Position numbers and translations under genes: made by a program. From contig NZ_JAHLZY020000001.1 in NCBI RefSeq assembly GCF_018967865.2, positions 1,984,001-2,048,000 of the forward strand: a stretch of 64,000 nucleotides of DNA, written 5' to 3'. Source of the stretch: Hymenobacter siberiensis (GTDB lineage Bacteria > Bacteroidota > Bacteroidia > Cytophagales > Hymenobacteraceae). Shown piece by piece: positions 1 through 64,000 of the stretch. Within the stretch, counting starts at the first letter, position 1. Each line of letters begins with the position of its first letter. The notes beneath the pieces were generated by a model. It had not been told where the DNA came from and ran no database searches. It worked only from the letters and a program-made list of their open reading frames with translations.

Positions 1-1616
1 GCACCGCGCAGCTGCTCCTTGGGCGCGGTCAGCAAGTCTGTATCCAGCACCACAAAATCGGCCAGCATGCCGGGCTTGATTTGCCCTTTGCGCTTCTCCT
101 CGAAGCCGGCGTGGGCGGCCCAGGTGGTCATGCCGCGCAACGCCTGCTCGCGCGAAATGGCGTTTTCCATCTGGAAGCCGTCTTTGGGGAAGTTCTTGGC
201 ATCCTGCCGGGCCACGGCCGAGTGAAAGCCAAACAGCGGGTTGATGTCCTCCACCGGGAAATCGGAGCCCAGGGCCAGCTGGCCGTACTGCTTCAGCAAT
301 TCGGCGTAGGCGTAGGCCGTTTTCAGGCGCTCGGCTCCGAGGCGCTCGCCGGCCCAGTACATATCGGACGTGGCGTGGGTGGGCTGCACCGAGGGCACGA
401 TGCCGAACTGCCCGAACTTGGGCATGTCGGCCGGCGTGATGACCTGGGCGTGTTCAATGCGCCAGCGGCGGTCCTTTTGCCCCTTCAGCGCCTCGCCGTA
501 GATGTTGAGGATGATGCGGTTGGCCGAGTCGCCGATGGCGTGGGTGTTCATCTGAAATTTCGATGCCGCCAATTCTTTGGCCAGGTCGCGGAACTGCTTT
601 TCGGTAGAAAGCAGGAAGCCGGTTTCCTTGGGCTTGTCGGCATACGGCTTCACCAGGCAGGCCCCACGCGAGCCCAGCGCGCCATCGGCATACACCTTGA
701 AGGAATTGATGGTGAGCTGGTCGGTGAAAACCGGGCCGTTTTTAAGGTAGTAGGCCCGGTTTTCGGGCGTGGGGGCCAGCATGGCGTAGAGGCGCAGCTT
801 CAGCTTCTTTTGCTGCTGGAGGGCGGCCATCTGGTCGATGTCCGCTTTGTCGAGGCCGGCATCGGCGAGGCTGGTGAGGCCCACGGCCAGGCAGTTTTGC
901 TGGGCCTGCAGCAGCAGCTGGGCGGCTTCGGCCGGGGCCGGGTCGGCGATTTTACTGCTCACCAGGCGCGTGGCATTGTCCACGAGCAGGCCGGTGAGGC
1001 GGCCCTGCGCGTCGCGCGTAATGGTGCCGCCGCTGATGGGCGTGCGGGCCGTGACGCCGGCCAAATCCAGGGCCTTCTGGTTCACGAGGGCGGCGTGGCC
1101 GTCTACACGGGTGATGAGCACGGGCACGTCGGGAAACAGCCGGTCAAGCGTGTCTTTGGTGGGGAACTGCTTGCTCGGCCAGTCGTTCTGGTCCCAGCCG
1201 CGGCCCGTGAGCCAGGCGGCCTGCGGGTATTTCTTCCGGTTCTCCTGCAGCTTCTCAATCACCGCTTTCCACGAGTTGGTGCCCACCAAATCGGCGCTCG
1301 GCAGGGCCAGCGCGTAGCGGTAGAAGTGGCAGTGCGCGTCGTAAAAGCCGGGGTAGATGAACTTGCCGCCCGCGTCTACTTCTTGCGCCGCCTGGTACTT
1401 CGCCTTGAGCTCGGCCGCCGAACCCACGGCCACGAATTTGCCATTCTTCACCGCAAAGGCTTCGGCTTTGGCGAAGGTCGAATCGACGGTGTAAACCGTG
1501 GCGTTGGTGACCAGCAAATCAACGGCTTCGCGGGGCGACTGGCAGCCGCTGAGCAGCGCGAGCAGCAGCAGGGGGGCGAAGAAATGGCGGAGCGAAGAAT
1601 GGTTGGAACGAGACAT
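1..1616 (-). CDS. Amidohydrolase family protein (YtcJ-like), lipoprotein, C-terminus cut by window edge
   Basis: The minus-strand reading frame is open from an ATG at 1616-1614 to the window edge, about 538 codons, so the stop codon lies outside. The N-terminus is a lipoprotein signal (LLLLALLSGCQ), giving an exported, lipid-anchored protein. Family features are AHCHFYRYA (metal-binding HxH type, near residue 95), TRVDGHAALVNQKAL, ADGALGSRGA, NTHAIGDSANR and a late SDFPVEDINP followed by GMLADFVVLD. These match YtcJ-like metal-dependent amidohydrolases of the amidohydrolase_3 family, which cleave amide bonds. The substrate cannot be told. An opposite-strand open frame at 81-1619 is a shadow. 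A nested palindrome follows upstream of the start. Confidence 0.88.
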   Translation of the reverse strand, partial: MSRSNHSSLRHFFAPLLLLALLSGCQSPREAVDLLVTNATVYTVDSTFAKAEAFAVKNGKFVAVGSAAELKAKYQAAQEVDAGGKFIYPGFYDAHCHFYRYALALPSADLVGTNSWKAVIEKLQENRKKYPQAAWLTGRGWDQNDWPSKQFPTKDTLDRLFPDVPVLITRVDGHAALVNQKALDLAGVTARTPISGGTITRDAQGRLTGLLVDNATRLVSSKIADPAPAEAAQLLLQAQQNCLAVGLTSLADAGLDKADIDQMAALQQQKKLKLRLYAMLAPTPENRAYYLKNGPVFTDQLTINSFKVYADGALGSRGACLVKPYADKPKETGFLLSTEKQFRDLAKELAASKFQMNTHAIGDSANRIILNIYGEALKGQKDRRWRIEHAQVITPADMPKFGQFGIVPSVQPTHATSDMYWAGERLGAERLKTAYAYAELLKQYGQLALGSDFPVEDINPLFGFHSAVARQDAKNFPKDGFQMENAISREQALRGMTTWAAHAGFEEKRKGQIKPGMLADFVVLDTDLLTAPKEQLRG

Positions 1617-1642
1617 TAATGAGTGAAGTGGGATGAAAAGAA

Positions 1643-1884
1643 AACGTCATGCTGAGCTTGTCGAAGCATCTCGCGTGCAATAGTAGTCAATTCGTTTGGG
1701 CGATTGAATTACTGCCTGATGTTACGCAGCCGGGTCGTTCTACTGTTCGCCTCACCCCCTGGCCCCCTCTCCTTTTCGGAGAGGGGGCCAGGGGGTGAGG
1801 CGAACGTGAGGCGCGAGGCTTGCTGCGTAACATCAGTTACTACTACTACATGCGAGCGGCTTCGGCAGCGCTCAACATGACGTT
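1643..1884. repeat. Nested palindromic element, three inverted-repeat layers
   Basis: The outer arms (1643-1688 and 1840-1884) carry the AACGTCATGCTGAGC family and are imperfect. Inside them lies CTGATGTTACGCAGC (from 1717) paired with GCTGCGTAACATCAG (1822-1836). Inside that is a perfect 28-bp inverted repeat at 1745-1772 and 1778-1805 (GTTCGCCTCACCCCCTGG family) with a 5-base loop. Each layer belongs to a family seen elsewhere in the window, so this looks like insertion of one palindrome into the loop of another. Confidence 0.85.
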
Positions 1885-1907
1885 CTTTTTGTTGTGGACT
1901 TTCAGGA

Positions 1908-2357
1908 TTATTCCACCACCACCTGCGTGCCCAGCTCAAAATGGAGGTGCGGGTTGAAGCGAACCGGGAATGGCTGGGCCTCATGGGCCTTGCCCTGCAG
2001 GAGCACGCGGCTGCGGCCGTATTCCATGCCATTGTTATCCAGCAGGCGCACCCGCACGGTATCACGGAAGGCCCGCTCGAAAATGACGTAGAGCGACAGC
2101 TGCGGCCGGCCGGCGCGCACGCTATCGTCGCCCGCCACAAACGACTTGCCCAGCCGCAGGCCCCGCGCCCGTAAGGTCGGGCTGAGGTTGGTTTGGGCCG
2201 TTTCGCGCCGGGCACCGGTGGCCAGCCCATCGGCCAGCGCCGTGGCCGATGGGCTGGCCGTCTCACTGGGTTTGCGCAATGTTTCTGTGGCCTCGTGCTT
2301 CGTCCGGTCGCAGCCCACAAGGCCGAGCGCCAGCATAAAAATTGCCCCGCCCCGCAT
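1908..2357 (-). CDS. Hypothetical lipoprotein
   Basis: A 149-residue protein of unknown function. ATG at 2357 is chosen because it starts directly at a lipoprotein signal (MRGGAIFMLALGLVGCD), with the lipidated Cys near residue 15; an upstream start would add eight residues and weaken the signal. The remainder is soluble, with a Ser/Thr/Ala-rich linker and then a beta-rich region ending FNPHLHFELGTQVVVE. It lies downstream of the AMP nucleosidase gene on the same strand, about 80 bp away, and may be co-transcribed. No catalytic motif was seen. Confidence 0.65.
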   Translation of the reverse strand: MRGGAIFMLALGLVGCDRTKHEATETLRKPSETASPSATALADGLATGARRETAQTNLSPTLRARGLRLGKSFVAGDDSVRAGRPQLSLYVIFERAFRDTVRVRLLDNNGMEYGRSRVLLQGKAHEAQPFPVRFNPHLHFELGTQVVVE

Positions 2358-2400
2358 CCGAAAATCAGTAAAGCTCCACATACGAAAGGGTCAGTTTGAA

Positions 2401-2436
2401 TCTGCGAAATCCGTTAAATCCGTTAAAATCTGCGGT
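2401..2436. repeat. ATCCGTTAA-type short repeat
   Basis: AAATCCGTTAAATCCGTTAA holds two tandem copies of ATCCGTTAA just beyond the AMP nucleosidase stop codon. Related AATCCGTG/AATCCGGG repeats lie at 11961-12000, 26277-26316 and 26520-26553, always next to a gene end, so this is one of the dispersed repeat families. Confidence 0.6.
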
Positions 2437-2438
2437 CT

Positions 2439-3209
2439 TTAGTCGAAGCGCATGTGCTTCACCGACTCGCCCGAAAACTGCAGCTCCTGCAGCGACTCGA
2501 TGCCGATTTGCAGGTGGCGCTTCACGAAATCGGTGGTCACTTTCGAATCCGACTCCGAGGTTTTCACGCCCTCGGGCGTCATCGGGTTGTCGCTCACCAG
2601 CAGCAGGGCGCCGTGCGGGATGTCGTTCATGAAGCCGCACACGAAAATGGTGGCCGTTTCCATGTCCACGGCCAGGGCGCGCACGCGGCGCAGGTAGTCC
2701 TTGAACTCGGTATCGTGCTCCCACACGCGGCGGTTGGTGGTATATACCGTGCCGGTGTAGTAGTCCATCTCGTGCTTCTTAATCATCGACGACACGGCGC
2801 GCTGCAGGCGGAACGAGGGCAGGGCCGGAATTTCCTTGGGCAGGTAATCATCCGAAGTTCCTTCGCCGCGAATGGCCGCGATGGGCAGCACCAAATCGCC
2901 GAGCTTGGTCTTTTTCAGGCCGCCGCACTTGCCCAGAAACAGGGCTGCCTTGGGCTTGATGGCCGACAGCAAATCCATAACCGTGGCCGCCATGGGCGAG
3001 CCCATGCCGAAGTTGATGATGGTGATGCCGTTAGCCGTGGCCGACTGCATGGGCTTGTCCAACCCGTTCACCTTCACGTCGAACTGCTCGGCAAACATGT
3101 ACACGTAGTTGCTGAAATTGGTCAGCAGAATGTACTGCCCAAAATCATCGAGGGCTACGCCCGTGTAGCGTGGCAACCAGTTATTTACAATCTCTTCTTT
3201 GGTCTTCAT
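2439..3209 (-). CDS. amn: AMP nucleosidase
   Basis: A 256-residue cytoplasmic nucleoside phosphorylase-fold protein that would hydrolyse AMP to adenine and ribose 5-phosphate. It matches the short Bacteroidota AMP nucleosidase form, which lacks the long N-terminal domain of the E. coli enzyme. Visible signatures are FGMGSPMAATVMDLL, FLGKCGGLKKTKLGDLVLP, AVDMETATIFVCGF (the ME motif that contacts ribose in this superfamily) and LLVSDNPMTPEGVKTSESD, which holds the catalytic-type Asp. ATG at 3209 is preferred over a TTG two codons upstream. The gene is transcribed away from the divergent HsdR_N-like gene across a palindromic spacer. Confidence 0.88.
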   Translation of the reverse strand: MKTKEEIVNNWLPRYTGVALDDFGQYILLTNFSNYVYMFAEQFDVKVNGLDKPMQSATANGITIINFGMGSPMAATVMDLLSAIKPKAALFLGKCGGLKKTKLGDLVLPIAAIRGEGTSDDYLPKEIPALPSFRLQRAVSSMIKKHEMDYYTGTVYTTNRRVWEHDTEFKDYLRRVRALAVDMETATIFVCGFMNDIPHGALLLVSDNPMTPEGVKTSESDSKVTTDFVKRHLQIGIESLQELQFSGESVKHMRFD

Positions 3210-3211
3210 AA

Positions 3212-3361
3212 GCAAGTGCTTGGTTATTGGTGCTTAGTGCTTGGCTGTTTTGTACAGTAGACCTCCGTCCGCCGGTGCTTGGCTGGTGAGAATCCCGGCT
3301 TTTGAAACCCATTGGCACGAGGCGAAGAACACCAAGCACCAGGCACAAAGTACCAAGTACT
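3212..3361. repeat. Palindromic spacer, CTTGGTGCTT family
   Basis: AAGTGCTTGGTTATTGG followed by TGCTTAGTGCTTGG (3214-3244) is inverted, imperfectly, as CCAAGCACCAGGCACAAAG and TACCAAGTACT (3333-3361). The element fills the gap between two divergent genes and touches the amn start. Confidence 0.65.
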
Positions 3362-3374
3362 ATTTTTGGAGGTG

Positions 3375-3836
3375 ATGCAAGCCTTGGACCTGCCGCCTTT
3401 CGAAGCCAAACTTACGCAATCGGCCACAAATCAGCCGCTCATCTGGGATGGGCTGCGGCGTAAGCACGTCGTGCTCACCCCCGAAGAGTGGGTGCGTCAG
3501 CACGTTGTTCATTATTTGATAAGCCACCTGGGCTACCCGCGCGGCCTGCTGGCCCTGGAGCGCGGCCTGCGCTATAACCAGCGCCGGAAGCGCACCGACC
3601 TGCTGGCCCTCGGCCCCACCGGCCAGCCGCTGCTGCTGGTGGAGTGCAAAGCGCCCTCCGTGGCCATCGACGCGGCCGTGGCCCGCCAAGCTACCACCTA
3701 CAACCAAACCATCGGTGCGCCGCTGCTGCTGCTCACCAACGGCCTGGTGCACTACTGCTGGCGGGTCGATTTCGCGACGCGAACCAATGAGCGGCTGGAG
3801 GAGATTCCGGCGTTTTCGGTTGCAGTGGGGCTGTAG
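3375..3836 (+). CDS. Type I restriction enzyme R N-terminal-like (HsdR_N_2) protein
   Basis: A 153-residue stand-alone protein resembling the HSDR_N_2 domain (PF13588), a PD-(D/E)XK nuclease-like fold. The motif set is KHVVLTPEEWVRQHVVHYL, then RKRTDLLALGPTGQPLLLVECKA (Asp ... ExK, the catalytic triplet), then QATTYNQTIGAPLLLLTNG. ATG 3375 is chosen because it follows GGAGGTG, a rare Shine-Dalgarno-like sequence here, and because homologous sequence begins there. No restriction or methylation genes are nearby. Bacteroidota genomes commonly carry such solo domains, whose role is unknown. Confidence 0.8.
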   Translation: MQALDLPPFEAKLTQSATNQPLIWDGLRRKHVVLTPEEWVRQHVVHYLISHLGYPRGLLALERGLRYNQRRKRTDLLALGPTGQPLLLVECKAPSVAIDAAVARQATTYNQTIGAPLLLLTNGLVHYCWRVDFATRTNERLEEIPAFSVAVGL

Positions 3837-4741
3837 GTTCCCCGCTGCGCTGCGCGCCGGTTGCTTCCCCGGGGAATTCGTGAGCCGGTTTGGCCAAATC
3901 CGGCTGCACCCCTGGTTCCAGGCGTAGTGCGCCAGCCGGAAGCAGTATGCCGGCCGCTTCCGGCCGCATTCAAAAACGCGGAGGTTAGCTATGTGGAGCA
4001 ATACGGGACATTTTTTTAGTGGCAGAAGCGCGGCGGTATTATTAATATATAAAATATAATATATTTAAATCAATACTGGATAGCGTCCTAACATGCCTGC
4101 AGTGGCCTGTTGGAGGAAAGCTGAGCATTAGGAGGATTTTTTCCACCTGAAAATAGCATTCTTATGCCACCTTAACTACACGTTTTCCCGAATTGAATCC
4201 ATCATCAGGGACGAATAGCATACTTTTCATTCCCTGATGAGGCCGGAACCTCCCGGCCCCCAAAGCGGTAGCTTATTGCTTGCTGCATCCCGAAAACACC
4301 GCCGCGTAGCGCCCGCCAGCGGGGATGCTGAGCCAGCGTTGCACCCCCGCTGGCAGCCCCTTAAGCATCGAAAGCCGCTCTCCCGGCTCTGCTTGGTAAC
4401 TGGGGCTTCTGTTTCTGGTTGCTCGTTGCTGGTTTAACGCGATTGAGCCGGGTTGCCGGCCGAAAACCAACCAGCAACCCGCTTAAACCAGTAGAAACTT
4501 CTGGTTCAAAAGTTACTGGCGTAACAGTAGTTGGTAACCAATCCCCATTCCAGCTGGTGCTGCCCTGGTAGCGCCCCACGCGCTTGCGCCTGGCGGCCCC
4601 GCCGCCAGCCTGGCCGTGTATTGCGCCCAGGCAAGGGCGCACCCCCCCTGACTCCGCATTTTAGAATGGTGTTGTGGCTACCGGCACCGCAACGGCTGCC
4701 GGGCACTTGCTCTATTCATCCACTATTTTTTGTCAGCTGCC
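3837..4741. other. Gene-poor region with AT-rich block and a weak inverted repeat
   Basis: No convincing coding sequence in 905 bp. An AT block near 4038-4074 (repeated TATAAAATATAATATATTT-like sequence) contrasts with the GC-rich surroundings. GTTGCTGGTT (4425-4434) pairs with AACCAGCAAC (4469-4478), a small inverted repeat. The short open frames here overlap each other on both strands and have no recognisable content. This may be a degraded gene or the promoter region of the downstream secreted protein. Confidence 0.6.
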
Positions 4742-6529
4742 ATGAAAAACCATGAATCAATTATCTCATGTGCCGGTGCCCCGGATAAGCCTCGGGGCGG
4801 TGTCGTATTGCCTTGCCGGCACGAGCCAGCGAACCATGCACAAAGCCTGAAGACCACGGCCGGTTGGCAATGGCTTGTGCTGGCGGTGATGGCCGCCGTT
4901 TTCTCTTTTTCAACGGTGAGCTTTGGTCATGCCGCGCCCTTGGATATGGTGGCTGGCGCTGGCACAGGCGTCAGTGCCAGCCATTGCCCTTCGCCCCCGG
5001 TGCTTTCGAGCGCCAACGTTAAGGTGACGCAACCTACCTGCACCAATTCAACCGGTTATATACAAGTGCTCAATGCGCCGTTCAACAGCGTGGCCCAACT
5101 TACGCCGAACGCGCCCAAGCCTTCCGGGGGCAACCCCTATCTGTTCTCCTACCTGGTGCCCGGTACCTACCGCCTCACCCTGACGGTGAACGGCTGCACC
5201 TCGGCCCCGCGCACCATCGTCATCAATCCGGCTCCTGCACCGGTGCTCACGCTGGCCAATGTTAGGGTAACGCAACCTGCCTGCACCACCACTACCGGCT
5301 ATATTCAGGTGCTGAATCCGCCGGCGGGCGCCACGGACCAGCTCACGCCGAATGCGCCCAGACCGTCCGGGGGCAACGCTTTTCTGTTCTCGTTCCTGCC
5401 GCCGGGCACCTACAGCCTCACGCTGACGGCGGCGAACGGCTGCACCTCCGCTCCGCTGTCGATAGTCATCAATCCGGCCGCGCAGGTCGTCACCAGCTTC
5501 ACCTTAGTCAATGCCGATACCGATACCGATACCGACACCGACCCGCAGCCCCTGACCGACCGGATGGTGCTCAACCTGCCCACGCAGAACCTGAACGTCC
5601 GGGCCAATACCAGCCCGGCCAACGTTGGCAGTGTCGTATTTAGCCTTAATGGGCCCACCAGCCAGAACCAGACCGAGCTGGTAGCCCCGTACGCGCTGTT
5701 CGGCGACGACGGTGCGGGCGACTACTTCGGCCGGACCCTGACCCTGGGGCGTTACGTGTCCTTGTTGGCCCAGCCGTACTCCACCACCGGCTGCGCGGGT
5801 ACCCCGTTGGAAATCACCTTCACCGTAGTCAATGAGCCAGTTACGGCAGGCAATATCGCCTACACCCTGGTCAATGCAAATACCGGCCTCGATATTCAGG
5901 CGCTTGTGAACGGGGCCACGCTCAACTTGTCCACGCTGCTCACGCGCAACCTGAACATCCGGGCCAACACAAATCCTGCTACGGTGGGCCGGGTCGAATT
6001 TGCCCTCTGCGGCGCCCAGACCTGGAGCCAGACCGAAATGGTGCCTCCATACGCACTGTTCGGCGACAATGGTGCGGGCAACTATTTCGCCTGGACTCCC
6101 ACGGCCGGCGGCTATACCCTGACCGCGACATCCTACACGGCCGGCGGCATCGCGGGCACCCCGCGCTCCATCGCCTTCAGCGTGACCGATGGCGTGGCCC
6201 GCACCACCCTGGCTTCTGCGGCTGCCAGTCTGGCCACCGCTGCCCGCAAAGCAGCGGTCGGAACGGAGTTTACGGCGCTGGTGAAGGCGTATCCAAACCC
6301 CTCCGACGGGCAGGTAAGCCTGCTATTGCCGGAGGCTTTGCAGGGCGAGGTTTCCTACACGCTGGTATCGGCGCTCGGGGCAAAAGTGAGCAGTGGCACC
6401 CTTCAGGCCGCCAACGGGACCACGGCCCTGCGGCTCGATTTCTCCCGGTAAATGCAGGCCAGCGGCGTTTACATGCTGCACCTAACCAGCGGGCACACCC
6501 AGGCCCACCTCAAATTGCTGCGCCGGTAG
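4742..6529 (+). pseudogene. Secreted repeat protein with T9SS sorting domain interrupted by an in-frame TAA
   Basis: The open frame 4742-6451 encodes 569 residues: a long N-region, a signal-like hydrophobic segment (WLVLAVMAAVFSFSTVSF), two near-identical repeats of about 80 residues (NVKVTQPTCTNSTGYIQVLN / NVRVTQPACTTTTGYIQVLN, SprB-like), a DTDTDTDTD run coded by a GATACC microsatellite (about 5515-5541), and two further repeats of about 125 residues (NLNVRANT / NLNIRANT). A type A sorting domain starts at YPNPSDGQVSLLLP. It is stopped by TAA at 6449-6451, yet the same frame continues MQASGVYMLHLTSGH ... LKLLRR to TAG at 6527-6529, exactly the missing end of the domain. The TAA may have arisen from CAA (Gln). 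A shortened functional protein is possible. Confidence 0.8.
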
Positions 6530-6620
6530 CGGTAGTATCTGACACGGGAATTACCTGCGCAACGCCGGCAACTACATCGAGAGCTGTTCAGCAAGTTGCT
6601 TTCTGAATAGCTTTATTGCA

Positions 6621-6656
6621 AAAAGCCCGGTCGCAACTGCATGCGGCCGGGCTTTT
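6621..6656 (+). terminator. Rho-independent terminator after the T9SS protein
   Basis: AAAAGCCCGG (6621-6630) pairs with CCGGGCTTTT (6647-6656). It lies about 90 bp past the restored stop codon and before the insertion sequence. Confidence 0.75.
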
Positions 6657-6699
6657 CAAGCTAAAAACGAGGGCTGAAAGCCCTGGTTTTGGGGTTTGA

Positions 6700-7901
6700 T
6701 ACTCTACCCTACTATTTTTCAGGTACAAAAACGGGGCAGCCCGACCTTTGGGGTTACGACACCACCAAAAACCCGTTCTGCCCCGTGAAGCAACACTTCG
6801 CCGCTAAAATTACGACGCTTTTGCAGCAGGCCCCGTTTGTGGGCCACTTGTCCCGCCAAAAGTTTGTGGGCCAGTTTATTCTTGGCCTGATAAAGAGCCG
6901 CAACGTGCAATTCGGCGAGGTGGCCCAGCACCTCAATGACGCGGCCAAGCCCGCCTCGAACGAAACGCGCATTCAGGACTTTTTCCGCGAAGTAGACCTC
7001 AATTACGTACTGGTGGCCAGGATTTTACTGAGTTTGTTGCCTGCGCAGGGCAAGCTGCGCTTATGCCTCGACCGCACGGAGTGGGACTTCGGCCAGTGCC
7101 AAGTGAACATCCTGCTCGTCACCGTCGGCACGGGCGAGGTCCACGTGCCCCTTTATTGGCACCTGCTCGACAACCGCAGCGGCAACTCCAACGCCGCCGA
7201 CCGCATCGCGGTGCTCGAAAAGTGCCTGGCCTTGCTGGGCAAAGACCGCATCGGCCTGGTCGTGGGCGACCGGGAATTTGTCGGCCATGCGTGGTTCAAG
7301 TGGCTCAAAGACAATGGGCTTAATTTTGTCATGCGCCTGCCCAAGCACCACTGCCTGACCCACGCCGACGGCCGGCGGCAGGCCGTGGCCGACCTGGGCC
7401 TGGTGCCGGGGCAGGTGCGCCGCTTCGCCCACGTGCAGGTCGACGGAGTCTGGGGGCAGGTCTGGGTCAAGGCCGTGGCGGCGGACGCGTTTGTCTTCCT
7501 GTTTGCCACGGCCGGTCTGAACCACCTCGAGCAACTCTATGCCAAGCGCTGGACGATTGAGCAATGCTTTCAAAATCTGAAAGGGCGGGGCTTTAACCTG
7601 GAAGCCACCCACTTGCGCTGTTTCCAAAAGCTGCGCAAGCTCGTGGCCCTGGTCAGCCTGGCCTACGCGTTTTGTCTGGGCGTGGGCGCGGCCGCCCACG
7701 GCGGCCGCCAGCCCATTGCCCGCAAAAACCACGGCTACCGGGCCGCCAGCCTGAGCCGCCACGGCCTCAATCTGCTCCGCCAACTCGCCCGCCCGCTGAC
7801 CCTGCCCGAGGACCCATTGGCCCGCTTGGTTGAAACGCTACTGAACTGGATTACGAGGCAACTTGCTAAAAATCAATTACTAAAAATAGTAGGGTAGAGT
7901 A
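6700..7901 (+). mobile_element. IS4-type insertion sequence, complete, 1202 bp
   Basis: Perfect 20-bp terminal inverted repeats: TACTCTACCCTACTATTTTT at 6700-6719 and its exact reverse complement at 7882-7901. One transposase gene fills the interior. I see no target-site duplication: GGGGTTTGA on the left and GCTTTTTCA on the right do not match, so the copy may be old or flanked by a rearrangement. Confidence 0.92.
6785..7897 (+). CDS. IS4 family transposase
   Basis: A DDE transposase of about 370 residues. The first acidic residue is in LCLDRTEWDFG, the second in IGLVVGDREFVG, and the glutamate in YAKRWTIEQCFQNLKGRG, which fits the IS4 Y-(2)-R-(3)-E-(6)-K signature. The frame is open upstream to 6689, but that lies outside the left terminal repeat, so the start must be inside the element. 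GTG at 6785 (VKQHFAAKITTLL) is the most likely start, since sequence upstream of it reads through the repeat. The stop at 7895-7897 lies inside the right repeat. The gene looks intact. Confidence 0.88.
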   Translation: MKQHFAAKITTLLQQAPFVGHLSRQKFVGQFILGLIKSRNVQFGEVAQHLNDAAKPASNETRIQDFFREVDLNYVLVARILLSLLPAQGKLRLCLDRTEWDFGQCQVNILLVTVGTGEVHVPLYWHLLDNRSGNSNAADRIAVLEKCLALLGKDRIGLVVGDREFVGHAWFKWLKDNGLNFVMRLPKHHCLTHADGRRQAVADLGLVPGQVRRFAHVQVDGVWGQVWVKAVAADAFVFLFATAGLNHLEQLYAKRWTIEQCFQNLKGRGFNLEATHLRCFQKLRKLVALVSLAYAFCLGVGAAAHGGRQPIARKNHGYRAASLSRHGLNLLRQLARPLTLPEDPLARLVETLLNWITRQLAKNQLLKIVG

Positions 7902-8078
7902 GCTTTTTCATAGGACCAAAAAATTGCGTGAAACAAATTGCCCGCGCTGGCTAGAGCACGGCCAATTGGGGTGGCTTTAATGAGGAAAAGCAATTCCGGG
8001 TTCTGATAAAGCGCAAATAGGTAGCCTGAAATCCTCCGAACAAGCATTTGCGCTCGTCGTTGTAATCCCGCTAAGCCA

Positions 8079-9989
8079 CTATTTATAAAGCCTGTTATCC
8101 AGCAGCCCGTTCACGTAGAACTGCACGTTGGCCCGCAACTCATCACCGTATTGTTGAACCAGGGCCGGGTCGGGGTTGGCAACGGGTTCATTGGGAATAA
8201 AATGGGTCTGGTAGGGGTAGAGGCGCACTTCATTCTTGTTGGTGAGCTCGGTCACGAAGTCAGAATGCACGAGGAAGTACGAATCGCCGTCGCGGAATAT
8301 GGCGCGGCCCGAAGCGGCGGGGTCGAACACCGACGCACCGAAGGGCAGCAGGGCCGGCTGCTCCTGCGCCAGGCCCAGCACGTCGAGCACTGAGGCGGGC
8401 ACATCTACCTGCTGCGTGATGCGGTGCGGGTTGGCGGCCGGCAGCGGCGGGCCGGGCCGGAAAAATAGCAGTGGCGTTTTGTGCACGCCCAGCGGGTTCT
8501 GGTAGCCGGCGCGGTCCGACTGCGATGTGTGGTCGGCCGTGAGCACGAACAGCGTGTGCGCGTACCACGGCTCGCGGCTGGCCGCCGCAAAAAAGCGCCG
8601 CAACGCCATATCCGCGTAGGCAATGGTGGGGTGGATGGGCTGCGTGCCCACCGAAAATTTGCCCTGGTACTTGGCGGGCAGCGAGAACGGCTCGTGCGCG
8701 CTGAGCGTGAACACCGTGGCCATAAACGGCTGTTTGGTGGCTGTGAGCCGGCGGTTGAGATACTGCAGGTAGGGCTCATCAAAAATGCCCCAGTGGCCGT
8801 CGTAGTCGGGGCTGCCGGCCCCGCCGGGGTATTCATTCAGGCCGTAGTAGTGCTGCATGCCGGCAATGCCGGCAAACATATCGAAGCCCATGGTGCCGTT
8901 GGAGCCGGCGTGGTACATGGCCGTGTTGTAGCCGTGGCGGCCCAGAATTTCGCCCAGCCCGTGCAGCTCCGCCGTCTGAAAGCTGGAGGTGATAAACGGC
9001 TCATCCATGAGCGAAGGCAGACCCGAGAGCACGGCCGGCAGCGCCTCGATGGAGCGGCGGCCGTTGGCGTAGTTCTCCCGCATGAGCCGCGCCCCGGGAG
9101 CCACCGCCAGCGAATCGAAAAAGGGCGTGAAGCTAACCTGGCCCCCGTTTTCCACGCCGGTGTATTCCGAGCCGAAGCTTTCCAGCAGCAGCAGCACCAC
9201 GTTGTCGGGCGGGGTGGGGGCGGCGGCGCGGGCGGGTAGCGGGGCAGCATTCAGGGCCGGCCGCAGCGCCGTGGTGGTGGGAAAATAGTTCACCCGGTCA
9301 ATCTGCACTTCATCAAATGATTTCAGGACCGTGAACGCGCTGTTCAGGGCCAGGTGGCCGAGCACGGCGGGCTGCTGCTCGAAGGCAATGCCGGTGCGCA
9401 GCGGCTTCAGCTGCCAGCCGCCGCGCAGGCCCAGCACCACCAGGCCCACCACCAGCAGAAACTCCATGCCGCGCTGCACCCAGCGCCCGCGGCCGGCCGG
9501 TGCCGCCAGCTCGGCCCGCGTGGGCATGGGGCACAAGCGCCACAGCAAATACACCAGCCCCGCCAGCGGAATGGCCAGGTACCAGTAGTGCAGGCCAATC
9601 TGCCCGGCCTGTTGGGCAATGTCGTGGCCAATGGTGTTCCACTCGTTGCTCAGCCGCCGCCCAATGAACTTAAAGTATTCCCAGTCAATGATATTGAGTA
9701 GGATGCCCGGCACGTTTAGCAGCACAAACAGGCCGCGCAGCCACTGCTGCCCGCGCCGCGATGCTACCGGCATCAGCAGCGAAGGCAGCACCAGCAGCAG
9801 GTTAAGCCACAGCAGCGCGGCCACATCAAACCGCAGCCCGTGCACGAAAGCCGCCGCCACCGCCCCCGGTCCAATTCCCCGGAACGTGACCAGGTTGAGG
9901 CCGTAAAAACCCAGGCGGAGCAGCGTATAAACGGCCAGCAGCAGCGCAAAGCGACGCAGCAGCAGGCGGATGGCGGGAGAGGGAAGCAA
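8079..9989 (-). CDS. LTA synthase family / alkaline-phosphatase-superfamily membrane transferase
   Basis: A 636-residue inner-membrane protein. About five hydrophobic helices occupy the first ~190 residues, followed by an extracytoplasmic sulfatase-fold domain. Motifs are LLLLESFGSEYTG (metal-binding Glu), NYANGRRSIEALPAVLSGLP (nucleophile position, Ser rather than the Thr of LtaS), MYHAGSNGTMGFDMF, HWGIFDEP, FTLSAHEPFSLP and VLTADHTSQSD (metal-binding Asp-His). Relatives transfer phosphoglycerol or phosphoethanolamine to glycans or lipids; the substrate here is unknown. The start is TTG at 9989, as no ATG lies near the first helix. It is convergent with nothing and stands downstream of ald on the same strand across a palindromic terminator. 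Confidence 0.85.
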   Translation of the reverse strand: MLPSPAIRLLLRRFALLLAVYTLLRLGFYGLNLVTFRGIGPGAVAAAFVHGLRFDVAALLWLNLLLVLPSLLMPVASRRGQQWLRGLFVLLNVPGILLNIIDWEYFKFIGRRLSNEWNTIGHDIAQQAGQIGLHYWYLAIPLAGLVYLLWRLCPMPTRAELAAPAGRGRWVQRGMEFLLVVGLVVLGLRGGWQLKPLRTGIAFEQQPAVLGHLALNSAFTVLKSFDEVQIDRVNYFPTTTALRPALNAAPLPARAAAPTPPDNVVLLLLESFGSEYTGVENGGQVSFTPFFDSLAVAPGARLMRENYANGRRSIEALPAVLSGLPSLMDEPFITSSFQTAELHGLGEILGRHGYNTAMYHAGSNGTMGFDMFAGIAGMQHYYGLNEYPGGAGSPDYDGHWGIFDEPYLQYLNRRLTATKQPFMATVFTLSAHEPFSLPAKYQGKFSVGTQPIHPTIAYADMALRRFFAAASREPWYAHTLFVLTADHTSQSDRAGYQNPLGVHKTPLLFFRPGPPLPAANPHRITQQVDVPASVLDVLGLAQEQPALLPFGASVFDPAASGRAIFRDGDSYFLVHSDFVTELTNKNEVRLYPYQTHFIPNEPVANPDPALVQQYGDELRANVQFYVNGLLDNRLYK

Positions 9990-9994
9990 GGTGG

Positions 9995-10114
9995 AGTTGA
10001 GAGTTAGGAGTTAAAAGTGAAGAGTTAAAACCAGCGCGAGAGCATCAACAAAGTAAAGCCTTCCCAACACATGGTCGGGAAGGCTTTTAACTTCTAACTC
10101 TTAACTTTTAACTC
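9995..10114. repeat. Palindromic element, GAGTTAAAAG family, enclosing a terminator
   Basis: AGAGTTAGGAGTTAAAAG (from 9999) to 10030 is inverted as TTTTAACTTCTAACTC and TTAACTTTTAACTC at 10085-10114. The right arm overlaps the ald stop codon (10113-10115). Confidence 0.75.
10055..10087. terminator. Terminator hairpin after ald
   Basis: AAAGCCTTCCC (10055-10065) pairs with GGGAAGGCTTT (10077-10087), directly downstream of ald on the minus strand and followed by a T-rich arm. Confidence 0.75.
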
Positions 10115-11240
10115 AAACAGCCGCCAGTTCCAGCACGGTTTCCACGTTCACCAGGGGCAGGCCCCAGGCATCGGCCACGCCTTTGTAAACCACCTCGCCG
10201 TGCACCACGTTCAGGCCGAGGCGCAGGGCCTCGTCGCGGCGGCAGGCTTCCTGCCAGCCCTGGTTGGCCAGTTTCACGGCGTAGGGCAGCGTGGCGTTGG
10301 TGAGGGCCAGAGTGCTGGTGTAGGGCACCGCGCCGGGCATGTTGGCCACGCAGTAGTGCACCACGTCGTCGATGATGAAGGTCGGATTTTCGTGGGTCGT
10401 GGGATGGCAGGTTTCAATGCAGCCGCCCTGGTCCACGGCCACGTCTACCACCACGGTGCCGGGGCGCATGGTCTTCAGCATGTCGCGGGTGATGAGGTGC
10501 GGAGCCTTCGCGCCGGGAATCAGCACCGCGCCCACAATCAGGTCGGCAGTTTTGATGGCTTCGCGGATGTTGTACTCGTTTGAGTACTGCGTCACCACAT
10601 TCTTGGGCATGAAGTCGTCGAGTTCGCGCAGACGGTTCAGGTTGATGTCCATGATGGTAACCTGGGCACCGAGGCCGGCGGCTACTTTGGCCGCCTGCGT
10701 ACCCACGATACCGGCCCCGAGCACGAGTACGTGCGCCGGCTTCACGCCGGGCACGCCGCCGAGCAGAATGCCACGGCCTTTCAGGGGTTTCTCCAGGTAC
10801 TTGGCACCTTCCTGGGGGGCCATGCGGCCGGCCACTTCGCTCATCGGAATGAGCAGGGGCAGGGCACGGTTGCTGAGCTCCACCGTCTCATAAGCCAGGC
10901 AAATAGCCTTGCGCTCAATCATGGCGTGGGTCAGCTCCTCGCCGCTGGCGAAGTGGAAGTAGGTGAACAGCAGCTGGTTCTCCTTGATGAGCGGATACTC
11001 TTCCGCAATCGGCTCCTTCACTTTGATAATCATCTCCGCTTGCCCGTACACGTCGGCAATGGTGGGCAGCATGGTCGCACCGGCCGAAGTGTACTCCTCG
11101 TCCGAGAAGCCCGAGCCTTCGCCGGCAGTGCTTTGCACCAGCACGTTGTGGCCGTGCTTGCGCAGCTCGGCTACGCCGGCGGGCGTGAGGCCCACGCGGT
11201 TTTCGTTATTTTTAATCTCCTTAGGAACGCCAATAATCAT
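10113..11240 (-). CDS. ald: Alanine dehydrogenase
   Basis: A 375-residue cytoplasmic enzyme that interconverts L-alanine and pyruvate plus ammonia with NAD. Full-length for the family. It starts [20 protein letters not shown] and has the substrate Lys in IIKVKEP, the catalytic His in [11 protein letters not shown], the Rossmann motif [22 protein letters not shown] near residue 170, DINLNRL for NAD ribose, [15 protein letters not shown], and [15 protein letters not shown] -7 box TATCTTTG lies about 50 bp upstream. The next gene on the same strand is the LtaS-like protein, but a terminator separates them, so ald is probably monocistronic. Confidence 0.95.
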
Positions 11241-11289
11241 GAGCGAAGGTGGGAATAAGAGGGATGAGGTGAGGTTAGACTTCGAGCCG

Positions 11290-11297
11290 CAAAGATA
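11290..11297 (-). promoter_or_regulatory. Putative ald promoter -7 box
   Basis: TATCTTTG on the minus strand fits the Bacteroidota -7 consensus TAnnTTTG and is identical to the trp operon box at 40706-40713. No strong -33 TTG is at ideal spacing. Confidence 0.5.
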
Positions 11298-11339
11298 GGG
11301 CGCGGGGCTACTACCCGGCGCGTCAAGATTTGGTTCAGG

Positions 11340-11861
11340 CTACGCGGTTGCCAGCAGCGCATTCAGGTCGAGGGCGCGGGTGTACATCTGCACTTCGCCG
11401 TTGGCGGCCAGGGGCCACTGCGCGCGCGGCCGGTCCCAGTACAGCTCCACGCCGTTGCCATCGGGGTCGTCGAGGTAAATGGCTTCCGACACGCCGTGGT
11501 CGGCCGAGCCGGTGATGGGGTAATTGGCCGCTGCCAGCTGCCGGAGCGCGCCCGCCAGCTCGGCCCGCGTGGCGTACAGAATGGCCGTGTGGTACAGCCC
11601 CGCGCCGTGCTTGCGGGCGGGCGGCCCACCCAGGCTGTTCCAGGTATTGAGCCCAATGTGGTGGTGGTAGCCCCCGGCCGAAATAAAAGTCGCCTGGTTG
11701 CCAAACCGCTGCATGACCTGGAAGCCCAGAATGTCGCGGTAAAAACCCAGGGCTTTGTCAATGTCCGTTACCTGCAGGTGAACGTGGCCGATGCGCGTCT
11801 GCGCCGATGCTTCGTAAGAGGCGCTGGCTGCGGGAGCGGCACCGGAAACTGCGTTTTCCAT
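11340..11861 (-). CDS. VOC family protein (glyoxalase / extradiol dioxygenase-like)
   Basis: A 173-residue protein. After an Ala/Ser-rich N-terminus of about 22 residues comes a vicinal-oxygen-chelate domain: IGHVHLQVTDIDKALGFYRDILGF, then GGYHHHIGLNTW, LYHTAILY and DHGVSEAIYLDDPDGNGVELYWD. Metal-ligand-type His and Glu are in the expected places. It resembles CatE-like catechol 2,3-dioxygenase/glyoxalase proteins of about 160 to 170 residues. The substrate is unknown. It lies between ald and the DUF1573 gene, all on the minus strand but separated by hairpins. Confidence 0.85.
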   Translation of the reverse strand: MENAVSGAAPAASASYEASAQTRIGHVHLQVTDIDKALGFYRDILGFQVMQRFGNQATFISAGGYHHHIGLNTWNSLGGPPARKHGAGLYHTAILYATRAELAGALRQLAAANYPITGSADHGVSEAIYLDDPDGNGVELYWDRPRAQWPLAANGEVQMYTRALDLNALLATA

Positions 11862-11914
11862 AAGATTTCAGTTGATTGACAAGTTACCAATGTACCAACA
11901 TCAATCCAAAAAAA

Positions 11915-11941
11915 GGAGCCCCGCCACAATGGCAGGGCTCC
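11915..11941 (-). terminator. Terminator hairpin between the DUF1573 and VOC genes
   Basis: GGAGCCC (11915-11921) pairs with GGGCTCC (11935-11941), extended by an inner GCC/GGC, with A-runs on the plus strand on both sides. It would end the DUF1573 transcript. Confidence 0.7.
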
Positions 11942-11960
11942 AAAAACAAACCGGCTACAA

Positions 11961-12000
11961 AATCCGTGAAATCCGCTAAAATCCGGGCTAATCCGTGGTC
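11961..12000. repeat. AATCCG tandem-like repeat
   Basis: Four ATCCG units (ATCCGTGAA, ATCCGCTAA, ATCCGGGCTA, ATCCGTGGT) immediately follow the DUF1573 stop codon. Same family as 2401-2436 and 26277-26553. Confidence 0.6.
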
Positions 12001-12771
12001 TTATTTGAAGGGCACGGCCGTGCCGCTCTCCTTCACCATGCTGTTGCCGCTGAGGTCGCGCACAATATTGGCCTTGAGCGTGATTTTGGCGTCGCCGCTC
12101 ACGTCGTTGGACGTGATGGTGACGACGTCGCTCACCTGCCCGAGCTGGCGCTGGCTATATAGTAGCTCCACCATGGCGCTCTGGCCGGGCGCGATGGGGG
12201 CGGGGTTATTTTTGTAGCCCACGCAGTAGCAGCCCGACGACAGGGCCCCAAGCACGAGCTCGGTTTTGCCGGTGTTCTTCACCGTGAAACGGGCGGTGGG
12301 CTGCTGGCCGGCTTCCATCTTGCCAAAATCGTGGGCGCTTTGGTCGAGTATCAGGTGGGGCGAGGCGGCCAGCTGGGCCGGCGTGAGTGTGGGCTTAATC
12401 TGGTCTTTGGTGAGTACCGTACCTTTGATGCTGAGGACTTTGCTGGCCTCGGTGGCGTTGCTGGTCACGGTCACCGTTTTGTTGAACACGCCGGGGCGGC
12501 CGGCGCTGCTGTACATGGCTTTGATGACGCCCATTTTGCCGGGCAGCACCGGGGTTTTGGTCCAGTCCGGGGTGGTGCAGCCGCAGCTGGCCTGCACGTT
12601 GGAAATGATAACGGGCTGATTGCCGGTGTTTTTAAACTTGAACTCGTGGGTGGCCATTGTGCCCTCGGGCACGTTGCCGAAGTCGTGGCCGTCGGTCGTG
12701 AACTGCATCACGCCCTGGGCGTGGGCCGCGCCGGCCAGGGCCAGCAGGCAAATAGTAAGGAATTTCTTCAT
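12001..12771 (-). CDS. DUF1573 domain protein, exported
   Basis: A 256-residue protein with a clear signal peptide (MKKFLTICLLALAGAAHAQ) and two DUF1573 (ASH/Hydin-like immunoglobulin-fold) domains. The first has HDFGNVPEGTMATHEFKFKN and VQASCGCTTPDW; the second has HDFGKMEAGQQPTARFTVKN and LSSGCYCVGY. The Cys-Gly-Cys motif is typical of these periplasmic proteins. Function is unknown. It is divergent from the E1 dehydrogenase gene across about 245 bp that hold candidate promoters for both. Confidence 0.85.
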   Translation of the reverse strand: MKKFLTICLLALAGAAHAQGVMQFTTDGHDFGNVPEGTMATHEFKFKNTGNQPVIISNVQASCGCTTPDWTKTPVLPGKMGVIKAMYSSAGRPGVFNKTVTVTSNATEASKVLSIKGTVLTKDQIKPTLTPAQLAASPHLILDQSAHDFGKMEAGQQPTARFTVKNTGKTELVLGALSSGCYCVGYKNNPAPIAPGQSAMVELLYSQRQLGQVSDVVTITSNDVSGDAKITLKANIVRDLSGNSMVKESGTAVPFK

Positions 12772-12894
12772 GATTTCTAAACCCTGAGCCGGTAATCAAA
12801 AGCCAGCGCGGGCGGTTTTGAAGGAGAAAAACAAAACCGGCAGTAACAGTGTCGGGCTGAGAATCAGCCCCCAAAGTCTGCCACCACCGTACCC

Positions 12895-12902
12895 CAAATA
12901 TA
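12895..12902 (-). promoter_or_regulatory. Candidate -7 box for the DUF1573 gene
   Basis: TATATTTG on the minus strand matches TAnnTTTG, about 124 bp upstream of the ATG. No clear -33 element. Confidence 0.35.
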
Positions 12903-12943
12903 CGTCCAAACCCCACCACGCCACCTACCCGGCCCCGATTCCG

Positions 12944-12951
12944 TATTTTTG
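12944..12951 (+). promoter_or_regulatory. Candidate -7 box for the E1 dehydrogenase gene
   Basis: TATTTTTG matches TAnnTTTG, 64 bp upstream of the chosen ATG at 13016. It supports the start at 13016 rather than the in-frame extension that begins at 12818. Confidence 0.5.
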
Positions 12952-13015
12952 CATCACGGCTCCGGCCGTCCGCCCTTCCTGCTTCAAAATTCCTACGTAT
13001 CCTGACCCCTATTAT

Positions 13016-15436
<2,421 letters not shown>

Positions 15437-15455
15437 TAGCCTATTCAAATAGGCA

Positions 15456-15564
15456 CCAAAAAGCACGTCATGCAGAGCGCAGCGAAGCATCTTTACCGCG
15501 TAACGCAATCAATTACTATTGCGGTAAAGATGCTTCGCTGCGCTCTGCATGACGTGCTTTTTGG
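15456..15564. repeat. Palindromic element, GTCATGCAGAGCGCAGCGAAG family, perfect 44-bp arms
   Basis: 15456-15499 is the exact reverse complement of 15521-15564, with a 21-base loop. It lies in the convergent gap after the E1 gene and could fold as a long hairpin in either transcript. Confidence 0.92.
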
Positions 15565-15605
15565 ATGGGTTCTAAGCAGGTAACGCTGTAGGCCGGCCCG
15601 CGGGC

Positions 15606-16193
15606 CTACAGCGTTACCTCGCTGGTGGTGATTTTGTTGCTCTCGTGCAGGCCACGGTCCAGGATGCTGATTTCGAACCGGAAAACCTGGCCGGGCGCGA
15701 ATACCGTGCCGTCGAGGGAAAGAGGCAGCTTATAGCGCAGCTCGCCTTTCAGCGGGGCGGCGCGGCCGTCGGCCCCGTTGAGGCGGGGGTACTGGCTGTC
15801 GTATTCGCCCGCGATACCGGCGGGAAAAGGCGGCTGGGCTGGCGTCACAAAAAAATCGAAATTCTTAGTAACGGCGTTCTTTTTGTAGGGCTGAATGAAG
15901 TAGTTGTAGCTGTAGCCCCGGTTGTTGTGCCCGCCGGTTTTGGTGTTGAAGGGGGCCCTGGCGAGGTCTTCCGGGCCCAGGCCCAAGTCGCCGTCGCCAT
16001 CGCGGAAGCCGAGCACGAATTCCAGCGTATCGCGGCCCACGTTGCCATTCACGGCAGGAATGCGTGTCACCTTAACATCCCGGAACTCAATTTCGGGCGT
16101 ATTCGAGTAACTGGGAGCGCTGAGGCAGCCGCTGAGGCCCGCCCCGGCCAGGCCAAAGAAAGCAATTCCGCGCAGGGTACGAAACAGGTTCAT
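15606..16193 (-). CDS. Hypothetical lipoprotein with acidic GFRDGDGDLGLG motif
   Basis: A 195-residue exported lipoprotein: signal RGIAFFGLAGAGLSGCLS with the lipidated Cys near residue 23. The mature part contains LEFVLGFRDGDGDLGLGPEDLA, an acidic glycine-rich loop common to a family of Bacteroidota lipoproteins and reminiscent of calcium-binding loops, then a beta-rich domain ending EISILDRGLHESNKITTSEVTL. No enzyme function is evident. It is divergent from the LuxE-like gene. Confidence 0.7.
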   Translation of the reverse strand: MNLFRTLRGIAFFGLAGAGLSGCLSAPSYSNTPEIEFRDVKVTRIPAVNGNVGRDTLEFVLGFRDGDGDLGLGPEDLARAPFNTKTGGHNNRGYSYNYFIQPYKKNAVTKNFDFFVTPAQPPFPAGIAGEYDSQYPRLNGADGRAAPLKGELRYKLPLSLDGTVFAPGQVFRFEISILDRGLHESNKITTSEVTL

Positions 16194-16311
16194 AAAGACA
16201 GGAAGTGAGAAGTCAGAAGCACAACGGCCGAAGTGGCCCCAAAGTACGTTCTTCCCAACGAATAGCCAAGGTGGTTGGTTCGGGGGTATTCGCTAAACTG
16301 GTTATTGGCTC

Positions 16312-17310
16312 ATGAGTTTCCGTTCTGATTTTTTGCAAGGCTTGCCTTCCGTTACGGTCGCCACCTTTGAGACGGCTGCGCTGGCGCTGTTCCGGTACCA
16401 GGCCGCGCACTGCCCGCCCTACACGGCCTACCTCGCGCAACTAGGGCGCGACCAGGCTGCCGTGACCCGGCTGACGGATATTCCGTTCCTGCCCATCGAG
16501 TTTTTCAAAACCCACGAAGTCTGCACCAACCCGGCCGCATGGGAGCCGCAGGAGCTGTTTCTGAGCAGCGGCACCACGCTCCAGCAGCGCAGCCGCCACC
16601 TCGTGCGCGAGCCGGCCCTGTACCGCGAAAACGCCGCCCGCATCTTCGAACAGTATTACGGCCCGCTCACGGACTGGACGTTTCTGGCGCTGCTGCCGTC
16701 GTATCTGGAGCAGGGCAATTCCTCACTGGTGGCGATGGTGGACTATTTCGCGCAGCAATCGGGTCAGGCGCAGCCGGCGTTTTTTCTGCACGACCACGCC
16801 GTCCTGCGCACCGCGCTGGCCGAGGCGAAGCAGGAACCCGGCCGCCGCGTAATGCTCATCGGTGTGAGCTACGCGCTGCTGGATTTCGCTCTGGAAGCCG
16901 GCCCCGCGCCGGAGCTGCAAGGCCTCACCGTGCTCGAAACCGGCGGCATGAAGGGTCGCCGCCGCGAGATGATTCGGGAAGAGCTGCACGCCGAATTGCA
17001 GCAGGCATTTGGGCCGGCCGGCATTCATTCCGAATACGGCATGACGGAATTACTCAGCCAGGCCTATTCGTTGGGCGATGGCCGCTTCCACAGCCCCGCA
17101 CCGTTGCGGGTGCTGCTGCGCGACCCGTCGGACCCGTTCTCGATTGGCGGTAGGGGTGACGGGGCTGTTAATGTAATTGATTTGGCGAACGTGGATTCCT
17201 GCGCCTTTGTCGAGACAAAGGATTTAGCGCGGATGCACCCGGATGGGAGTTTTGAGGTGCTGGGCCGGATGGATAATTCGGATGTTCGCGGGTGTAATCA
17301 GATGGTGTAG
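16312..17310 (+). CDS. LuxE-like acyl-protein synthetase family protein
   Basis: A 332-residue cytoplasmic protein of the LuxE (PF04443) adenylate-forming family. Visible motifs are IPFLPIEFFKTHEV, ELFLSSGTTLQQRSRH (the SSGT phosphate-binding type loop), LTVLETGGMKGRRREMIREEL, SEYGMTELLSQAYS (Tyr-Gly-Met-Thr-Glu, conserved in adenylating enzymes) and EVLGRMDNSDVRGCNQMV. LuxE proteins activate fatty acids, but these Bacteroidota homologues have no luciferase partner and probably activate another acid, perhaps for cell-surface lipid synthesis. The gene stands alone, divergent from a lipoprotein gene. Confidence 0.85.
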   Translation: MSFRSDFLQGLPSVTVATFETAALALFRYQAAHCPPYTAYLAQLGRDQAAVTRLTDIPFLPIEFFKTHEVCTNPAAWEPQELFLSSGTTLQQRSRHLVREPALYRENAARIFEQYYGPLTDWTFLALLPSYLEQGNSSLVAMVDYFAQQSGQAQPAFFLHDHAVLRTALAEAKQEPGRRVMLIGVSYALLDFALEAGPAPELQGLTVLETGGMKGRRREMIREELHAELQQAFGPAGIHSEYGMTELLSQAYSLGDGRFHSPAPLRVLLRDPSDPFSIGGRGDGAVNVIDLANVDSCAFVETKDLARMHPDGSFEVLGRMDNSDVRGCNQMV

Positions 17311-17387
17311 AAAGTGACGTAAAAAAACTACATAGGCATTATCTTAGTCAAACAAAATTAATTTATATAAACTAAAAAAACTTTGTT

Positions 17388-17780
17388 TTGATACAGCAAA
17401 AGTCATTTAGATTAATTGCAGTTGTTTCCTATCTGCTTATCATGCTAATGGGGCAAATGATGGCACTGCCATTTTTTCTTTGGCTGCTGTTTACAATGTT
17501 TGATGTTGGCAGTATTGACCAGCTATATGGACTTTTGGCTATTACAGGCCTTGTGACGATTTACATAAATCATAATAAAACACGAACATCAAGAATCTTG
17601 ATACTTGACTTTTTGTGTTTCATTTTATTAGCGTCGCCTCTTGTAAGTAGAATGAACGCAGTGCCAATTGAACTCTTCAATTACTTTGCTTTCATTATTC
17701 CGACAGCATTGTTTGCTTTGTTTTATGCGGCTTCATTATTTCTTGGTTATAAACAATATTCACAAGTTGAGACAGACTGA
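17388..17780 (+). CDS. AT-rich small membrane protein, unknown function
   Basis: A 130-residue protein with four predicted membrane segments (near residues 9-35, 43-58, 70-87 and 97-118) separated by short loops such as INHNKTRTS. No family is recognised. Start is TTG at 17388; the first ATG (17442) would remove part of helix one. Gene and upstream sequence are strikingly AT-rich and use AT-ending codons, unlike every neighbour, which suggests acquisition by transfer. It is followed by a strong terminator and is convergent with the response regulator gene. Confidence 0.7.
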   Translation: MIQQKSFRLIAVVSYLLIMLMGQMMALPFFLWLLFTMFDVGSIDQLYGLLAITGLVTIYINHNKTRTSRILILDFLCFILLASPLVSRMNAVPIELFNYFAFIIPTALFALFYAASLFLGYKQYSQVETD

Positions 17781-17805
17781 ATTTTCCATAATTTAGATAT
17801 CAAAT

Positions 17806-17852
17806 AAAAAAAGCAGCGCCAGAATCAACCGATTCTGGCGCTGCTTTTTTTA
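17806..17852. terminator. Bidirectional terminator between membrane protein and response regulator
   Basis: AAAAAAGCAGCGCCAGAATC pairs perfectly with GATTCTGGCGCTGCTTTTTT around a three-base loop. A and T runs on both sides serve both convergent genes. Confidence 0.88.
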
Positions 17853-17869
17853 TTTGCAAACAAACCCTG

Positions 17870-19033
17870 CTACTTCCCCGCAAATGCCTTCGCGTCGCCT
17901 TCCGTAATCGTGTCGTCGCTCATAATGACTAAGCGTTCCACCACGTTGCGCAGCTCGCGGATATTGCCGCGCCAGTCGAGGCCTTTCAAATACTCCAGCG
18001 CAGCAGCGTCGATTTTCTTGGGCTTGTTGCCGTAGTCGGCGGCGATGTCGTTGAGGAACTTCTGAATCAATTCCGGGATGTCTTCGCGGCGGTCATTCAG
18101 CGAAGGAACCTGGATTAGAATGACGGAGAGGCGGTGGTAGAGGTCTTCGCGGAAATTTTTGTCGGTGATTTCCTGCAGCAGGTCTTTGTTGGTGGCGGCG
18201 AGGACGCGCACGTTCACCGAGATTTCTTTTTCGCCGCCCACGCGGGTGATTTTGCTCTCCTGCAAGGCCCGTAGCACCTTGGCCTGGGCCGAGAGGCTCA
18301 TGTCGCCGATTTCGTCCAGGAAAAGGGTGCCACCGTCGGCCTGCTCAAACTTGCCGATGCGCTGCTTCACGGCCGAGGTGAAGGAGCCTTTTTCGTGACC
18401 GAACAGCTCGCTCTCAATCAGCTCGGAGGGGATGGCGGCGCAGTTTACTTCCACCATGGGGCCGTTGGCGCGGTTGCTGAGCTCGTGGAGCTGGCGGGCC
18501 ACCATCTCCTTGCCCGCGCCGTTGGGGCCGGTGATGAGGACGCGGGCATCCGTCGGGGCGACCTTTTCGATGGCTTTGCGCACGGCCCCAAGGGCGGCCG
18601 AGGACCCCACCATTTCCGAGCCTTTCGTGACGGAGAGCTTCTTTTTCAGCGTCTTGGTTTCGCTGACGAGCTTGGTGCGGTCGAGGGCGTTGCGCACCGT
18701 CAGGAGGAGGCGGTTGAGGTCCGGGGGCTTGGAAATGAAATCGTAGGCCCCTTTTTTGGTGGCATCGACGGCGGTTTCGATGTTGCCGTGGGCCGATACC
18801 ATGATGAAGGCGGCGTCGGTGCCCATGGCCTGGGCGCGGGTCAGGACTTCGAGGCCGTCCATTTTGGGCATGCGGATGTCGCAGAGCACCACGTCGTATT
18901 TTTGCTGGATGAGCAGGTCGAGGCCGGCGGGGCCGTCTTCGGCCTGGTCTACTTTGTAGTTTTCAAATTCCAGAATCTCCTTCAGCGTGTTGCGGATGGC
19001 TTTTTCGTCGTCGATGATAAGGATGCGGGGCAT
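17870..19033 (-). CDS. Response regulator with sigma-54-type AAA+ domain, no DNA-binding domain
   Basis: A 387-residue protein. The receiver domain (1-120) has DDE at 8-10, the phosphorylation site D52 (VVLCDIRMPKMDG) and SKPP near 101. The AAA+ domain (about 139-380) has a variant Walker A GPNGAGKE (169-176), GSFTSA in place of the sigma-54-contacting GAFTGA (216-221), Walker B FLDEIGD (238-244) and RNVVERLVI. The chain ends at DAKAFAGK, where NtrC proteins would continue into a Fis-type helix-turn-helix. No sensor kinase is adjacent. It may act from solution or on a partner rather than as a classical enhancer-binding activator. Divergent from the sugar dehydrogenase gene. Confidence 0.88.
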   Translation of the reverse strand: MPRILIIDDEKAIRNTLKEILEFENYKVDQAEDGPAGLDLLIQQKYDVVLCDIRMPKMDGLEVLTRAQAMGTDAAFIMVSAHGNIETAVDATKKGAYDFISKPPDLNRLLLTVRNALDRTKLVSETKTLKKKLSVTKGSEMVGSSAALGAVRKAIEKVAPTDARVLITGPNGAGKEMVARQLHELSNRANGPMVEVNCAAIPSELIESELFGHEKGSFTSAVKQRIGKFEQADGGTLFLDEIGDMSLSAQAKVLRALQESKITRVGGEKEISVNVRVLAATNKDLLQEITDKNFREDLYHRLSVILIQVPSLNDRREDIPELIQKFLNDIAADYGNKPKKIDAAALEYLKGLDWRGNIRELRNVVERLVIMSDDTITEGDAKAFAGK

Positions 19034-19071
19034 GCGGGGCGGAATACAGATGGAATGCGAACAGCGAGCAG

Positions 19072-19079
19072 CGAAGGTA
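19072..19079 (-). promoter_or_regulatory. Candidate -7 box for the response regulator gene
   Basis: TACCTTCG on the minus strand, about 40 bp before the ATG. It is a TTCG variant of TAnnTTTG; the divergent gene has the same octamer. Confidence 0.35.
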
Positions 19080-19161
19080 ATGAAAAGCGCCGCGTGTAGT
19101 TTAAGGACGTAACAAACAACAACTGCGGCCAGCCGTTTCTACACCGAGCTGCAAACAGCTT

Positions 19162-19169
19162 TACCTTCG
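19162..19169 (+). promoter_or_regulatory. Candidate -7 box for the sugar dehydrogenase gene
   Basis: TACCTTCG, 24 bp upstream of ATG 19193, a TTCG variant of the Bacteroidota -7 box. Confidence 0.4.
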
Positions 19170-19192
19170 CTCAATCCAATCTAATTTCCTGC

Positions 19193-20473
19193 ATGAAAAA
19201 ATCGATAACCCGCCCGTTGCTGCTCACGGCAGCCCTGGCCGGCAGCTTCAGCCTCTACTCCCTCACCAGCAAGCCCACCGTGGCCCCCGACGCTGATAAT
19301 GCTGGCCTGAAGCTGCCCGCCGGCTTCGGCGCGCTGGTGGTGGCCGAAACAGGCGGCCGCGCCCGGCACCTGGCCGTGACGCCGGAAGGCAATATTTTTG
19401 TAAAGTTGAACCGGCCCAAAGACGGCAAAGGCATTCTGGAGCTAAAGCCCACCGCCACCGGTAAGGCCACTGTTTCGGGCGGCTTCGGTAGCTACGGCGG
19501 CACGGGCATTTATGCTAAGGACGGCTATCTGTACGCCTCTTCGGATGAGGACGTGTACCGCTATAAGCTGGATGCGAAAGGGGAGGTGACCAACCCCGCG
19601 CAGCCCGAAAAAATCATCACCGGCCTGCTGAACCGGGGCGAGCACGAGAGCAAATCCATTGTGCTGGATAATGCCGGCAACGTCTATGTCAACGTCGGGG
19701 CGTATTCGAATTCCTGCCAGGTGAAGGACCGGGAGAAAGGCTCGATGGGCCGGCCCGACTGCCCGATTCTGGATTCGGCGGGCGGCATCTGGCAGTTCCG
19801 GGCCGATAAGGCCAACCAGACCTACGGCTCGGGCACGCGCTACGCCACCGGCCTGCGCAACGTGGTGGGCCTCGACTGGAACGCGCAGAACAACCAGCTT
19901 TTCGTGATGCAGCACGGCCGCGACCAGCTCCACGACATCTTCCCCGCGATGTACGACACCAAGGAGTCGGCGGAGCAGCCGGCCGAGTGCCTCTACGAAA
20001 TCACGAAGGGCGCCAACGCCGGCTGGCCCTTCCTGTACTATAATGGCCTGACGCACCAGAAAATACTGGCCCCCGAGTACGGCGGCGACGGCAAGAAGCT
20101 GGCCGACCCCAAGTACCTGGAGCCCGCCGCCGCCTACCCCGCCCACATGGCCCCCGATGGCCTGCTGTTCTACACCGGCACCATGTTTCCGGCCAAGTAC
20201 CGCAACGGCGCGTTCATCGCCTTCCACGGGTCCTGGAACCGGGCTCCCGAGCCCCAAAAAGGCTATTACGTGGTGTTTCAGCCCTTCAAAAACGGCAAGC
20301 CCAGCGGCCAGTGGGAAGTGTTTGCCGATAACTTCGCCGGCTCGGATGCCAAGGCGGCCGCCGGCCGCGCCGACCACAAGCCCTGCGGCTTGGCCCAGGG
20401 CCCCGATGGCTCGCTCTACGTGAGCGACGATAAGGCCGGCACCATCTACCGCATCGTATACAACCAGAAATAA
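19193..20473 (+). CDS. PQQ-dependent sugar dehydrogenase-like (sorbosone dehydrogenase family) beta-propeller
   Basis: A 426-residue exported protein with signal MKKSITRPLLLTAALAGSFSLYS. The body is a beta-propeller of the soluble glucose/sorbosone dehydrogenase type: LPAGFGALVVAE, ARHLAVTPEGNIFVKLNR, RGEHESKSIVLDNAGNVYVNVG, YATGLRNVVGLDWN, FVMQHGRDQLHDIFP, GANAGWPFLYYNG, PAHMAPDGLLFYTG, FIAFHGSWNRAPEPQKGY and GPDGSLYVSDDKAGTIYRI. It would oxidise a sugar or alcohol in the periplasm. A cytochrome c gene starts 3 bp after the stop, a likely electron acceptor and operon partner. PQQ use is assumed from the family, and no PQQ synthesis genes are present here. Confidence 0.85.
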   Translation: MKKSITRPLLLTAALAGSFSLYSLTSKPTVAPDADNAGLKLPAGFGALVVAETGGRARHLAVTPEGNIFVKLNRPKDGKGILELKPTATGKATVSGGFGSYGGTGIYAKDGYLYASSDEDVYRYKLDAKGEVTNPAQPEKIITGLLNRGEHESKSIVLDNAGNVYVNVGAYSNSCQVKDREKGSMGRPDCPILDSAGGIWQFRADKANQTYGSGTRYATGLRNVVGLDWNAQNNQLFVMQHGRDQLHDIFPAMYDTKESAEQPAECLYEITKGANAGWPFLYYNGLTHQKILAPEYGGDGKKLADPKYLEPAAAYPAHMAPDGLLFYTGTMFPAKYRNGAFIAFHGSWNRAPEPQKGYYVVFQPFKNGKPSGQWEVFADNFAGSDAKAAAGRADHKPCGLAQGPDGSLYVSDDKAGTIYRIVYNQK

Positions 20474-20475
20474 GC

Positions 20476-20931
20476 GTGTTCGTGAAGAAGTCTTTTGTGA
20501 TACTGGCCCTGCTGGCCCTGACCAGCGTCCCGGCCTTCGCCCAGAAAAAACCAGCCGCCAAAGCCCCGGCCAAAAAAGCCGTGTCCGGCGTTTCGGCCGC
20601 CACGCTGTTGCAGGGCAAGTCCATCTACACCCAATACTGCCTCACCTGCCACCAGGCCGATGGCCTCGGTGTGGACGGCATGAACCCGCCCCTAGCCAAA
20701 ACCGACTACGTGCTGGGCGACAAAACCCGCCTGATAGGCGTGCTGGTCAACGGCCTGAAAGGCGTGGACATCAACGGCGAGGAATACCACGGCGTGATGC
20801 CCTCGCAGAGTTACCTCAACGACCAGCAAATGGCCGATGTGCTGACGTACGTGCGTAACTCGTTCGGGAACAAGGCCAGCGCCGTGACGGTGAGCGAGGT
20901 GAAGACCGTGCGGGCGGCTGGGAAGAAGTAG
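20476..20931 (+). CDS. Cytochrome c, single haem, periplasmic
   Basis: A 151-residue exported protein with signal KKSFVILALLALTSVPAFAQ and a Lys/Ala/Pro-rich linker. The class I cytochrome c domain has the haem motif CLTCH (CxxCH) near residue 55, GLGVDGMNPPLAKTDYV, and the distal Met in HGVMPSQSYLNDQQMADVLTYVRNSFG. Start is GTG 20476 or GTG 20482 (which gives MKKSF); the second makes the more usual signal. It lies 3 bp after the sugar dehydrogenase and probably takes its electrons. The stop codon directly adjoins a palindromic element. Confidence 0.88.
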   Translation: MFVKKSFVILALLALTSVPAFAQKKPAAKAPAKKAVSGVSAATLLQGKSIYTQYCLTCHQADGLGVDGMNPPLAKTDYVLGDKTRLIGVLVNGLKGVDINGEEYHGVMPSQSYLNDQQMADVLTYVRNSFGNKASAVTVSEVKTVRAAGKK

Positions 20932-20933
20932 CC

Positions 20934-21052
20934 GTGCCGGTCTGACCGCCCTAGGCGGTCAGACCGGTTGATGTGTGCCTATCTTGGTGCGCAACATCAA
21001 TCGGTTATAGCAACGACAACCGGTCAGACCGCCTAGGGCGGTCGGACCGGCA
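20934..21052. repeat. Palindromic element, CCGGTCTGACCGCC family, with inner inverted repeat
   Basis: GTGCCGGTCTGACCGCCCTA (from 20934) to 20967 is inverted at 21019-21052. Each arm is itself nearly palindromic around CTAG (GGTCTGACCGCC / GGCGGTCAGACC). Between the arms TTGATGT (20968) faces ACATCAA (to 21000). Confidence 0.85.
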
Positions 21053-21059
21053 CGACACC

Positions 21060-21095
21060 AAAAAAGGCCACTCCCGCGCGGGAGTGGCCTTTTTT
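21060..21095. terminator. Terminator downstream of RNase P RNA
   Basis: AAAAAAGGCCACTCCCGC (21060-21077) pairs perfectly with GCGGGAGTGGCCTTTTTT (21078-21095). It serves the minus-strand RNase P RNA, and possibly the cytochrome c transcript from the other side. Confidence 0.88.
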
Positions 21096-21099
21096 GATG

Positions 21100-21516
21100 A
21101 TTGGTGATGGGTCTGTAAGCCGGGTTTTGTCCGGGGCCGAAGCCCCTGCCTCACCATTTATCTAGGCCAGTCCTCGCGGAAAGGCTCCATCAACCTACCC
21201 GCTGGCGCCGGACGAGCCGCCCGGAGCCGATGCCGCCCGAAGGCTGCGCCGGCGTACCAGCTTATTTGGTCTTTCAACCCCTGAGGTTTACCCAGCCGGG
21301 ACGGTTGCCCGCCCGCTGGTGCGCTCTTACCGCACCTTTTCACCCTTACCGGCACCGGCCCGAAGGCCGGTACGTAGGCGGTAATTTTCTGTGGCACTTG
21401 CTGTCCTGGGTTGCGTTATGCGCGCCAGTCCTTCCCGTTAGGAAGCAAGGTGCTCTGTGTTGCCCGGACTTTCCTCGTCGCCCGAAAGCGCCGCGGTGAG
21501 GCGACCCATCACTGCG
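21100..21516 (-). ncRNA. rnpB: RNase P RNA, bacterial type A
   Basis: The minus strand carries the conserved core of RNase P RNA. Near the 5' end is GAGGAAAGTCCGGGC (P4 strand); then ACAGAAAATTACCGCC, GGTAAGGGTGAAAAGGTG, CGGTAAGAGCGCACCAGC, and near the 3' end GACAAAACCCGGCTTACAG. The terminal P1 helix forms between GTGATGGGTC at the 5' end (about 21503-21512) and GACCCATCAC at the 3' end (about 21104-21113). Length near 415 nt fits. It is the catalytic RNA that removes tRNA 5' leaders. A -7 box lies at 21519-21526 and a strong terminator at 21060-21095. Exact ends are estimates. Confidence 0.95.
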
Positions 21517-21518
21517 GG

Positions 21519-21526
21519 CAAAGGTA
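21519..21526 (-). promoter_or_regulatory. RNase P RNA promoter -7 box
   Basis: TACCTTTG on the minus strand fits TAnnTTTG exactly and places the start of transcription within a few bases of the expected RNA 5' end. Confidence 0.6.
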
Positions 21527-21542
21527 GCACACGAATAAACTA

Positions 21543-21586
21543 GAACGTTATCCTGAGTGAAGTCGAAGCATCTCTACCGCGCAAAG
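21543..21586. repeat. Single arm of a GTCATGCTGAGC-type palindromic element
   Basis: GAACGTTATCCTGAGTGAAG through TCGAAGCATCTCTACCGCGC is one arm of the family whose full palindromes lie at 24933-25028 and 30680-30790; no opposite arm follows. It supplies the stop codon of the split gene at 21574-21576. Confidence 0.7.
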
Positions 21587-22047
21587 ATTCTCCCAAGTTT
21601 TGTTAGGAATAGCTCAAAGCCTGGAATCGGCGGGGCAAATTGGCAAGTTAAAAGTTGCTGGCTCCCATTGTAATTGTAGTCGGCAAACCAATAGTGGTAA
21701 TCATCAATCTGATTAAGAAGCTGTTTAGAAAGTCCCCGAACGGTCATGCAGCGCGCAGCAAAACATCTTGCTCGCATCGTCAGGCCCGTTCAACGATGCG
21801 AGCAAGATGCTTCGCTGCGCGCTGCATGACCGTTTGAGTACCTTTTGTGACTTTCTAAACAACTCCTAAATGTGACTTCTGACGGCATATCGTGCATTCT
21901 ACTAAACTTTCGTTTCAGTGCAATGAATAATTCACAATCAGGAGGCCAGCCTGGGTTAGCTACTATTTCCATAATCTCATTACCAGCAGCCAATTCCTTT
22001 TTAAGTATGTGCCGCAGAGGAGGCGCTAGTTTGTCTAGAGGTGCCAT
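21574..22047 (-). pseudogene. Small conserved hypothetical gene split by a ~150-bp palindromic insertion
   Basis: The N-terminal part, from ATG 22047 to 21868, is exactly 60 codons (MAPLDKLAPPLRHILKKELA ... NPGWPPDCELFIALKRKF ... EVTF). It then runs into the palindrome and stops within it. On the other side, in another frame, the missing end continues (LNQIDDYHYWFADYNYNGSQ ... LLTCQFAPPIPGF). Together they match a family of about 100-residue proteins with a GN.I.E, GWP, DxxHYW and LxC layout; that recognition is from memory. The ATG overlaps the M1 peptidase stop codon as TAATG, so translation was probably coupled. Function unknown. Confidence 0.75.
21716..21867. mobile_element. Palindromic mobile element inserted in a coding sequence
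   Basis: Termini AGAAGCTGTTTAGAAAGTC (21716-21734) and the complement of AGGAGTTGTTTAGAAAGTC (21849-21867) form 19-bp inverted repeats with two mismatches. Inside, CGGTCATGCAGCGCGCAGC begins a second, nearly perfect palindrome of the GTCATGCNGNGC family. There is no coding capacity. About 150 bp removal restores the host reading frame. No clear target duplication. Confidence 0.75.
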
Positions 22048-23918
22048 TACTTCCCCTCCCACACATTATCCTTCGGGTAGCTGTCCGGCACCAGGGTGCT
22101 GCCCAGGGTTACGCGTTTCAGGGGCTGCTTGGTGGCGACGGGAACGGTGACGGAATTGGTCCCGGTTTCCCATACGCCGATGCTGCGGTGGATTTTCTGG
22201 GTGGTGTTATCGGCGAAGGTGATGGTGAGGTCGACCGGGACGGGTTTAGTGCCTTTGGCCTGCACCTGGATGTCGTAGCCGGCGGTGCTTTTGGTGACGC
22301 GGGCGATGGCCAGGTCGGGGTAGCCATCATCAAAAAACCAGCGCTGCCAGAACCAGTTAAGGTTGCGGCCCGCCCCGGCGTTCATGCTGTTGAAGAAGTC
22401 GTAGGGCATGGGGTGCTTGCCGTTCCAGTTCCGAATGTAGGTGTGCAGCGACTTGGTGAACAGCTCATCGCCGAGCATATCCTTCACGTAGAGGTAGCCC
22501 ATGCCGGGCTTGGGGTACGAGTTGAGAAAAAACGGCATCCCCGTTTGCTGGGTGCTGAGCGTGACGATGGGCAGGTCGTTTTCGGTGGCGGCCTGGGCGG
22601 CGTAGCGGGCCACGCCGTAGTCGTCGTCCAGTTTGGGGTCGATGATACCCGAAATGAGCCACTCGCCGATGGTGGCCCAGCCCTCGTCCATCCAGCCGTA
22701 CTTGGTTTCGTTGATGCCCATGTAGAAGGGGAACATCGTGTGGAAGATTTCGTGGTCGGTGAGGGTGATGGCGTCCTCGCGGGTGGCGGTGGGGTTGTCG
22801 TTCACCATCATGGGGTACTCCATCTGGTCGAGGCCGTCGAACACGGTTTCGTGGGCGTAGGGAAAGGGCCACTTCGGGAAGGTGTAGCTCATGGCCTCCA
22901 CCGTTTTGCGGCTGAAGTTGATGACTTCCTTGTAGTCTTCGTGCTTGGGATTGTACACGGCATCGACGCGGGTGCGGCGCTTGGTGGCGGGGTCCACCAC
23001 CAGGCTGGTGCTCTGCCACACGTAATGGTCGGCGGTGGCGAATACGAAATCGGTAACGTTTTTGGCCTCGAAACGCCAGGTATTCTGGTCGGTCTGGGCG
23101 GTGATGTCGCGGCGCTTCGCATCGTCCTCGCTGATGATGCTCACCACGGTGTCCTGCTGCTCGGCATCGCGCAGGCGCTGGGCGTACCTTGGGGCCAGCA
23201 CTTCGGCGGCGTTGGTGAGGTCGCCGGTGGCCCAAACCACGAAATTCTTGGGCACGGTGATGGCGGCTTTGAAATTGGCGAAGTCGTTGTAGAACTCCTG
23301 GTCGCCGGTGTAGGGCACGCGGTTCCAGCCGTCGAGGTCGTCGTACACGGCGATGCGCGGGAAGAAGTAAGCCACGAAAGCGGCCCCCGGCTCAACTTCG
23401 CCGGTGCGCTGGTGCGAGCTCTTGTTGAGGGTGTAGGCGTAGGTGGCACGCACCGTGGCAATCTGGTGCGCCCTGAGGGCACGGCGCAGGGTTATGGGCA
23501 GGTTGGTGGCGTCGGGGGCCAGCTTGCTCACATCGAAGGTTTCGCCGTTGATGCTGAGGTTGAATATTTTAACGCCGTCGCTCACGTCTTCCGGGGCAAT
23601 GGCGCGGCTGCGGGGCGCCCCCTTCTGGTAGAGGTTGGGGTAGAGCTTGAACCAGAGCTGCTTGAGCGAATCGGGGCTGTTGTTGACGTACTTGATGTCT
23701 ACCGTGCCCGACACGAGGCGGGTATCGGGGTTGAAATTCACGGCCAGGTCGTAGTCGGCGGTGTTTTGCCAATAGTTGGGGCCGGGCAGGCCGGTTTCGG
23801 CGCGGGTGCCTTTGGCGTAGGTGGCTTGCAGGTTGCGCGGTACGGGCAGCGCGGGCTGGGCGCGGGCCACTGAGACCAGTAGAAAAAGGGCAGCGGCAAT
23901 CCGACCAAATGGTTTCAT
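22047..23918 (-). CDS. M1 family metallopeptidase
   Basis: A 623-residue exported zinc aminopeptidase-like protein. The start is ATG 23918, which opens the signal peptide MKPFGRIAAALFLLVSVARAQ; an upstream frame extension is ignored. The N-terminal beta domain has YDLAVNFNPDTRLVSGTVDI. The catalytic domain has MEYPMMVNDN (in place of the usual GAMEN exopeptidase loop), the zinc motif HEIFH and the third ligand Glu in WMDEGWATIGEW, about 18 residues later. It probably cuts peptides in the periplasm. The small split gene follows with a TAATG overlap. It is convergent with nothing, and the phosphoesterase gene lies upstream on the same strand. Confidence 0.9.
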   Translation of the reverse strand: MKPFGRIAAALFLLVSVARAQPALPVPRNLQATYAKGTRAETGLPGPNYWQNTADYDLAVNFNPDTRLVSGTVDIKYVNNSPDSLKQLWFKLYPNLYQKGAPRSRAIAPEDVSDGVKIFNLSINGETFDVSKLAPDATNLPITLRRALRAHQIATVRATYAYTLNKSSHQRTGEVEPGAAFVAYFFPRIAVYDDLDGWNRVPYTGDQEFYNDFANFKAAITVPKNFVVWATGDLTNAAEVLAPRYAQRLRDAEQQDTVVSIISEDDAKRRDITAQTDQNTWRFEAKNVTDFVFATADHYVWQSTSLVVDPATKRRTRVDAVYNPKHEDYKEVINFSRKTVEAMSYTFPKWPFPYAHETVFDGLDQMEYPMMVNDNPTATREDAITLTDHEIFHTMFPFYMGINETKYGWMDEGWATIGEWLISGIIDPKLDDDYGVARYAAQAATENDLPIVTLSTQQTGMPFFLNSYPKPGMGYLYVKDMLGDELFTKSLHTYIRNWNGKHPMPYDFFNSMNAGAGRNLNWFWQRWFFDDGYPDLAIARVTKSTAGYDIQVQAKGTKPVPVDLTITFADNTTQKIHRSIGVWETGTNSVTVPVATKQPLKRVTLGSTLVPDSYPKDNVWEGK

Positions 23919-23974
23919 AAGCAACAAAGTAGCAGCAGGCGCTGCGAAAGGAATAGGCACAAAGAAAATAGCAG

Positions 23975-24901
23975 CTACGAATTGGCCCGAACCAGGCCAG
24001 TTGGCGTCAGCGTCTGCTCCCCGTGCCAGCGGTAGGCCACCAGCTCACCGCCTTTTGCCACGCTGTAGTCGAGGCACACGGAGTGCGGTGTGAGCAGCTG
24101 GGGCTCGCCCCGCAGCCAGTAATGCCCGAAGAACACCGGCGTTTCGTCCTGGTAGTAGCTGGCGTTGGGCAAGGTGGCCACATCCACGGGCTGGTCGGCC
24201 AGCGCCTCAACGGATTCCAGGTAGTAGTTGTGGTAGGTGGAAATGGCCGGGTCGCGCCACCACGCGGTGCGCACCATGGTGCGGCGGTGGCCGTCTTTAT
24301 CGAAGAAATGGTGGCCGCCGGGCAGCTTTGTTTCGTGGCCTTTCAGCGTGACTTCGATGGCATTGAACTCGTCGGAACCCACCCGGCTGGCCGCCAGTAG
24401 AAATTCCGGCGTGAGCCGGGCATCGGGCAGCCACCCGCGCAGCTGGGCAATGTAGCGGGCATCCCAGCAGGCGTGCACCACGCGTAAGCCCGGCAGCTCC
24501 AGAAACAGCGGCAGCGTGCGAAACCACGCCAGGCAGCCCTGCCATTCGGCAAATAGCTCCTTGGTGCTGAACTCCTGAATGGTGGCGAGGTGCTGCAAAA
24601 TGTGATGCGGTCGGTGGGACCGCAGGTGCCCGCCGGCGGGGTCGGAGGCCCAGAAGGCGAGGGCGTTGTACTCGTGGTTGCCCATCACGGCCAGGGCCGC
24701 GCCGCCGTCTACCATGGCGCGCACCACTTGCAGCGTCTCACGAATGGCCGGGCCACGGTCAATAAAATCACCAACGAAAATGACTTGCCGGCCCGCCGGG
24801 TGCCGGTAGGTCCCGAGGGCATCGGGCGCGTACCCAAGCTGCTGCAGAAGCTGGCGGAGCTCCGCCGCATGGCCATGAATATCGCCGATAAGGTCGTACA
24901 T
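23975..24901 (-). CDS. Metallophosphoesterase (bis-tetraphosphatase PrpE / PPP-type phosphatase-like)
   Basis: A 308-residue cytoplasmic protein with the complete metallophosphoesterase motif set: GDIHGHAAELRQLL at residue 6, VIFVGDFIDRGPAIRETL near 42, AVMGNHEYNALAF near 72, VVHACWD near 145 and FFGHYWLRG near 255. These give two metal sites and the catalytic His. The closest general class is the calcineurin-like PrpE/ApaH/PPP group, acting on phosphoproteins or dinucleoside polyphosphates. The substrate is not decided by sequence. Monocistronic or upstream of the M1 peptidase (56 bp gap). Confidence 0.85.
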   Translation of the reverse strand: MYDLIGDIHGHAAELRQLLQQLGYAPDALGTYRHPAGRQVIFVGDFIDRGPAIRETLQVVRAMVDGGAALAVMGNHEYNALAFWASDPAGGHLRSHRPHHILQHLATIQEFSTKELFAEWQGCLAWFRTLPLFLELPGLRVVHACWDARYIAQLRGWLPDARLTPEFLLAASRVGSDEFNAIEVTLKGHETKLPGGHHFFDKDGHRRTMVRTAWWRDPAISTYHNYYLESVEALADQPVDVATLPNASYYQDETPVFFGHYWLRGEPQLLTPHSVCLDYSVAKGGELVAYRWHGEQTLTPTGLVRANS

Positions 24902-24932
24902 GGAATGTAGGAGTGGAATGGGTAGAAAATCA

Positions 24933-25028
24933 GAACGTCATGCTGAGCTTATCGGAGCATTTCTACCGCGCGACTAAATCTGATTAGTTGCGCGGTAGAA
25001 ATGCTCCGATAAGCTCAGCATGACGTTC
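24933..25028. repeat. Palindromic element, GAACGTCATGCTGAGC family, perfect 39-bp arms
   Basis: 24933-24971 is the exact reverse complement of 24990-25028, with an 18-base loop that is itself partly self-complementary (ACTAA / TTAGT). Confidence 0.92.
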
Positions 25029-25055
25029 AAAACAGCCGTCACAAAACTTGAGAAC

Positions 25056-26276
25056 CTACTTCAGCCGCACCAGCGTGGCACCGAAGCCGAACTTCTCCTT
25101 GCGGGCGTCCTCGAAGAACTTGATGTCCTTGTTCCGGCTCAGCTGGCGGTGGATTTCCTTGCGCAGTACCCCATTGCCCATGCCGTGAATAAACACGATT
25201 TCGTGCATGTTGGTGGCCAGGGCGCGGCTCAGCGCGTCCTCAAACGCATCGAGCTGCAGGCGCAGAATGGCGGTGTTGCTCAGCTCCTCGGTGTTATCGG
25301 GGCGCAGGGCTTCGAGGTGCAGGTCGAGCTCGTGGGGCGGGGCCACGATAGGGCCGGCCGGCTTGGCTGGCGTGGCGGCGGCTACCACAGCGGCCGGCTT
25401 GGCCGGTGCGTCGCCGCTGAGCTGGGCTTTGAGGGCGGCAATATCCACACCGGCGGGCTTGGCCGGGGCGGTGGGAGCCGGGGCAGGAGTTTCTTCGGCC
25501 AGCTGCTCGGGGGCGATGGCGGCGGCCGCTTTCTCGTCCAGCTGGAAGAGGTAGGCATCCTTGCCAATCACCGGCGCGGGCTTTTGGCTACCGTAGAACG
25601 TGCTGGCCTTGAAGGCCTGCCGCTTGGTGAGCAGCTCGTAGGCCGCGTCGCCATTCGGCTTGCTGGGCAGCAGCTGGAAGATGACCGCGGGCCAAGCCTC
25701 AAAATCCTTCATGTGCAGGAAGGAGAGGGGCTTGGTGCTGGTTTTGGGGCCAAGCTTGTCGGCGGCCAGGGCGCGGTAGGGGCGGGCGCTGGTTTCCTCG
25801 CCATAGGTGAAGAGCACGTCGGCCTCGGTGTTGTTGATGAGCGTGACGCCCAGCAGCTCCGGGGACTGGTGCACCAGGGCCAGGAACAGGCCTTTGGCCG
25901 CTGCCGGCTGCCTGGCCCCGGCGGCCGGCCCGCTGATTTTGGCCACGCCTTTGCCGCTCGAAGCCACAGCAGCCAGGGCCTCCTGCAACGAAGGCTGCAC
26001 CGGCTTGGGCGCAGCCGGCGTAGCCGACGGCCGCTTGCTGTTGTCCTTCTTGCTGGCGTTGGCATTTTTGCCGGGCGTCTGGCCGGGGCCGTAGTCCACG
26101 GCGGCGCGGTCGAAGTTCTTGCCTTCTTCCTGGGCCACTACCACTACTTCGCGCCGAAGCACGGGAATGGTAAAATCGTTGTCAATAGCTACTTCTACCA
26201 GCTCACTGTCGAGCAGGCGGGTAACAATTCCTTCTTCGGTGCCGGTCAGGAGCCGGACTCTATCTCCTACGTTCAT
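25056..26276 (-). CDS. DUF2027 and Smr domain protein (MutS2-like Smr nuclease domain)
   Basis: A 406-residue cytoplasmic protein. It starts MNVGDRVRLLTGTEEGIVTR, a small KOW/SH3-like beta domain, then a DUF2027 domain (about 125-265: KGLFLALVHQSPELLGVTLI, LNNTEADVLFTYGEE region), an Ala/Pro/Lys-rich linker with repeated AKPAG, and a C-terminal Smr domain (about 320-406) with HELDLHLEAL and HEIVFIHGMGNGVLRKEI. Smr domains nick DNA or RNA. This architecture is characteristic of Bacteroidota, and its target is unknown. A candidate -7 box lies about 115 bp upstream. Confidence 0.88.
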   Translation of the reverse strand: MNVGDRVRLLTGTEEGIVTRLLDSELVEVAIDNDFTIPVLRREVVVVAQEEGKNFDRAAVDYGPGQTPGKNANASKKDNSKRPSATPAAPKPVQPSLQEALAAVASSGKGVAKISGPAAGARQPAAAKGLFLALVHQSPELLGVTLINNTEADVLFTYGEETSARPYRALAADKLGPKTSTKPLSFLHMKDFEAWPAVIFQLLPSKPNGDAAYELLTKRQAFKASTFYGSQKPAPVIGKDAYLFQLDEKAAAAIAPEQLAEETPAPAPTAPAKPAGVDIAALKAQLSGDAPAKPAAVVAAATPAKPAGPIVAPPHELDLHLEALRPDNTEELSNTAILRLQLDAFEDALSRALATNMHEIVFIHGMGNGVLRKEIHRQLSRNKDIKFFEDARKEKFGFGATLVRLK

Positions 26277-26553
26277 AAATCACGGATTTGGCAGATTTAA
26301 ACGGATTTCACGGGTTTTGTGGACGATTATCGGCCGCCGGAAGTAGTCCGTTTTTCTTCATTTTGACCCGCCCGGATGGGCTGGGTCTACAAAAGTACGT
26401 TTTTGGCGTGCCGACAGATGCCTTACCTCTTTTTTAAGGTAGAAAGCCTCCCATCATGCCACACAAAAATGCCCACAAATACCAGTGATAATGTGCAGAA
26501 TATCATTAGCATACTCACCTAAAAAATCCGTAAAACCCGCGTAATCCGTGATT
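26277..26553. repeat. AATCCGT-family repeats in the DUF2027/DUF2279 gap
   Basis: AAATCACGGATTTGGCAG and AAACGGATTTCACGGG (26277-26316) are answered by AAATCCGTAAAACCCGCG and TAATCCGTGATTT (26522-26553), an imperfect inverted arrangement flanking a promoter-containing core. No gene in between. Confidence 0.65.
26390..26397 (-). promoter_or_regulatory. Candidate -7 box for the DUF2027-Smr gene
   Basis: TACTTTTG on the minus strand, an exact TAnnTTTG match in the intergenic core upstream of the gene that starts at 26276. Confidence 0.45.
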
Positions 26554-27551
26554 TACATGTATAGGCCGTGAAAGCCAAAACCGTCGCGCCCGTTGTACTC
26601 CAGCGCCGGGGCTGGCAAGTGGAAAATGCTGAGGGTGTAGAATATCTTTTTCAGCAGCGGGCTACGGGTGGGAATGCGGCGCAAATCTACGTCGAGCGAA
26701 AGGTAAAACTGGCGGTAGGGGCGCAGGCCTTTTTCGGCGTTGGTGCCGTCGTCGTTATACACCATGTCCTGGCCGCCGTAGCCCACGGCGGGTTGCAGCC
26801 AGCGGGGCCAGCGGTTGCCGGGCTTTAGGAACGCGCCTACATCGGTGCAAAGCCAGTAGGTCTGGCCGTTGTAGTCCTTCAGCCAGCGCTCAGGCACGTT
26901 GCTGCCCAGCACGTTGGGGCGCATGGCGGCGTAGCTGGTGAGATGAAACGACCATTTGGGCATGATGCGGACATCGTGCCAGGCCAGCTGTTGGGCCAGC
27001 AGGGCCGAGGAACCCAGGAAATTGGCCGCCAAATCAGTAGCCGACGCGCCGTAAGCCGGGTCGAAGCCGTCGAGGATTTCAATCGGGCTCTGCACCACGA
27101 AGCCCACAAACGAGCCGTACCAGATGGCCTTTTTCTCGCTCAGGCCGGCCCAGCGCAGCATATCCACCGCGCCCCGGCTTTCCTGAAACGCGCCCCAGAA
27201 ATGCCCGCACTTGTCGAGCTGCTGCCACTCGGGCAGGTCGTTGAACCAGTGCAGCTGCACCCGCTCGCCGGTGTACCAGGCCGTGGTGAGGCCGGTGTAA
27301 ATAACGCCGTAGCTCAGCGCCGTGCCGCTCACGAGTAGACGCAAGCGGCGCTTGCGCAGTGCCACCGAATCAACCGGAAAGTTGCTGCGTGAGGAGACAT
27401 CAACCGAGCGAACCGGCGGGCCACTCGCACTGTCGGTACGGAGCGGCACCTGCCCGCGCCCGGCCAGTGGCACCGCCAGCGCACCGCCCATGGCCAGCCC
27501 GGCCAGCCGCCCGCGCCCGAACAAATCTAAAATCAACGAGACAAGCGCCAT
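26553..27551 (-). CDS. DUF2279 family membrane-associated protein
   Basis: A 332-residue protein with an N-terminal hydrophobic stretch (GRLAGLAMGGALAVPLAG), a second hydrophobic segment (LLVSGTALSYGVIYTGLTTA) and the DUF2279 signature: WFNDLPEWQQLDKCGHFWGAFQESRG, IWYGSFVGFVVQSPIEILDGFDPAYGAS, and FHLTSYAAMRPNVLG. The C-terminal half is beta-rich and may be a partial barrel. Likely located in the envelope; biochemical role unknown. ATG 27551 is the only good start. Divergent from the GH13 gene. Confidence 0.82.
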   Translation of the reverse strand: MALVSLILDLFGRGRLAGLAMGGALAVPLAGRGQVPLRTDSASGPPVRSVDVSSRSNFPVDSVALRKRRLRLLVSGTALSYGVIYTGLTTAWYTGERVQLHWFNDLPEWQQLDKCGHFWGAFQESRGAVDMLRWAGLSEKKAIWYGSFVGFVVQSPIEILDGFDPAYGASATDLAANFLGSSALLAQQLAWHDVRIMPKWSFHLTSYAAMRPNVLGSNVPERWLKDYNGQTYWLCTDVGAFLKPGNRWPRWLQPAVGYGGQDMVYNDDGTNAEKGLRPYRQFYLSLDVDLRRIPTRSPLLKKIFYTLSIFHLPAPALEYNGRDGFGFHGLYM

Positions 27552-27656
27552 GCAGGCTATAAATAGTGCCTAAAGGTATGCCCCATAAAGCCGGCTGCTG
27601 GCTCCAATGGCGTATCTTGCGACTTGGTTTGTCAACAAAAACAATTAATTACAGGC

Positions 27657-27674
27657 TTGGCAAACGTTTCCGCA
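27657..27674 (+). promoter_or_regulatory. LacI-type operator-like palindrome upstream of GH13 gene
   Basis: TTGGCAAACGTTTCCGCA, centred on CG, 74 bp upstream of the amylase ATG. Its core CAAACGTTT also occurs upstream of susC, and a CAAACGATT form occurs upstream of the BadF kinase and pyruvate carboxylase. The shape matches operators of LacI-family regulators such as PurR and CcpA. No LacI gene is in the window. Confidence 0.5.
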
Positions 27675-27747
27675 AGCTTTTATTTCAGCTATCTAAATAA
27701 TTTTTAATCAACCACTTCCTTCTCATTTCGCATCCTAAAAATTCCCA

Positions 27748-30609
27748 ATGCAAAAACTTCGACACCTCACCGCCCTGCTGTTGACCCTGCTGGCCTGGAC
27801 CGCCCAGGCGCAGGTAACTACCTCGCCGGTTTTCTTCACCGATACCACGCCCGTCACCATCACCTACGATGCCAGTCAGGGCAACGGGGCGCTGGCCAAT
27901 TTCACCGGCAACGTCTACATCTGGACCGGCACCGTGACCAACCTGAGCTCCAGCAACACCAACTGGCGCAACGTGCACAGCCCCAGCTTCGGCGTGGCCG
28001 ACCCCTCGGCGCAGATGACCCGTAGCGCCAGCAACCCCAACATCTACACCATCACCTTCACGCCGCGCACGTTCTACCCCATTCCGGCGGCCGAAACGCT
28101 GCTGCGCCTGGGCATGATTTTCAAGAATGCCGACGGCTCCACGGTGGGCCGGGCCACCGGCGGCGGCGACATTTTCGTGGATGCGTCCACGACTGCCCTG
28201 TCGGTCCGCATCACCAACCCGACTTCCAACGCCAGCGGCAACCCGCTGTTCGTGGCCCTGGGCGCACAAGTAAGCGTAACGGGTACGGCCTCCGCCACGG
28301 CCAACCTGGCCTTCAGTCTCAATGGTACGCAGGTGGCCCAGCAGGCCAGCGCCACCACCCTCACCACCACCGTCACAGCGGCCACCGGCCGCAACGTGGT
28401 GCGCTTCAGCGCCGTCAGCGGTACCAACCAGGCGGTCGATTCGCTGATTTTTGTGGTGCGCCCCACCGTTACCGTTGCCGCGCTGCCCGCCGGGGCCAAG
28501 GACGGCGTTACGTACCTGAATGGCGGCACGTCGGTCATCCTCAACCTCACGGCCCCAAACAAGCAGTTTGCTTATGTCCTGGGCGAGTTCAACAACTGGC
28601 AGACAACCAACGCCAGCTACATGAACAAAACGCCCGACGGCAACCGCTGGTGGGTGCAAATCAACGGCCTCACCGCCGGCCGCGAATACGCCTACCAGTA
28701 CCTCGTGGACGGCACCCTGCGCGTGGCCGACCCCTACTGCGAGAAAATCCTGGACCCGAACGACGACCAGTACATCCCGGCCGTGACCTACCCCGGCCTC
28801 AAGGCCTACCCCACGGGCCGCACCACGGGCATTGTGTCGGTGCTGCAAACCAACCAGACGCCCTACGTGTGGACAGCTACCACCTTCCAGCGCCCCAGCC
28901 GCACCAACCTCGTGGTGTATGAGCTGCTGATGCGCGACTTCATCGCCCGCCACGACTACCAGACCCTGCGCGACACCCTGAACTACCTCTCGCGCCTCGG
29001 CGTGAATGCCATCGAGCTGATGCCCATCAATGAATTCGACGGCAACGACAACTGGGGCTACAGCCCCGATTTCTTCTTCGCGCCCGATAAATACTATGGC
29101 ACCAAGCAGGCCTTCAAGCAGTTCATAGATGAATGCCACCGCCGCGGCATCGCCGTAATTCTGGACATGGTGCTCAACCACTCCACCGGCCAGAGCCCAA
29201 TGGTGCAGCTATACGCCGGGGCCAACGGCGGCCCTTCGTCCGATAACCCGTGGTTCAACGTGACGGCCCCGCACCCGTATAGTGTGTACAACGACTTCAA
29301 CCACGAAAGCGCCCTCACCAGGTCCTTCTCGAAGCAGGTGATGTCGTTCTGGCTTCAGGAATACCACATTGATGGCTACCGCTTTGACCTGGCTGGCGGC
29401 TTCACGCAGCAGCCCAGCACGGGCAACACCTACGGCAACTACGACCAATCGCGCATCAACATCTGGCTAGATTATTACCAACACATGATTGGCGTCGATG
29501 CTAACCTGTACCCCATTCTGGAGCATTTCCCCGAAAACCGCGAGGGTAAGGCCCTGGCCGACGCCGGCTTCATGATATGGGGCAACGCCGTTAATAACTA
29601 CAACGAGGCCACGATGGGCTACCTGCCCAATTCGAACTTCAGCTACGGCTACTACGGCAGCACCGCCCAGGGTGGTCGCGGCTGGAACAGCCCCAACCTG
29701 GTAACCTACATGGAAAGCCACGACGAGGAGCGCCTGATGTACAAGAACCTCACCTTCGGCAATTCGGCCGGCACCTACAGCACCCGCGACCTCAACACCG
29801 CCCTGGCGCGCATCGAGCTGGCCTCGGCCTTCTTCTTCACCGTGCCCGGCCCCAAAATGGTGTGGCAGTTTGGCGAGCTGGGCTACGACAAGTCCATCTT
29901 CGCCTGCTCGAATGGCACCGTGCCCACGCCCTATGGCAACGACCAGTGCAAGCTGAGCGCCAAGCAGCCCGTGTGGGCCTACTACCAGGATGCCAACCGC
30001 CGCCAGCTCTACGATGTGCAGCGCGCCCTGATTGCCCTCAAAAAGCAGGAGTCCGCCTTTGCCAACCCCACCGGCTACACGCAGCAGCTGGCCGGCGCCG
30101 CCAAGTCCATCCACGTCAGCAACGCCACGCAGAACATCACCATCATCGGTAACTTCGACGTGACCAGCACCACCATCGACCCCGCCTTCCAGCGCACCGG
30201 CAAGTGGTACAACTACCTGTCCGGCGACAGCATCACCGTGACCAACGCCAATGCGCTCATCACGTTGGCTCCCGGCGCCTACGCCGTTTACACCACGCGC
30301 CGCCTCAAAAAGGCTGTTCTGCTGGGCACTAAAGCCAGCCGCACCGATGCCCTGCGCCTCGTGGCCGTGCCCAACCCCAGCAGCAGCAGCACCAGCCTCC
30401 GGTATGAGCTGGCCGCGCCGTCCGCCGTTACCGTAACGGTGCACAACGTGCTGGGCGCTACCGTACGCACCATCAGCAGCCGCGCCACGCAGGCTGCCGG
30501 CGCGCACGAGCTCGCCCTGCCCGTGCAGGACCTGGCCAATGGCATTTATGTGGTGCGCCTCAGCACCGGCCAGCTTATGCAAACTACCCGCATTGTAGTG
30601 CAGCACTAA
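27748..30609 (+). CDS. Secreted GH13 alpha-amylase family glycosidase with T9SS sorting domain
   Basis: A 953-residue secreted enzyme. Signal MQKLRHLTALLLTLLAWTAQAQ; N-terminal beta domain (about 25-130); an Ig-like domain (about 150-245); a CBM48/E-set domain (about 270-345) with LGEFNNWQTTNASYM; the GH13 barrel (about 385-760); a C-terminal beta domain; and a type A T9SS sorting domain (AVPNPSSSSTSLRYEL ... GIYVVRLSTG) over the last 85 residues. Catalytic regions: DMVLNHS near 472, DGYRFDLAGG with nucleophile D547, EHFPEN with acid/base E592, and ESHDEER with D659. It would cleave alpha-1,4 glucans at the surface and feed the nearby SusCDE. A LacI-like operator lies upstream. Confidence 0.93.
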   Translation: MQKLRHLTALLLTLLAWTAQAQVTTSPVFFTDTTPVTITYDASQGNGALANFTGNVYIWTGTVTNLSSSNTNWRNVHSPSFGVADPSAQMTRSASNPNIYTITFTPRTFYPIPAAETLLRLGMIFKNADGSTVGRATGGGDIFVDASTTALSVRITNPTSNASGNPLFVALGAQVSVTGTASATANLAFSLNGTQVAQQASATTLTTTVTAATGRNVVRFSAVSGTNQAVDSLIFVVRPTVTVAALPAGAKDGVTYLNGGTSVILNLTAPNKQFAYVLGEFNNWQTTNASYMNKTPDGNRWWVQINGLTAGREYAYQYLVDGTLRVADPYCEKILDPNDDQYIPAVTYPGLKAYPTGRTTGIVSVLQTNQTPYVWTATTFQRPSRTNLVVYELLMRDFIARHDYQTLRDTLNYLSRLGVNAIELMPINEFDGNDNWGYSPDFFFAPDKYYGTKQAFKQFIDECHRRGIAVILDMVLNHSTGQSPMVQLYAGANGGPSSDNPWFNVTAPHPYSVYNDFNHESALTRSFSKQVMSFWLQEYHIDGYRFDLAGGFTQQPSTGNTYGNYDQSRINIWLDYYQHMIGVDANLYPILEHFPENREGKALADAGFMIWGNAVNNYNEATMGYLPNSNFSYGYYGSTAQGGRGWNSPNLVTYMESHDEERLMYKNLTFGNSAGTYSTRDLNTALARIELASAFFFTVPGPKMVWQFGELGYDKSIFACSNGTVPTPYGNDQCKLSAKQPVWAYYQDANRRQLYDVQRALIALKKQESAFANPTGYTQQLAGAAKSIHVSNATQNITIIGNFDVTSTTIDPAFQRTGKWYNYLSGDSITVTNANALITLAPGAYAVYTTRRLKKAVLLGTKASRTDALRLVAVPNPSSSSTSLRYELAAPSAVTVTVHNVLGATVRTISSRATQAAGAHELALPVQDLANGIYVVRLSTGQLMQTTRIVVQH

Positions 30610-30630
30610 CGCTGCCTAACCAGGGCCACG

Positions 30631-30667
30631 AAAAAGGCCGCTTCCAGTTGGAAGCGGCCTTTTTTTG
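30631..30667. terminator. Terminator after the GH13 gene
   Basis: AAAAAGGCCGCTTCCA pairs with GGAAGCGGCCTTTTT around a short loop, about 20 bp past the stop codon, with a T run after it. Confidence 0.88.
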
Positions 30668-30679
30668 TGAAGCGGTTAT

Positions 30680-30790
30680 TCAGAACGTCATGCTGAGCGC
30701 AGCCGAAGCAGCTCGCGTGCCATAGTATCCAATCGATTGAGTTACTACCACACGCGAGCTGCTTCGGCTGCGCTCAGCATGACGTTCTGA
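30680..30790. repeat. Palindromic element, AGAACGTCATGCTGAGC family, perfect 40-bp arms
   Basis: 30680-30719 is the exact reverse complement of 30751-30790, with a 31-base loop. It lies in the convergent gap between the GH13 and BadF kinase genes. Confidence 0.92.
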
Positions 30791-30820
30791 GACGCATCTC
30801 AGTACTAACAAAACCAGCGT

Positions 30821-31675
30821 TTACCGCACCGGCAATTCGTCGTGGTACGCCACCAAATCGTCGATAGGGGAGCGGATAATCTTGCCCACTTCCATGCCGT
30901 GGGTTTTGGCCACCTGCGTCAGCACATCGCGGAAATTGTAGCCCACCGAGCCCACGCAGTTGAAGGTGTATTCCTGAAAGCGCGGGTAGTGCAGCACCAG
31001 GTTCTGGAAGAAGGTTTCGAAGCCTTCGAGTACGATTTCGCGGCAGTAGCTCACGTTGTTGTGGTCGTAGGCAAACTTGGCGAAATTGGCCAGGTAGCGG
31101 TTGGGCAGCGGCTGGTTGTAGAGGCGGTCCAGAATGTCGTTGCGCGAGCCCAGCGCGTATGTCTCCTTGAAAATCTCCTGCAGGCCATCGGGCAGCAGGC
31201 CACGTAGGTAGTCGCGCAGCAGCCGCTTGCCGAAGTACGAGCCCGAACCCTCATCGCCTAGGAAATACCCCAGCGAATCCACGTTGTACGTGATTTTCTC
31301 GCCATCATACAGGCAGGAGTTGGTGCCCGTGCCCAGAATGGCCGCGAAGCCGGGCTTGTGGCCCAGCAGGGCGCGGGCCGCGGCCAGCAGGTCTTCGGTT
31401 ACGTGGGTCTTGGCCTTGGGAAATACCTGGCGCAGGGCCGCCGCAATCACCTCCGCCTTCTGCGCCGACGATACGCCCGCGCCGTAGAAATGCACGTCGG
31501 TCACCTCCTCGCGGGGCAGCGTACTGGGCAGGTGCTGGTTGAGCGAGGCCACAATGGCCGCCGTGTCCATGAAATCAGGGTTATAGCCCTCCGTGTTAAA
31601 GTACACGCGGTTGTGCGCGTCGTCGAGCTGGCACCAGCTGCATTTCGTTGAGCCGCCGTCGGCAATAAGTATCAT
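30821..31675 (-). CDS. BadF/BadG/BcrA/BcrD-type ATPase, N-acetylglucosamine kinase-like
   Basis: A 284-residue cytoplasmic ASKHA-fold kinase. It has MILIADGGSTKCSWCQLD (phosphate 1, DGGSTK), GAGVSSAQKAEV, VTEDLLAAARALLGHKPGFAAILGTGTNSCLYDG (phosphate 2 and sugar-binding loop) and SLGYFLGDEGSGSYFGKRLL (the GDEGSG signature of GlcNAc kinases), then VGSVGYNFRDVL. It probably phosphorylates an amino sugar; glucosamine-type substrates are possible. It lies in the glycan-use region and has a LacI-like operator and a TACTTTCG -7 box upstream, which suggests control by sugar supply. Confidence 0.85.
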   Translation of the reverse strand: MILIADGGSTKCSWCQLDDAHNRVYFNTEGYNPDFMDTAAIVASLNQHLPSTLPREEVTDVHFYGAGVSSAQKAEVIAAALRQVFPKAKTHVTEDLLAAARALLGHKPGFAAILGTGTNSCLYDGEKITYNVDSLGYFLGDEGSGSYFGKRLLRDYLRGLLPDGLQEIFKETYALGSRNDILDRLYNQPLPNRYLANFAKFAYDHNNVSYCREIVLEGFETFFQNLVLHYPRFQEYTFNCVGSVGYNFRDVLTQVAKTHGMEVGKIIRSPIDDLVAYHDELPVR

Positions 31676-31701
31676 AGGAGAGGGAATTATGAAGCAGACA
31701 A

Positions 31702-31709
31702 CGAAAGTA
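31702..31709 (-). promoter_or_regulatory. Candidate -7 box for the BadF kinase gene
   Basis: TACTTTCG on the minus strand, 27 bp before the ATG, a TTCG variant of TAnnTTTG. Confidence 0.4.
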
Positions 31710-31744
31710 GCAAGTAGTGTGGGAACCGGCTGAGTGGCCGAAAG

Positions 31745-31762
31745 CGAACAAACGATTGCAGA
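31745..31762 (-). promoter_or_regulatory. LacI-type operator-like site upstream of BadF kinase
   Basis: CGAACAAACGATTGCAGA, centred on CG, about 70 bp upstream of the kinase start and 36 bp beyond its -7 box. It shares CAAACGATTG with the site upstream of pyruvate carboxylase. Confidence 0.45.
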
Positions 31763-32232
31763 AAACTTTTTTCGAAAAAACCGTTGTTCTTGGTTTGAAA
31801 AAAGCCGGGATGACGCCAGATAACCTGTTTTGGCTGTGTCCTTCCCCGGCTGAAACCTTGGTCAGTTTCGCACTTGGGTGGGTAACATCCTCAATGCTTC
31901 CGAAATCTGAGCGGCTTCGGCCGGTAAGTAAGTAGGCCGTGGCTAGCTCGTCAGCTTTCACGGGGCTGGCTCCTCCATTTTGCTGAATCTGTGCACGGCC
32001 GATACGCCCTCTAAACTGCGTTTTTTCGTGGCCGGTGCCTGCCCGGTGCATGTGCAGGAAGAAAGGCAGCAACATAGTGACTTCGCCACGCGAAGCATAG
32101 GCCGCATACTGGCGTAGCCATGCATCCGGCGGGACGTTGCCATTGCTTTCACGATTGGAATCACTTCCGTACGCACGATGCTGCGCCCGGAGCAGTATGC
32201 AGCCGCTTAGAGCGTATCCAAACAGGAGGCAA

Positions 32233-32255
32233 TACTGAGCTTGTCGAAGCATGGC
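32233..32255. repeat. Single arm of the CTGAGCTTGTCGAAGCAT family
   Basis: ACTGAGCTTGTCGAAGCATG matches an arm of the palindrome at 1643-1884, without a partner arm nearby. Confidence 0.6.
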
Positions 32256-32333
32256 GCACTACTTTAATTACGAAACCGTTACTTACTCAAAAGGCTGTTT
32301 TCAATCCAGCGGCTGCCAGCATACGCTCTGCTT

Positions 32334-32410
32334 CGTTTCGGAATCGAACGGACATAAAAAAGCCGCTGACATGGCCAGCGGCTTTTTTATGTCCGTTCGA
32401 TTCCGAAACG
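32334..32410. terminator. Long terminator palindrome after susE
   Basis: Perfect 35-bp arms (32334-32368 and 32376-32410) around a 7-base loop. The inner stem AAAAAAGCCGCTG / CAGCGGCTTTTTT is a terminator, and the outer stem CGTTTCGGAATCGAACGGAC extends it well beyond ordinary length. It sits just past the last gene of the SusC-SusD-SusE operon. Confidence 0.85.
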
Positions 32411-32421
32411 AATGCTTTTAA

Positions 32422-33252
32422 TTAGGGTGTGACGGTGAGCGTACCGGCCGTCACGTTGGCTCCGCTGCCGGTTATCGTCAGCTTCACCGTGTAGGTGCCG
32501 GCCACGGCAATTGACATGTCTTCGCCGTTAATCTTCAGCGTAGTGGCGGTGGCGCCGGGCATCAGGGGCTTGGTCAGCGCGCCCAGGTTGATGGCCCAGT
32601 CCTGGTTCTTGCGGAACTTGAAGTCGCCGACGTTGAGGGCCGAGCGCAGCACGTAGGCATTGGCCACACAGTCCCACTTCAGCATGCGGTCAGTGGCGGT
32701 AGCACCGGGCCAGCCATCGCCGGCCGGGCCCACCAGGCCCCAGGTGTCGGCGTTGGGGGCCGTGCACTCGTCGTAGGGGGTGGCCGTGAGCTGTTTCGTG
32801 GTGGAGTAGAGGGTAGGCAGGTTACCAGCCACGAAGGTTTTCAGGCGTACATCAACCAGGCCCGGCTGGCCAAACGGCAGGCCCAGAAACAGCAGGGCCG
32901 AGTTCAGGTCAATGGTTTTGATGGCCAGGGAAGAAGCCGTGCCCACGCCGCCGCTGATTTCCCGTACCGTGGCGAAGTTGGTGCCCGCCTTGGCAATCTG
33001 CAGGGTGTAGGTTACCGTGGAGGCTACTTTGGAATCGTCCGACGTCGTGATGGTGTAGGGCGTCCAGGTGTAGGTCACGGCCGTGTTCTGGGCATTGGCC
33101 TTCGCCAGGGCCCCGGCGTTGGTGGTGCTCGCCGTCAGCACCGGCGGGGCGCTGAACTCGGAATTAACCCGCACCTCGTCCTTCTTACAGGCTGTGAGGC
33201 TGAGGGCCAGCAGGCCGGCCAGGGCCGCCGTTTTGGAAAATAAGCGATACAT
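32422..33252 (-). CDS. SusE-like outer membrane lipoprotein
   Basis: A 276-residue surface lipoprotein. ATG 33252 opens the signal MYRLFSKTAALAGLLALSLTAC, with lipidated Cys22; a longer frame start is ignored. The N-terminal Ig-like SusE domain follows (SEFSAPPVLTASTTNAGAL, VTYTWTPYTITTSDDS), then a middle domain ending STTKQLTATPYDECTAP, and a C-terminal SusE/SusF starch-binding-type domain with TWGLVGPAGDGWPGATATDRML and FKFRKNQDWAINLG. SusE proteins bind oligosaccharides next to the SusCD pore. It is the third gene after susC and susD on the same strand. Confidence 0.88.
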   Translation of the reverse strand: MYRLFSKTAALAGLLALSLTACKKDEVRVNSEFSAPPVLTASTTNAGALAKANAQNTAVTYTWTPYTITTSDDSKVASTVTYTLQIAKAGTNFATVREISGGVGTASSLAIKTIDLNSALLFLGLPFGQPGLVDVRLKTFVAGNLPTLYSTTKQLTATPYDECTAPNADTWGLVGPAGDGWPGATATDRMLKWDCVANAYVLRSALNVGDFKFRKNQDWAINLGALTKPLMPGATATTLKINGEDMSIAVAGTYTVKLTITGSGANVTAGTLTVTP

Positions 33253-33324
33253 AAGAATAAGTGAGTTGAGTGAGAACAAAGGATACTGCCTGCCCGGAGT
33301 TGCCGCCGGGCAGGCAGAAAAAGC

Positions 33325-34974
33325 TTAGTAGCCGGGGTTCTGCTTCAGGTTCGGGTTGGCCGTGAGGTCAGAGGCCGGAATCGGAAACAGCTTGTACTTG
33401 TCATCCACCGCTTTGCCTCCCGAAATGCCGCCTTTCCAGGGCCAGAGGTAGGCGCCGGTCACAAACTTGCTGTAGCGGATAAGGTCGGTGCGGCGGGTGC
33501 CTTCCCAGTGCAGCTCGCGGGCGCGCTCGTCGAGGATGAAGTCGGAGGTCAGCTGGGCATCGGTGATGTCGGCCGTGGCGCTGGCCGTGGTCGTGGGCAG
33601 GCCGAAGCCCCGACGACGAATCTGGTTCACGTAGCCCAGCGCCAGGGTGCGGTCACCGCTGCCACGGGTAGCGGCTTCGGCGTAGATGAGCATCATGTCG
33701 GCTAGGCGCAACATGGGGAAGTCCACGCTCGAAAAGTTGAGCGAAGCCCCCTGCGCCACGCCTGCCGAGTTCACGTTGCGGTACTTCACCACGCCCAGGC
33801 CTTGCGTGAACTGGCTCAGGTCGGTGATGGCCAGCGTCTGGCCCTTGGTGTAGAAGCGGCCCCGGCGGTCGCGGGTGGTGTCGCCGCCAGCCAGGAAAAA
33901 CTTGTCGAACAAAGCACTAGTGGTACGCAGACCGCCCCAGCCGGTGGTTTGGCCTACCAGGCGCTGCCAGCTGGCATCAGCCCCACTTGTGGCACCGTTG
34001 ATGAGGAACGTGGTGCCGCCGTAGCTCTGCACGCTGTTTACATCAAAAATGACGGGCCAGATGATTTCACTTTTGGCCGACGCCAAGTGATTGTCGGCCA
34101 GAAACAGGCGGCCGTAGGCTGAGGCAACCGCCGGCGCAGCCGTGGTGCTGAGCGTGTAGCCTGCGTCAATCACGGCCTTGGCTTCGGTGGCGGCCTTGGC
34201 GTACTGCGGGGTACCGGTATACACGCCGGCATTGAGGTAGAGGCGGGCCAGGAAGCCGTGCGCGGCGGCCTGGTCTACGCGGCCATACTCATTGGTTCGG
34301 GGGGTAGCCAGGTCGTTGGTGAGAGCGAGCAGCTCGCTTTCCACGAAGCTATAGAGCTGCTGGCGGGTGTTGTACACGGGCAGCGGGCCACCCACGGGGT
34401 CTTTCTCGGTCACGAACGGGCCGTTGCCGAACAGGTCGATGACGTGGTAGTAGGCTACGGCCCGCAGGAACCGGGCCTCGGCCCGGAACAGCTTGCCCTG
34501 TTCCTGCTCGCTGCTGCTCAGGCGGCTGCTGAGCTTGTCGTCGGTGGCTTCGCGCAGGAATTCGTTGCAGATGGCAATTTCGTAGTACAGGCGGCTGTAG
34601 AAACCCCGGGTCAGCGGGTCGCTGGCATCCCAGCTCAGCTTGTGCCACTCCTGCACGCCCGGGTCGTTCCAGGCAATCACGGCTTCGTCGGTGGTCAGCT
34701 CCTGGGCACTCCACCACTGGCGGATGTAGTCGGAAGTGCCGGCGTCGATACCGGTGATGTCGCCCGAGCCGGGGCCCGAAGCCCCGGTGAGGGCGAAGCC
34801 GCCGTAGAGCTTGGCCAGCACCTGCTTATAGCCGGCCAGCCCAACGTACACCTTGTCGCCGGTGAGCTCATACTTCGGCGTCTGGTCCAGGTCTTTGGTG
34901 CAGGACGTGCTGAAGCCCGCCAGGGCGGTGCTCAGCGTGAGGGCCGTTAGCCCCCGGTATAATGCGTTTTTCAT
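33325..34974 (-). CDS. RagB/SusD family nutrient uptake lipoprotein
   Basis: A 549-residue surface lipoprotein. Signal ALTLSTALAGFSTSC with lipidated Cys25, then the TPR-like helical SusD fold: YVGLAGYKQVLAKLYGGFAL, WWSAQELTTDEAVIAWND, RAEARFLRAVAYYHVIDLFG (hallmark), AAHGFLARLYLNAGVYTG, FPMLRLADMMLIYAEAATRG (hallmark), ILDERARELHWEGTRRTDLIRY (hallmark) and LFPIPASDLTANPNLKQNPGY at the C-terminus. It caps the SusC pore and delivers glycan. It starts 15 bp after susC, consistent with one operon. Confidence 0.95.
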   Translation of the reverse strand: MKNALYRGLTALTLSTALAGFSTSCTKDLDQTPKYELTGDKVYVGLAGYKQVLAKLYGGFALTGASGPGSGDITGIDAGTSDYIRQWWSAQELTTDEAVIAWNDPGVQEWHKLSWDASDPLTRGFYSRLYYEIAICNEFLREATDDKLSSRLSSSEQEQGKLFRAEARFLRAVAYYHVIDLFGNGPFVTEKDPVGGPLPVYNTRQQLYSFVESELLALTNDLATPRTNEYGRVDQAAAHGFLARLYLNAGVYTGTPQYAKAATEAKAVIDAGYTLSTTAAPAVASAYGRLFLADNHLASAKSEIIWPVIFDVNSVQSYGGTTFLINGATSGADASWQRLVGQTTGWGGLRTTSALFDKFFLAGGDTTRDRRGRFYTKGQTLAITDLSQFTQGLGVVKYRNVNSAGVAQGASLNFSSVDFPMLRLADMMLIYAEAATRGSGDRTLALGYVNQIRRRGFGLPTTTASATADITDAQLTSDFILDERARELHWEGTRRTDLIRYSKFVTGAYLWPWKGGISGGKAVDDKYKLFPIPASDLTANPNLKQNPGY

Positions 34975-34989
34975 GAGTACTGGTGGGAA

Positions 34990-37900
34990 TTAAATGCCTA
35001 GGGCGAGGCCGAGGGTGAAAGTACGGGCACGCGGGTAAAAGTTGCTGTCGATGCCACCGGATACTTCGGGGTCAACCCCTTTGTACTTGGTCACGAGGAA
35101 AGCATTTTGCACGTTGGCCGTTACGCGGAGCGATGAAGCGCCGAGCACCTTGCCAACGTTGTAGCCCAGCGAGATGTTTTCGGCCCGCAGGAACGAAGCA
35201 TTCTGGACGTAATAGTCCGAAAACAGCTGCTGACGGGTGAAGCCGGTGTTCAGCACGTCGGGGCTCAGGTTACTTACGAAAAGAGTGGAGCCTTGGGCGT
35301 TGGCATAGGTACCAAAGTTTGCGGCGTTGGCATTATACACGTAGTTGCCCAGGTTGCTGCGCAGGGTGAAGGCAAAAACCAGCTTCTTGTACGTCAGGTT
35401 CGAGCTGAAGCCCAGCGTAACGAGCGGCGCGGACTGCTTGTAGGAAACGTAGTCGGCGTCGTTGATGATGCCGTTGCCGTCTTTGTCTACATACAGCCCT
35501 TCCACGGGGCGGCCATCGGCACCGTACACCTGCTTAGCCACGAAGAAAGAGTTGATGGGCTGGCCCACGCCCTGAATCTGGATGGTGTTGCCGGTGCCGC
35601 CGCCAATGCCGCCCACCTTGTAGCCGTTGAAGTTTTCGGCCTGCTGGCCGAGGTCAGTGATTTTGTTCACGTTGTAGGCGCCGTTCAGGTTCACGTTCCA
35701 GTTCAGGTCAGAACCCTGCAGGATGCCGTAGTTCAGGCCTACCTCGATGCCGCGGTTGCGCAGCGAGCCGATGTTGGCGTCGAGCTGGTTGGTAAGGTTG
35801 GAGCCGGCCGAGAAGTTCACGCGGGCCAGCAGGTTGCTGGCGCGGCGCTCATACACGTCTACCGTAGCCGTCAGGCGGTTATCCAGGAAGCCCAGGTCCA
35901 GGCCGGCGTTGTAGGTGTTGGTGGTTTCCCAGGTTAGGATGGCGTTGTAGCCCTGGGGGCTATAGGTCGGCACGGTCGTGCTGCCCGTGTTGCCGAGCGG
36001 GTAGGTCGTCGACGAGCCGCTGAGTACGTAGCGCGGTTGCGTGTCGTAGTAGCCCTGGCCCAGGTCCTGCTGGCCCGTGCGGCCGTAGCCGGCCCGCAGC
36101 TTCAACTCCGAAAACAGGTTGTTATCTTTCAGGAAATCCTCGTTCTTCACGCGCCAGGCCAGGCCTACGGCCGGGAACAAGCCGCTGCGGTAGCCCGGAC
36201 GGAAGCGCGAGGTCTGGTCATTACGCAGGGTAGCCGTCAGCAGGTACTTATCCTTCACGTTCATCGTGGCGCGGCCGAAGTACGAGAGCATCACCAGCTT
36301 GCCGTAGTAGTTCGGCACAGTCAGGGTATCGCTCGAGTTCACCTTGGTCTTGCGGTCGTAGCGGTAGTCCAGGAAGTTAGGGCCCTGGTACACGAAGGTT
36401 TGGTAGGCATAGCCGCCCTGCACGTCGAATTTGGTGCCGCCCACTTGCTTGCCGTAAGCCAGGTAGGCTTCGAGCAGCTTCATGTCCTTGTCCTGGGCGT
36501 ACTGAGTATAGCGGCCGTTAATACCGGCGTTGGTGGCGGCGGCGGCGGCCGTGTTGTAGTTACCGAAGTCCGTGGGCTGAATGATGTTGCTGCCGCGTCC
36601 GCGCGACACATCCAGGCCCAGGTTCAGGTTGGCGCGCAGGCCGTCAATGCCGTGGACTTTGTAGTCGAACTGCACGTTGCCGATGAGGCGCTTCACCTGA
36701 CTGGTGTTGTTGGAGTTGTTGAGGGCGGCCACCGGGTTGCCGGGGGCGTTGCCCAAGGGCTGGCCCACCGAGTTGGTGAACTGGGAGTAGCCGCCGTAGC
36801 GCGTAAAGCGCGACTCGGTCGACGTAACCGATTGGGTGGGGTCGTAGAGCGCAGCCCCGGACACGGTGCCGTAGTCCACAAAGCGGTTATCCACAACCGA
36901 ACCTTTGGCGTTCACGTCGATGCGCAGGTGGTTGTCGAGCAGCGTGGGCGATAGGCTCACCGAGCCCGAGTTCCGCTTCAGCAGGTTGGTGATGATGATG
37001 CCCTCCTGGTAGAGGTTGCCGTACGAAACCCGGAACGGCACTTTGGCCACCGAGCCAATCAGGCTCACCGTGTTGTCGTAGGTGGCGGCAGTGCGGGAAA
37101 TTTCCTTCTGCCAGTTGGTGTCGCCTTTGCCCAGCGTGGCAAACTGCGAAGCCGCGCCATTGGTCTGAATCAGGCTGCGGAACTGGTCGGTGCTCAGCGT
37201 CTCGTAGCGGCGGGCCACGGTCGAAACGCCCACTTGCGAGTTCAGCTCCACGCGGAGCTTTTCGCCCTGCAGGCCTTTTTTGGTGGTGATGAGGATAACG
37301 CCGCCCGAAGCTCGGTTGCCGTAGATGGCGGTGGCCGAAGCGTCTTTCAGCACCGTGAAGGTCGCAATGTCGCTGGGGTTAATCAGGGAGAGCGGGTTGG
37401 AGGCGCCGCTGATGCCTTCCTTGTCTACGGGCACGCCGTCAATCACGTACAGCGGGTCGCTGTTAGCGTTCAGCGACGAGTTGCCCCGGATGCGGATAAC
37501 GCTGCCCGTGCCGGGCGCGCCGCCGGCCGTGGTGATGCTCACACCGGCCACTTTGCCCTGGATGAGCTGCTCGGGGTTGGTTACCTGGCCCTGCACAAAC
37601 TGCTTGGCATCAACCGTGGCCACAGCCCCGGTCACGTCCTGGCGGCGCTGGGTGCCGTAGCCTACTACCACGGCCTCGGCCAGCTGGGTCGTATTCTCGC
37701 TCAGGCCGGCCGATACTTCGGCGTTCTGGCCAGCAACTACCGTCACGGCACGGCGAACGGGGTTGTAGCCCACAAACGAAATCACGACTGTGTGCGGTCC
37801 GGCGGGCACGCTCTGGATGCTGTAAGTTCCGTCTATGTTTGAAGAGCTGCCCAGCGAAGTGCCCTCGATGAGGACCGTAGCGCCGGGAATGCCTTCGTTT

Positions 37901-38022
37901 TTGCTATCGGTGACCCGGCCGCTGACCGAACCGGTCGACTGAGCAAATGCAGTCGAGGGGAGGAAGCCAAATCCTGCTAATAATAGCAGAAACAGGAGCT
38001 TCGCTAAATAAGGTTGTCTCAT
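34990..38022 (-). CDS. SusC/RagA family TonB-dependent outer membrane transporter
   Basis: A 1010-residue outer-membrane transporter. Signal peptide (about 1-27: LLFLLLLAGFGFLPSTAFA), a carboxypeptidase-regulatory-like beta domain (about 30-110: VSGRVTDSKNEGIPGATVLI), a TonB-box-like region, the plug with GYGTQRRQDVTGAVATVD, QLIQGKVAGVSITTAGGAPG, IRGNSSLNANSDPLYVIDG and KDASATAIYGNRASGGVILI, then a 22-stranded barrel ending in ARTFTLGLALGI with a C-terminal hydrophobic strand. With the adjacent SusD and SusE it would import oligosaccharides, probably the products of the amylase at 27748. Two LacI-like motifs and a direct repeat lie upstream. Confidence 0.95.
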   Translation of the reverse strand: MRQPYLAKLLFLLLLAGFGFLPSTAFAQSTGSVSGRVTDSKNEGIPGATVLIEGTSLGSSSNIDGTYSIQSVPAGPHTVVISFVGYNPVRRAVTVVAGQNAEVSAGLSENTTQLAEAVVVGYGTQRRQDVTGAVATVDAKQFVQGQVTNPEQLIQGKVAGVSITTAGGAPGTGSVIRIRGNSSLNANSDPLYVIDGVPVDKEGISGASNPLSLINPSDIATFTVLKDASATAIYGNRASGGVILITTKKGLQGEKLRVELNSQVGVSTVARRYETLSTDQFRSLIQTNGAASQFATLGKGDTNWQKEISRTAATYDNTVSLIGSVAKVPFRVSYGNLYQEGIIITNLLKRNSGSVSLSPTLLDNHLRIDVNAKGSVVDNRFVDYGTVSGAALYDPTQSVTSTESRFTRYGGYSQFTNSVGQPLGNAPGNPVAALNNSNNTSQVKRLIGNVQFDYKVHGIDGLRANLNLGLDVSRGRGSNIIQPTDFGNYNTAAAAATNAGINGRYTQYAQDKDMKLLEAYLAYGKQVGGTKFDVQGGYAYQTFVYQGPNFLDYRYDRKTKVNSSDTLTVPNYYGKLVMLSYFGRATMNVKDKYLLTATLRNDQTSRFRPGYRSGLFPAVGLAWRVKNEDFLKDNNLFSELKLRAGYGRTGQQDLGQGYYDTQPRYVLSGSSTTYPLGNTGSTTVPTYSPQGYNAILTWETTNTYNAGLDLGFLDNRLTATVDVYERRASNLLARVNFSAGSNLTNQLDANIGSLRNRGIEVGLNYGILQGSDLNWNVNLNGAYNVNKITDLGQQAENFNGYKVGGIGGGTGNTIQIQGVGQPINSFFVAKQVYGADGRPVEGLYVDKDGNGIINDADYVSYKQSAPLVTLGFSSNLTYKKLVFAFTLRSNLGNYVYNANAANFGTYANAQGSTLFVSNLSPDVLNTGFTRQQLFSDYYVQNASFLRAENISLGYNVGKVLGASSLRVTANVQNAFLVTKYKGVDPEVSGGIDSNFYPRARTFTLGLALGI

Positions 38023-38147
38023 GGGAAACTTCTTAAATGTGTTGGTGGTGGGAAATTTTTAAAAGAATTGGGGCTGCAAGTTACCAAAAACTTGCGTTAC
38101 AGAAGGTTTAAAGGCATTTTTGGAAAAATTCCAGCACATCTTAAAAT

Positions 38148-38165
38148 CGAAAAAACGTTTGCTCA
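38148..38165 (-). promoter_or_regulatory. LacI-type operator-like site upstream of susC
   Basis: On the minus strand TGAGCAAACGTTTTTTCG, centred on CG, about 130 bp upstream of susC. It shares GCAAACGTTT exactly with the site upstream of the GH13 amylase gene. Confidence 0.45.
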
Positions 38166-38290
38166 AATTCGGCGACTTTTTGTCGATATTTAAGTAGGAA
38201 GTAGTTTAAAAATCATATTAATTTTGTGAGCTATGCATTGTTTAATAAGTCTTTAACTGGTGTGGTGGCATGCCTACCAACCGGGTGCGC

Positions 38291-38308
38291 AATGCAAACG
38301 ATTCGGAT
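38291..38308 (-). promoter_or_regulatory. Second, weaker LacI-like site upstream of susC
   Basis: AATGCAAACGATTCGGAT, centred on CG; the left half matches the motif well, the right half less so. Confidence 0.3.
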
Positions 38309-38391
38309 ATGGTGCGCATAACGCGTTGGAATGAGGCTTTTTTAAAGATTTTTCAGCAAAAAATAAGTTTAAAAGGCCCGTATTTTTTGGG

Positions 38392-38427
38392 TGTGTGTTT
38401 ACTCATCGGGGGTGTGTAGTTACTCAT
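38392..38427. repeat. Direct repeat with 21-bp period upstream of susC
   Basis: TGTGTGTTTACTCAT (38392-38406) and TGTGTAGTTACTCAT (38413-38427) agree at 13 of 15 positions. Spacing of two helical turns would put both on the same DNA face, which suits a dimeric or paired regulator. Confidence 0.5.
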
Positions 38428-38668
38428 TAGGTGCGTTTTTGGGGTGCCGTGTGCTTTCCTTTGTCCTGGGCTGCCGCGGGCAAAAAAACAGCGGCTGGGC
38501 AAGTGCCCGAAGGCTCGGGGCGCGGTCGGCAATTCCGGATTAACCACCTTTGCCCTTACCACATTTCGGTATGGCTCGGCTGATAATGGTACTGTTGTTC
38601 GTTAATTACCGCAGTAATTGCCTTGCCGGGCCATATTCTCCTAGCTAATTTTGGCTTTTCCTTAGAAA

Positions 38669-39358
38669 ATGAAAAAGCACCTACCATTACTCGCGTTGTT
38701 GCTGGCCGGTACCGTAACCGGTGCCACGGCCCAGTCCCGGCCTGGCTCGCGCAAGCCGGCCCCCAAGCCCGCGCCCGGTGCCCGTGGAGTGGTGAAGCCG
38801 CCGCCGGTGTACACGCCCATCACCACCCAGCGTGTCAGCGATACCGAGGACGCGCCGACGCCCCTGGTCGTGAGCAAGATGAAGCTGAAGAAGCCTGTGC
38901 TGGTGTATTATGAGGAGCCGGCCCCCGGCAAATCGGTGCAGCAGCTCATCCTGTCCGAGGAAAACCTGGGCCTGCTCAAAACCCTGGACCTGGAGCACCT
39001 CATGGCCCGCCGCGAAATATTTGTGGATGGTCTGGGCAACCTGACCCTGCCGGGGAGCGACGTGGCCAAATTCCGGCTGCTGGGTACCAGCGCCGTGGCC
39101 GAAACCACGCGCCGCCCCGCCGGCGATGGCCGCAGCTTCTTCTCCCGCCTGAAAGTGCCGTCGCCGGGCGTGTTGTACGTGGTGCGCGAGTCGGCCGAAG
39201 AATACCGGCATTTTGTGAAAGGCCCCCAGAAGAAGGGCGCGCTGCTCGACTTCCAGGCCAACGGCCTGCCGGGCGTCGATTCGGTGCGGGCCGTGTACAC
39301 GCTGCGCAAAACGGATTCATCTGAACGCGGCGCCGGCAGCGGCGAAACCATTCGATAA
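38669..39358 (+). CDS. Exported hypothetical protein, proline/lysine-rich N-terminus
   Basis: A 229-residue protein with signal MKKHLPLLALLLAGTVTGATAQ, then a basic Pro-rich stretch (SRKPAPKPAPGARGVVKPPP) and a globular domain of unknown family: VSKMKLKKPVLVYYEEPAPG, SVQQLILSEENLGLLKTLDL, LPGSDVAKFRLLGTSA, SPGVLYVVRESAEEY. It starts after a 640-bp gap and ends 3 bp before the esterase gene, so the two are almost certainly one operon. The role is probably envelope-related. Confidence 0.7.
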   Translation: MKKHLPLLALLLAGTVTGATAQSRPGSRKPAPKPAPGARGVVKPPPVYTPITTQRVSDTEDAPTPLVVSKMKLKKPVLVYYEEPAPGKSVQQLILSEENLGLLKTLDLEHLMARREIFVDGLGNLTLPGSDVAKFRLLGTSAVAETTRRPAGDGRSFFSRLKVPSPGVLYVVRESAEEYRHFVKGPQKKGALLDFQANGLPGVDSVRAVYTLRKTDSSERGAGSGETIR

Positions 39359-39361
39359 CTG

Positions 39362-40585
39362 ATGAGCCAACGATTCTTGCTGAAACGCCCGGCGCTGCTG
39401 GCCAGTGTCCTGGCCTTGGCGTGGGGAACTGCCAACGCCCAGGTTATCCTGAAAATAACCCAGGTGCCGGCTGCCTGGCCGCCCCGGGATTCCCTCTTCG
39501 TGGCTGGCTCTTTCAATGACTGGAACCCCCGCAGCCCCCGCTATGTCCTGCAGAAGCAAGCCGACGGCACGTACCAAATCAGCCTGCCGCCCAGCCTGGG
39601 CAGCATCGAATACAAGTTTACCCGCGGCAGCTGGCCAACGGTGGAGGTAGACGGCAAAAACCAGCAGATTGCCAACCGCAAAGCTGACCTGACCATGGCC
39701 CGCGAAATCGCCAGTCAGGTGCTGGCCTGGGACGACCAGAGCGGCGCAGTAGCGGCTCCCAAAAAGCATACTGCTACGCCGCAGGTACGCCTGCTGTCTG
39801 CCGCGTTTACCATGCCGCAGCTGGGGCGGCAGCGGCGCATCTGGCTGTACCTGCCCGCCGACTACGTGGCCAACCCCGCCCGGCGCTACCCCGTGCTATA
39901 CCTGCACGATGGCCAGAACGTATTCGACGACGCCACCAGCTTCGGCGGCGAGTGGGGCGTAGACGAAACCCTCGACCGTCTGCGCCAGGCCGGCCAGGAT
40001 GCCATCGGCAGCATTGTGGTGGCCGTGGACAACGGCGACCAGTTCCGGTCCGACGAGTACATTCCCTGGCCCAGCGCCGCGCTCAAAGACCAGCCCCACC
40101 CGGGTGGCCAGGGCGGAGCCTACGTCGACTTTCTGGCCCTCACGCTCAAGCCTTATATCGACGCGCACTACCGCACCCGGCCCGAGGCGGCGCACACCGG
40201 CATCGCCGGCTCCAGCCTGGGCGGGCTGATATCGGTGTACGCAGCCCTGAAATACCCGAAGGTTTTCGGGGAAGTAGGGGCGTTTTCGCCGGCCTTCTGG
40301 GTCTGCAACGACTCGTTGCGAGCCTATGCCAAAACCCACCCGGCGGCGCGCACGGCGCGCTTCTATTTCGTGTGCGGCCCGAAGGAATCAGAAACCATGC
40401 TGCCCCTGATGGCGCAGTGGCGCGACGAGCTGCGGGCCGAGGGTGTGCCGGCGGCCAACCTGGCTTTTTCGGCTCCGGCCGATGGCCAGCACCGGGAATG
40501 GTTCTGGCGGCGGGAGTTTCCAGCGGCTTATCGGTTTCTGTTTAGTTCGGCGGTGAAAACCAGAGACTTTGCGCCGCATAAATAG
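39362..40585 (+). CDS. Exported esterase with N-terminal glycogen-binding-like (CBM48/E-set) domain
   Basis: A 407-residue protein. Signal LLKRPALLASVLALAWGTANAQ; an E-set/CBM domain (about 28-115) with LFVAGSFNDWNPRSPRYVL and SIEYKFTRGSWPTVEVDG; then a PF00756 esterase domain (about 140-400) with IWLYLPADYVANPARRYPVL, YLHDGQNVFD, nucleophile Ser in GIAGSSLGGLISVY, and the catalytic His in DGQHREWFWRREFP. Such enzymes remove acyl groups from polysaccharides or act as enterobactin-esterase-like hydrolases. The carbohydrate-binding domain and nearby sus genes favour a glycan esterase. It overlaps functionally with the upstream hypothetical gene (3 bp gap). Confidence 0.85.
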   Translation: MSQRFLLKRPALLASVLALAWGTANAQVILKITQVPAAWPPRDSLFVAGSFNDWNPRSPRYVLQKQADGTYQISLPPSLGSIEYKFTRGSWPTVEVDGKNQQIANRKADLTMAREIASQVLAWDDQSGAVAAPKKHTATPQVRLLSAAFTMPQLGRQRRIWLYLPADYVANPARRYPVLYLHDGQNVFDDATSFGGEWGVDETLDRLRQAGQDAIGSIVVAVDNGDQFRSDEYIPWPSAALKDQPHPGGQGGAYVDFLALTLKPYIDAHYRTRPEAAHTGIAGSSLGGLISVYAALKYPKVFGEVGAFSPAFWVCNDSLRAYAKTHPAARTARFYFVCGPKESETMLPLMAQWRDELRAEGVPAANLAFSAPADGQHREWFWRREFPAAYRFLFSSAVKTRDFAPHK

Positions 40586-40705
40586 TGATATGGGGGTGCT
40601 CATGATGGTTGGGGTGGTTGTGAAATTGGTGGCGTTTGCAACAACCAGTTGACAGGCTCGTATAGTTTTTTGTCTGCGGTTGCCGGAGTTTTAAAAATGC
40701 AGCCT

Positions 40706-40713
40706 TATCTTTG
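40706..40713 (+). promoter_or_regulatory. trp operon promoter -7 box
   Basis: TATCTTTG (TAnnTTTG) with a possible -33 TTG at 40680-40682, 23 bases upstream. The predicted start of transcription near 40720 gives a short 5' leader ahead of the trp leader peptide. Confidence 0.6.
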
Positions 40714-40744
40714 CGTCGCGTTTCAAGAAAAGCGCTTGCTCAAC

Positions 40745-40819
40745 ATGAATTCACATCGTACTTCCCAGGCTTGGTGGTGGCAGCTCCGAAACATCGGACC
40801 GGCCTGCCTGTGCGCCTAG
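40745..40819 (+). CDS. trpL: trp operon leader peptide
   Basis: A 24-residue open frame, ATG 40745 to TAG 40817-40819, reading MNSHRTSQAWWWQLRN and on to CLCA. Three consecutive Trp codons (40772-40780) followed by a terminator and then trpE define a classical transcription attenuator. When tryptophanyl-tRNA is scarce, the ribosome stalls on TGG-TGG-TGG. The hairpin GGCAG/TCCGA with TCGGA/CTGCC (40779-40808) covers the Trp codons. The alternative pairing of GGACCGGCC (40796-40804) with GCCCGGCCC (40855-40863), seven of nine positions, would prevent the terminator. Confidence 0.9.
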   Translation: MNSHRTSQAWWWQLRNIGPACLCA

Positions 40820-40849
40820 TGAAGTCATCCTGATTTTGCTATTAGTCAC

Positions 40850-40880
40850 AAAAAGCCCGGCCCACAGCCGGGCTTTTTTT
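40850..40880 (+). terminator. trp attenuator terminator
   Basis: AAAAAGCCCGGC (40850-40861) pairs with GCCGGGCTTTTT (40867-40878) around CCACA, followed by T residues. It lies 31 bp after the leader peptide stop and 48 bp before trpE. Confidence 0.9.
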
Positions 40881-40927
40881 GTTTCTGTTTTTCTCTGAGG
40901 CAACCCATCCGCCTCATTTGCTCCCTT

Positions 40928-42364
40928 TTGAATCTCGTGCCTTACCAACTCATCACCCGCTCCCGCCGCCTGCTCGCCGATACTGTGACGCCCGTGGGCC
41001 TGTTTCTGCGGTTGCGCGACCAGTACGCCAACTGCCTGCTGCTGGAAAGCGCCGACTACCACGGCCAGCAAAACGCCTTCAGCTACCTGGTGTGCGAGCC
41101 GCTGGCCACGTTTGAGCTGCGGCGCGGCGGGGTGCTGCGCCAGCTGCTACCCGGCGCGCCCGAAACCATCGAAACCCTGGCCCACCCGCGTGAGGCGCTG
41201 GGCCGGCTGCGTGACTTTGCCGCCGCCGGCACGCCCGATGCGGCATCGGCCAAGCTGCCCTTCATCAATACCGGCCTGTTTGGCTACATGGGCTACGAGG
41301 CCGTGCAAAGCTTCGAAGACGTGCAGCTGGACCCGGCGAAAGTGCCGGCCGGCGATATTCCGCTGATTCGCTACGGCGTGTACCGTTATGTTATTGCCTT
41401 CAACCACTTCCGGCAGGAGCTGCATTTGTTTGAGCACAGCGTGGCCGGTGAAGCCCCGGTAGAGAATGACGGCCTCGACCGCCTCGAAAACCTGGTGCGC
41501 CACCCGAGCGTGCCCGCGTTCGATTTTGCCACGGTAGGCGAGGAGCAGACCAACCAGACCGACGAGGAATTTCTGGCCCGCCTCACCCAGGGCCAGGCCC
41601 ACTGCCTGCGCGGCGACGTGTTTCAGATTGTGCTGTCGCGCCGGTTTCAGCAGGGCTTTTCGGGCGATGAGTTCAATGTGTACCGCGCCTTGCGGTCCAT
41701 CAACCCCTCGCCCTACCTGTTTTATTTCGACTACGGCGACTATAAAATCTTCGGCTCCTCGCCCGAAGCGCAGGTACTGGTGCAGGGCCGCGAGGCCACG
41801 CTGTTCCCCATCGCGGGCACCTACCGCCGCACCGGCGACGACGCCGCCGATGCCGCCGCTGCCCAGCGCCTGGCCGCCGACCCCAAAGAAAACGCCGAGC
41901 ACGTAATGCTGGTGGACCTGGCCCGCAATGACCTTGCCCGCCACGGCACCAAAGTAGAAGTGCGCACGCTGCGCGAAATCCAGTTCTACTCGCACGTCAT
42001 TCACCTTGTGAGCAAAGTCACGGCCGAACTGGCCGAGGGCACCGATACCCTGCAAGTGGTGGCCGATACCTTCCCAGCCGGCACGCTCTCCGGCGCCCCC
42101 AAGTTCCGCGCCCTCCAACTCATTGATGGACTGGAGACTACCGCGCGCGGCTACTATGGCGGCTGCCTGGGCCACTTGGGTTTCGATGGCAGCTTCAACC
42201 ATGCCATCATGATTCGCTCGTTTCTGAGCACCGGCAATCAGCTTTATTTCCAGGCCGGCGCGGGCGTGGTGGCGGCATCAAAAGTGCAGTCGGAGCTGGA
42301 GGAGGTGCACCACAAGCTGGGCGCGCTGCGGGCCGCCCTGAAAGCGGCAGCGGAGGTGCGGTAG
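40928..42364 (+). CDS. trpE: Anthranilate synthase component I
   Basis: A 478-residue chorismate-binding enzyme that, with TrpG, converts chorismate and glutamine to anthranilate. Signatures: YLVCEPLATFEL (Trp-feedback region near the N-terminus is LLLESADYHG), GLFGYMGYEAVQSFE, QIVLSRRFQQGF, NPSPYLFYFDYGDYKIFGSSPEAQV, FPIAGTYRRTGDD, DPKENAEHVMLVDLARNDL, FYSHVIHLVSKVTAEL, FPAGTLSGAPKFRALQLID and YFQAGAGVVAASKVQSE. Start is TTG 40928 or GTG 40937; neither has a Shine-Dalgarno sequence. It is the first structural gene after the attenuator. A palindrome separates it from trpG. Confidence 0.95.
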   Translation: MNLVPYQLITRSRRLLADTVTPVGLFLRLRDQYANCLLLESADYHGQQNAFSYLVCEPLATFELRRGGVLRQLLPGAPETIETLAHPREALGRLRDFAAAGTPDAASAKLPFINTGLFGYMGYEAVQSFEDVQLDPAKVPAGDIPLIRYGVYRYVIAFNHFRQELHLFEHSVAGEAPVENDGLDRLENLVRHPSVPAFDFATVGEEQTNQTDEEFLARLTQGQAHCLRGDVFQIVLSRRFQQGFSGDEFNVYRALRSINPSPYLFYFDYGDYKIFGSSPEAQVLVQGREATLFPIAGTYRRTGDDAADAAAAQRLAADPKENAEHVMLVDLARNDLARHGTKVEVRTLREIQFYSHVIHLVSKVTAELAEGTDTLQVVADTFPAGTLSGAPKFRALQLIDGLETTARGYYGGCLGHLGFDGSFNHAIMIRSFLSTGNQLYFQAGAGVVAASKVQSELEEVHHKLGALRAALKAAAEVR

Positions 42365-42372
42365 TCATATTA

Positions 42373-42475
42373 GAACGTCATGTCGAGCGCAGCCGAGACA
42401 TCTCGCATGCTATCACTAACTCAGTAGTTGCAGCGAAGCGGGCGAGATGTCTCGGCTGCCCTCGACATGACGGTC
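42373..42475. repeat. Palindromic element between trpE and trpG
   Basis: GAACGTCATGTCGAGCGCAG to 42406 is inverted (one or two mismatches) at 42442-42475. Variant of the GTCATGCTGAGC family with CATGTCGAG. Confidence 0.88.
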
Positions 42476-42495
42476 CTTCTCAAGTTCAAAGTCAA

Positions 42496-43065
42496 ATGAA
42501 AATCCTCGTTCTCGATAACTACGACTCCTTCACCTACAACCTGGTGCACCTGCTGCGCGACCTCGGCCACGGCCCCAACCTGACGGTGACGCGCAACGAC
42601 CAGCTCACCCTCGAAGCCGTAGACGCTTACGATGCCATTCTGCTTTCGCCCGGCCCCGGCATTCCGCTGGAGGCGGGCCTGATGCCGGCCATCATTCAGA
42701 AATACGCGCCCACCAAGCGCATTCTGGGCGTGTGCCTGGGCCATCAGGGCCTGGCCGAAAGCTTTGGCGCGGAGCTATACAACATCCCCGCCGTGCTGCA
42801 CGGCGTAGCCAACGAAGCCGAAGTGACGGTGCCCGGTGAACGCCTGTTCGCGGGCCTGCCGACGCGGTTTCAGGTGGGGCGCTACCATTCGTGGGCGGTG
42901 CGGCCCGAGTCGATGCCCGCGACGCTGGAAGTAACGGCCCGCGACGCCAACGGCGAAGTGCTGGCCTTCCGCCACCGCGAGTACGACGTGCGCGGCGTGC
43001 AGTTCCATCCCGAAAGCATCCTCACCGAGCACGGCGCGCAAATGCTGGAAAACTGGCTGAAGTAG
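42496..43065 (+). CDS. trpG: Anthranilate synthase component II (glutamine amidotransferase)
   Basis: A 189-residue class I glutamine amidotransferase that supplies ammonia to TrpE. It has MKILVLDNYDSFTYNLVHLL, LSPGPGIPLEAGLM, the nucleophile Cys in ILGVCLGHQGLAESFG (near residue 80), HGVANEAEV, and the His-Glu pair in VQFHPESILTEHG near residue 170. Full-length. The same protein family can serve in folate synthesis (PabA), but its place inside the trp operon points to TrpG. Its TAG stop lies inside the palindromic element that follows. Confidence 0.95.
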   Translation: MKILVLDNYDSFTYNLVHLLRDLGHGPNLTVTRNDQLTLEAVDAYDAILLSPGPGIPLEAGLMPAIIQKYAPTKRILGVCLGHQGLAESFGAELYNIPAVLHGVANEAEVTVPGERLFAGLPTRFQVGRYHSWAVRPESMPATLEVTARDANGEVLAFRHREYDVRGVQFHPESILTEHGAQMLENWLK

Positions 43066-43179
43066 GGGCGGGGCTTGTCCCCGCCCGGATATCTGGCCCG
43101 TTGAAAAAGCGGCTTCCATAATAATACAATCAAAAACAAACCCGTTCAACGACGGGCGGGGACAAGCCCCGCACCCTAC
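43062..43179. repeat. Palindromic element between trpG and trpD
   Basis: GTAGGGGCGGGGCTTGTCCC to 43086 is inverted at 43154-43179 (one-base difference). An inner CCCGTTGAA / TTCAACGACGGG pair lies between. The first bases provide the trpG stop codon. Confidence 0.88.
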
Positions 43180-43185
43180 CTCAAC

Positions 43186-44181
43186 TTGAAACAGATTCTC
43201 ACTAAGCTTTTCGACCACCAGCCCCTGACGCATGCCGAGGCCCACGCCGCTATGCGCCAGCTGGGCGAGGGCGGGGCCAACCCGGCCGAAACGGCGGCGT
43301 TCCTGGCCGTGTACCGCATGCGGCCCATCACGGTGGTCGAGCTGGCCGGCTTCCGCCAAGCCTTGCTCGACCTCAGCCGCGACCCCGAGTTGGGCACGCA
43401 CGAATTGGTGGACATTGTGGGCACGGGTGGCGATGGTAAGAACACGCTCAACATCTCCACGCTGGCCTGTTTCATTGTGGCCGGGGCGGGCACGCTGGTG
43501 GCCAAGCACGGCAATTTCGGCGTGTCGTCGGTGTCGGGCGCTTCGAATGTGCTGGCACATTTTGGCTACAATTTCGAAGCCAGCTCCGACCAGCTGCGGC
43601 GGCAGCTCGACCGCGCAGGCATCTGCTTTCTGCACGCGCCGGCTTTTCATCCGGCCATGCGGCACGCGGGGCCAATCCGGCGCGAGTTGGGCCTGCGCAC
43701 CTTCTTCAACATCCTCGGCCCGCTGGTGAACCCGGCCCGGCCGGCGGCTCAGCTGCTGGGTGTGTTCAGCCTGGAGCTGCAACGCATCTATCACTACCTC
43801 ATGCAGCCCACCGGCGCACGTTACGCCGTGGTGCACGCCCTTGATGGCTACGACGAGCTGGCCCTCACCGGCCTGGCCAAAGTGGTGTCGTCGTTCGAAG
43901 GCGAGCGCCTCTTTACCGCCGACACGCTGGGCTTGCCCGCTTGCACCGCCGGCGACCTGGCCGGTGGTAGCACCGTAGCCGCTTCGGCCGAGCTGTTCAA
44001 GCACGTCCTCGACGGGTACGGCACAGCCGCCCAACGCAACGTAACCACCGCAAACGCCGCCCTGGCCCTGCAGTGCGCTCGCCCCGGCCTGGGCTGGGAA
44101 GAGGCCCTGGGCCTCAGCCGCGAGTCACTGGACTCGGGCGCGGCCCGGCGGGCGTTTGAAACCATGTTAAATACTCAATAA
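43186..44181 (+). CDS. trpD: Anthranilate phosphoribosyltransferase
   Basis: A 331-residue enzyme that transfers phosphoribose from PRPP to anthranilate. Motifs: VDIVGTGGDGKNTLNISTLA (PRPP-binding GTGGD), LVAKHGNFGVSSVSGASNVL, FLHAPAFHPAMRHAGPIRRELG, RTFFNILGPLVNPARP (NxxGPL) and VVHALDGYDELALTG. Start is TTG 43186 (MKQILTKLFDHQPLT), which matches the usual N-terminus; no ATG is nearby. Full-length. Third structural gene of the operon. Confidence 0.94.
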   Translation: MKQILTKLFDHQPLTHAEAHAAMRQLGEGGANPAETAAFLAVYRMRPITVVELAGFRQALLDLSRDPELGTHELVDIVGTGGDGKNTLNISTLACFIVAGAGTLVAKHGNFGVSSVSGASNVLAHFGYNFEASSDQLRRQLDRAGICFLHAPAFHPAMRHAGPIRRELGLRTFFNILGPLVNPARPAAQLLGVFSLELQRIYHYLMQPTGARYAVVHALDGYDELALTGLAKVVSSFEGERLFTADTLGLPACTAGDLAGGSTVAASAELFKHVLDGYGTAAQRNVTTANAALALQCARPGLGWEEALGLSRESLDSGAARRAFETMLNTQ

Positions 44182-44231
44182 ATTTTCTGCATGGCGCGAA
44201 GCAAATCCTGCGCGCTGTTGTTTTTCAAGTC

Positions 44232-45059
44232 ATGTCTCAATCAACGATTCTCGATACCATCGTCGCCTACAAGCGCAAGGAAGTAGCCAGCCGCCGTGAG
44301 CTGGTACCCACCAAGCTGCTCGAAACCAGCTTGTATTTCAACTCGCAGCCGCTGTCGCTGCGGAAGTACCTGCTGCGCGAAGGCGGCAGCGGGCTCATTG
44401 CAGAGTTTAAGCGCAAGTCGCCCTCCAAGGGCTGGATAAACCAGTATGCGCCGGTAGAGCGCACCACGCTGGGCTACATGCAGGCTGGGGCGGCGGCCCT
44501 GTCCATTCTCACCGATACCGAATTCTTTGGTGGCAAAAATGAGGATTTGACCACGGCGCGCAAATTCAATTTCTGCCCCATTCTGCGCAAGGACTTTGTG
44601 GTGGATGAGTACCAGATTCTCGAAGCCAAGGGCATGGGGGCCGATGCCGTGCTGCTGATTGCGGCCGTGCTCACGCCCCAGGAAATCGATTCGCTGGGCC
44701 GTCTGGCCCGTTCGCTGGGCCTCGAAGTGCTGCTCGAAGTGCACGATGGCGAAGAGCTGGCCCGCTCGGCTAATACCGAAGCCGTGAACCTTATCGGCGT
44801 GAACAACCGCAACCTGCACGACTTCAGCCTGAGCCTCGATACGTCGATGACCTTGGCCGAAGCCATTCCGAATGAGTTCGTGAAGGTGTCGGAGAGCGGT
44901 ATTTCGACTGCCACGGCCATTGGCCAGCTGCGCGAGGTGGGCTACCGGGGCTTCCTGTTGGGCGAGGCTTTTATGCGCCACGCCCGGCCCGAGCGGGCCT
45001 GCGCCGCATTGGTGCAGGAAATCGCCGCGCTGTCGAAAATCGAATCGGTTGTTGCCTAG
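44232..45059 (+). CDS. trpC: Indole-3-glycerol-phosphate synthase
   Basis: A 275-residue TIM-barrel enzyme that closes the indole ring of carboxyphenylamino-deoxyribulose phosphate. Motifs: LIAEFKRKSPSKGWIN (catalytic Lys), ALSILTDTEFFGG, CPILRKDFVVDEYQILEAKGMGADAVLLIAA, LEVLLEVHDGEEL, NLIGVNNRNLHDF and FVKVSESGISTATAIGQLREVGYRGFLLGEAFM. Complete. It starts 50 bp after trpD and ends 9 bp before the trpF ATG. Confidence 0.95.
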   Translation: MSQSTILDTIVAYKRKEVASRRELVPTKLLETSLYFNSQPLSLRKYLLREGGSGLIAEFKRKSPSKGWINQYAPVERTTLGYMQAGAAALSILTDTEFFGGKNEDLTTARKFNFCPILRKDFVVDEYQILEAKGMGADAVLLIAAVLTPQEIDSLGRLARSLGLEVLLEVHDGEELARSANTEAVNLIGVNNRNLHDFSLSLDTSMTLAEAIPNEFVKVSESGISTATAIGQLREVGYRGFLLGEAFMRHARPERACAALVQEIAALSKIESVVA

Positions 45060-45068
45060 TTGTCGGAT

Positions 45069-45803
45069 ATGAAAACGCCCCGCCCCAACCTGCCTGCGCT
45101 GGCCCTGGCCGCCGGTGTGCTCGGTGCCACGGCCCCCGAGCCAGCGGCTGCCGCTCCGGCGCGGTTGCTGGTGAAGGTGTGCGGCATGCGCGACGCGGCC
45201 GCACTGGCTGCAATCGCCGCGTTGGGGCCGGATTTCCTGGGGTTCATCTTCGCACCCAAATCGCCCCGCTTTGTGGGCGACGTGCTGGCCCCCGAGCTGG
45301 TGCGGGCCCTGCCGCCCACCATTTGGAAAGTAGGGGTGTTTGTGAATGAAACCACTGAAAACATCCTTGCCACGGCGCACCGCTTTAGCCTTGCCGCCGT
45401 GCAGCTGCACGGAAAAGAAACTCCCGCCCAGTGCGAGGAGCTAAACGAGGCCGGCCTGCTGGTAATGAAGGCATTTTCGGTAGGGGAGGCGGTCGATTTT
45501 AACGCGTTGCTGCCCTACGTACCGTATTGCGACTTCTTTCTTTTTGATACAAAAGGGGCTGCGCCCGGCGGCAACGGGGCCATTTTCGACTGGAATTTGT
45601 TATTAGCCTACAACCTGCCCGTGCCCTATTTTCTGGCCGGCGGGCTGGGCCTGGAACACGCCGCCGAGCTGGCGGCGCTGCGCCTGCCCGGCCTGGTTGG
45701 GGTTGACCTTAACAGCAGCTTCGAAACCGCGCCGGGCGTGAAAGATGTCGGGCGGCTGGGCGAAATGCTAAGGGCACTGCATTTGAACCGTGTAAACGAA
45801 TAA
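45069..45803 (+). CDS. trpF: Phosphoribosylanthranilate isomerase with unusual N-terminal extension
   Basis: A 244-residue protein. The isomerase domain starts at [20 protein letters not shown] (catalytic Cys-Gly-Met-Arg) and runs through [64 protein letters not shown] (catalytic Asp) and [12 protein letters not shown] to [18 protein letters not shown]. It is preceded by about 33 residues rich in Ala and Pro ([17 protein letters not shown]) that resemble a signal peptide. Family members start directly at the VCGM region, so a start near GTG 45170 is possible. The enzyme is normally cytoplasmic. Confidence 0.92.
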
Positions 45804-45810
45804 AAAAGAA

Positions 45811-45838
45811 AGCCATGCTTCCGCAAGCTCAGCATGAC
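45811..45838. repeat. Short palindrome remnant before trpB
   Basis: AGCCATGCTTCCGCAAGCTC followed by AGCATGAC resembles a collapsed copy of the GTCATGCTGAGC family. Confidence 0.5.
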
Positions 45839-45868
45839 AAGCCGATACAAATCAAAACAGAAACTGAT

Positions 45869-47071
<1,203 letters not shown>

Positions 47072-47082
47072 AAATTTTAGCC

Positions 47083-47158
47083 CGCAGAGGGCGCGGAGGG
47101 TTGCGCAGAAGACGCTGAACGTTCTGCGACTTCTGCGCAATCCTCCGCGCCCTCCGCG
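47083..47158. repeat. Palindromic element between trpB and trpA, CGCAGAGGGCGCGGAGG family
   Basis: CGCAGAGGGCGCGGAGGG TT GCGCAGAA (47083-47110) is inverted, with two or three mismatches, as TTCTGCGCAATCCTCCGC to 47158, around a 20-base loop. Confidence 0.85.
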
Positions 47159-47170
47159 AGAAACCAACTC

Positions 47171-47947
47171 ATGAACCGAATAGCCAACGCCTTCGCGAGC
47201 AAAACCAACCTGCTCAATACCTATTTCACCGCCGGCTACCCCAGCCTGCACGACACTATTCCGCTGGCCAAAGCCCTGGTTGAGGCCGGGGCCGACATCC
47301 TCGAAATCGGGATGCCGTTCTCCGACCCGCTGGCCGATGGCCCGGTCATCCAGGGCAGCAGCTCGGTGGCGCTGGCTAATGGCATGAGCATCCCTGTGCT
47401 GTTCGAGCAGTTGCAGGGCTTGCGCGCCGCCGTGCCCGAAACGCCGGTATTTCTCATGGGCTACCTCAACCCGGTGATGCAGTTTGGGGTGGAAGAGTTC
47501 TGCCGCCAGGCGGCCGCCGTGGGCGTCGATGGCGTCATTCTGCCCGACCTGCCGCTTGCTGAGTACGAAGAGTTCTACCTGGAAACCTTCAAAAAGCACG
47601 GCCTGAAAGCAGTTTTCCTCATCACGCCGCAAACTTCAGCGGAACGGATTCGCCACCTCGATAGCCTCTCCGACGCCTTCCTCTACCTCGTGTCGGGCCC
47701 TGGCACCACCGGCGGCACTACCCAGCCCGATGCCGTGACCCAGGCCCAGTATTTCGAGCGCATTACCGCGCTGAAGCTGCGCAACCCCCGCCTCATTGGC
47801 TTCGGCATTGCCGATAAAGCTGGTTTCGACCGCGCCTGCGAGCATGCTGAGGGGGCCATCATCGGCTCGGCCCTCATCCGCGCGCTGGAGGATGTGGACG
47901 ATGCGCCGGCCGCCGCCGGGCGCTTTGTGCGGGGCATTAAGGCGTAA
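47171..47947 (+). CDS. trpA: Tryptophan synthase alpha chain
   Basis: A 258-residue TIM barrel that splits indole-glycerol phosphate to indole and glyceraldehyde 3-phosphate. Motifs: LNTYFTAGYPSLHDTIPLAK, ADILEIGMPFSDPLADGPVIQ (catalytic Glu and Asp), VFLMGYLNPVMQFGVEEF, GVDGVILPDLPLAEYEEF, FLYLVSGPGTTGG, LIGFGIADKAGF and GAIIGSALIRAL. Full-length. The stop TAA adjoins the palindromic element that separates it from the DAHP synthase gene. Confidence 0.96.
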   Translation: MNRIANAFASKTNLLNTYFTAGYPSLHDTIPLAKALVEAGADILEIGMPFSDPLADGPVIQGSSSVALANGMSIPVLFEQLQGLRAAVPETPVFLMGYLNPVMQFGVEEFCRQAAAVGVDGVILPDLPLAEYEEFYLETFKKHGLKAVFLITPQTSAERIRHLDSLSDAFLYLVSGPGTTGGTTQPDAVTQAQYFERITALKLRNPRLIGFGIADKAGFDRACEHAEGAIIGSALIRALEDVDDAPAAAGRFVRGIKA

Positions 47948-48089
47948 CCTCACCCCCCGGCCCCTGCCGGGCACGGCCCCTCTCCTTATGGGAGAGGGGG
48001 AGCCAGACGATTTCACTTAACGAGATTTATAATGACCGCGCCGCCGTGGCTCCCCCTCTCCCAAAGGAGAGGGGGCCGGGGGGTGAGGT
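47946..48089. repeat. Palindromic element between trpA and aroF, CCTCACCCCCCGGCCCC family
   Basis: AACCTCACCCCCCGGCCCC at 47946 and GGCCGGGGGGTGAGGT ending at 48089 are inverted; the left arm carries an extra GCCGGGCACGGCCCC insertion. Same family as 1745-1805 and 55818-55884. Confidence 0.85.
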
Positions 48090-48102
48090 GACCCCCGAAA
48101 CG

Positions 48103-49107
48103 ATGATAATCCAACTCGAAAAAAATGCCTCGGTAGCCACCATTACCGAGCACCTGAAGCAGCAGGGCTACAAAGCCACCGAAGTCACTACCCAGCACGC
48201 CCATTACCTGGTGGCGATTGGGAAGAAGGAGTTCGACATTCGCACCATCGGCCAGCTGCCGGGCGTGCGCGACGTGCACCGCGTGAGCGACGACTACAAG
48301 CTCGTGAGCCGCAAATGGCGCGTGAAGCCCACCGTGCTCGACCTCGGCGACGGCGTGAGTATCGGCGGCAGCTCGCTGGCCATCTGCGCCGGCCCGTGCA
48401 GCATCGAGAGCGAAGCCCAGATGGAAAAGGTGATGGACCACCTCGTAGCCAACGGCGTGCGCCTGATGCGCGGCGGCGTATTCAAGCCCCGCTCGTCGCC
48501 CTATGCCTTTCGCGGTCTGGGCCTCGAAGGCCTGCGCGATTTCCACCGCATGGCCCGGGCGCGCGGTCTCAAAATCGTGACTGAGGTGATGCAGGTATCG
48601 CAGGTAGAGGAAATGTACGATTTCGTGGACGTGTTCCAGGTGGGTGCTCGCAACACCCAGAACTTCAACCTGCTCGATGCCTTGGGTGGCGTGGACAAGC
48701 CGGTACTGCTGAAGCGGGGTATCTCGGGCTCGATTGAAGAATTGCTGTCCTCAGCCGAATATGTGTTTTCGGGCGGTAACGAGAAGCTTATTCTTTGTGA
48801 GCGCGGCATTCGCACGTTTGAAACGGCCAGCCGCAATACGCTGGATTTGAACGCCGTGCCTATTCTCAAAGCCAAGAGCCACCTGCCCGTGATTGTGGAC
48901 CCCTCACACGGCATCGGCATTCGCGAGTACGTGCCCACGATGGCGCTGGCCGGCGTAATGGCCGGGGCCGACGGCATCGTGTACGAGACGCACGAAACGC
49001 CCGAAACCGCCGCTTCGGATGGCGCGCAGACGCTGGATTTCGACGAGTCGGCCCGGCTGATTCGCAACCTGCGGCGCGTGTACCAGCTGCGCCAGGAGCT
49101 GGAGTAA
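48103..49107 (+). CDS. aroF: 3-deoxy-7-phosphoheptulonate (DAHP) synthase, type I beta
   Basis: A 334-residue enzyme, the first step of the shikimate pathway, joining PEP and erythrose 4-phosphate. ATG 48103 (MIIQLEKNASVATITEHLKQ) opens an N-terminal ferredoxin-like regulatory domain (about 1-75). The barrel has SLAICAGPCSIESEAQMEKV, MRGGVFKPRSSPYAFRGLG, TEVMQVSQVEEMYDFVDVFQ, VGARNTQNFNLLDALG, PVLLKRGISGSIEELL, LILCERGIRTFE, LPVIVDPSHGIGIREYVP and ADGIVYETHETPETAASDG. The frame is open upstream into the repeat, which is not coding. It is placed after trpA and likely co-transcribed, supplying chorismate. Confidence 0.93.
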   Translation: MIIQLEKNASVATITEHLKQQGYKATEVTTQHAHYLVAIGKKEFDIRTIGQLPGVRDVHRVSDDYKLVSRKWRVKPTVLDLGDGVSIGGSSLAICAGPCSIESEAQMEKVMDHLVANGVRLMRGGVFKPRSSPYAFRGLGLEGLRDFHRMARARGLKIVTEVMQVSQVEEMYDFVDVFQVGARNTQNFNLLDALGGVDKPVLLKRGISGSIEELLSSAEYVFSGGNEKLILCERGIRTFETASRNTLDLNAVPILKAKSHLPVIVDPSHGIGIREYVPTMALAGVMAGADGIVYETHETPETAASDGAQTLDFDESARLIRNLRRVYQLRQELE

Positions 49108-49131
49108 AGAAAAATTAATGTAGGCAAATGC

Positions 49132-49161
49132 TTGCATTTCCAAAATCGGTTCTTAAATTCG
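49132..49161 (+). promoter_or_regulatory. Candidate promoter for the hydroxylase leader
   Basis: TTG at 49132-49134, 19-base spacer, then TAAATTCG at 49154-49161, a TTCG form of the -7 box. It lies just before a small open frame and terminator. Confidence 0.4.
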
Positions 49162-49169
49162 TCTCACTC

Positions 49170-49268
49170 ATGCGCCACCAACTCGTCAATTGCATTAACA
49201 TCCTAATGACTGCCCCCAAACAGGGTGGGTACGGGCTGCGATTGGCGCTAACGGAAGACGAGGCATGA
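49170..49268 (+). other. Possible leader open frame ahead of phhA
   Basis: A 32-codon frame from ATG 49170 to TGA 49268 (MRHQLVNCINILMTAPKQGG ...) followed 25 bp later by a terminator and then the aromatic amino acid hydroxylase gene. The layout copies that of trpL, but the frame has no Phe and only one Tyr codon, so it is not a classical amino-acid attenuator. It may be chance. Confidence 0.3.
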
Positions 49269-49293
49269 AACCCGAACTTCTCTAGAAACTTTC

Positions 49294-49328
49294 AAAAGCC
49301 CGAATCCGCCAGGATGTCGGGCTTTTTT
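49294..49328 (+). terminator. Terminator upstream of phhA
   Basis: AAAAGCCCGA (49294-49303) pairs with TCGGGCTTTT (49317-49326), with inner ATCC/GGAT and a T run. It ends the trp-aroF transcript and/or acts as an attenuator for phhA. Confidence 0.8.
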
Positions 49329-49368
49329 TTCGCCCTGTTTTAACCACACTTTCCCCAATCGTTACGCT

Positions 49369-50079
49369 ATGTTTACCACGCCCAACTCCGTCAGCCAGGA
49401 CCAACTCATTTGGAAAATGTTGTTTGACCGCCAGACCGCGCTGCTGCACCGGCGGGCGGCCCCGGCTTTCAGCCAGGGCCTGGCCCGGTTGGGTTTGCGG
49501 CGCGAGGCCATCCCCGATATCCGGGAGCTGAGCGCCGTGGTGGAGGCCGAAACCGGCTGGCAGCTGGCCCCGGTGGGCCGGCCGTTCGAACCGGCCGCAT
49601 TTTTCGCCCTCCTGGCCGAGCGGAAGTTCCCGATTGTGACGCGCATCCGGTCCATGCAGGCGTTCGATTTCAGTCCCGAGCCCGACTTGTTCCACGATTT
49701 GTTCGGGCATGTGCCCATGCTGCTCGATGAGGGCCTGGCCAACTTTCTGCACGAGTTGGGGCAAGCGTACATAGCCCAGCCCGCCGGCTCGCCGGCCCGC
49801 GAGCAGCTCTGGGCGCTCTACTTCTTCACGGCCGAGTTTGGCATGGTGCAGCACGAGGGCAAGCCGTGCCTCTACGGGGCGGGCCTGCTGTCGTCGGCTG
49901 GCGAAATCCACCACTGCGTGAACGAGTTCACCCCGCGCCCGGCCTTCGACCTTGCTACTGTATTGGGCACGCCCGTTACCGGTGCCCGCTACCAGAACCA
50001 GTATTTCATGCTGCCCGTCTGGGAGCAGCTGACCGAGTGCGTGGAGGAATTGGCGGGGATGCTGGCTGGAGTGCGGTAG
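49369..50079 (+). CDS. phhA: Aromatic amino acid (phenylalanine 4-) hydroxylase
   Basis: A 236-residue cytoplasmic iron- and pterin-dependent hydroxylase that would convert phenylalanine to tyrosine. Features: WQLAPVGRPFEPAAFFALLA, FPIVTRIRSMQAFDFSPEPD, the iron ligands in DLFHDLFGHVPMLL (two His) and the third ligand Glu in FFTAEFGMVQ, then YGAGLLSSAGEIHHCVNE. Bacterial enzymes are usually about 260-300 residues, so this one is at the short end. It lies directly after the trp-aroF block but behind a terminator, and completes an aromatic amino acid gene neighbourhood. Confidence 0.9.
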   Translation: MFTTPNSVSQDQLIWKMLFDRQTALLHRRAAPAFSQGLARLGLRREAIPDIRELSAVVEAETGWQLAPVGRPFEPAAFFALLAERKFPIVTRIRSMQAFDFSPEPDLFHDLFGHVPMLLDEGLANFLHELGQAYIAQPAGSPAREQLWALYFFTAEFGMVQHEGKPCLYGAGLLSSAGEIHHCVNEFTPRPAFDLATVLGTPVTGARYQNQYFMLPVWEQLTECVEELAGMLAGVR

Positions 50080-50098
50080 TGGGAGCTGGATTTTCCAA

Positions 50099-50131
50099 AA
50101 TGTCATGCTTCGCTGCGCTCTGCATGACATT
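50099..50131. repeat. Short palindrome AATGTCATGC
   Basis: AATGTCATGC (50099-50108) pairs with GCATGACATT (50122-50131). A reduced copy of the GTCATGC(A)GAGCGCAGCG family in the convergent gap after phhA. Confidence 0.7.
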
Positions 50132-50165
50132 CATTTTCTGTTTGTTATCAGCATAATAAGGAGCG

Positions 50166-50636
50166 TTAATACCTCCAGCCCAGCCGGCGGTACACGAAAT
50201 GCAGCAGCCACAGCGGCCCGATAAGCAGAAACTGCAGGTCCTTGAGGAAGCTGGGTTTCTTGCCCTCCACCTTGTGGCCCCAGAACTGGCCCACCCAGGC
50301 CAGCGCGAAAATGATGAGGCAAATAGACCACAGCGGCAGCACCGCCGCACCCGCCACCACCCGCAGGGCCAGCGCCATGGTCACCCACACCAGCACTATG
50401 CCCAGGGTCAGCCGCCCGCTCAGCCGCACGTAGTAGAGCAGGGCCAGGGCCATGACCAGCGTGCCCCAGTTCAGCCACGGGCTGATGCGCTGCACGAAAT
50501 CGGGTACGAGAATGGACCAAAGCAGGCCGATGAGTGAGAACATAATCAGCGGTACGCACACCCAGTGCACCAGCTTGTTGGTGGAGTTTTGGTGGCTTTC
50601 GCCGTATTCGGACAGCAGGGCGGTGAGCGGGGCCAT
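50166..50636 (-). CDS. Mpo1-like (DUF962/YGL010w-like) membrane protein
   Basis: A 156-residue inner-membrane protein with four hydrophobic segments (about 25-45, 55-72, 75-110, 130-150). The family signature is present: SEYGESHQNSTNKLVHWVCVP at the start, and FALAWVGQFWGHKVEGKKPS followed by FLKDLQFLLIGPLWLLHFVY. The yeast relative Mpo1 is an iron-dependent dioxygenase for 2-hydroxy fatty acids; the His residues in the NKxxHW and FWGHK positions are the matching ligands. Lipid oxidation is therefore plausible but not shown here. Monocistronic. Confidence 0.87.
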   Translation of the reverse strand: MAPLTALLSEYGESHQNSTNKLVHWVCVPLIMFSLIGLLWSILVPDFVQRISPWLNWGTLVMALALLYYVRLSGRLTLGIVLVWVTMALALRVVAGAAVLPLWSICLIIFALAWVGQFWGHKVEGKKPSFLKDLQFLLIGPLWLLHFVYRRLGWRY

Positions 50637-50645
50637 GGGATGAAA

Positions 50646-50708
50646 GTAGCGCGGGCTTTTAGTCCGTGAGTGAGAAGGATGCCGGCGCGGACAAAAAGTC
50701 CGCGCTAC
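50646..50708. repeat. Palindromic element, GTAGCGCGGACTTTTAGTCCGCG family
   Basis: GTAGCGCGGGCTTTTAGTCC (from 50646) is inverted, with two mismatches, to 50686-50708 (CGCGGACAAAAAGTCCGCGC). A sister copy lies at 54400-54471. Confidence 0.85.
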
Positions 50709-50741
50709 AGGCTGGAATTCAAGCTCACCAAAGTAGCAAAA

Positions 50742-50771
50742 AAAACGCCTCCCCGAGCGGGGAGGCGTTTT
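50742..50771. terminator. Terminator after the dienelactone hydrolase gene
   Basis: AAAACGCCTCCCC (50742-50754) pairs with GGGGAGGCGTTTT (50759-50771), 24 bp past the minus-strand stop codon. Confidence 0.85.
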
Positions 50772-50794
50772 CGTTTGATGCGAATAACTGCAGC

Positions 50795-51667
50795 TTAAGC
50801 TTTCAGCTTGAAGCGGCCGCGCAGGTAGTTCAGCGCCTGGCCGTGGGCTTTGGCAGCGTATTCCTTGTTGAATTTGGGGTTGGACGGGTTGGCGAAGGCG
50901 TGGTCGGCATCGTAGCTTTCGATGGTGACGCTTTTGCCGGCGGCCACCATGTCCTTCTTGAACTGGCCCACCACCTCGGGGTTAATCCACTTATCCTGGC
51001 TGGCGAAGATGCCCAGCACGTCGGTGTTCAGGGTTTTGAGCTTGGTCACGTCCTTTTCGGGCATGCCGTAGTACATCACGCAGCCCACGGTCTGCTTGCC
51101 GCCGAGCAGGGCTTCCTGCAGGCTCCAGCCGCCGCCGAAGCACCAGCCGATGCTGGCCAATTGGGCCTTGGGGCCAGCGTACATTTCCACCCCTTTGAGG
51201 ATGGCCGTGGCGCGGTCGGTTTTCACCTCGCCCATATATTTGCCGGCTTCCTCGGGCGTGGTGGCAATTTTACCATCGTAGAGGTCGACGGCGATGACGT
51301 TGACACCGGGCATTTCGGCGGCGAAAGTGGCGGCTTCCTTCTTGATGTAATCGTTCAGGCCCCACCACTCGTGAATTACGAACAGGTACTTGTTGGAGGG
51401 CTTGGCGCTCTTGATTTCGAAGCCCTTGCCGGTGCTGCCATCGGGGGTTTTGAACTCAATCATTTTGCCTTCGCCTTTGAATTCGTAGGGCAGGGGCGCG
51501 TCGTGGCCGCCCGAAAAATCCTTATCGGCGGCGAGTTTGGCGAAAACCTCGGTGGCCGAAGCCGAGAGGTTGCCGGCTGGGCGGGCGCAGCAGCTGGCCA
51601 TCTGTTGGGCCGAAGCCGAGAACGAGAGGCTGAACAGCGCCGCACCGAGGGTAAGAAACTTTTTCAT
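50795..51667 (-). CDS. Exported dienelactone hydrolase family protein
   Basis: A 290-residue alpha/beta hydrolase with signal MKKFLTLGAALFSLSFSASAQ. Motifs: GFEIKSAKPSNKYLFVIHEW (oxyanion region HEWWGLNDYIK), the nucleophile Cys in IGWCFGGGWSLQEALLGG, the Asp in GIFASQDKWINPEVV and the His in DADHAFANPSN: a Cys-Asp-His triad typical of dienelactone hydrolases. The family opens lactone rings, but exported Bacteroidota members have unknown substrates. An AT spacer separates it from the broken HEAT-like gene upstream. Confidence 0.9.
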   Translation of the reverse strand: MKKFLTLGAALFSLSFSASAQQMASCCARPAGNLSASATEVFAKLAADKDFSGGHDAPLPYEFKGEGKMIEFKTPDGSTGKGFEIKSAKPSNKYLFVIHEWWGLNDYIKKEAATFAAEMPGVNVIAVDLYDGKIATTPEEAGKYMGEVKTDRATAILKGVEMYAGPKAQLASIGWCFGGGWSLQEALLGGKQTVGCVMYYGMPEKDVTKLKTLNTDVLGIFASQDKWINPEVVGQFKKDMVAAGKSVTIESYDADHAFANPSNPKFNKEYAAKAHGQALNYLRGRFKLKA

Positions 51668-51708
51668 TAGTTGGGGAGGAAAAATAGATTGAACTCATGT
51701 ACCAACAG

Positions 51709-52254
51709 CTAATTGGCAAAATGTTCCCGTACCAAGCGACGAAGTTCGGGTAGTTCCCGGCTGGCCCGGCTGTGTATGGTAGCTGAACGACTGGTAGCAA
51801 GGGCATTATCAGCTACAAGAATTAATTCGGCCGCTAGTTCCGGATAGGGGGTTGCCAGGCGTGCCGCAGCAGTAAGGGCATAGGCGCGAATGGCGACCGG
51901 CTCGCTGGGCGCATGCAGCAATGCCAGGCAGGTATCGAAGGCCAGGGCCTGCCACTCTGCGGGCACGGGCACGAATTGCAGCACCCGCGCCACGGCCCGC
52001 CGCACGGCCGGGTGTTGTCCGGGCGCGGGCTGGGCGGCGGCCAGCAGGCCCGGCAGGTGCGGCACCAGCCACCTGGGTCGGCGCTGGCCCACCCAGTCCA
52101 GTACATCGGCGGCCAGCTGGCGCTCGCGCTCCGCGCCGTATCAGAACAGCTGAAGCAACTCGGCCAGAGCCTTGGGGTGGGCGCAGGTGTAGTCGGCCAG
52201 CCGCTGAGTCTGGCGGGCCGAGTGTTCCCGCAGTAGCTCTTGGCGGAGGTTCAC
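51709..52254 (-). pseudogene. HEAT-like repeat protein interrupted by an in-frame TGA
   Basis: From GTG 52254 the frame reads VNLRQELLREHSARQTQRLA ... LAELLQLF, then TGA at 52143-52141, and continues in the same frame YGAERERQLAADVLDWVGQR ... LPHLPGLL ... AIRAYALTAAARLATPYPEL ... LVREHFAN to the stop at 51709. Both halves together make one about 180-residue helical-repeat protein of a family common in Bacteroidota (recognised from memory). One substitution (for example CGA or TGG to TGA) explains the break. A sequencing error or a genuine pseudogene are both possible. Confidence 0.72.
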
Positions 52255-52263
52255 AGGGCCGAA

Positions 52264-52333
52264 ATGTAGCACACGCTTCAGTCTGTGCCTGCCGGAACGA
52301 CCAGCCGGGCACAAGCTAAAGCATGTGCTACAT
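52264..52333. repeat. Palindromic element, ATGTAGCACA family
   Basis: ATGTAGCACA (52264-52273) pairs with TGTGCTACAT (52324-52333), with an inner imperfect stem (CGCTTCAGTCTGTGCCTGCC against GCCGGGCACAAGCTAAAGC). It contains the stop codon (TAG) of the ABC1 kinase-like gene. Confidence 0.75.
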
Positions 52334-53632
52334 GATACCGGTCTGAATTGAAGCGCCCAACTCCGTGAGCAGCGCAAACAGCCCCACGTAAGTCCGGTTC
52401 AGGTATATGAAGTGCTCGGAGCCGCGTGGCTCGCGCTGCTTGCGCAGCTCGGGGTCGGCCATCAGGTCGTCGCCGAGGGCGTAGAGGGCGGCCATGTAGG
52501 CGGGGTCGCCGAAATCGAAAGTGGCCTGACGGAAGGGGCGGCCCACAAGCTCCAGCGACACGCGCATGGTGCGCATATACAGCGCCCGCATGGCCGGGGC
52601 ATCGGTGGCGCGAAGCACGCCGCCTTGAGTGAGCAGGGCGGCGAGGCGGTTTTCGTCAGTAAAGGTTTCGGCGGCCAGCAGGTCTTTGAACAGCTGGTAC
52701 ACGTCCATCGGCACGTCTTTCACGCAGCCGAAATCGAGTACGCCGAGGGTGCCGCCGTTGTCGGCTCGCATCAGGAAATTGCCGGGGTGCGGGTCGGCGT
52801 GCAGCTGGTGCAGCTCGTTGAACTGAAACTGGTAGAAATCCCACAGCGCCTGGCCGATTTGGTTGCGGATTTCCTGCGATGGGTTGGTGGCCAGAAACTC
52901 CTTCAGGTGCTGGCCGGGGAGCCAGTCCATGGTCAGAATGCGGGCCGTGGAGAACTCCGGATAGTAGGTCGCGAACTCCAGGTTGTGTAATTCCTGGCAT
53001 TTGGCGGCGATTTCCTGGCCGCGCCGCAGCTCCAGCTTGTAGTCGGTTTCTTCGAGCAGGCGCGTTTCTACTTCCTCCAGGTAGGGACGCACCTGAGCTT
53101 CGTTCAGGCCCATCACGCGCAGGGCAATGGGCTTAACGAGGCGGATATCGGACTTGATGCTGTCGGCCACGCCGGGGTATTGCACCTTCACAGCCAGCTC
53201 CTTCCCATCCTTGCGGGCAAAGTGCACCTGCCCGATGCTGGCCGCCTGCCGCGCCTCGGGCTCAAACGCATCGAATAATTGGTAAGGCGACTTCCCAAAA
53301 GCATCGCGGAAAGCCTTGGTTACCAGCGGGCCGGAGAGGGGCGGGGTCGAATACTGGGCTTTGGCAAACTGGTCGGCGTAGGCCGTGGGCAGCATGTTTT
53401 TCTCCATAGCTAGCATCTGGGCCACTTTCAGAACGGAGCCCTTCATCTCGCTTAGCGTGCCGTAGAGCTCGGCGGCATTGGCGGCGTGCAGGCTTTCGGT
53501 GGTCGACTCTGCGCCAACGGCCTTTTTGGCGTAGTGCTTAATGTAGTTGGTGCCCACATTGAAGCCGGTTTTGGCAAAGCGGGCAGCACGGGCCACTTTG
53601 GTGGTCGGCAGGGAGGTTTGGGGTTCGTCCAT
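52328..53632 (-). CDS. ABC1 / UbiB (AarF) atypical kinase family protein
   Basis: A 434-residue protein with the ABC1 domain: LYGTLSEMKGSVLKVAQMLA (KxGQ-type motif), YSTPPLSGPLVTKAF, ARQAASIGQVHFARKDGKELAVKVQYPGV (the A-rich nucleotide loop and Lys), LLEETDYKLELRRGQEIAAK, HADPHPGNFLM (catalytic loop) and LDFGCVKD (metal-binding DFG). UbiB-type proteins are ATPases linked to isoprenoid quinone biology. A TetR-like gene lies about 100 bp upstream on the same strand, a pairing that may be regulatory. No membrane segments. Confidence 0.87.
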   Translation of the reverse strand: MDEPQTSLPTTKVARAARFAKTGFNVGTNYIKHYAKKAVGAESTTESLHAANAAELYGTLSEMKGSVLKVAQMLAMEKNMLPTAYADQFAKAQYSTPPLSGPLVTKAFRDAFGKSPYQLFDAFEPEARQAASIGQVHFARKDGKELAVKVQYPGVADSIKSDIRLVKPIALRVMGLNEAQVRPYLEEVETRLLEETDYKLELRRGQEIAAKCQELHNLEFATYYPEFSTARILTMDWLPGQHLKEFLATNPSQEIRNQIGQALWDFYQFQFNELHQLHADPHPGNFLMRADNGGTLGVLDFGCVKDVPMDVYQLFKDLLAAETFTDENRLAALLTQGGVLRATDAPAMRALYMRTMRVSLELVGRPFRQATFDFGDPAYMAALYALGDDLMADPELRKQREPRGSEHFIYLNRTYVGLFALLTELGASIQTGIM

Positions 53633-53732
53633 CTGTGAGGTAAGCTTTAGCTTGCCGTGATGTATAGTGTAATGAGATACAAATAATTACAGCCGACGGC
53701 CCTGCGGTGCCAGCTAACGCTTACCTCACAAG

Positions 53733-54362
53733 CTACCGCCGCACCAGAAACCGCACGAAATCCACGGCCGCGTCCAGCGTATTGCGGCCCACCAAATTGA
53801 AGCTCAGGGTCACGGCTTTTTCCACGGCGGCGTCGGTGCGCTCGAAGTTCACGGTATCGTCTTTGGCAAAAAAGCCGAGTACAAACAGCACTTGCTGCCA
53901 GAAGAAGCGGGGGTAGCCCTCCTGTACTAGCGGGCGGTTGGCGATTTCGCCCGTTACGCGGCCATCGCGCAGCAAGTCGCTCACGAATAGCTCGAAATCC
54001 TGCCGGAAATCGTCGAGTACGCGGGGCGATAGCGCCGGGATGCGGTGCTGCGAGCGGCGCAGGCTCATCAGGGCGTAAGAGCGATTGCCCTTGAGGATTT
54101 CGAGCAGCGTGTAGTAGAAGGCCAGTAGCTTTTCGCGGCTGCCGTAGCCCTCCCACACGGGCTCGGAGGCGGCGGTTTCGCGCGCCTGCCGGCCGAAATC
54201 AGCCCATATCTCGCGGTCGATGGACTCGAAATTGGGGTAGTGCTGGTAGAATTCGGCTTCGGCCATGCCCAGCTGCTGGGTGAGCTTGAACACCGATTGC
54301 GGCGGGTGGCCTTCGTTGCGCACGAAGTCGAGATAGGCTTGTTTGATGCGGTCCTTTTCCAT
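53733..54362 (-). CDS. TetR/AcrR family regulator-like protein
   Basis: A 209-residue all-helical protein. The N-terminus (KDRIKQAYLDFVRNEGHPPQ, then SVFKLTQQLGMAEAEFYQHY) fits a TetR helix-turn-helix, with the second helix AEAEFYQHYPNFESIDREIW. The rest is a ligand-binding-type helical domain ending NTLDAAVDFVRFLVRR. The helix-turn-helix is less canonical than usual (GMAEAEFYQHYPN), so DNA binding is probable rather than certain. It lies upstream of, and probably in an operon with, the ABC1 gene. Confidence 0.72.
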   Translation of the reverse strand: MEKDRIKQAYLDFVRNEGHPPQSVFKLTQQLGMAEAEFYQHYPNFESIDREIWADFGRQARETAASEPVWEGYGSREKLLAFYYTLLEILKGNRSYALMSLRRSQHRIPALSPRVLDDFRQDFELFVSDLLRDGRVTGEIANRPLVQEGYPRFFWQQVLFVLGFFAKDDTVNFERTDAAVEKAVTLSFNLVGRNTLDAAVDFVRFLVRR

Positions 54363-54399
54363 GCCGGTATAACCGCTTCGGGGGGGGTACGGTTCGGCC

Positions 54400-54471
54400 G
54401 TAGCGCGGACTTTTAGTCCGCGAGAGAACTTGTTGAAACTTGTTTCCTCGTGGACTAAAAGTCCGCGCTAC
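54400..54471. repeat. Palindromic element, GTAGCGCGGACTTTTAGTCC family
   Basis: GTAGCGCGGACTTTTAGTCC (from 54400) is inverted at 54449-54471. The right arm provides the TAG stop codon of the photolyase gene (54468-54470). Confidence 0.88.
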
Positions 54472-55793
54472 GAAGCCGCAATGCGCGCCGCCCGAATGGC
54501 CTCCACAGCCCGCTCGCGCCCAAACTTGTGCTCTACTATCGGGGCCGGGTATTTCGAGGTTCCCACTTCGGGCACCCAGCGCTTCACGTACTTCATCTCG
54601 GGGTCTACTTTTTCGAGCTGACTCTCGGGGCTGTACACCCGGAACCAGGGGGCCGAGATGGCGCCGGTGCCGGCCATCCACTGCCAGTTGCCCACGTTGT
54701 TGGCCATGTCGTAGTCGAGGAGCTTATCGGCGAAATACCGTTCGCCCCAGCGCCAGTCGATGAAAAGGTGCTTGGTGAGAAAGCCGGCCACGGTCATACG
54801 CACGCGGTTGGGTAGGTAGCCGGTTTCGTTGAGCTCGCGCATGCCGGCATCTACCAGCGGGTAGCCGGTGCGGCCCTCGCACCAGGCCCGAAATTCGTCC
54901 TCGTTGTTGCGGTAGTCGATGTGCCGCATCTTGGGGTCGTAGCTCTCGGTGGCCGTGTTGGGGAAATGCCAGAGCAGCATCATAAAAAAGTCGCGCCAGA
55001 TAATTTCGGCCAGCAGCTTTTGATTCAGGGCTTTGGCCTGGCGCAGCACCTCGCGCACACTCAGGGTTCCGAAGCGCAGGTTCAGCGATTCGCGGGTGGT
55101 GCCGTGCTCGTCGGCGGGCGTATTGCGGGTTTGGTGGTAGTGGCGCACAATGCTTTCCGCCGGCAGCTGCACCGGCGGGAAGTATTGCTCTTTGGGCTCG
55201 AACCCCATGCTTTCCAGCGTGGGCCGCTCACCGGCTTTGGCAGCAGAAACGTGGTGCAGATTTTCCCGCTTGAAATCGCCTTGCGAGCCGTAGGGCAGCA
55301 GCAGCTCATCCGTCAGCTTCGCGGTGTAGGCCTTCAAATAAGCGCCAAAAACCTTGGGCACCGTGCCCGATTTGGTCATAATCTCCTCCTTGGCGAAAAT
55401 GACCTGGTCCTTGTATAAGTAGAAATCTGCTCCGTGCTTTTGCAGCAGCTCACCCACGGCGGCATCGCGCTTCGTGGCGTAAGGCTCGTAGTCCTCGTTG
55501 GTGTGCACGGCCGCCACTTCGAAGTCCTTAACTAGTTGCTCCAGCACCGCCAGCGGCGTGCCGTAGCGGGCCAGAAAAGTGCCGCCCGCCGCTTCGGTTT
55601 CCTTGGCCAGCTTCTCCACCTCATCAAAAATGAAGGTGAGCCGGGCATCGGCTTTTTCCGGCAGATGGTCGAGAATGTCCTTGTCGTAGATGAATAGCGG
55701 CAGCACCGGCAGGCCGCTGGCCAGCGCGGCCGCCAGCCCGGCATTGTCGTGAACGCGCAGGTCGCGCCGGTGCCAGAAAATGCAGATTTTCAT
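54468..55793 (-). CDS. phrB: Cryptochrome/deoxyribodipyrimidine photolyase
   Basis: A 441-residue FAD flavoprotein that repairs UV-induced pyrimidine dimers with light. ATG 55793 (MKICIFWHRRDLRVHDNAGL) is the family start; an upstream extension is ignored. The N-terminal antenna domain has VLPLFIYDKDIL and AAVHTNEDYEPYATKRD. The FAD domain has LNLRFGTLSVREVL, LAEIIWRDFFMMLLWHFPN, EFRAWCEGRTGYPLVDAGMR, LPNRVRMTVAGFLTKHLFID, WRWGERYFADKLLDYDMANN (FAD-binding) and NWQWMAGTGAISAPWFRVYS. The C-terminus ends normally (RAARIAAS) but the stop codon lies in a palindrome. Confidence 0.93.
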   Translation of the reverse strand: MKICIFWHRRDLRVHDNAGLAAALASGLPVLPLFIYDKDILDHLPEKADARLTFIFDEVEKLAKETEAAGGTFLARYGTPLAVLEQLVKDFEVAAVHTNEDYEPYATKRDAAVGELLQKHGADFYLYKDQVIFAKEEIMTKSGTVPKVFGAYLKAYTAKLTDELLLPYGSQGDFKRENLHHVSAAKAGERPTLESMGFEPKEQYFPPVQLPAESIVRHYHQTRNTPADEHGTTRESLNLRFGTLSVREVLRQAKALNQKLLAEIIWRDFFMMLLWHFPNTATESYDPKMRHIDYRNNEDEFRAWCEGRTGYPLVDAGMRELNETGYLPNRVRMTVAGFLTKHLFIDWRWGERYFADKLLDYDMANNVGNWQWMAGTGAISAPWFRVYSPESQLEKVDPEMKYVKRWVPEVGTSKYPAPIVEHKFGRERAVEAIRAARIAAS

Positions 55794-55817
55794 AGTAGAT
55801 GATTTGCGTATCGCCTG

Positions 55818-55884
55818 CCGTGTCAACCTCACCCCCTGACCCCCTCTTTTTTGGAGAGGGGGTCAGGGGGTGAGGTTGACACGG
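55818..55884. repeat. Palindromic element, CCTCACCCCCTGACCCCCTC family, perfect 30-bp arms
   Basis: 55818-55847 is the exact reverse complement of 55855-55884, with a 7-base loop. Family shared with 1745-1805 and 47946-48089, including the CTCACCCCC core. Confidence 0.92.
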
Positions 55885-55905
55885 AGGGCGGCGTCCAGAG
55901 AAAAC

Positions 55906-56622
55906 TTACTTCAATTTCCCCATTCCGCCGTCCACGGCCAGCACCTGGCCGGTCACAAACGAGCTGTGGTCCGATAGCAGGAACGAGGCCGTGTAGGCCA
56001 AATCCTCGGGCTGGCCTATACGCTGCAAGGGGTGGCGCTTGCCACCGGCTTCCATCTTTTCGGGCGAGTTGAGCAGGGCGGCGGCCAGGGGCGTGTTGGT
56101 GAGCGAAGGGGCAATGCAGTTCACGCGCACGCCGGTGGCGGCGTACTCGGCGGCCAGGGCGCGGGTGAGGCCTTCCACGGCCGCCTTGGCGGTGGCAATA
56201 CTGGCGTGGAAACTCATGCCCGTATCGGCCGCCACGGTGCTGAATAGTACGACGGAGGCCGTGCCTTCAGCCTTCTTCAGCCGCTTGATGGTGGCCTGAA
56301 TTACGCGCACCGCGCCCAGCACGTTCAGGTCGAAATCGGCGGCGAAATCGGCCACCGGAATGCGCTCGAAGGGCCGCAGCTTGATGCTGCCGGGGCAGTA
56401 TATCACGCCGTGCAGCACGTCGGGCAGGGCATCAAAGGTGTTGTCCACGGCCTGGGTGGCATCGTAGTCGAAATGGGTGGTTTGCAGGGCTTCCAGCTCG
56501 GGCGACTGGTGGCGCGAAGCGGTGAATAGGTTGGCTCCCAGGCCGTGCAGCAACGTGGCCGTGGCCAGGCCAATGCCGGAGGAGGCCCCGATGATGAGAA
56601 TGTTTTTGTCGGAAAACTGCAT
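55906..56622 (-). CDS. SDR family protein lacking the catalytic tyrosine
   Basis: A 238-residue Rossmann-fold protein. The cofactor motif is NILIIGASSGIGLATATLLH; NVLGAVRVIQ and VVLFSTVAA (Ser) follow. The YxxxK position reads IATAK (MSFHASIATAKAAVEGLTRAL), so the active-site Tyr is replaced by Ile while Lys is kept. The C-terminus has VNCIAPSLTNTPLA and GQVLAVDGGMGKLK, typical of short-chain dehydrogenases. A changed chemistry, or a structural or binding role, is likely. It neighbours the photolyase gene but is separated by a palindrome. Confidence 0.85.
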   Translation of the reverse strand: MQFSDKNILIIGASSGIGLATATLLHGLGANLFTASRHQSPELEALQTTHFDYDATQAVDNTFDALPDVLHGVIYCPGSIKLRPFERIPVADFAADFDLNVLGAVRVIQATIKRLKKAEGTASVVLFSTVAADTGMSFHASIATAKAAVEGLTRALAAEYAATGVRVNCIAPSLTNTPLAAALLNSPEKMEAGGKRHPLQRIGQPEDLAYTASFLLSDHSSFVTGQVLAVDGGMGKLK

Positions 56623-56929
56623 GGTCCGCGAGATAATAAGTGAGTGCTGCCATAACGCTGTTTTGGCCTACTTGTTTGCCCGGGGCGGTGCCAAGGGCTG
56701 CATTTTGAGTGGTTTTACGGGCGTGAGTAGGTCCCCACGTACTCCGTCTTCGGGCCTGGGGGCGGGTGATTTCTGTGGATTGATATGTTTCGGTCGATTC
56801 GCAAGATTGCCCGGCACATTCATCATAGCCGATTATTTGGGATGCCAACGCGGACATGGCGCCGTGATTAATCAGGTAATAAATTGATAACATACCAGCT
56901 TCTCAACTGGTCTGGTGGCAATTGCAACA

Positions 56930-56947
56930 GGTGCAAACGATTGTTTA
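56930..56947 (+). promoter_or_regulatory. LacI-type operator-like site upstream of pyruvate carboxylase
   Basis: GGTGCAAACGATTGTTTA, centred on CG, 62 bp before the pyc ATG. It shares CAAACGATTG with the site upstream of the BadF kinase. Confidence 0.45.
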
Positions 56948-56969
56948 AAAAAATACACAGCCTTTGGCG

Positions 56970-56977
56970 TAGTTTCG
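56970..56977 (+). promoter_or_regulatory. Candidate -7 box for pyc
   Basis: TAGTTTCG, 31 bp upstream of the ATG; TTCG form of the Bacteroidota -7 box. Confidence 0.35.
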
Positions 56978-57008
56978 CCGTATCCGCGCCAAATGGATTC
57001 CTGCTTCT

Positions 57009-60000
57009 ATGAACATAACTAAACTTCTGGTCGCCAACCGTGGCGAAATTGCGATTCGCGTAATGCGCGCCTCCAACGAGCTCAATATTCCCACGGTGGC
57101 CGTGTACACCTACGAGGACCGATACTCGCAGCACCGCTACAAGGCCGACGAAGCCTATCAGATTGGCCGCGACGATGAGCCCCTGAAGCCCTACCTCGAC
57201 ATCGAGGGCATCATCCGCGTGGCCAAAGAGAACGGGGCCAATGCCATCCACCCCGGCTACGGCTTTCTCTCCGAAAACGCTACCCTTTCGCGCCGCTGCG
57301 CCGAAGAAGGCATCGTTTTCATCGGCCCCCGGCCAGAGGTGATGGAAGCTCTCGGCGACAAAGTGCGCGCCAAGGTCGTGGCCCAGCAGTGCCAGGTGCC
57401 CCAGATTGAAAGCAGCGAGGCCGATTTGGTCGACTTCGAAACTGCCCAGGCCGAGGCCCACCGCATTGGCTACCCCGTGATGCTGAAGGCGGCCAGCGGC
57501 GGCGGCGGGCGCGGCATGCGCATCATCCGCGACGATGAGCAGATGGAAAAGGGCTTTTTTGAGGCCCGCAACGAGGCGCTGAATGCCTTCGGCGACGACA
57601 CGGTGTTCCTCGAAAAATTCGTGGAGCGCCCCAAGCACATCGAGATTCAGCTCGTGGGCGACCATTACGGCAACCTCGTGCACCTCTACGAGCGCGACTG
57701 CTCGGTGCAGCGCCGCTTCCAGAAAGTGGTGGAGGTAGCGCCCGCTATGGACCTGCCCGACCACCAGCGCCACCTTTTGTATGAGTATGCCCTGCGCATC
57801 GGCCGGGCCGTGGGCTACGACAACGTGGGCACCGTGGAATTTCTGGTAAACCCCGAGCACGACCGCATCTACTTCATCGAGGTGAACCCCCGCATTCAGG
57901 TGGAACACACGGTGACCGAGATGATTACGGGCGTGGATTTGATTAAAACCCAGATTTACATTGCCGCCGGCTTCAACCTGGCCGACCCCGAAATCGGCCT
58001 CGGGCCCGATGTGGTGCCGCTGCGCACGGGCTTCGCGGTGCAGTGCCGCGTAACCACCGAAAACCCGGCCAACGACTTCAAGCCCGACTACGGCACCATC
58101 GTGGCTTACCGCTCGGCCGGCGGCTTTGGCATCCGGCTCGATGAGGGCTCCGTGTACCAGGGCGCGGTGGTTTCGCCGTTTTTCGACTCGATGCTGGTCA
58201 AAATCTCGGCCCACGCCCCCACGCTGCACGGCGCGGCCCAGAAAATGCTGCGCGCCCTCGACGAGTTCCGGATTCGCGGCGTGAAAACCAACATTCCGTT
58301 CCTAAAGAATATCGTTGGCAACAAGGAGTTTCAGGAGGGCCACGCCACCGTCGATTTCATCAAGGACCACCCCGAGCTGTTTGAGTTCGAGAAGCGCCAG
58401 GACCGGGCCACGCGCCTGCTCGGCTTCATCGGCGATACGGTGGTGAACGGCAACCCCGATGTGCGCGACCTGCTCGACCCGCGCGCCAACCCGCGCCAGC
58501 CGCGCATTCCCGCCTTCGAGTACACCGCGCCCGCCCCCGGCACCAAGCAGAAGCTCGACGAGCTGGGCCCCGAGAAGTTTGCCGAGTGGCTTCGCAACGA
58601 GCCCCTCATTCACTACACCGACACCACCCTGCGCGATGCTCACCAAAGCCTGCTGGCTACCCGCATGCGCACCTGGGACATGCTGAAAGTGGCCCGCGCC
58701 TACGCCCAGCAGCATCCCCAGACCTTCTCGCTCGAAGTCTGGGGCGGTGCCACGTTCGACGTGGCCCTGCGCTTCCTGCACGAAGACCCCTGGGAGCGCC
58801 TCGCCAAGCTGCGCGAAGCCATCCCAAACATCCTCCTGCAAATGCTCATTCGCGGGGCCAACGGCGTGGGCTACAAGGCATATCCGGACAACCTGACGGA
58901 GCGGTTCGTGATGCAGGCCGCCGAAACCGGCGTCGATGTGTTCCGCATTTTCGACTCGCTGAACTGGATGAAGGGGCTGGAGGCCTGCATCGGCTTCGTG
59001 CGCAACAAAACCGACCGGCTGGCTGAAGCCAGCATCTGCTACACCGGGGACATCATGGACCCGAACCGCACCAAATACACCCTCGACTACTACCTCAAGC
59101 TGGCCAAGCAGCTAGAGGATGCCGGGGCGCACATCCTCTGCATCAAGGACATGGCCGGGTTGCTGAAACCCTACGCCGCTACCGAGCTCATTGCCGGCCT
59201 GCGCGATACCGTGAAGCTGCCCATCCACCTGCACACCCACGACACCTCGTCGCTGCAGTCCGCCACCTACCTGCAAGCCGTGGAAGCCGGCGTCAACGTC
59301 ATCGACGTGGCGATGGGCTCGCTCTCGGGCCTCACCTCGCAGCCCAACTTCAACTCGGTGGTCGAAATGCTGCGCCACACGCCGCGCCACCGCGAGTTCA
59401 ACCAGCATTCTCTCAACGAGTTCAGTAACTACTGGGAGGCAGTGCGCGAGATGTATTATCCGTTTGAGTCGGGCCTGAAAGCCGGTACTTCGGAGGTTTT
59501 TCAGCACGAGATTCCGGGCGGGCAGTATTCCAACCTGCGCCCGCAGGCGGCCTCGCTGGGCCTGCTCGATAAGTTTGAGGAAGTGAAGCAGCGCTTCGCC
59601 GATGTGAACCAGATGTTTGGCGACATCGTGAAGGTGACGCCCAGCAGTAAAGTAGTGGGCGACATGGCCCTGTTTATGGTCAGCAACAGCCTCACGCCCC
59701 AGGACGTGATGGAAAAGGGCGAAACCCTGAACTTCCCGGAGTCGGTGCGCGAGCTGTTTCGCGGCGACATCGGCCAGCCCGAGGGCGGCTGGCCCGCCGA
59801 GCTGCAAAAGCTTATTCTCAAGAACGAAACGCCCTTCACCGACCGGCCCAACGAGCATCTGGCCCCGATTGACTTCGATGAGGAGTGGACGGCGTTTCAG
59901 GAGAAATTCCCCGGCGGCAAGTTCACCGATATGCTGTCGTCGCTGCTCTACCCCAAGGTATTTGAGGACTATTGGGCCTTCCGCCAGAAGTTTGGCAACG

Positions 60001-60449
60001 TGAGCAAGGTGCCCACTTCGGCCTTCTTCTACGGCCTGAAATCGGGGCAGGAAACCATCATTGAAATAGCCCGGGGCAAGTCGGTTATCGTGCGTCTGGA
60101 GTCGGTGGGCGACATCAACGAAGATGGCTGCCGCACCATCTTCTTCACCCTCAACGGCCAGACCCGCAACCTGCAGGTGCGCGACCAATCGGTGGAAGTC
60201 ACCAAAATCAGCAACGCCAAAGCCGACAAGGCCAACCCGCACCAGCTGGGGGCCCCGTTGCAGGGCATGCTGAGCAAAGTGCTGGTGAAACCCGGCCAGG
60301 CCGTGCCCAAAAACACCCCGCTCTTCGTCATCGAAGCCATGAAGATGGAAACCACCATCACCGCCCCGCAAGACCTGACCGTGGCCGATGTGGTGCTGGC
60401 CGAAGGTGCCCGCGTGAGTGCCGATGACCTGGTCCTGACGCTGAACTAG
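57009..60449 (+). CDS. pyc: Pyruvate carboxylase, single-chain
   Basis: A 1146-residue biotin enzyme that carboxylates pyruvate to oxaloacetate (anaplerosis). Biotin carboxylase (about 1-470): IAIRVMRASNELNIPTVAVY, VMLKAASGGGGRGMRIIRD (ATP loop) and EVNPRIQVEHTVTEM. Carboxyltransferase (about 530-830): YTDTTLRDAHQSLLATRMRT (metal), LEVWGGATFDVALRFLHEDP, CIKDMAGLLKPYAA (carboxylated Lys) and HLHTHDTSSLQSATYL. Conserved PC domain, then a biotinyl domain (about 1075-1146) with biotinylated K1112 in VIEAMKMETT. A LacI-like motif upstream suggests sugar control. The peptidase gene follows 8 bp later. Confidence 0.96.
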   Translation: MNITKLLVANRGEIAIRVMRASNELNIPTVAVYTYEDRYSQHRYKADEAYQIGRDDEPLKPYLDIEGIIRVAKENGANAIHPGYGFLSENATLSRRCAEEGIVFIGPRPEVMEALGDKVRAKVVAQQCQVPQIESSEADLVDFETAQAEAHRIGYPVMLKAASGGGGRGMRIIRDDEQMEKGFFEARNEALNAFGDDTVFLEKFVERPKHIEIQLVGDHYGNLVHLYERDCSVQRRFQKVVEVAPAMDLPDHQRHLLYEYALRIGRAVGYDNVGTVEFLVNPEHDRIYFIEVNPRIQVEHTVTEMITGVDLIKTQIYIAAGFNLADPEIGLGPDVVPLRTGFAVQCRVTTENPANDFKPDYGTIVAYRSAGGFGIRLDEGSVYQGAVVSPFFDSMLVKISAHAPTLHGAAQKMLRALDEFRIRGVKTNIPFLKNIVGNKEFQEGHATVDFIKDHPELFEFEKRQDRATRLLGFIGDTVVNGNPDVRDLLDPRANPRQPRIPAFEYTAPAPGTKQKLDELGPEKFAEWLRNEPLIHYTDTTLRDAHQSLLATRMRTWDMLKVARAYAQQHPQTFSLEVWGGATFDVALRFLHEDPWERLAKLREAIPNILLQMLIRGANGVGYKAYPDNLTERFVMQAAETGVDVFRIFDSLNWMKGLEACIGFVRNKTDRLAEASICYTGDIMDPNRTKYTLDYYLKLAKQLEDAGAHILCIKDMAGLLKPYAATELIAGLRDTVKLPIHLHTHDTSSLQSATYLQAVEAGVNVIDVAMGSLSGLTSQPNFNSVVEMLRHTPRHREFNQHSLNEFSNYWEAVREMYYPFESGLKAGTSEVFQHEIPGGQYSNLRPQAASLGLLDKFEEVKQRFADVNQMFGDIVKVTPSSKVVGDMALFMVSNSLTPQDVMEKGETLNFPESVRELFRGDIGQPEGGWPAELQKLILKNETPFTDRPNEHLAPIDFDEEWTAFQEKFPGGKFTDMLSSLLYPKVFEDYWAFRQKFGNVSKVPTSAFFYGLKSGQETIIEIARGKSVIVRLESVGDINEDGCRTIFFTLNGQTRNLQVRDQSVEVTKISNAKADKANPHQLGAPLQGMLSKVLVKPGQAVPKNTPLFVIEAMKMETTITAPQDLTVADVVLAEGARVSADDLVLTLN

Positions 60450-60457
60450 CTTTTGCC

Positions 60458-61810
60458 TTGAAAAACCTGCTTCTCGCCGGCTGCCTGCTGGCGGCGCTGC
60501 CCGTAGCCGCGCAATCCAAATTCAAAGTTAAAGTGAAGCCCGGCCGGGCGGCCGAAACCGAAGTTTCGGCCGCCACGGTAAGCCGCGTCATGCGCACGCT
60601 CGCTTCGGACGATATGCAGGGGCGCGGCACCGGCCAGCCCGGCGGCCTGCGGGCGGCGCAGTTTCTGGCCGGCGAGTTTGCGCGCATTGGTCTGCAGCCG
60701 CTGCCGGGCCTCAACGGCTTCGAGCAAACGTTTAAGGTGTACCAGACCAAGCCCGGCGCAGCCACGGCCGTGCTCAATGAGAAAGCCTTGCCGCCAACCC
60801 AAGTGGCGGTTATTTCCGGCGCGCCGGCCCTGAGCTGGACGAGTGATGACGCTACGCCCGTTGCAGTCGTAACAATAGGGCCGGACCAGACGGAGCGGTG
60901 CAAGCTGCTCGCGCTTCGGCGGCCTACTGCCAATACGCTTGTTTTTGTTGATACCGCTCACACCAAACTATTCGGCCAAATTGCCCAATACGCGGCGCGC
61001 CCCAAAATAAGCCCGGAGCAGGCGGGGCCATATTCTACCGTGTACGTGCTGGGAGCCAGGCCCTCAACCCTCACTTATCGCATCACCGCCAGCACTGTCG
61101 GGCAGCCCATTGAGCTTCGCAACGTGGTGGGCGTGCTGCCCGGCCGCGACCCGCAGCGCAGCAAAGAAAACGTGGTTTTTTCGGGCCACTACGACCATCT
61201 AGGCATCGTGAAGTCTTCGGCCGAAGGCGATTCCATTGCCAACGGGGCCGACGACGATGCCAGCGGCACCACCGCCGTAGTAGCGCTGGCCGAGTATTTC
61301 AAGAAGAAAAACGACAACGCCCGCCCGCTCATGTTCGTGGCCTTCGCGGCCGAGGAAGTGGGCGGCTTCGGCTCACAATTCTTCTCGAAGCAGCTCGACC
61401 CGCAGCAGGTGACGGCCATGTTCAACATTGAGATGATTGGCAAGGAAGCCAAATTCGGCCCCAACACCGCTTTCATCACTGGCTACGACCGTTCCGATTT
61501 CGGCCCGCTGCTGCAAGCCAACCTGGCCGGCAGCAAGTTCCGCTTCGAGCCCGACCCGTACCCCGAGCAGAACCTGTTCTACCGCTCCGATAACGCCACC
61601 CTCGCCCGCCTGGGCGTGCCCGCCCACAGCATCAGCACCGACCAGATTCCGACCGACAAGCTCTACCATTCCGTTGATGACGAAGTGGAAAGCCTCAATT
61701 TGCAGAACATGACGGCCGTCATTCAGGCCATCGCGCAAAGCGCCTCCGGCCTCGCTTCGGGCCGGCAAACGCCCACCCGCATTGCGCCCGAAAGCACCAG
61801 CGGCAAGTAG
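60458..61810 (+). CDS. M28 family zinc metallopeptidase, exported
   Basis: A 450-residue exported aminopeptidase-like protein with signal MKNLLLAGCLLAALPVAAQ (TTG start at 60458). The catalytic zinc site is spread over VVFSGHYDHLGI (His and Asp), NGADDDASGTTAVVALAEYF (bridging Asp), FVAFAAEEVGGFGSQFF (catalytic Glu-Glu) and MFNIEMIGKE, with the final His in KLYHSVDDEVESL. A PA-domain-like insert lies between about 120 and 215. It follows pyc by only 8 bp. It would remove N-terminal residues from peptides in the periplasm. Confidence 0.9.
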   Translation: MKNLLLAGCLLAALPVAAQSKFKVKVKPGRAAETEVSAATVSRVMRTLASDDMQGRGTGQPGGLRAAQFLAGEFARIGLQPLPGLNGFEQTFKVYQTKPGAATAVLNEKALPPTQVAVISGAPALSWTSDDATPVAVVTIGPDQTERCKLLALRRPTANTLVFVDTAHTKLFGQIAQYAARPKISPEQAGPYSTVYVLGARPSTLTYRITASTVGQPIELRNVVGVLPGRDPQRSKENVVFSGHYDHLGIVKSSAEGDSIANGADDDASGTTAVVALAEYFKKKNDNARPLMFVAFAAEEVGGFGSQFFSKQLDPQQVTAMFNIEMIGKEAKFGPNTAFITGYDRSDFGPLLQANLAGSKFRFEPDPYPEQNLFYRSDNATLARLGVPAHSISTDQIPTDKLYHSVDDEVESLNLQNMTAVIQAIAQSASGLASGRQTPTRIAPESTSGK

Positions 61811-61813
61811 CGG

Positions 61814-62265
61814 CTACCGCAGGTACACGGCCTCCAGCCGGACTACGGCCGCCCCGGTGGCATCCAGCATCCGCAGCGTATCGCCGCTGATGCGGTAAGT
61901 GCTGGCCTGCCCCAGGGCGCGGGTAAAGGCATTTTCCGTGTCAATCGCCGGGCAGGTCATCCGTGTACTCATCAGCGGCGTGAATTTCAGCTCACTGGGA
62001 TTTTCGCTGAAAAAACTGCCCCGGAAGCGGTTGCAGCTGCCATTGTCCTCGGCCGTGCCATCGGCGCGGAGTAGCAGGTAAGGCTCCCTGGTATCGGCTG
62101 GCACGGTGATGGGCTGGCCAGCCAGCTGGCTACCCAGTGCGTTTCGCGCAGTGGTGCGTCGGGCGCGGCGCGGGCGGGTGGGGGAGTGGTGGCGGCCGTT
62201 TCCGCAGCGGTGCGGGTTTGGCAACCGGCGGCCAGCAGGGCCAAGGGCAAAAAGGAAAGGTGCAT
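61814..62265 (-). pseudogene. META-domain (HslJ-like) lipoprotein with a frameshift
   Basis: The 5' part from ATG 62265 encodes MHLSFLPLALLAAGCQTRTA (lipoprotein signal, Cys15), a linker and LRETHWVAS. The META domain continues in another frame: QLAGQPITVPADTREPYLLL, ADGTAEDNGSCNRFRGSFF, LMSTRMTCPAID, TYRISGDTLRMLDATG, ending VRLEAVYLR. The shift falls near 62115-62130 (TGGGTAGCCAGCTGG). The total length of 452 is one base short of a whole number of codons, consistent with a 1-bp loss. META lipoproteins help with envelope stress. A sequencing error is possible. Confidence 0.75.
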
Positions 62266-62296
62266 AGCAAACGCGTTGAAAGACTGATTTTATGCA

Positions 62297-62326
62297 AAAA
62301 GGCCTGCGTTACTACGCAGGCCTTTT
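62297..62326. terminator. Terminator between the transporter and META genes
   Basis: AAAAGGCCTGCG pairs with CGCAGGCCTTTT around TTACTA, downstream of the transporter gene on the minus strand. Confidence 0.85.
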
Positions 62327-62361
62327 GCTGAACGTTATTTGCGTAGCGCTTGCCGCCGGTT

Positions 62362-63189
62362 CTACTTGCCCACTTTAAACGTGAGCCCGGCCCCAATAGT
62401 GGACGTGCCGGCCGCCAGTCCGCTCATGGCCTGGCCGGCCGTGATATCGAGGCGCATGGCCGGAATGGGACGGAAATACATCCCCGCCGTGGTGCCGGTA
62501 GTAAGGGCCTGGCGGCCATAGCCGTAGGCTTCCACAAAGAAGCCGGCCTTCTCGCTCAGGGGGCCATTGAGGGCCAGCGTGCCCAGGAACTGGCCTTTTT
62601 CGATGTCTTTGGTAGTGAGGCCGCGTTGGCTGAAGCCGAAGTTGGCTTCGAGGCCGAACCGCTCGCCCAGCTGCTCGCTCACCAGTAGGCGGCCGCCGGG
62701 GCCCCAAGTGGTGCCGCGCAGGCCCGGGCTGCCCGTGCCGGGCACCGCCGACTCTACCAGAATGGCTACCTGCGTACGGGTGTCGTAGTTGGGCGACAGC
62801 ATGAACTTGGCCCCCACCATCACCGGAGCCCAGCCGCTGGAATCGACGCGGCCGGCTTCGGCCACCCGCGCCGGGCTGTTGTGGAAATAGGGCTGGCTCA
62901 CGCGCAGCTCCATGCTGTTGAAAAAGCCGATGCGCAGGGTGGCGGCGCTCAGGCTCTGGGCCAGGCCCACGCCGCCAAACTGGCGCTGGAAGCCCGTTTC
63001 GAGCTGAAAGCGGCCGGGGCGAAGGACCTGGGCGGTGATGGTTTGGCCGGGCCGGTCGGCGCGAATGTTGCGCACGAACGGGGCATCCACATTGGGGTTG
63101 TTTTCGTCCGGCGTGTTCTGGGCCAGGGTGAGGCCGGGGCTGCCCAGCAGGGCGGCTGCGGCCAGCAGAGTGGTCTTGCGCATGGCCAT
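62362..63189 (-). CDS. Outer-membrane transporter-like beta-barrel (PF13557-type)
   Basis: A 275-residue exported protein, start ATG 63189 or 63183 (MAMRKTTLLAAAALLGSPGL). After the signal (cut near LAQ) comes NIRADRPGQTITAQVLRPGR then LETGFQRQFGGVGLAQSLSA and alternating beta strands (GKFMLS, RLLVSEQLGERFGLEANFGF), ending GTSTIGAGLTFKVGK with a terminal aromatic-type strand. This resembles the transporter family often annotated as phenol-degradation meta pathway (PF13557). Function is unknown. Divergent from the alpha/beta hydrolase gene. Confidence 0.75.
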   Translation of the reverse strand: MAMRKTTLLAAAALLGSPGLTLAQNTPDENNPNVDAPFVRNIRADRPGQTITAQVLRPGRFQLETGFQRQFGGVGLAQSLSAATLRIGFFNSMELRVSQPYFHNSPARVAEAGRVDSSGWAPVMVGAKFMLSPNYDTRTQVAILVESAVPGTGSPGLRGTTWGPGGRLLVSEQLGERFGLEANFGFSQRGLTTKDIEKGQFLGTLALNGPLSEKAGFFVEAYGYGRQALTTGTTAGMYFRPIPAMRLDITAGQAMSGLAAGTSTIGAGLTFKVGK

Positions 63190-63297
63190 AAAGACCTCCG
63201 GGGCTACGGAATAATTCAAATCGGGTTGCGCTTACATAAATTTCTTCCGATAGTACCACGAGCTTGTTTAATAATGCCACCATATGGCTGCATGACG

Positions 63298-63305
63298 TAC
63301 TTTTG
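63298..63305 (+). promoter_or_regulatory. Candidate -7 box for the alpha/beta hydrolase gene
   Basis: TACTTTTG, 19 bp upstream of ATG 63324, an exact TAnnTTTG match. Confidence 0.5.
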
Positions 63306-63323
63306 CGTAGAATACTTCGACGT

Positions 63324-64000
63324 ATGAAAATAACCGCTACTATTGCCTTTGTGGGACTTCTGCTGGCCGCCGGGCCTTTGTTTGCGCAGCAGACTTTCCC
63401 GATTTACACGGGCACCGTGCCCGATTCGCAGCCCAGTGCGGTGCAGGAAACCAGCATTACGCTGGCCAACGGCGGCGTGCGAATTTCCAACGTGGTGCAG
63501 CCCAGCCTCACGGCTTTTTTGCCGGCGGCGGGCACGGCCAACGGCACGGCAGTCATCATTTGCCCCGGCGGCGGCTATGCCCGGCTATCCATCGACAGTG
63601 AGGGCTACGATGTAGCCAAGCGGCTGAATGAGTTCGGCGTGACGGCCTTCGTGCTGAAATACCGCTTGCCCAACGACCAAAGCCAGCCCGATAAGTCTAT
63701 CGCCCCGCTGCTCGATGCCCAGCAGGCGCTACGCCTCGTGCGCCAGCAAGCCGTCAAATACAGCATCAACCCCGAGCGCATTGGCCTGATGGGCTTTTCG
63801 GCGGGTGGGCATCTGGCGGCGTGGGCGGGCACCCAGTTTGCCAAGCCGGTGGGCGATAATGTGGGGCCGACCTCGGTGCGGCCCGCGTTTCTGGTGCTCA
63901 TGTACCCGGTCATCAGTTTCAGCGATACGCTCCGGCACCCGGCGTCGCGGGATAATTTGCTGGGTAAAACGCCTTCGGCCGAGCAAATCCGGCAGTATTC
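63324..64000 (+). CDS. Alpha/beta hydrolase (BD-FAE/acetyl-esterase-like), 3' end cut by window edge
   Basis: The plus-strand frame is open from ATG 63324 to the window edge (225 codons). Signal MKITATIAFVGLLLAAGPLF then AQQTFPIYTG. Catalytic features: AVIICPGGGYARLSIDSEGY (oxyanion-type GGG), AFVLKYRLPND, and the nucleophile Ser in ERIGLMGFSAGGHLAAWAGT. These match BD-FAE/endo-1,4-beta-xylanase-associated esterases that remove acetyl or acyl groups from polysaccharides. The catalytic Asp and His lie beyond the window. Confidence 0.88.
   Translation, partial: MKITATIAFVGLLLAAGPLFAQQTFPIYTGTVPDSQPSAVQETSITLANGGVRISNVVQPSLTAFLPAAGTANGTAVIICPGGGYARLSIDSEGYDVAKRLNEFGVTAFVLKYRLPNDQSQPDKSIAPLLDAQQALRLVRQQAVKYSINPERIGLMGFSAGGHLAAWAGTQFAKPVGDNVGPTSVRPAFLVLMYPVISFSDTLRHPASRDNLLGKTPSAEQIRQY

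Follow-up and report, generated by a model that had tools for sequence, protein, structure and literature searches.

MITEs of bacteria have been defined, with examples, in PMC3733652 and PMC10969869. The sections on MITEs in these two papers describe elements of 70-300 bp with inverted terminal repeats, which are non-coding and present in many copies, differ between strains and have ends in common with an IS. Some classes of dispersed bacterial palindromes have no known transposase, as stated in the section of PMC3733652 that deals with them. The CGTC repeats treated there are reported from phyla including Bacteroidetes and are without a dedicated transposase.

We analyzed a window of 64,000 nucleotides of Hymenobacter siberiensis, in which a small gene is interrupted by a 150-bp element. 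The element resembles the described MITEs in all of the points above. It has 18-bp inverted terminal repeats, is flanked by a target site duplication (TAA), and contains only short mechanical ORFs within its 150 bp and no transposase of its own. Its family has many copies (198 end matches, IS ends included) and shows insertion polymorphism (empty sites in G059, a genome labelled as the same species as the source), and its ends are common with an autonomous element, the same 18 bp being present in eight IS copies. Unlike in the described MITEs, however, the interior is a long near-perfect palindrome akin to a genus-wide repeat that is also found without these ends. We read the element, with a probability of roughly nine in ten, as a non-coding MITE that carries a genus-wide palindrome and would be moved in trans by an IS5 transposase. 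The points of interest are the recurrent palindrome interior and its contraction in place.

The element and the interrupted gene

The features of the locus, in coordinates of the window, are as follows.

21717-21866, no strand assigned: MITE with IS5-type ends and palindromic interior, 150 bp, absent from the site in G059
21717-21734, plus strand: terminal inverted repeat GAAGCTGTTTAGAAAGTC, identical to the ends of the 915-bp IS
21849-21866, minus strand: terminal inverted repeat GGAGTTGTTTAGAAAGTC, read on the minus strand, two mismatches to the other end
21714-21716, no strand assigned: left copy of the target site duplication TAA, single in G059
21867-21869, no strand assigned: right copy of the target site duplication TAA, single in G059
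21729-21780, plus strand: left arm of the long inner palindrome, overlapping the end repeat
21793-21844, minus strand: right arm of the long inner palindrome, pairing with 21729-21780
21868-22047, minus strand: first 60 codons of the interrupted small gene, with a start that overlaps the peptidase stop (TAATG); intact in G059
21574-21714, minus strand: remaining 46 codons and stop of the small gene, resuming in the same frame
22047-23960, minus strand: M1-family peptidase gene (PF01433), upstream of the small gene

An earlier reading made from the sequence only had placed an element of 152 bp with 19-bp ends at 21716-21867. An element is present there, but it measures 150 bp (21717-21866) and its ends are 18 bp long. 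These terminal repeats are identical at 16 of 18 bases. The inner palindrome, which that reading had also noticed, was found with 52-nt arms that are 88% complementary and with a single-strand RNA fold of -94.5 kcal/mol. Two more copies in the same genome, at G000:C1:659499 and G000:C1:4036449, are identical to it over all 150 bp.

The small gene starts at the ATG of TAATG at 22047 on the minus strand. The overlap with the peptidase stop, taken earlier as a sign of a true gene, was confirmed; the gene is real and is intact in G059. It had also been proposed that the gene is split after codon 60 and that both parts belong to one small protein. The rest of the gene does resume at 21714 in frame, and the two parts, of 60 and 46 residues, agree at every position with the uninterrupted protein of G059, so that both halves fall within one protein and not in two different families. 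The element and the duplication together add 153 bp, or 51 codons, and the frame is kept. Removal of about 150 bp therefore restores the frame, as had been claimed, but the element also brings an in-frame stop at codon 86 (position 21790), and the interrupted gene now codes for 85 aa, 25 of which come from the element. In G030, a homologue likewise stands after a peptidase of this kind; it is colinear with both parts and gap-free across the insertion point, where EVRFQLVDDCHYWFAEY of the homologue aligns with EVTF/NQIDDYHYWFADY of the small gene. No Pfam or NCBIfam model matched this homologue at the default limit. With the first 60 residues as a query, the small gene was found in 4 genomes, the source genome among them, of a set of 59 to which G059 did not belong. 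The RNase P RNA (RF00010, class A) adjoins the interrupted gene at window 21100-21512 on the minus strand.

The IS5-family partner and the copies in the genome

The same genome holds eight nearly identical 915-bp IS copies, with 0-7 base differences from the copy L078. All eight have perfect 18-bp ends, the same as those of the MITE except that the right end of the MITE differs at 2 of 18 bases, and all are flanked by 3-bp duplications. The IS encodes a 276-aa transposase that matches NF033580 (IS5) with 134.7 bits at a cut-off of 110, and also PF13340 and PF01609 above cut-off; it is an IS5-family DDE transposase. Between the interiors of the MITE and the IS, blastn gave chance-level matches only (best 17 bp, E 0.48). 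G089 has a close relative of the IS (89% identity), and the element was unmatched among the 8 candidates scored in that genome. As a putative partner of the MITE, the IS5-family element is well supported. Since the ends are shared, the duplications are of the same size and both elements reside in one genome, we infer movement in trans, in which an IS5 transposase, supplied from elsewhere, would bind the shared 18-bp ends and move the MITE. The mover is probably the resident 915-bp IS5-family element.

Further elements with the same end had been expected in the genome, and a search with a 16-bp end pattern gave 198 occurrences at up to one mismatch, the first 100 of them listed by place. The reversed-pattern control gave 0; therefore, the end pattern is not a product of chance. 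We read 98 sources from the genome, namely the window and 97 loci, among which 18 had been chosen for a core away from the listed ends and 20 for an end without a listed partner. No end pair under the limit of the script was present in 15 of the 98, and the others yielded 85 elements, which fall into three size classes: 79-99 bp (42 elements), 140-153 bp (35) and 915 bp (8). Duplications of exactly 3 bp flank 58 of these 85 (26 of the 42 short, 24 of the 35 long and all 8 IS elements), compared with 8.07 on average and never more than 17 over 500 rounds of shuffled pairing. The remaining 27 have no matching 3-bp duplication, and 4-bp duplications flank none of the 85. We also scanned 54 of a further 80 loci for end pairs, and 36 yielded a pair with at least 14 of 16 bases matching. 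Although some of these pairs are doubtful, ends of the GAAGCTGTTTAG type are clear in, among others, Hymenobacter montanus, artigasi and terrestris. A plasmid search with L041 gave no match. Two MITE copies of 89 and 90 bp (L090 and L095) share the flank type GAAC / AACGTCAT, which looks like insertion at the margin of other palindromes.

The palindrome inside and outside the MITE

At E <=0.001, the element has matches in at least 95 of 101 genomes of the genus (counting the source genome and G059), with 8 candidates scored per genome. Among the matches listed outside these two genomes, most cover the palindrome only and some span both ends (G097 and G107); most of those listed in other genomes end at positions 22-27 and 114-119 of the query. 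We viewed 28 loci from other genomes, taking GAAGCTGTTT with up to two mismatches as end-like sequence, which was found on both sides in four (L148, L158, L161 and L166), on one side in four and on neither side in 20. In the source genome, 18 core loci away from the listed ends, drawn from 100 of the 124 core matches, were divided equally into nine with IS5-type ends, complete or worn, and nine without. The window itself contains four more palindromes with the core motif and without the ends, three of which are common to G059 and one is not. These comparisons showed the MITE interior to be a long palindrome of a genus-wide superfamily, and the MITE to be IS-like only at its ends.

A 143-bp palindrome-bearing segment without IS5-type ends lies at window 15435-15577, where G059 has GAGG (4 bp). 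When its palindrome was used as a query, at least 78 matches were found in the source genome with 40 of 219 candidates scored, mostly covering the palindrome only. The segment shares some sequence beyond the palindrome with G000:C1 2989294, 937373 and 3152383, and an outer hairpin of GCCTATTCAAATAGGC points to an element of another kind.

Other end types were observed in G001 and G107. Among the matches listed there, ends of the AGAAAG, AGGAAG and GAGTTA types occur, many of them paired and some mixed. We read 19 end pairs from these two genomes, chosen by spacing, which bound 100-193 bp. A core of the GTCATGC/GTCATCC type was present on at least one strand in 18 of the 19 pairs, the lone core-less pair being L359, versus 52 of 2000 random 150-bp segments of the window. 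A script test detected 3-bp duplications in 11 pairs and not in 8, and the misses were mostly of the GAGTTA type (6 of 10 GAGTTA pairs). Three MITEs of G001 (L365-L367) are hybrids with one AGAAAG-type and one AGGAAG-type end, and 3-bp duplications were seen in two of these three. The locus L372 (G030:C11:358190-359347), with 958 bp between GAGTTA-type ends, was considered as an autonomous partner of the GAGTTA type and rejected as a nested insertion; read by eye, it is a palindrome element of the GAGTTA type into which an IS5-family element, bounded by ends of its own (GAGAGTGTGGACAGT), has inserted.

Because nearly all of these differently ended elements hold the core, we infer that one palindrome superfamily may have been captured repeatedly, and this is the new part of the finding. 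Palindromes of the superfamily would have come to stand between IS5-type ends and would then have spread as cargo. We further propose, tentatively and at less than even odds, that the Hymenobacter palindromes are modular cargo, taken up more than once by IS5-type ends (AGAAAG, AGGAAG, GAGTTA and hybrids), each uptake giving rise to a multi-copy MITE, and that the hairpin favours spread while shrinking by slippage. Should repeated capture of the same palindromes prove true, a single genus would allow tests of how dispersed bacterial palindromes arise and spread.

The capture step, though not the MITE reading, has a competitor in which the end-less palindromes derive from MITEs by wear and the palindrome has belonged to the MITE interior all along. 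Copies of QMITE2 that are truncated and lack ends, and that resemble REPs according to the part of PMC10969869 that treats them, are in keeping with such wear, and so are the four of 28 loci with one-sided end-like sequence, some of which may be due to chance. Decay, however, must repeatedly delete the ends yet spare the arms, and the end-less copies retain long well-paired arms with abrupt edges (e.g., window 24927-25034 and 30674-30796). We regard such an origin by wear as rather unlikely. Alternatively to capture, recombination between MITEs could have swapped their cores.

It might also be supposed that the palindrome family has a mobility of its own, as REP elements with RAYT tyrosine transposases may have, and that the IS5-like ends are incidental. 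The core does occur without these ends in the source genome and in other genomes of the genus, the source genome has nine Y1_Tnp matches (eight above cut-off), and G059 lacks one end-less palindrome of the window, at 15435-15577. This strain difference is not a clean insertion, however, and the boundary of the insertion in the small gene lies at the IS5-type ends with a 3-bp duplication, not at the palindrome. Core matches were found at only two of the nine Y1_Tnp loci, by which a palindrome with a tyrosine transposase was rejected as the mover of the window element, and we consider self-movement very improbable.

The empty site and other sites in a second strain

Returning to the reading of a MITE moved by an IS5 transposase, we compared the window with G059. 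Window 21020-21716 and 21867-22700 map to abutting stretches of G059 that overlap by 3 bp (G059:C1:3441670-3441672). The site is ATCTGATTAAATGTGA in G059 and ATCTGATTAA, followed by the 150 bp and TAAATGTGA, in the window. G059 has an intact ORF here (L201:1308-1643), which is 111 aa from GTG and 106 aa from ATG. Alignment with related genomes, which the sequence-only reading had put forward as the way to the empty site and the exact termini, thus found both, with a 3-bp collapse; the split arrangement is not general among relatives, as the G059 gene is unbroken. Because this gene is uninterrupted and the flanks abut and share only 3 bp, the window element is, by this comparison, a recently moved MITE. 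The alignment shows an element that evidently entered the small gene once the source strain and G059 had diverged, and that duplicated 3 bp.

The two-strain picture would be formally identical if G059 had precisely excised the element and the split gene were the older state. Such an excision must remove the element and exactly one 3-bp copy, restoring a 106-aa frame that is colinear with the G030 homologue, and the window copy is identical to two other genomic copies, as a recent arrival would be; excision therefore has only a few chances in a hundred's worth of our belief. A mistaken gene call at an original hairpin of the ordinary sort, or at a transcription terminator, would fit the strong hairpin (-94.5 kcal/mol), but is refuted by the empty site, at which the G059 gene is intact without the hairpin, by the G030 homologue in the same place after the peptidase, and by the target duplication that flanks the element, and has almost no probability left.

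The recent insertion of a MITE was not the only difference between the strains. We entered 75 loci of the source genome, three of which were without an end pair, and compared the remaining 72 with 1.2 Mb of G059 by their 300-bp flanks. Both flanks were found together on one G059 strand at 18 sites, the window included; the other loci had no match, one flank only or flanks apart in this 1.2 Mb. Three of the 18 sites are empty in G059 with an exact 3-bp collapse (the window, L067 and the IS copy L080), 11 are occupied at equal length, with L132 differing at its right end, and one is unclear (L107). The earlier claim that the palindrome family moves is accordingly borne out for copies with IS5-type ends, by the empty site and the 3-bp duplications, but not for the family as a whole, many copies of which are end-less.

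The last three sites differ in length between the source genome and G059 (L049, 150 versus 89 bp; L129, 89 versus 150 bp; L106, 96 versus 91 bp), and ten same-length pairs show 0-11 base differences. Two of these sites, L049 and L129, each show a clean deletion of 61 bp within the hairpin between the strains, with unchanged ends. The breakpoints of the deletions are 4-bp direct repeats, GCAT at L049 and ATGC at L129. These deletions fit slippage, apparently on opposite arms at the two loci. The hairpin may later contract in place, taking the element from 150 bp down to 89 bp, when slippage occurs between the 4-bp direct repeats of its arms. Inversion of the loop among the 89-bp copies was also considered; deletion from either arm accounts for both orientations.

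Two other places in the window were noted in the alignment with G059. At 20930-21060 there are two inverted copies of a GGTCTGACCGCCCTAGGCGGTCAGACC-type palindrome, and the alignment is broken there. At 6700-7902, the window has a repeat about 1.2 kb long that is present several times in G059, whereas about 270 bp stand at that place in G059; this is possibly an IS-type difference between the strains.

Comparison with known systems

The element provides a recent and exactly mapped transposition of a palindrome-bearing family and points to a likely mover, and the paired strains show changes in hairpin length at fixed sites. The element is unreported in the titles and abstract openings of the literature on Hymenobacter MITEs, on its insertion sequences, transposases and repeats, on its palindromes and on the species, a scope made up mostly of open papers; among the titles listed from the wider literature on MITEs and palindromes, none reports it.

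Like REPs and CGTC-tagged repeats, as described in the sections of PMC3733652 on these repeats, the Hymenobacter palindromes are dispersed, and several of them hold CGTC at the base of the arm. In the same sections, REPs are palindromes of 20-40 bp with an unpaired GTAG or CGTC tag, whereas the end-less Hymenobacter palindromes shown are mostly about 90-110 bp with a paired CGTC, and the window element has 52-nt arms and no unpaired tag in its fold. The element also resembles the Rickettsia palindromic elements, as treated in the corresponding part of PMC10969869, in that it is palindromic, about 150 bp long and located in a coding gene, with an added length that is a multiple of three. Unlike them, it brings an in-frame stop at codon 86 and so breaks the gene; no ORF runs through it, and a Rickettsia-type in-frame element was rejected for this stop codon. 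The comparison with MITECca01 of Cardinium is drawn from the part of PMC9769881 that describes this element. The parent of MITECca01, ISCca4, is listed under the IS982 family, and the two share conserved sequence by the left end, whereas the Hymenobacter partner is an IS5-family element with which the MITE showed no homology outside the 18 bp. In both cases, a MITE of Bacteroidota shares its inverted repeats with a resident IS.
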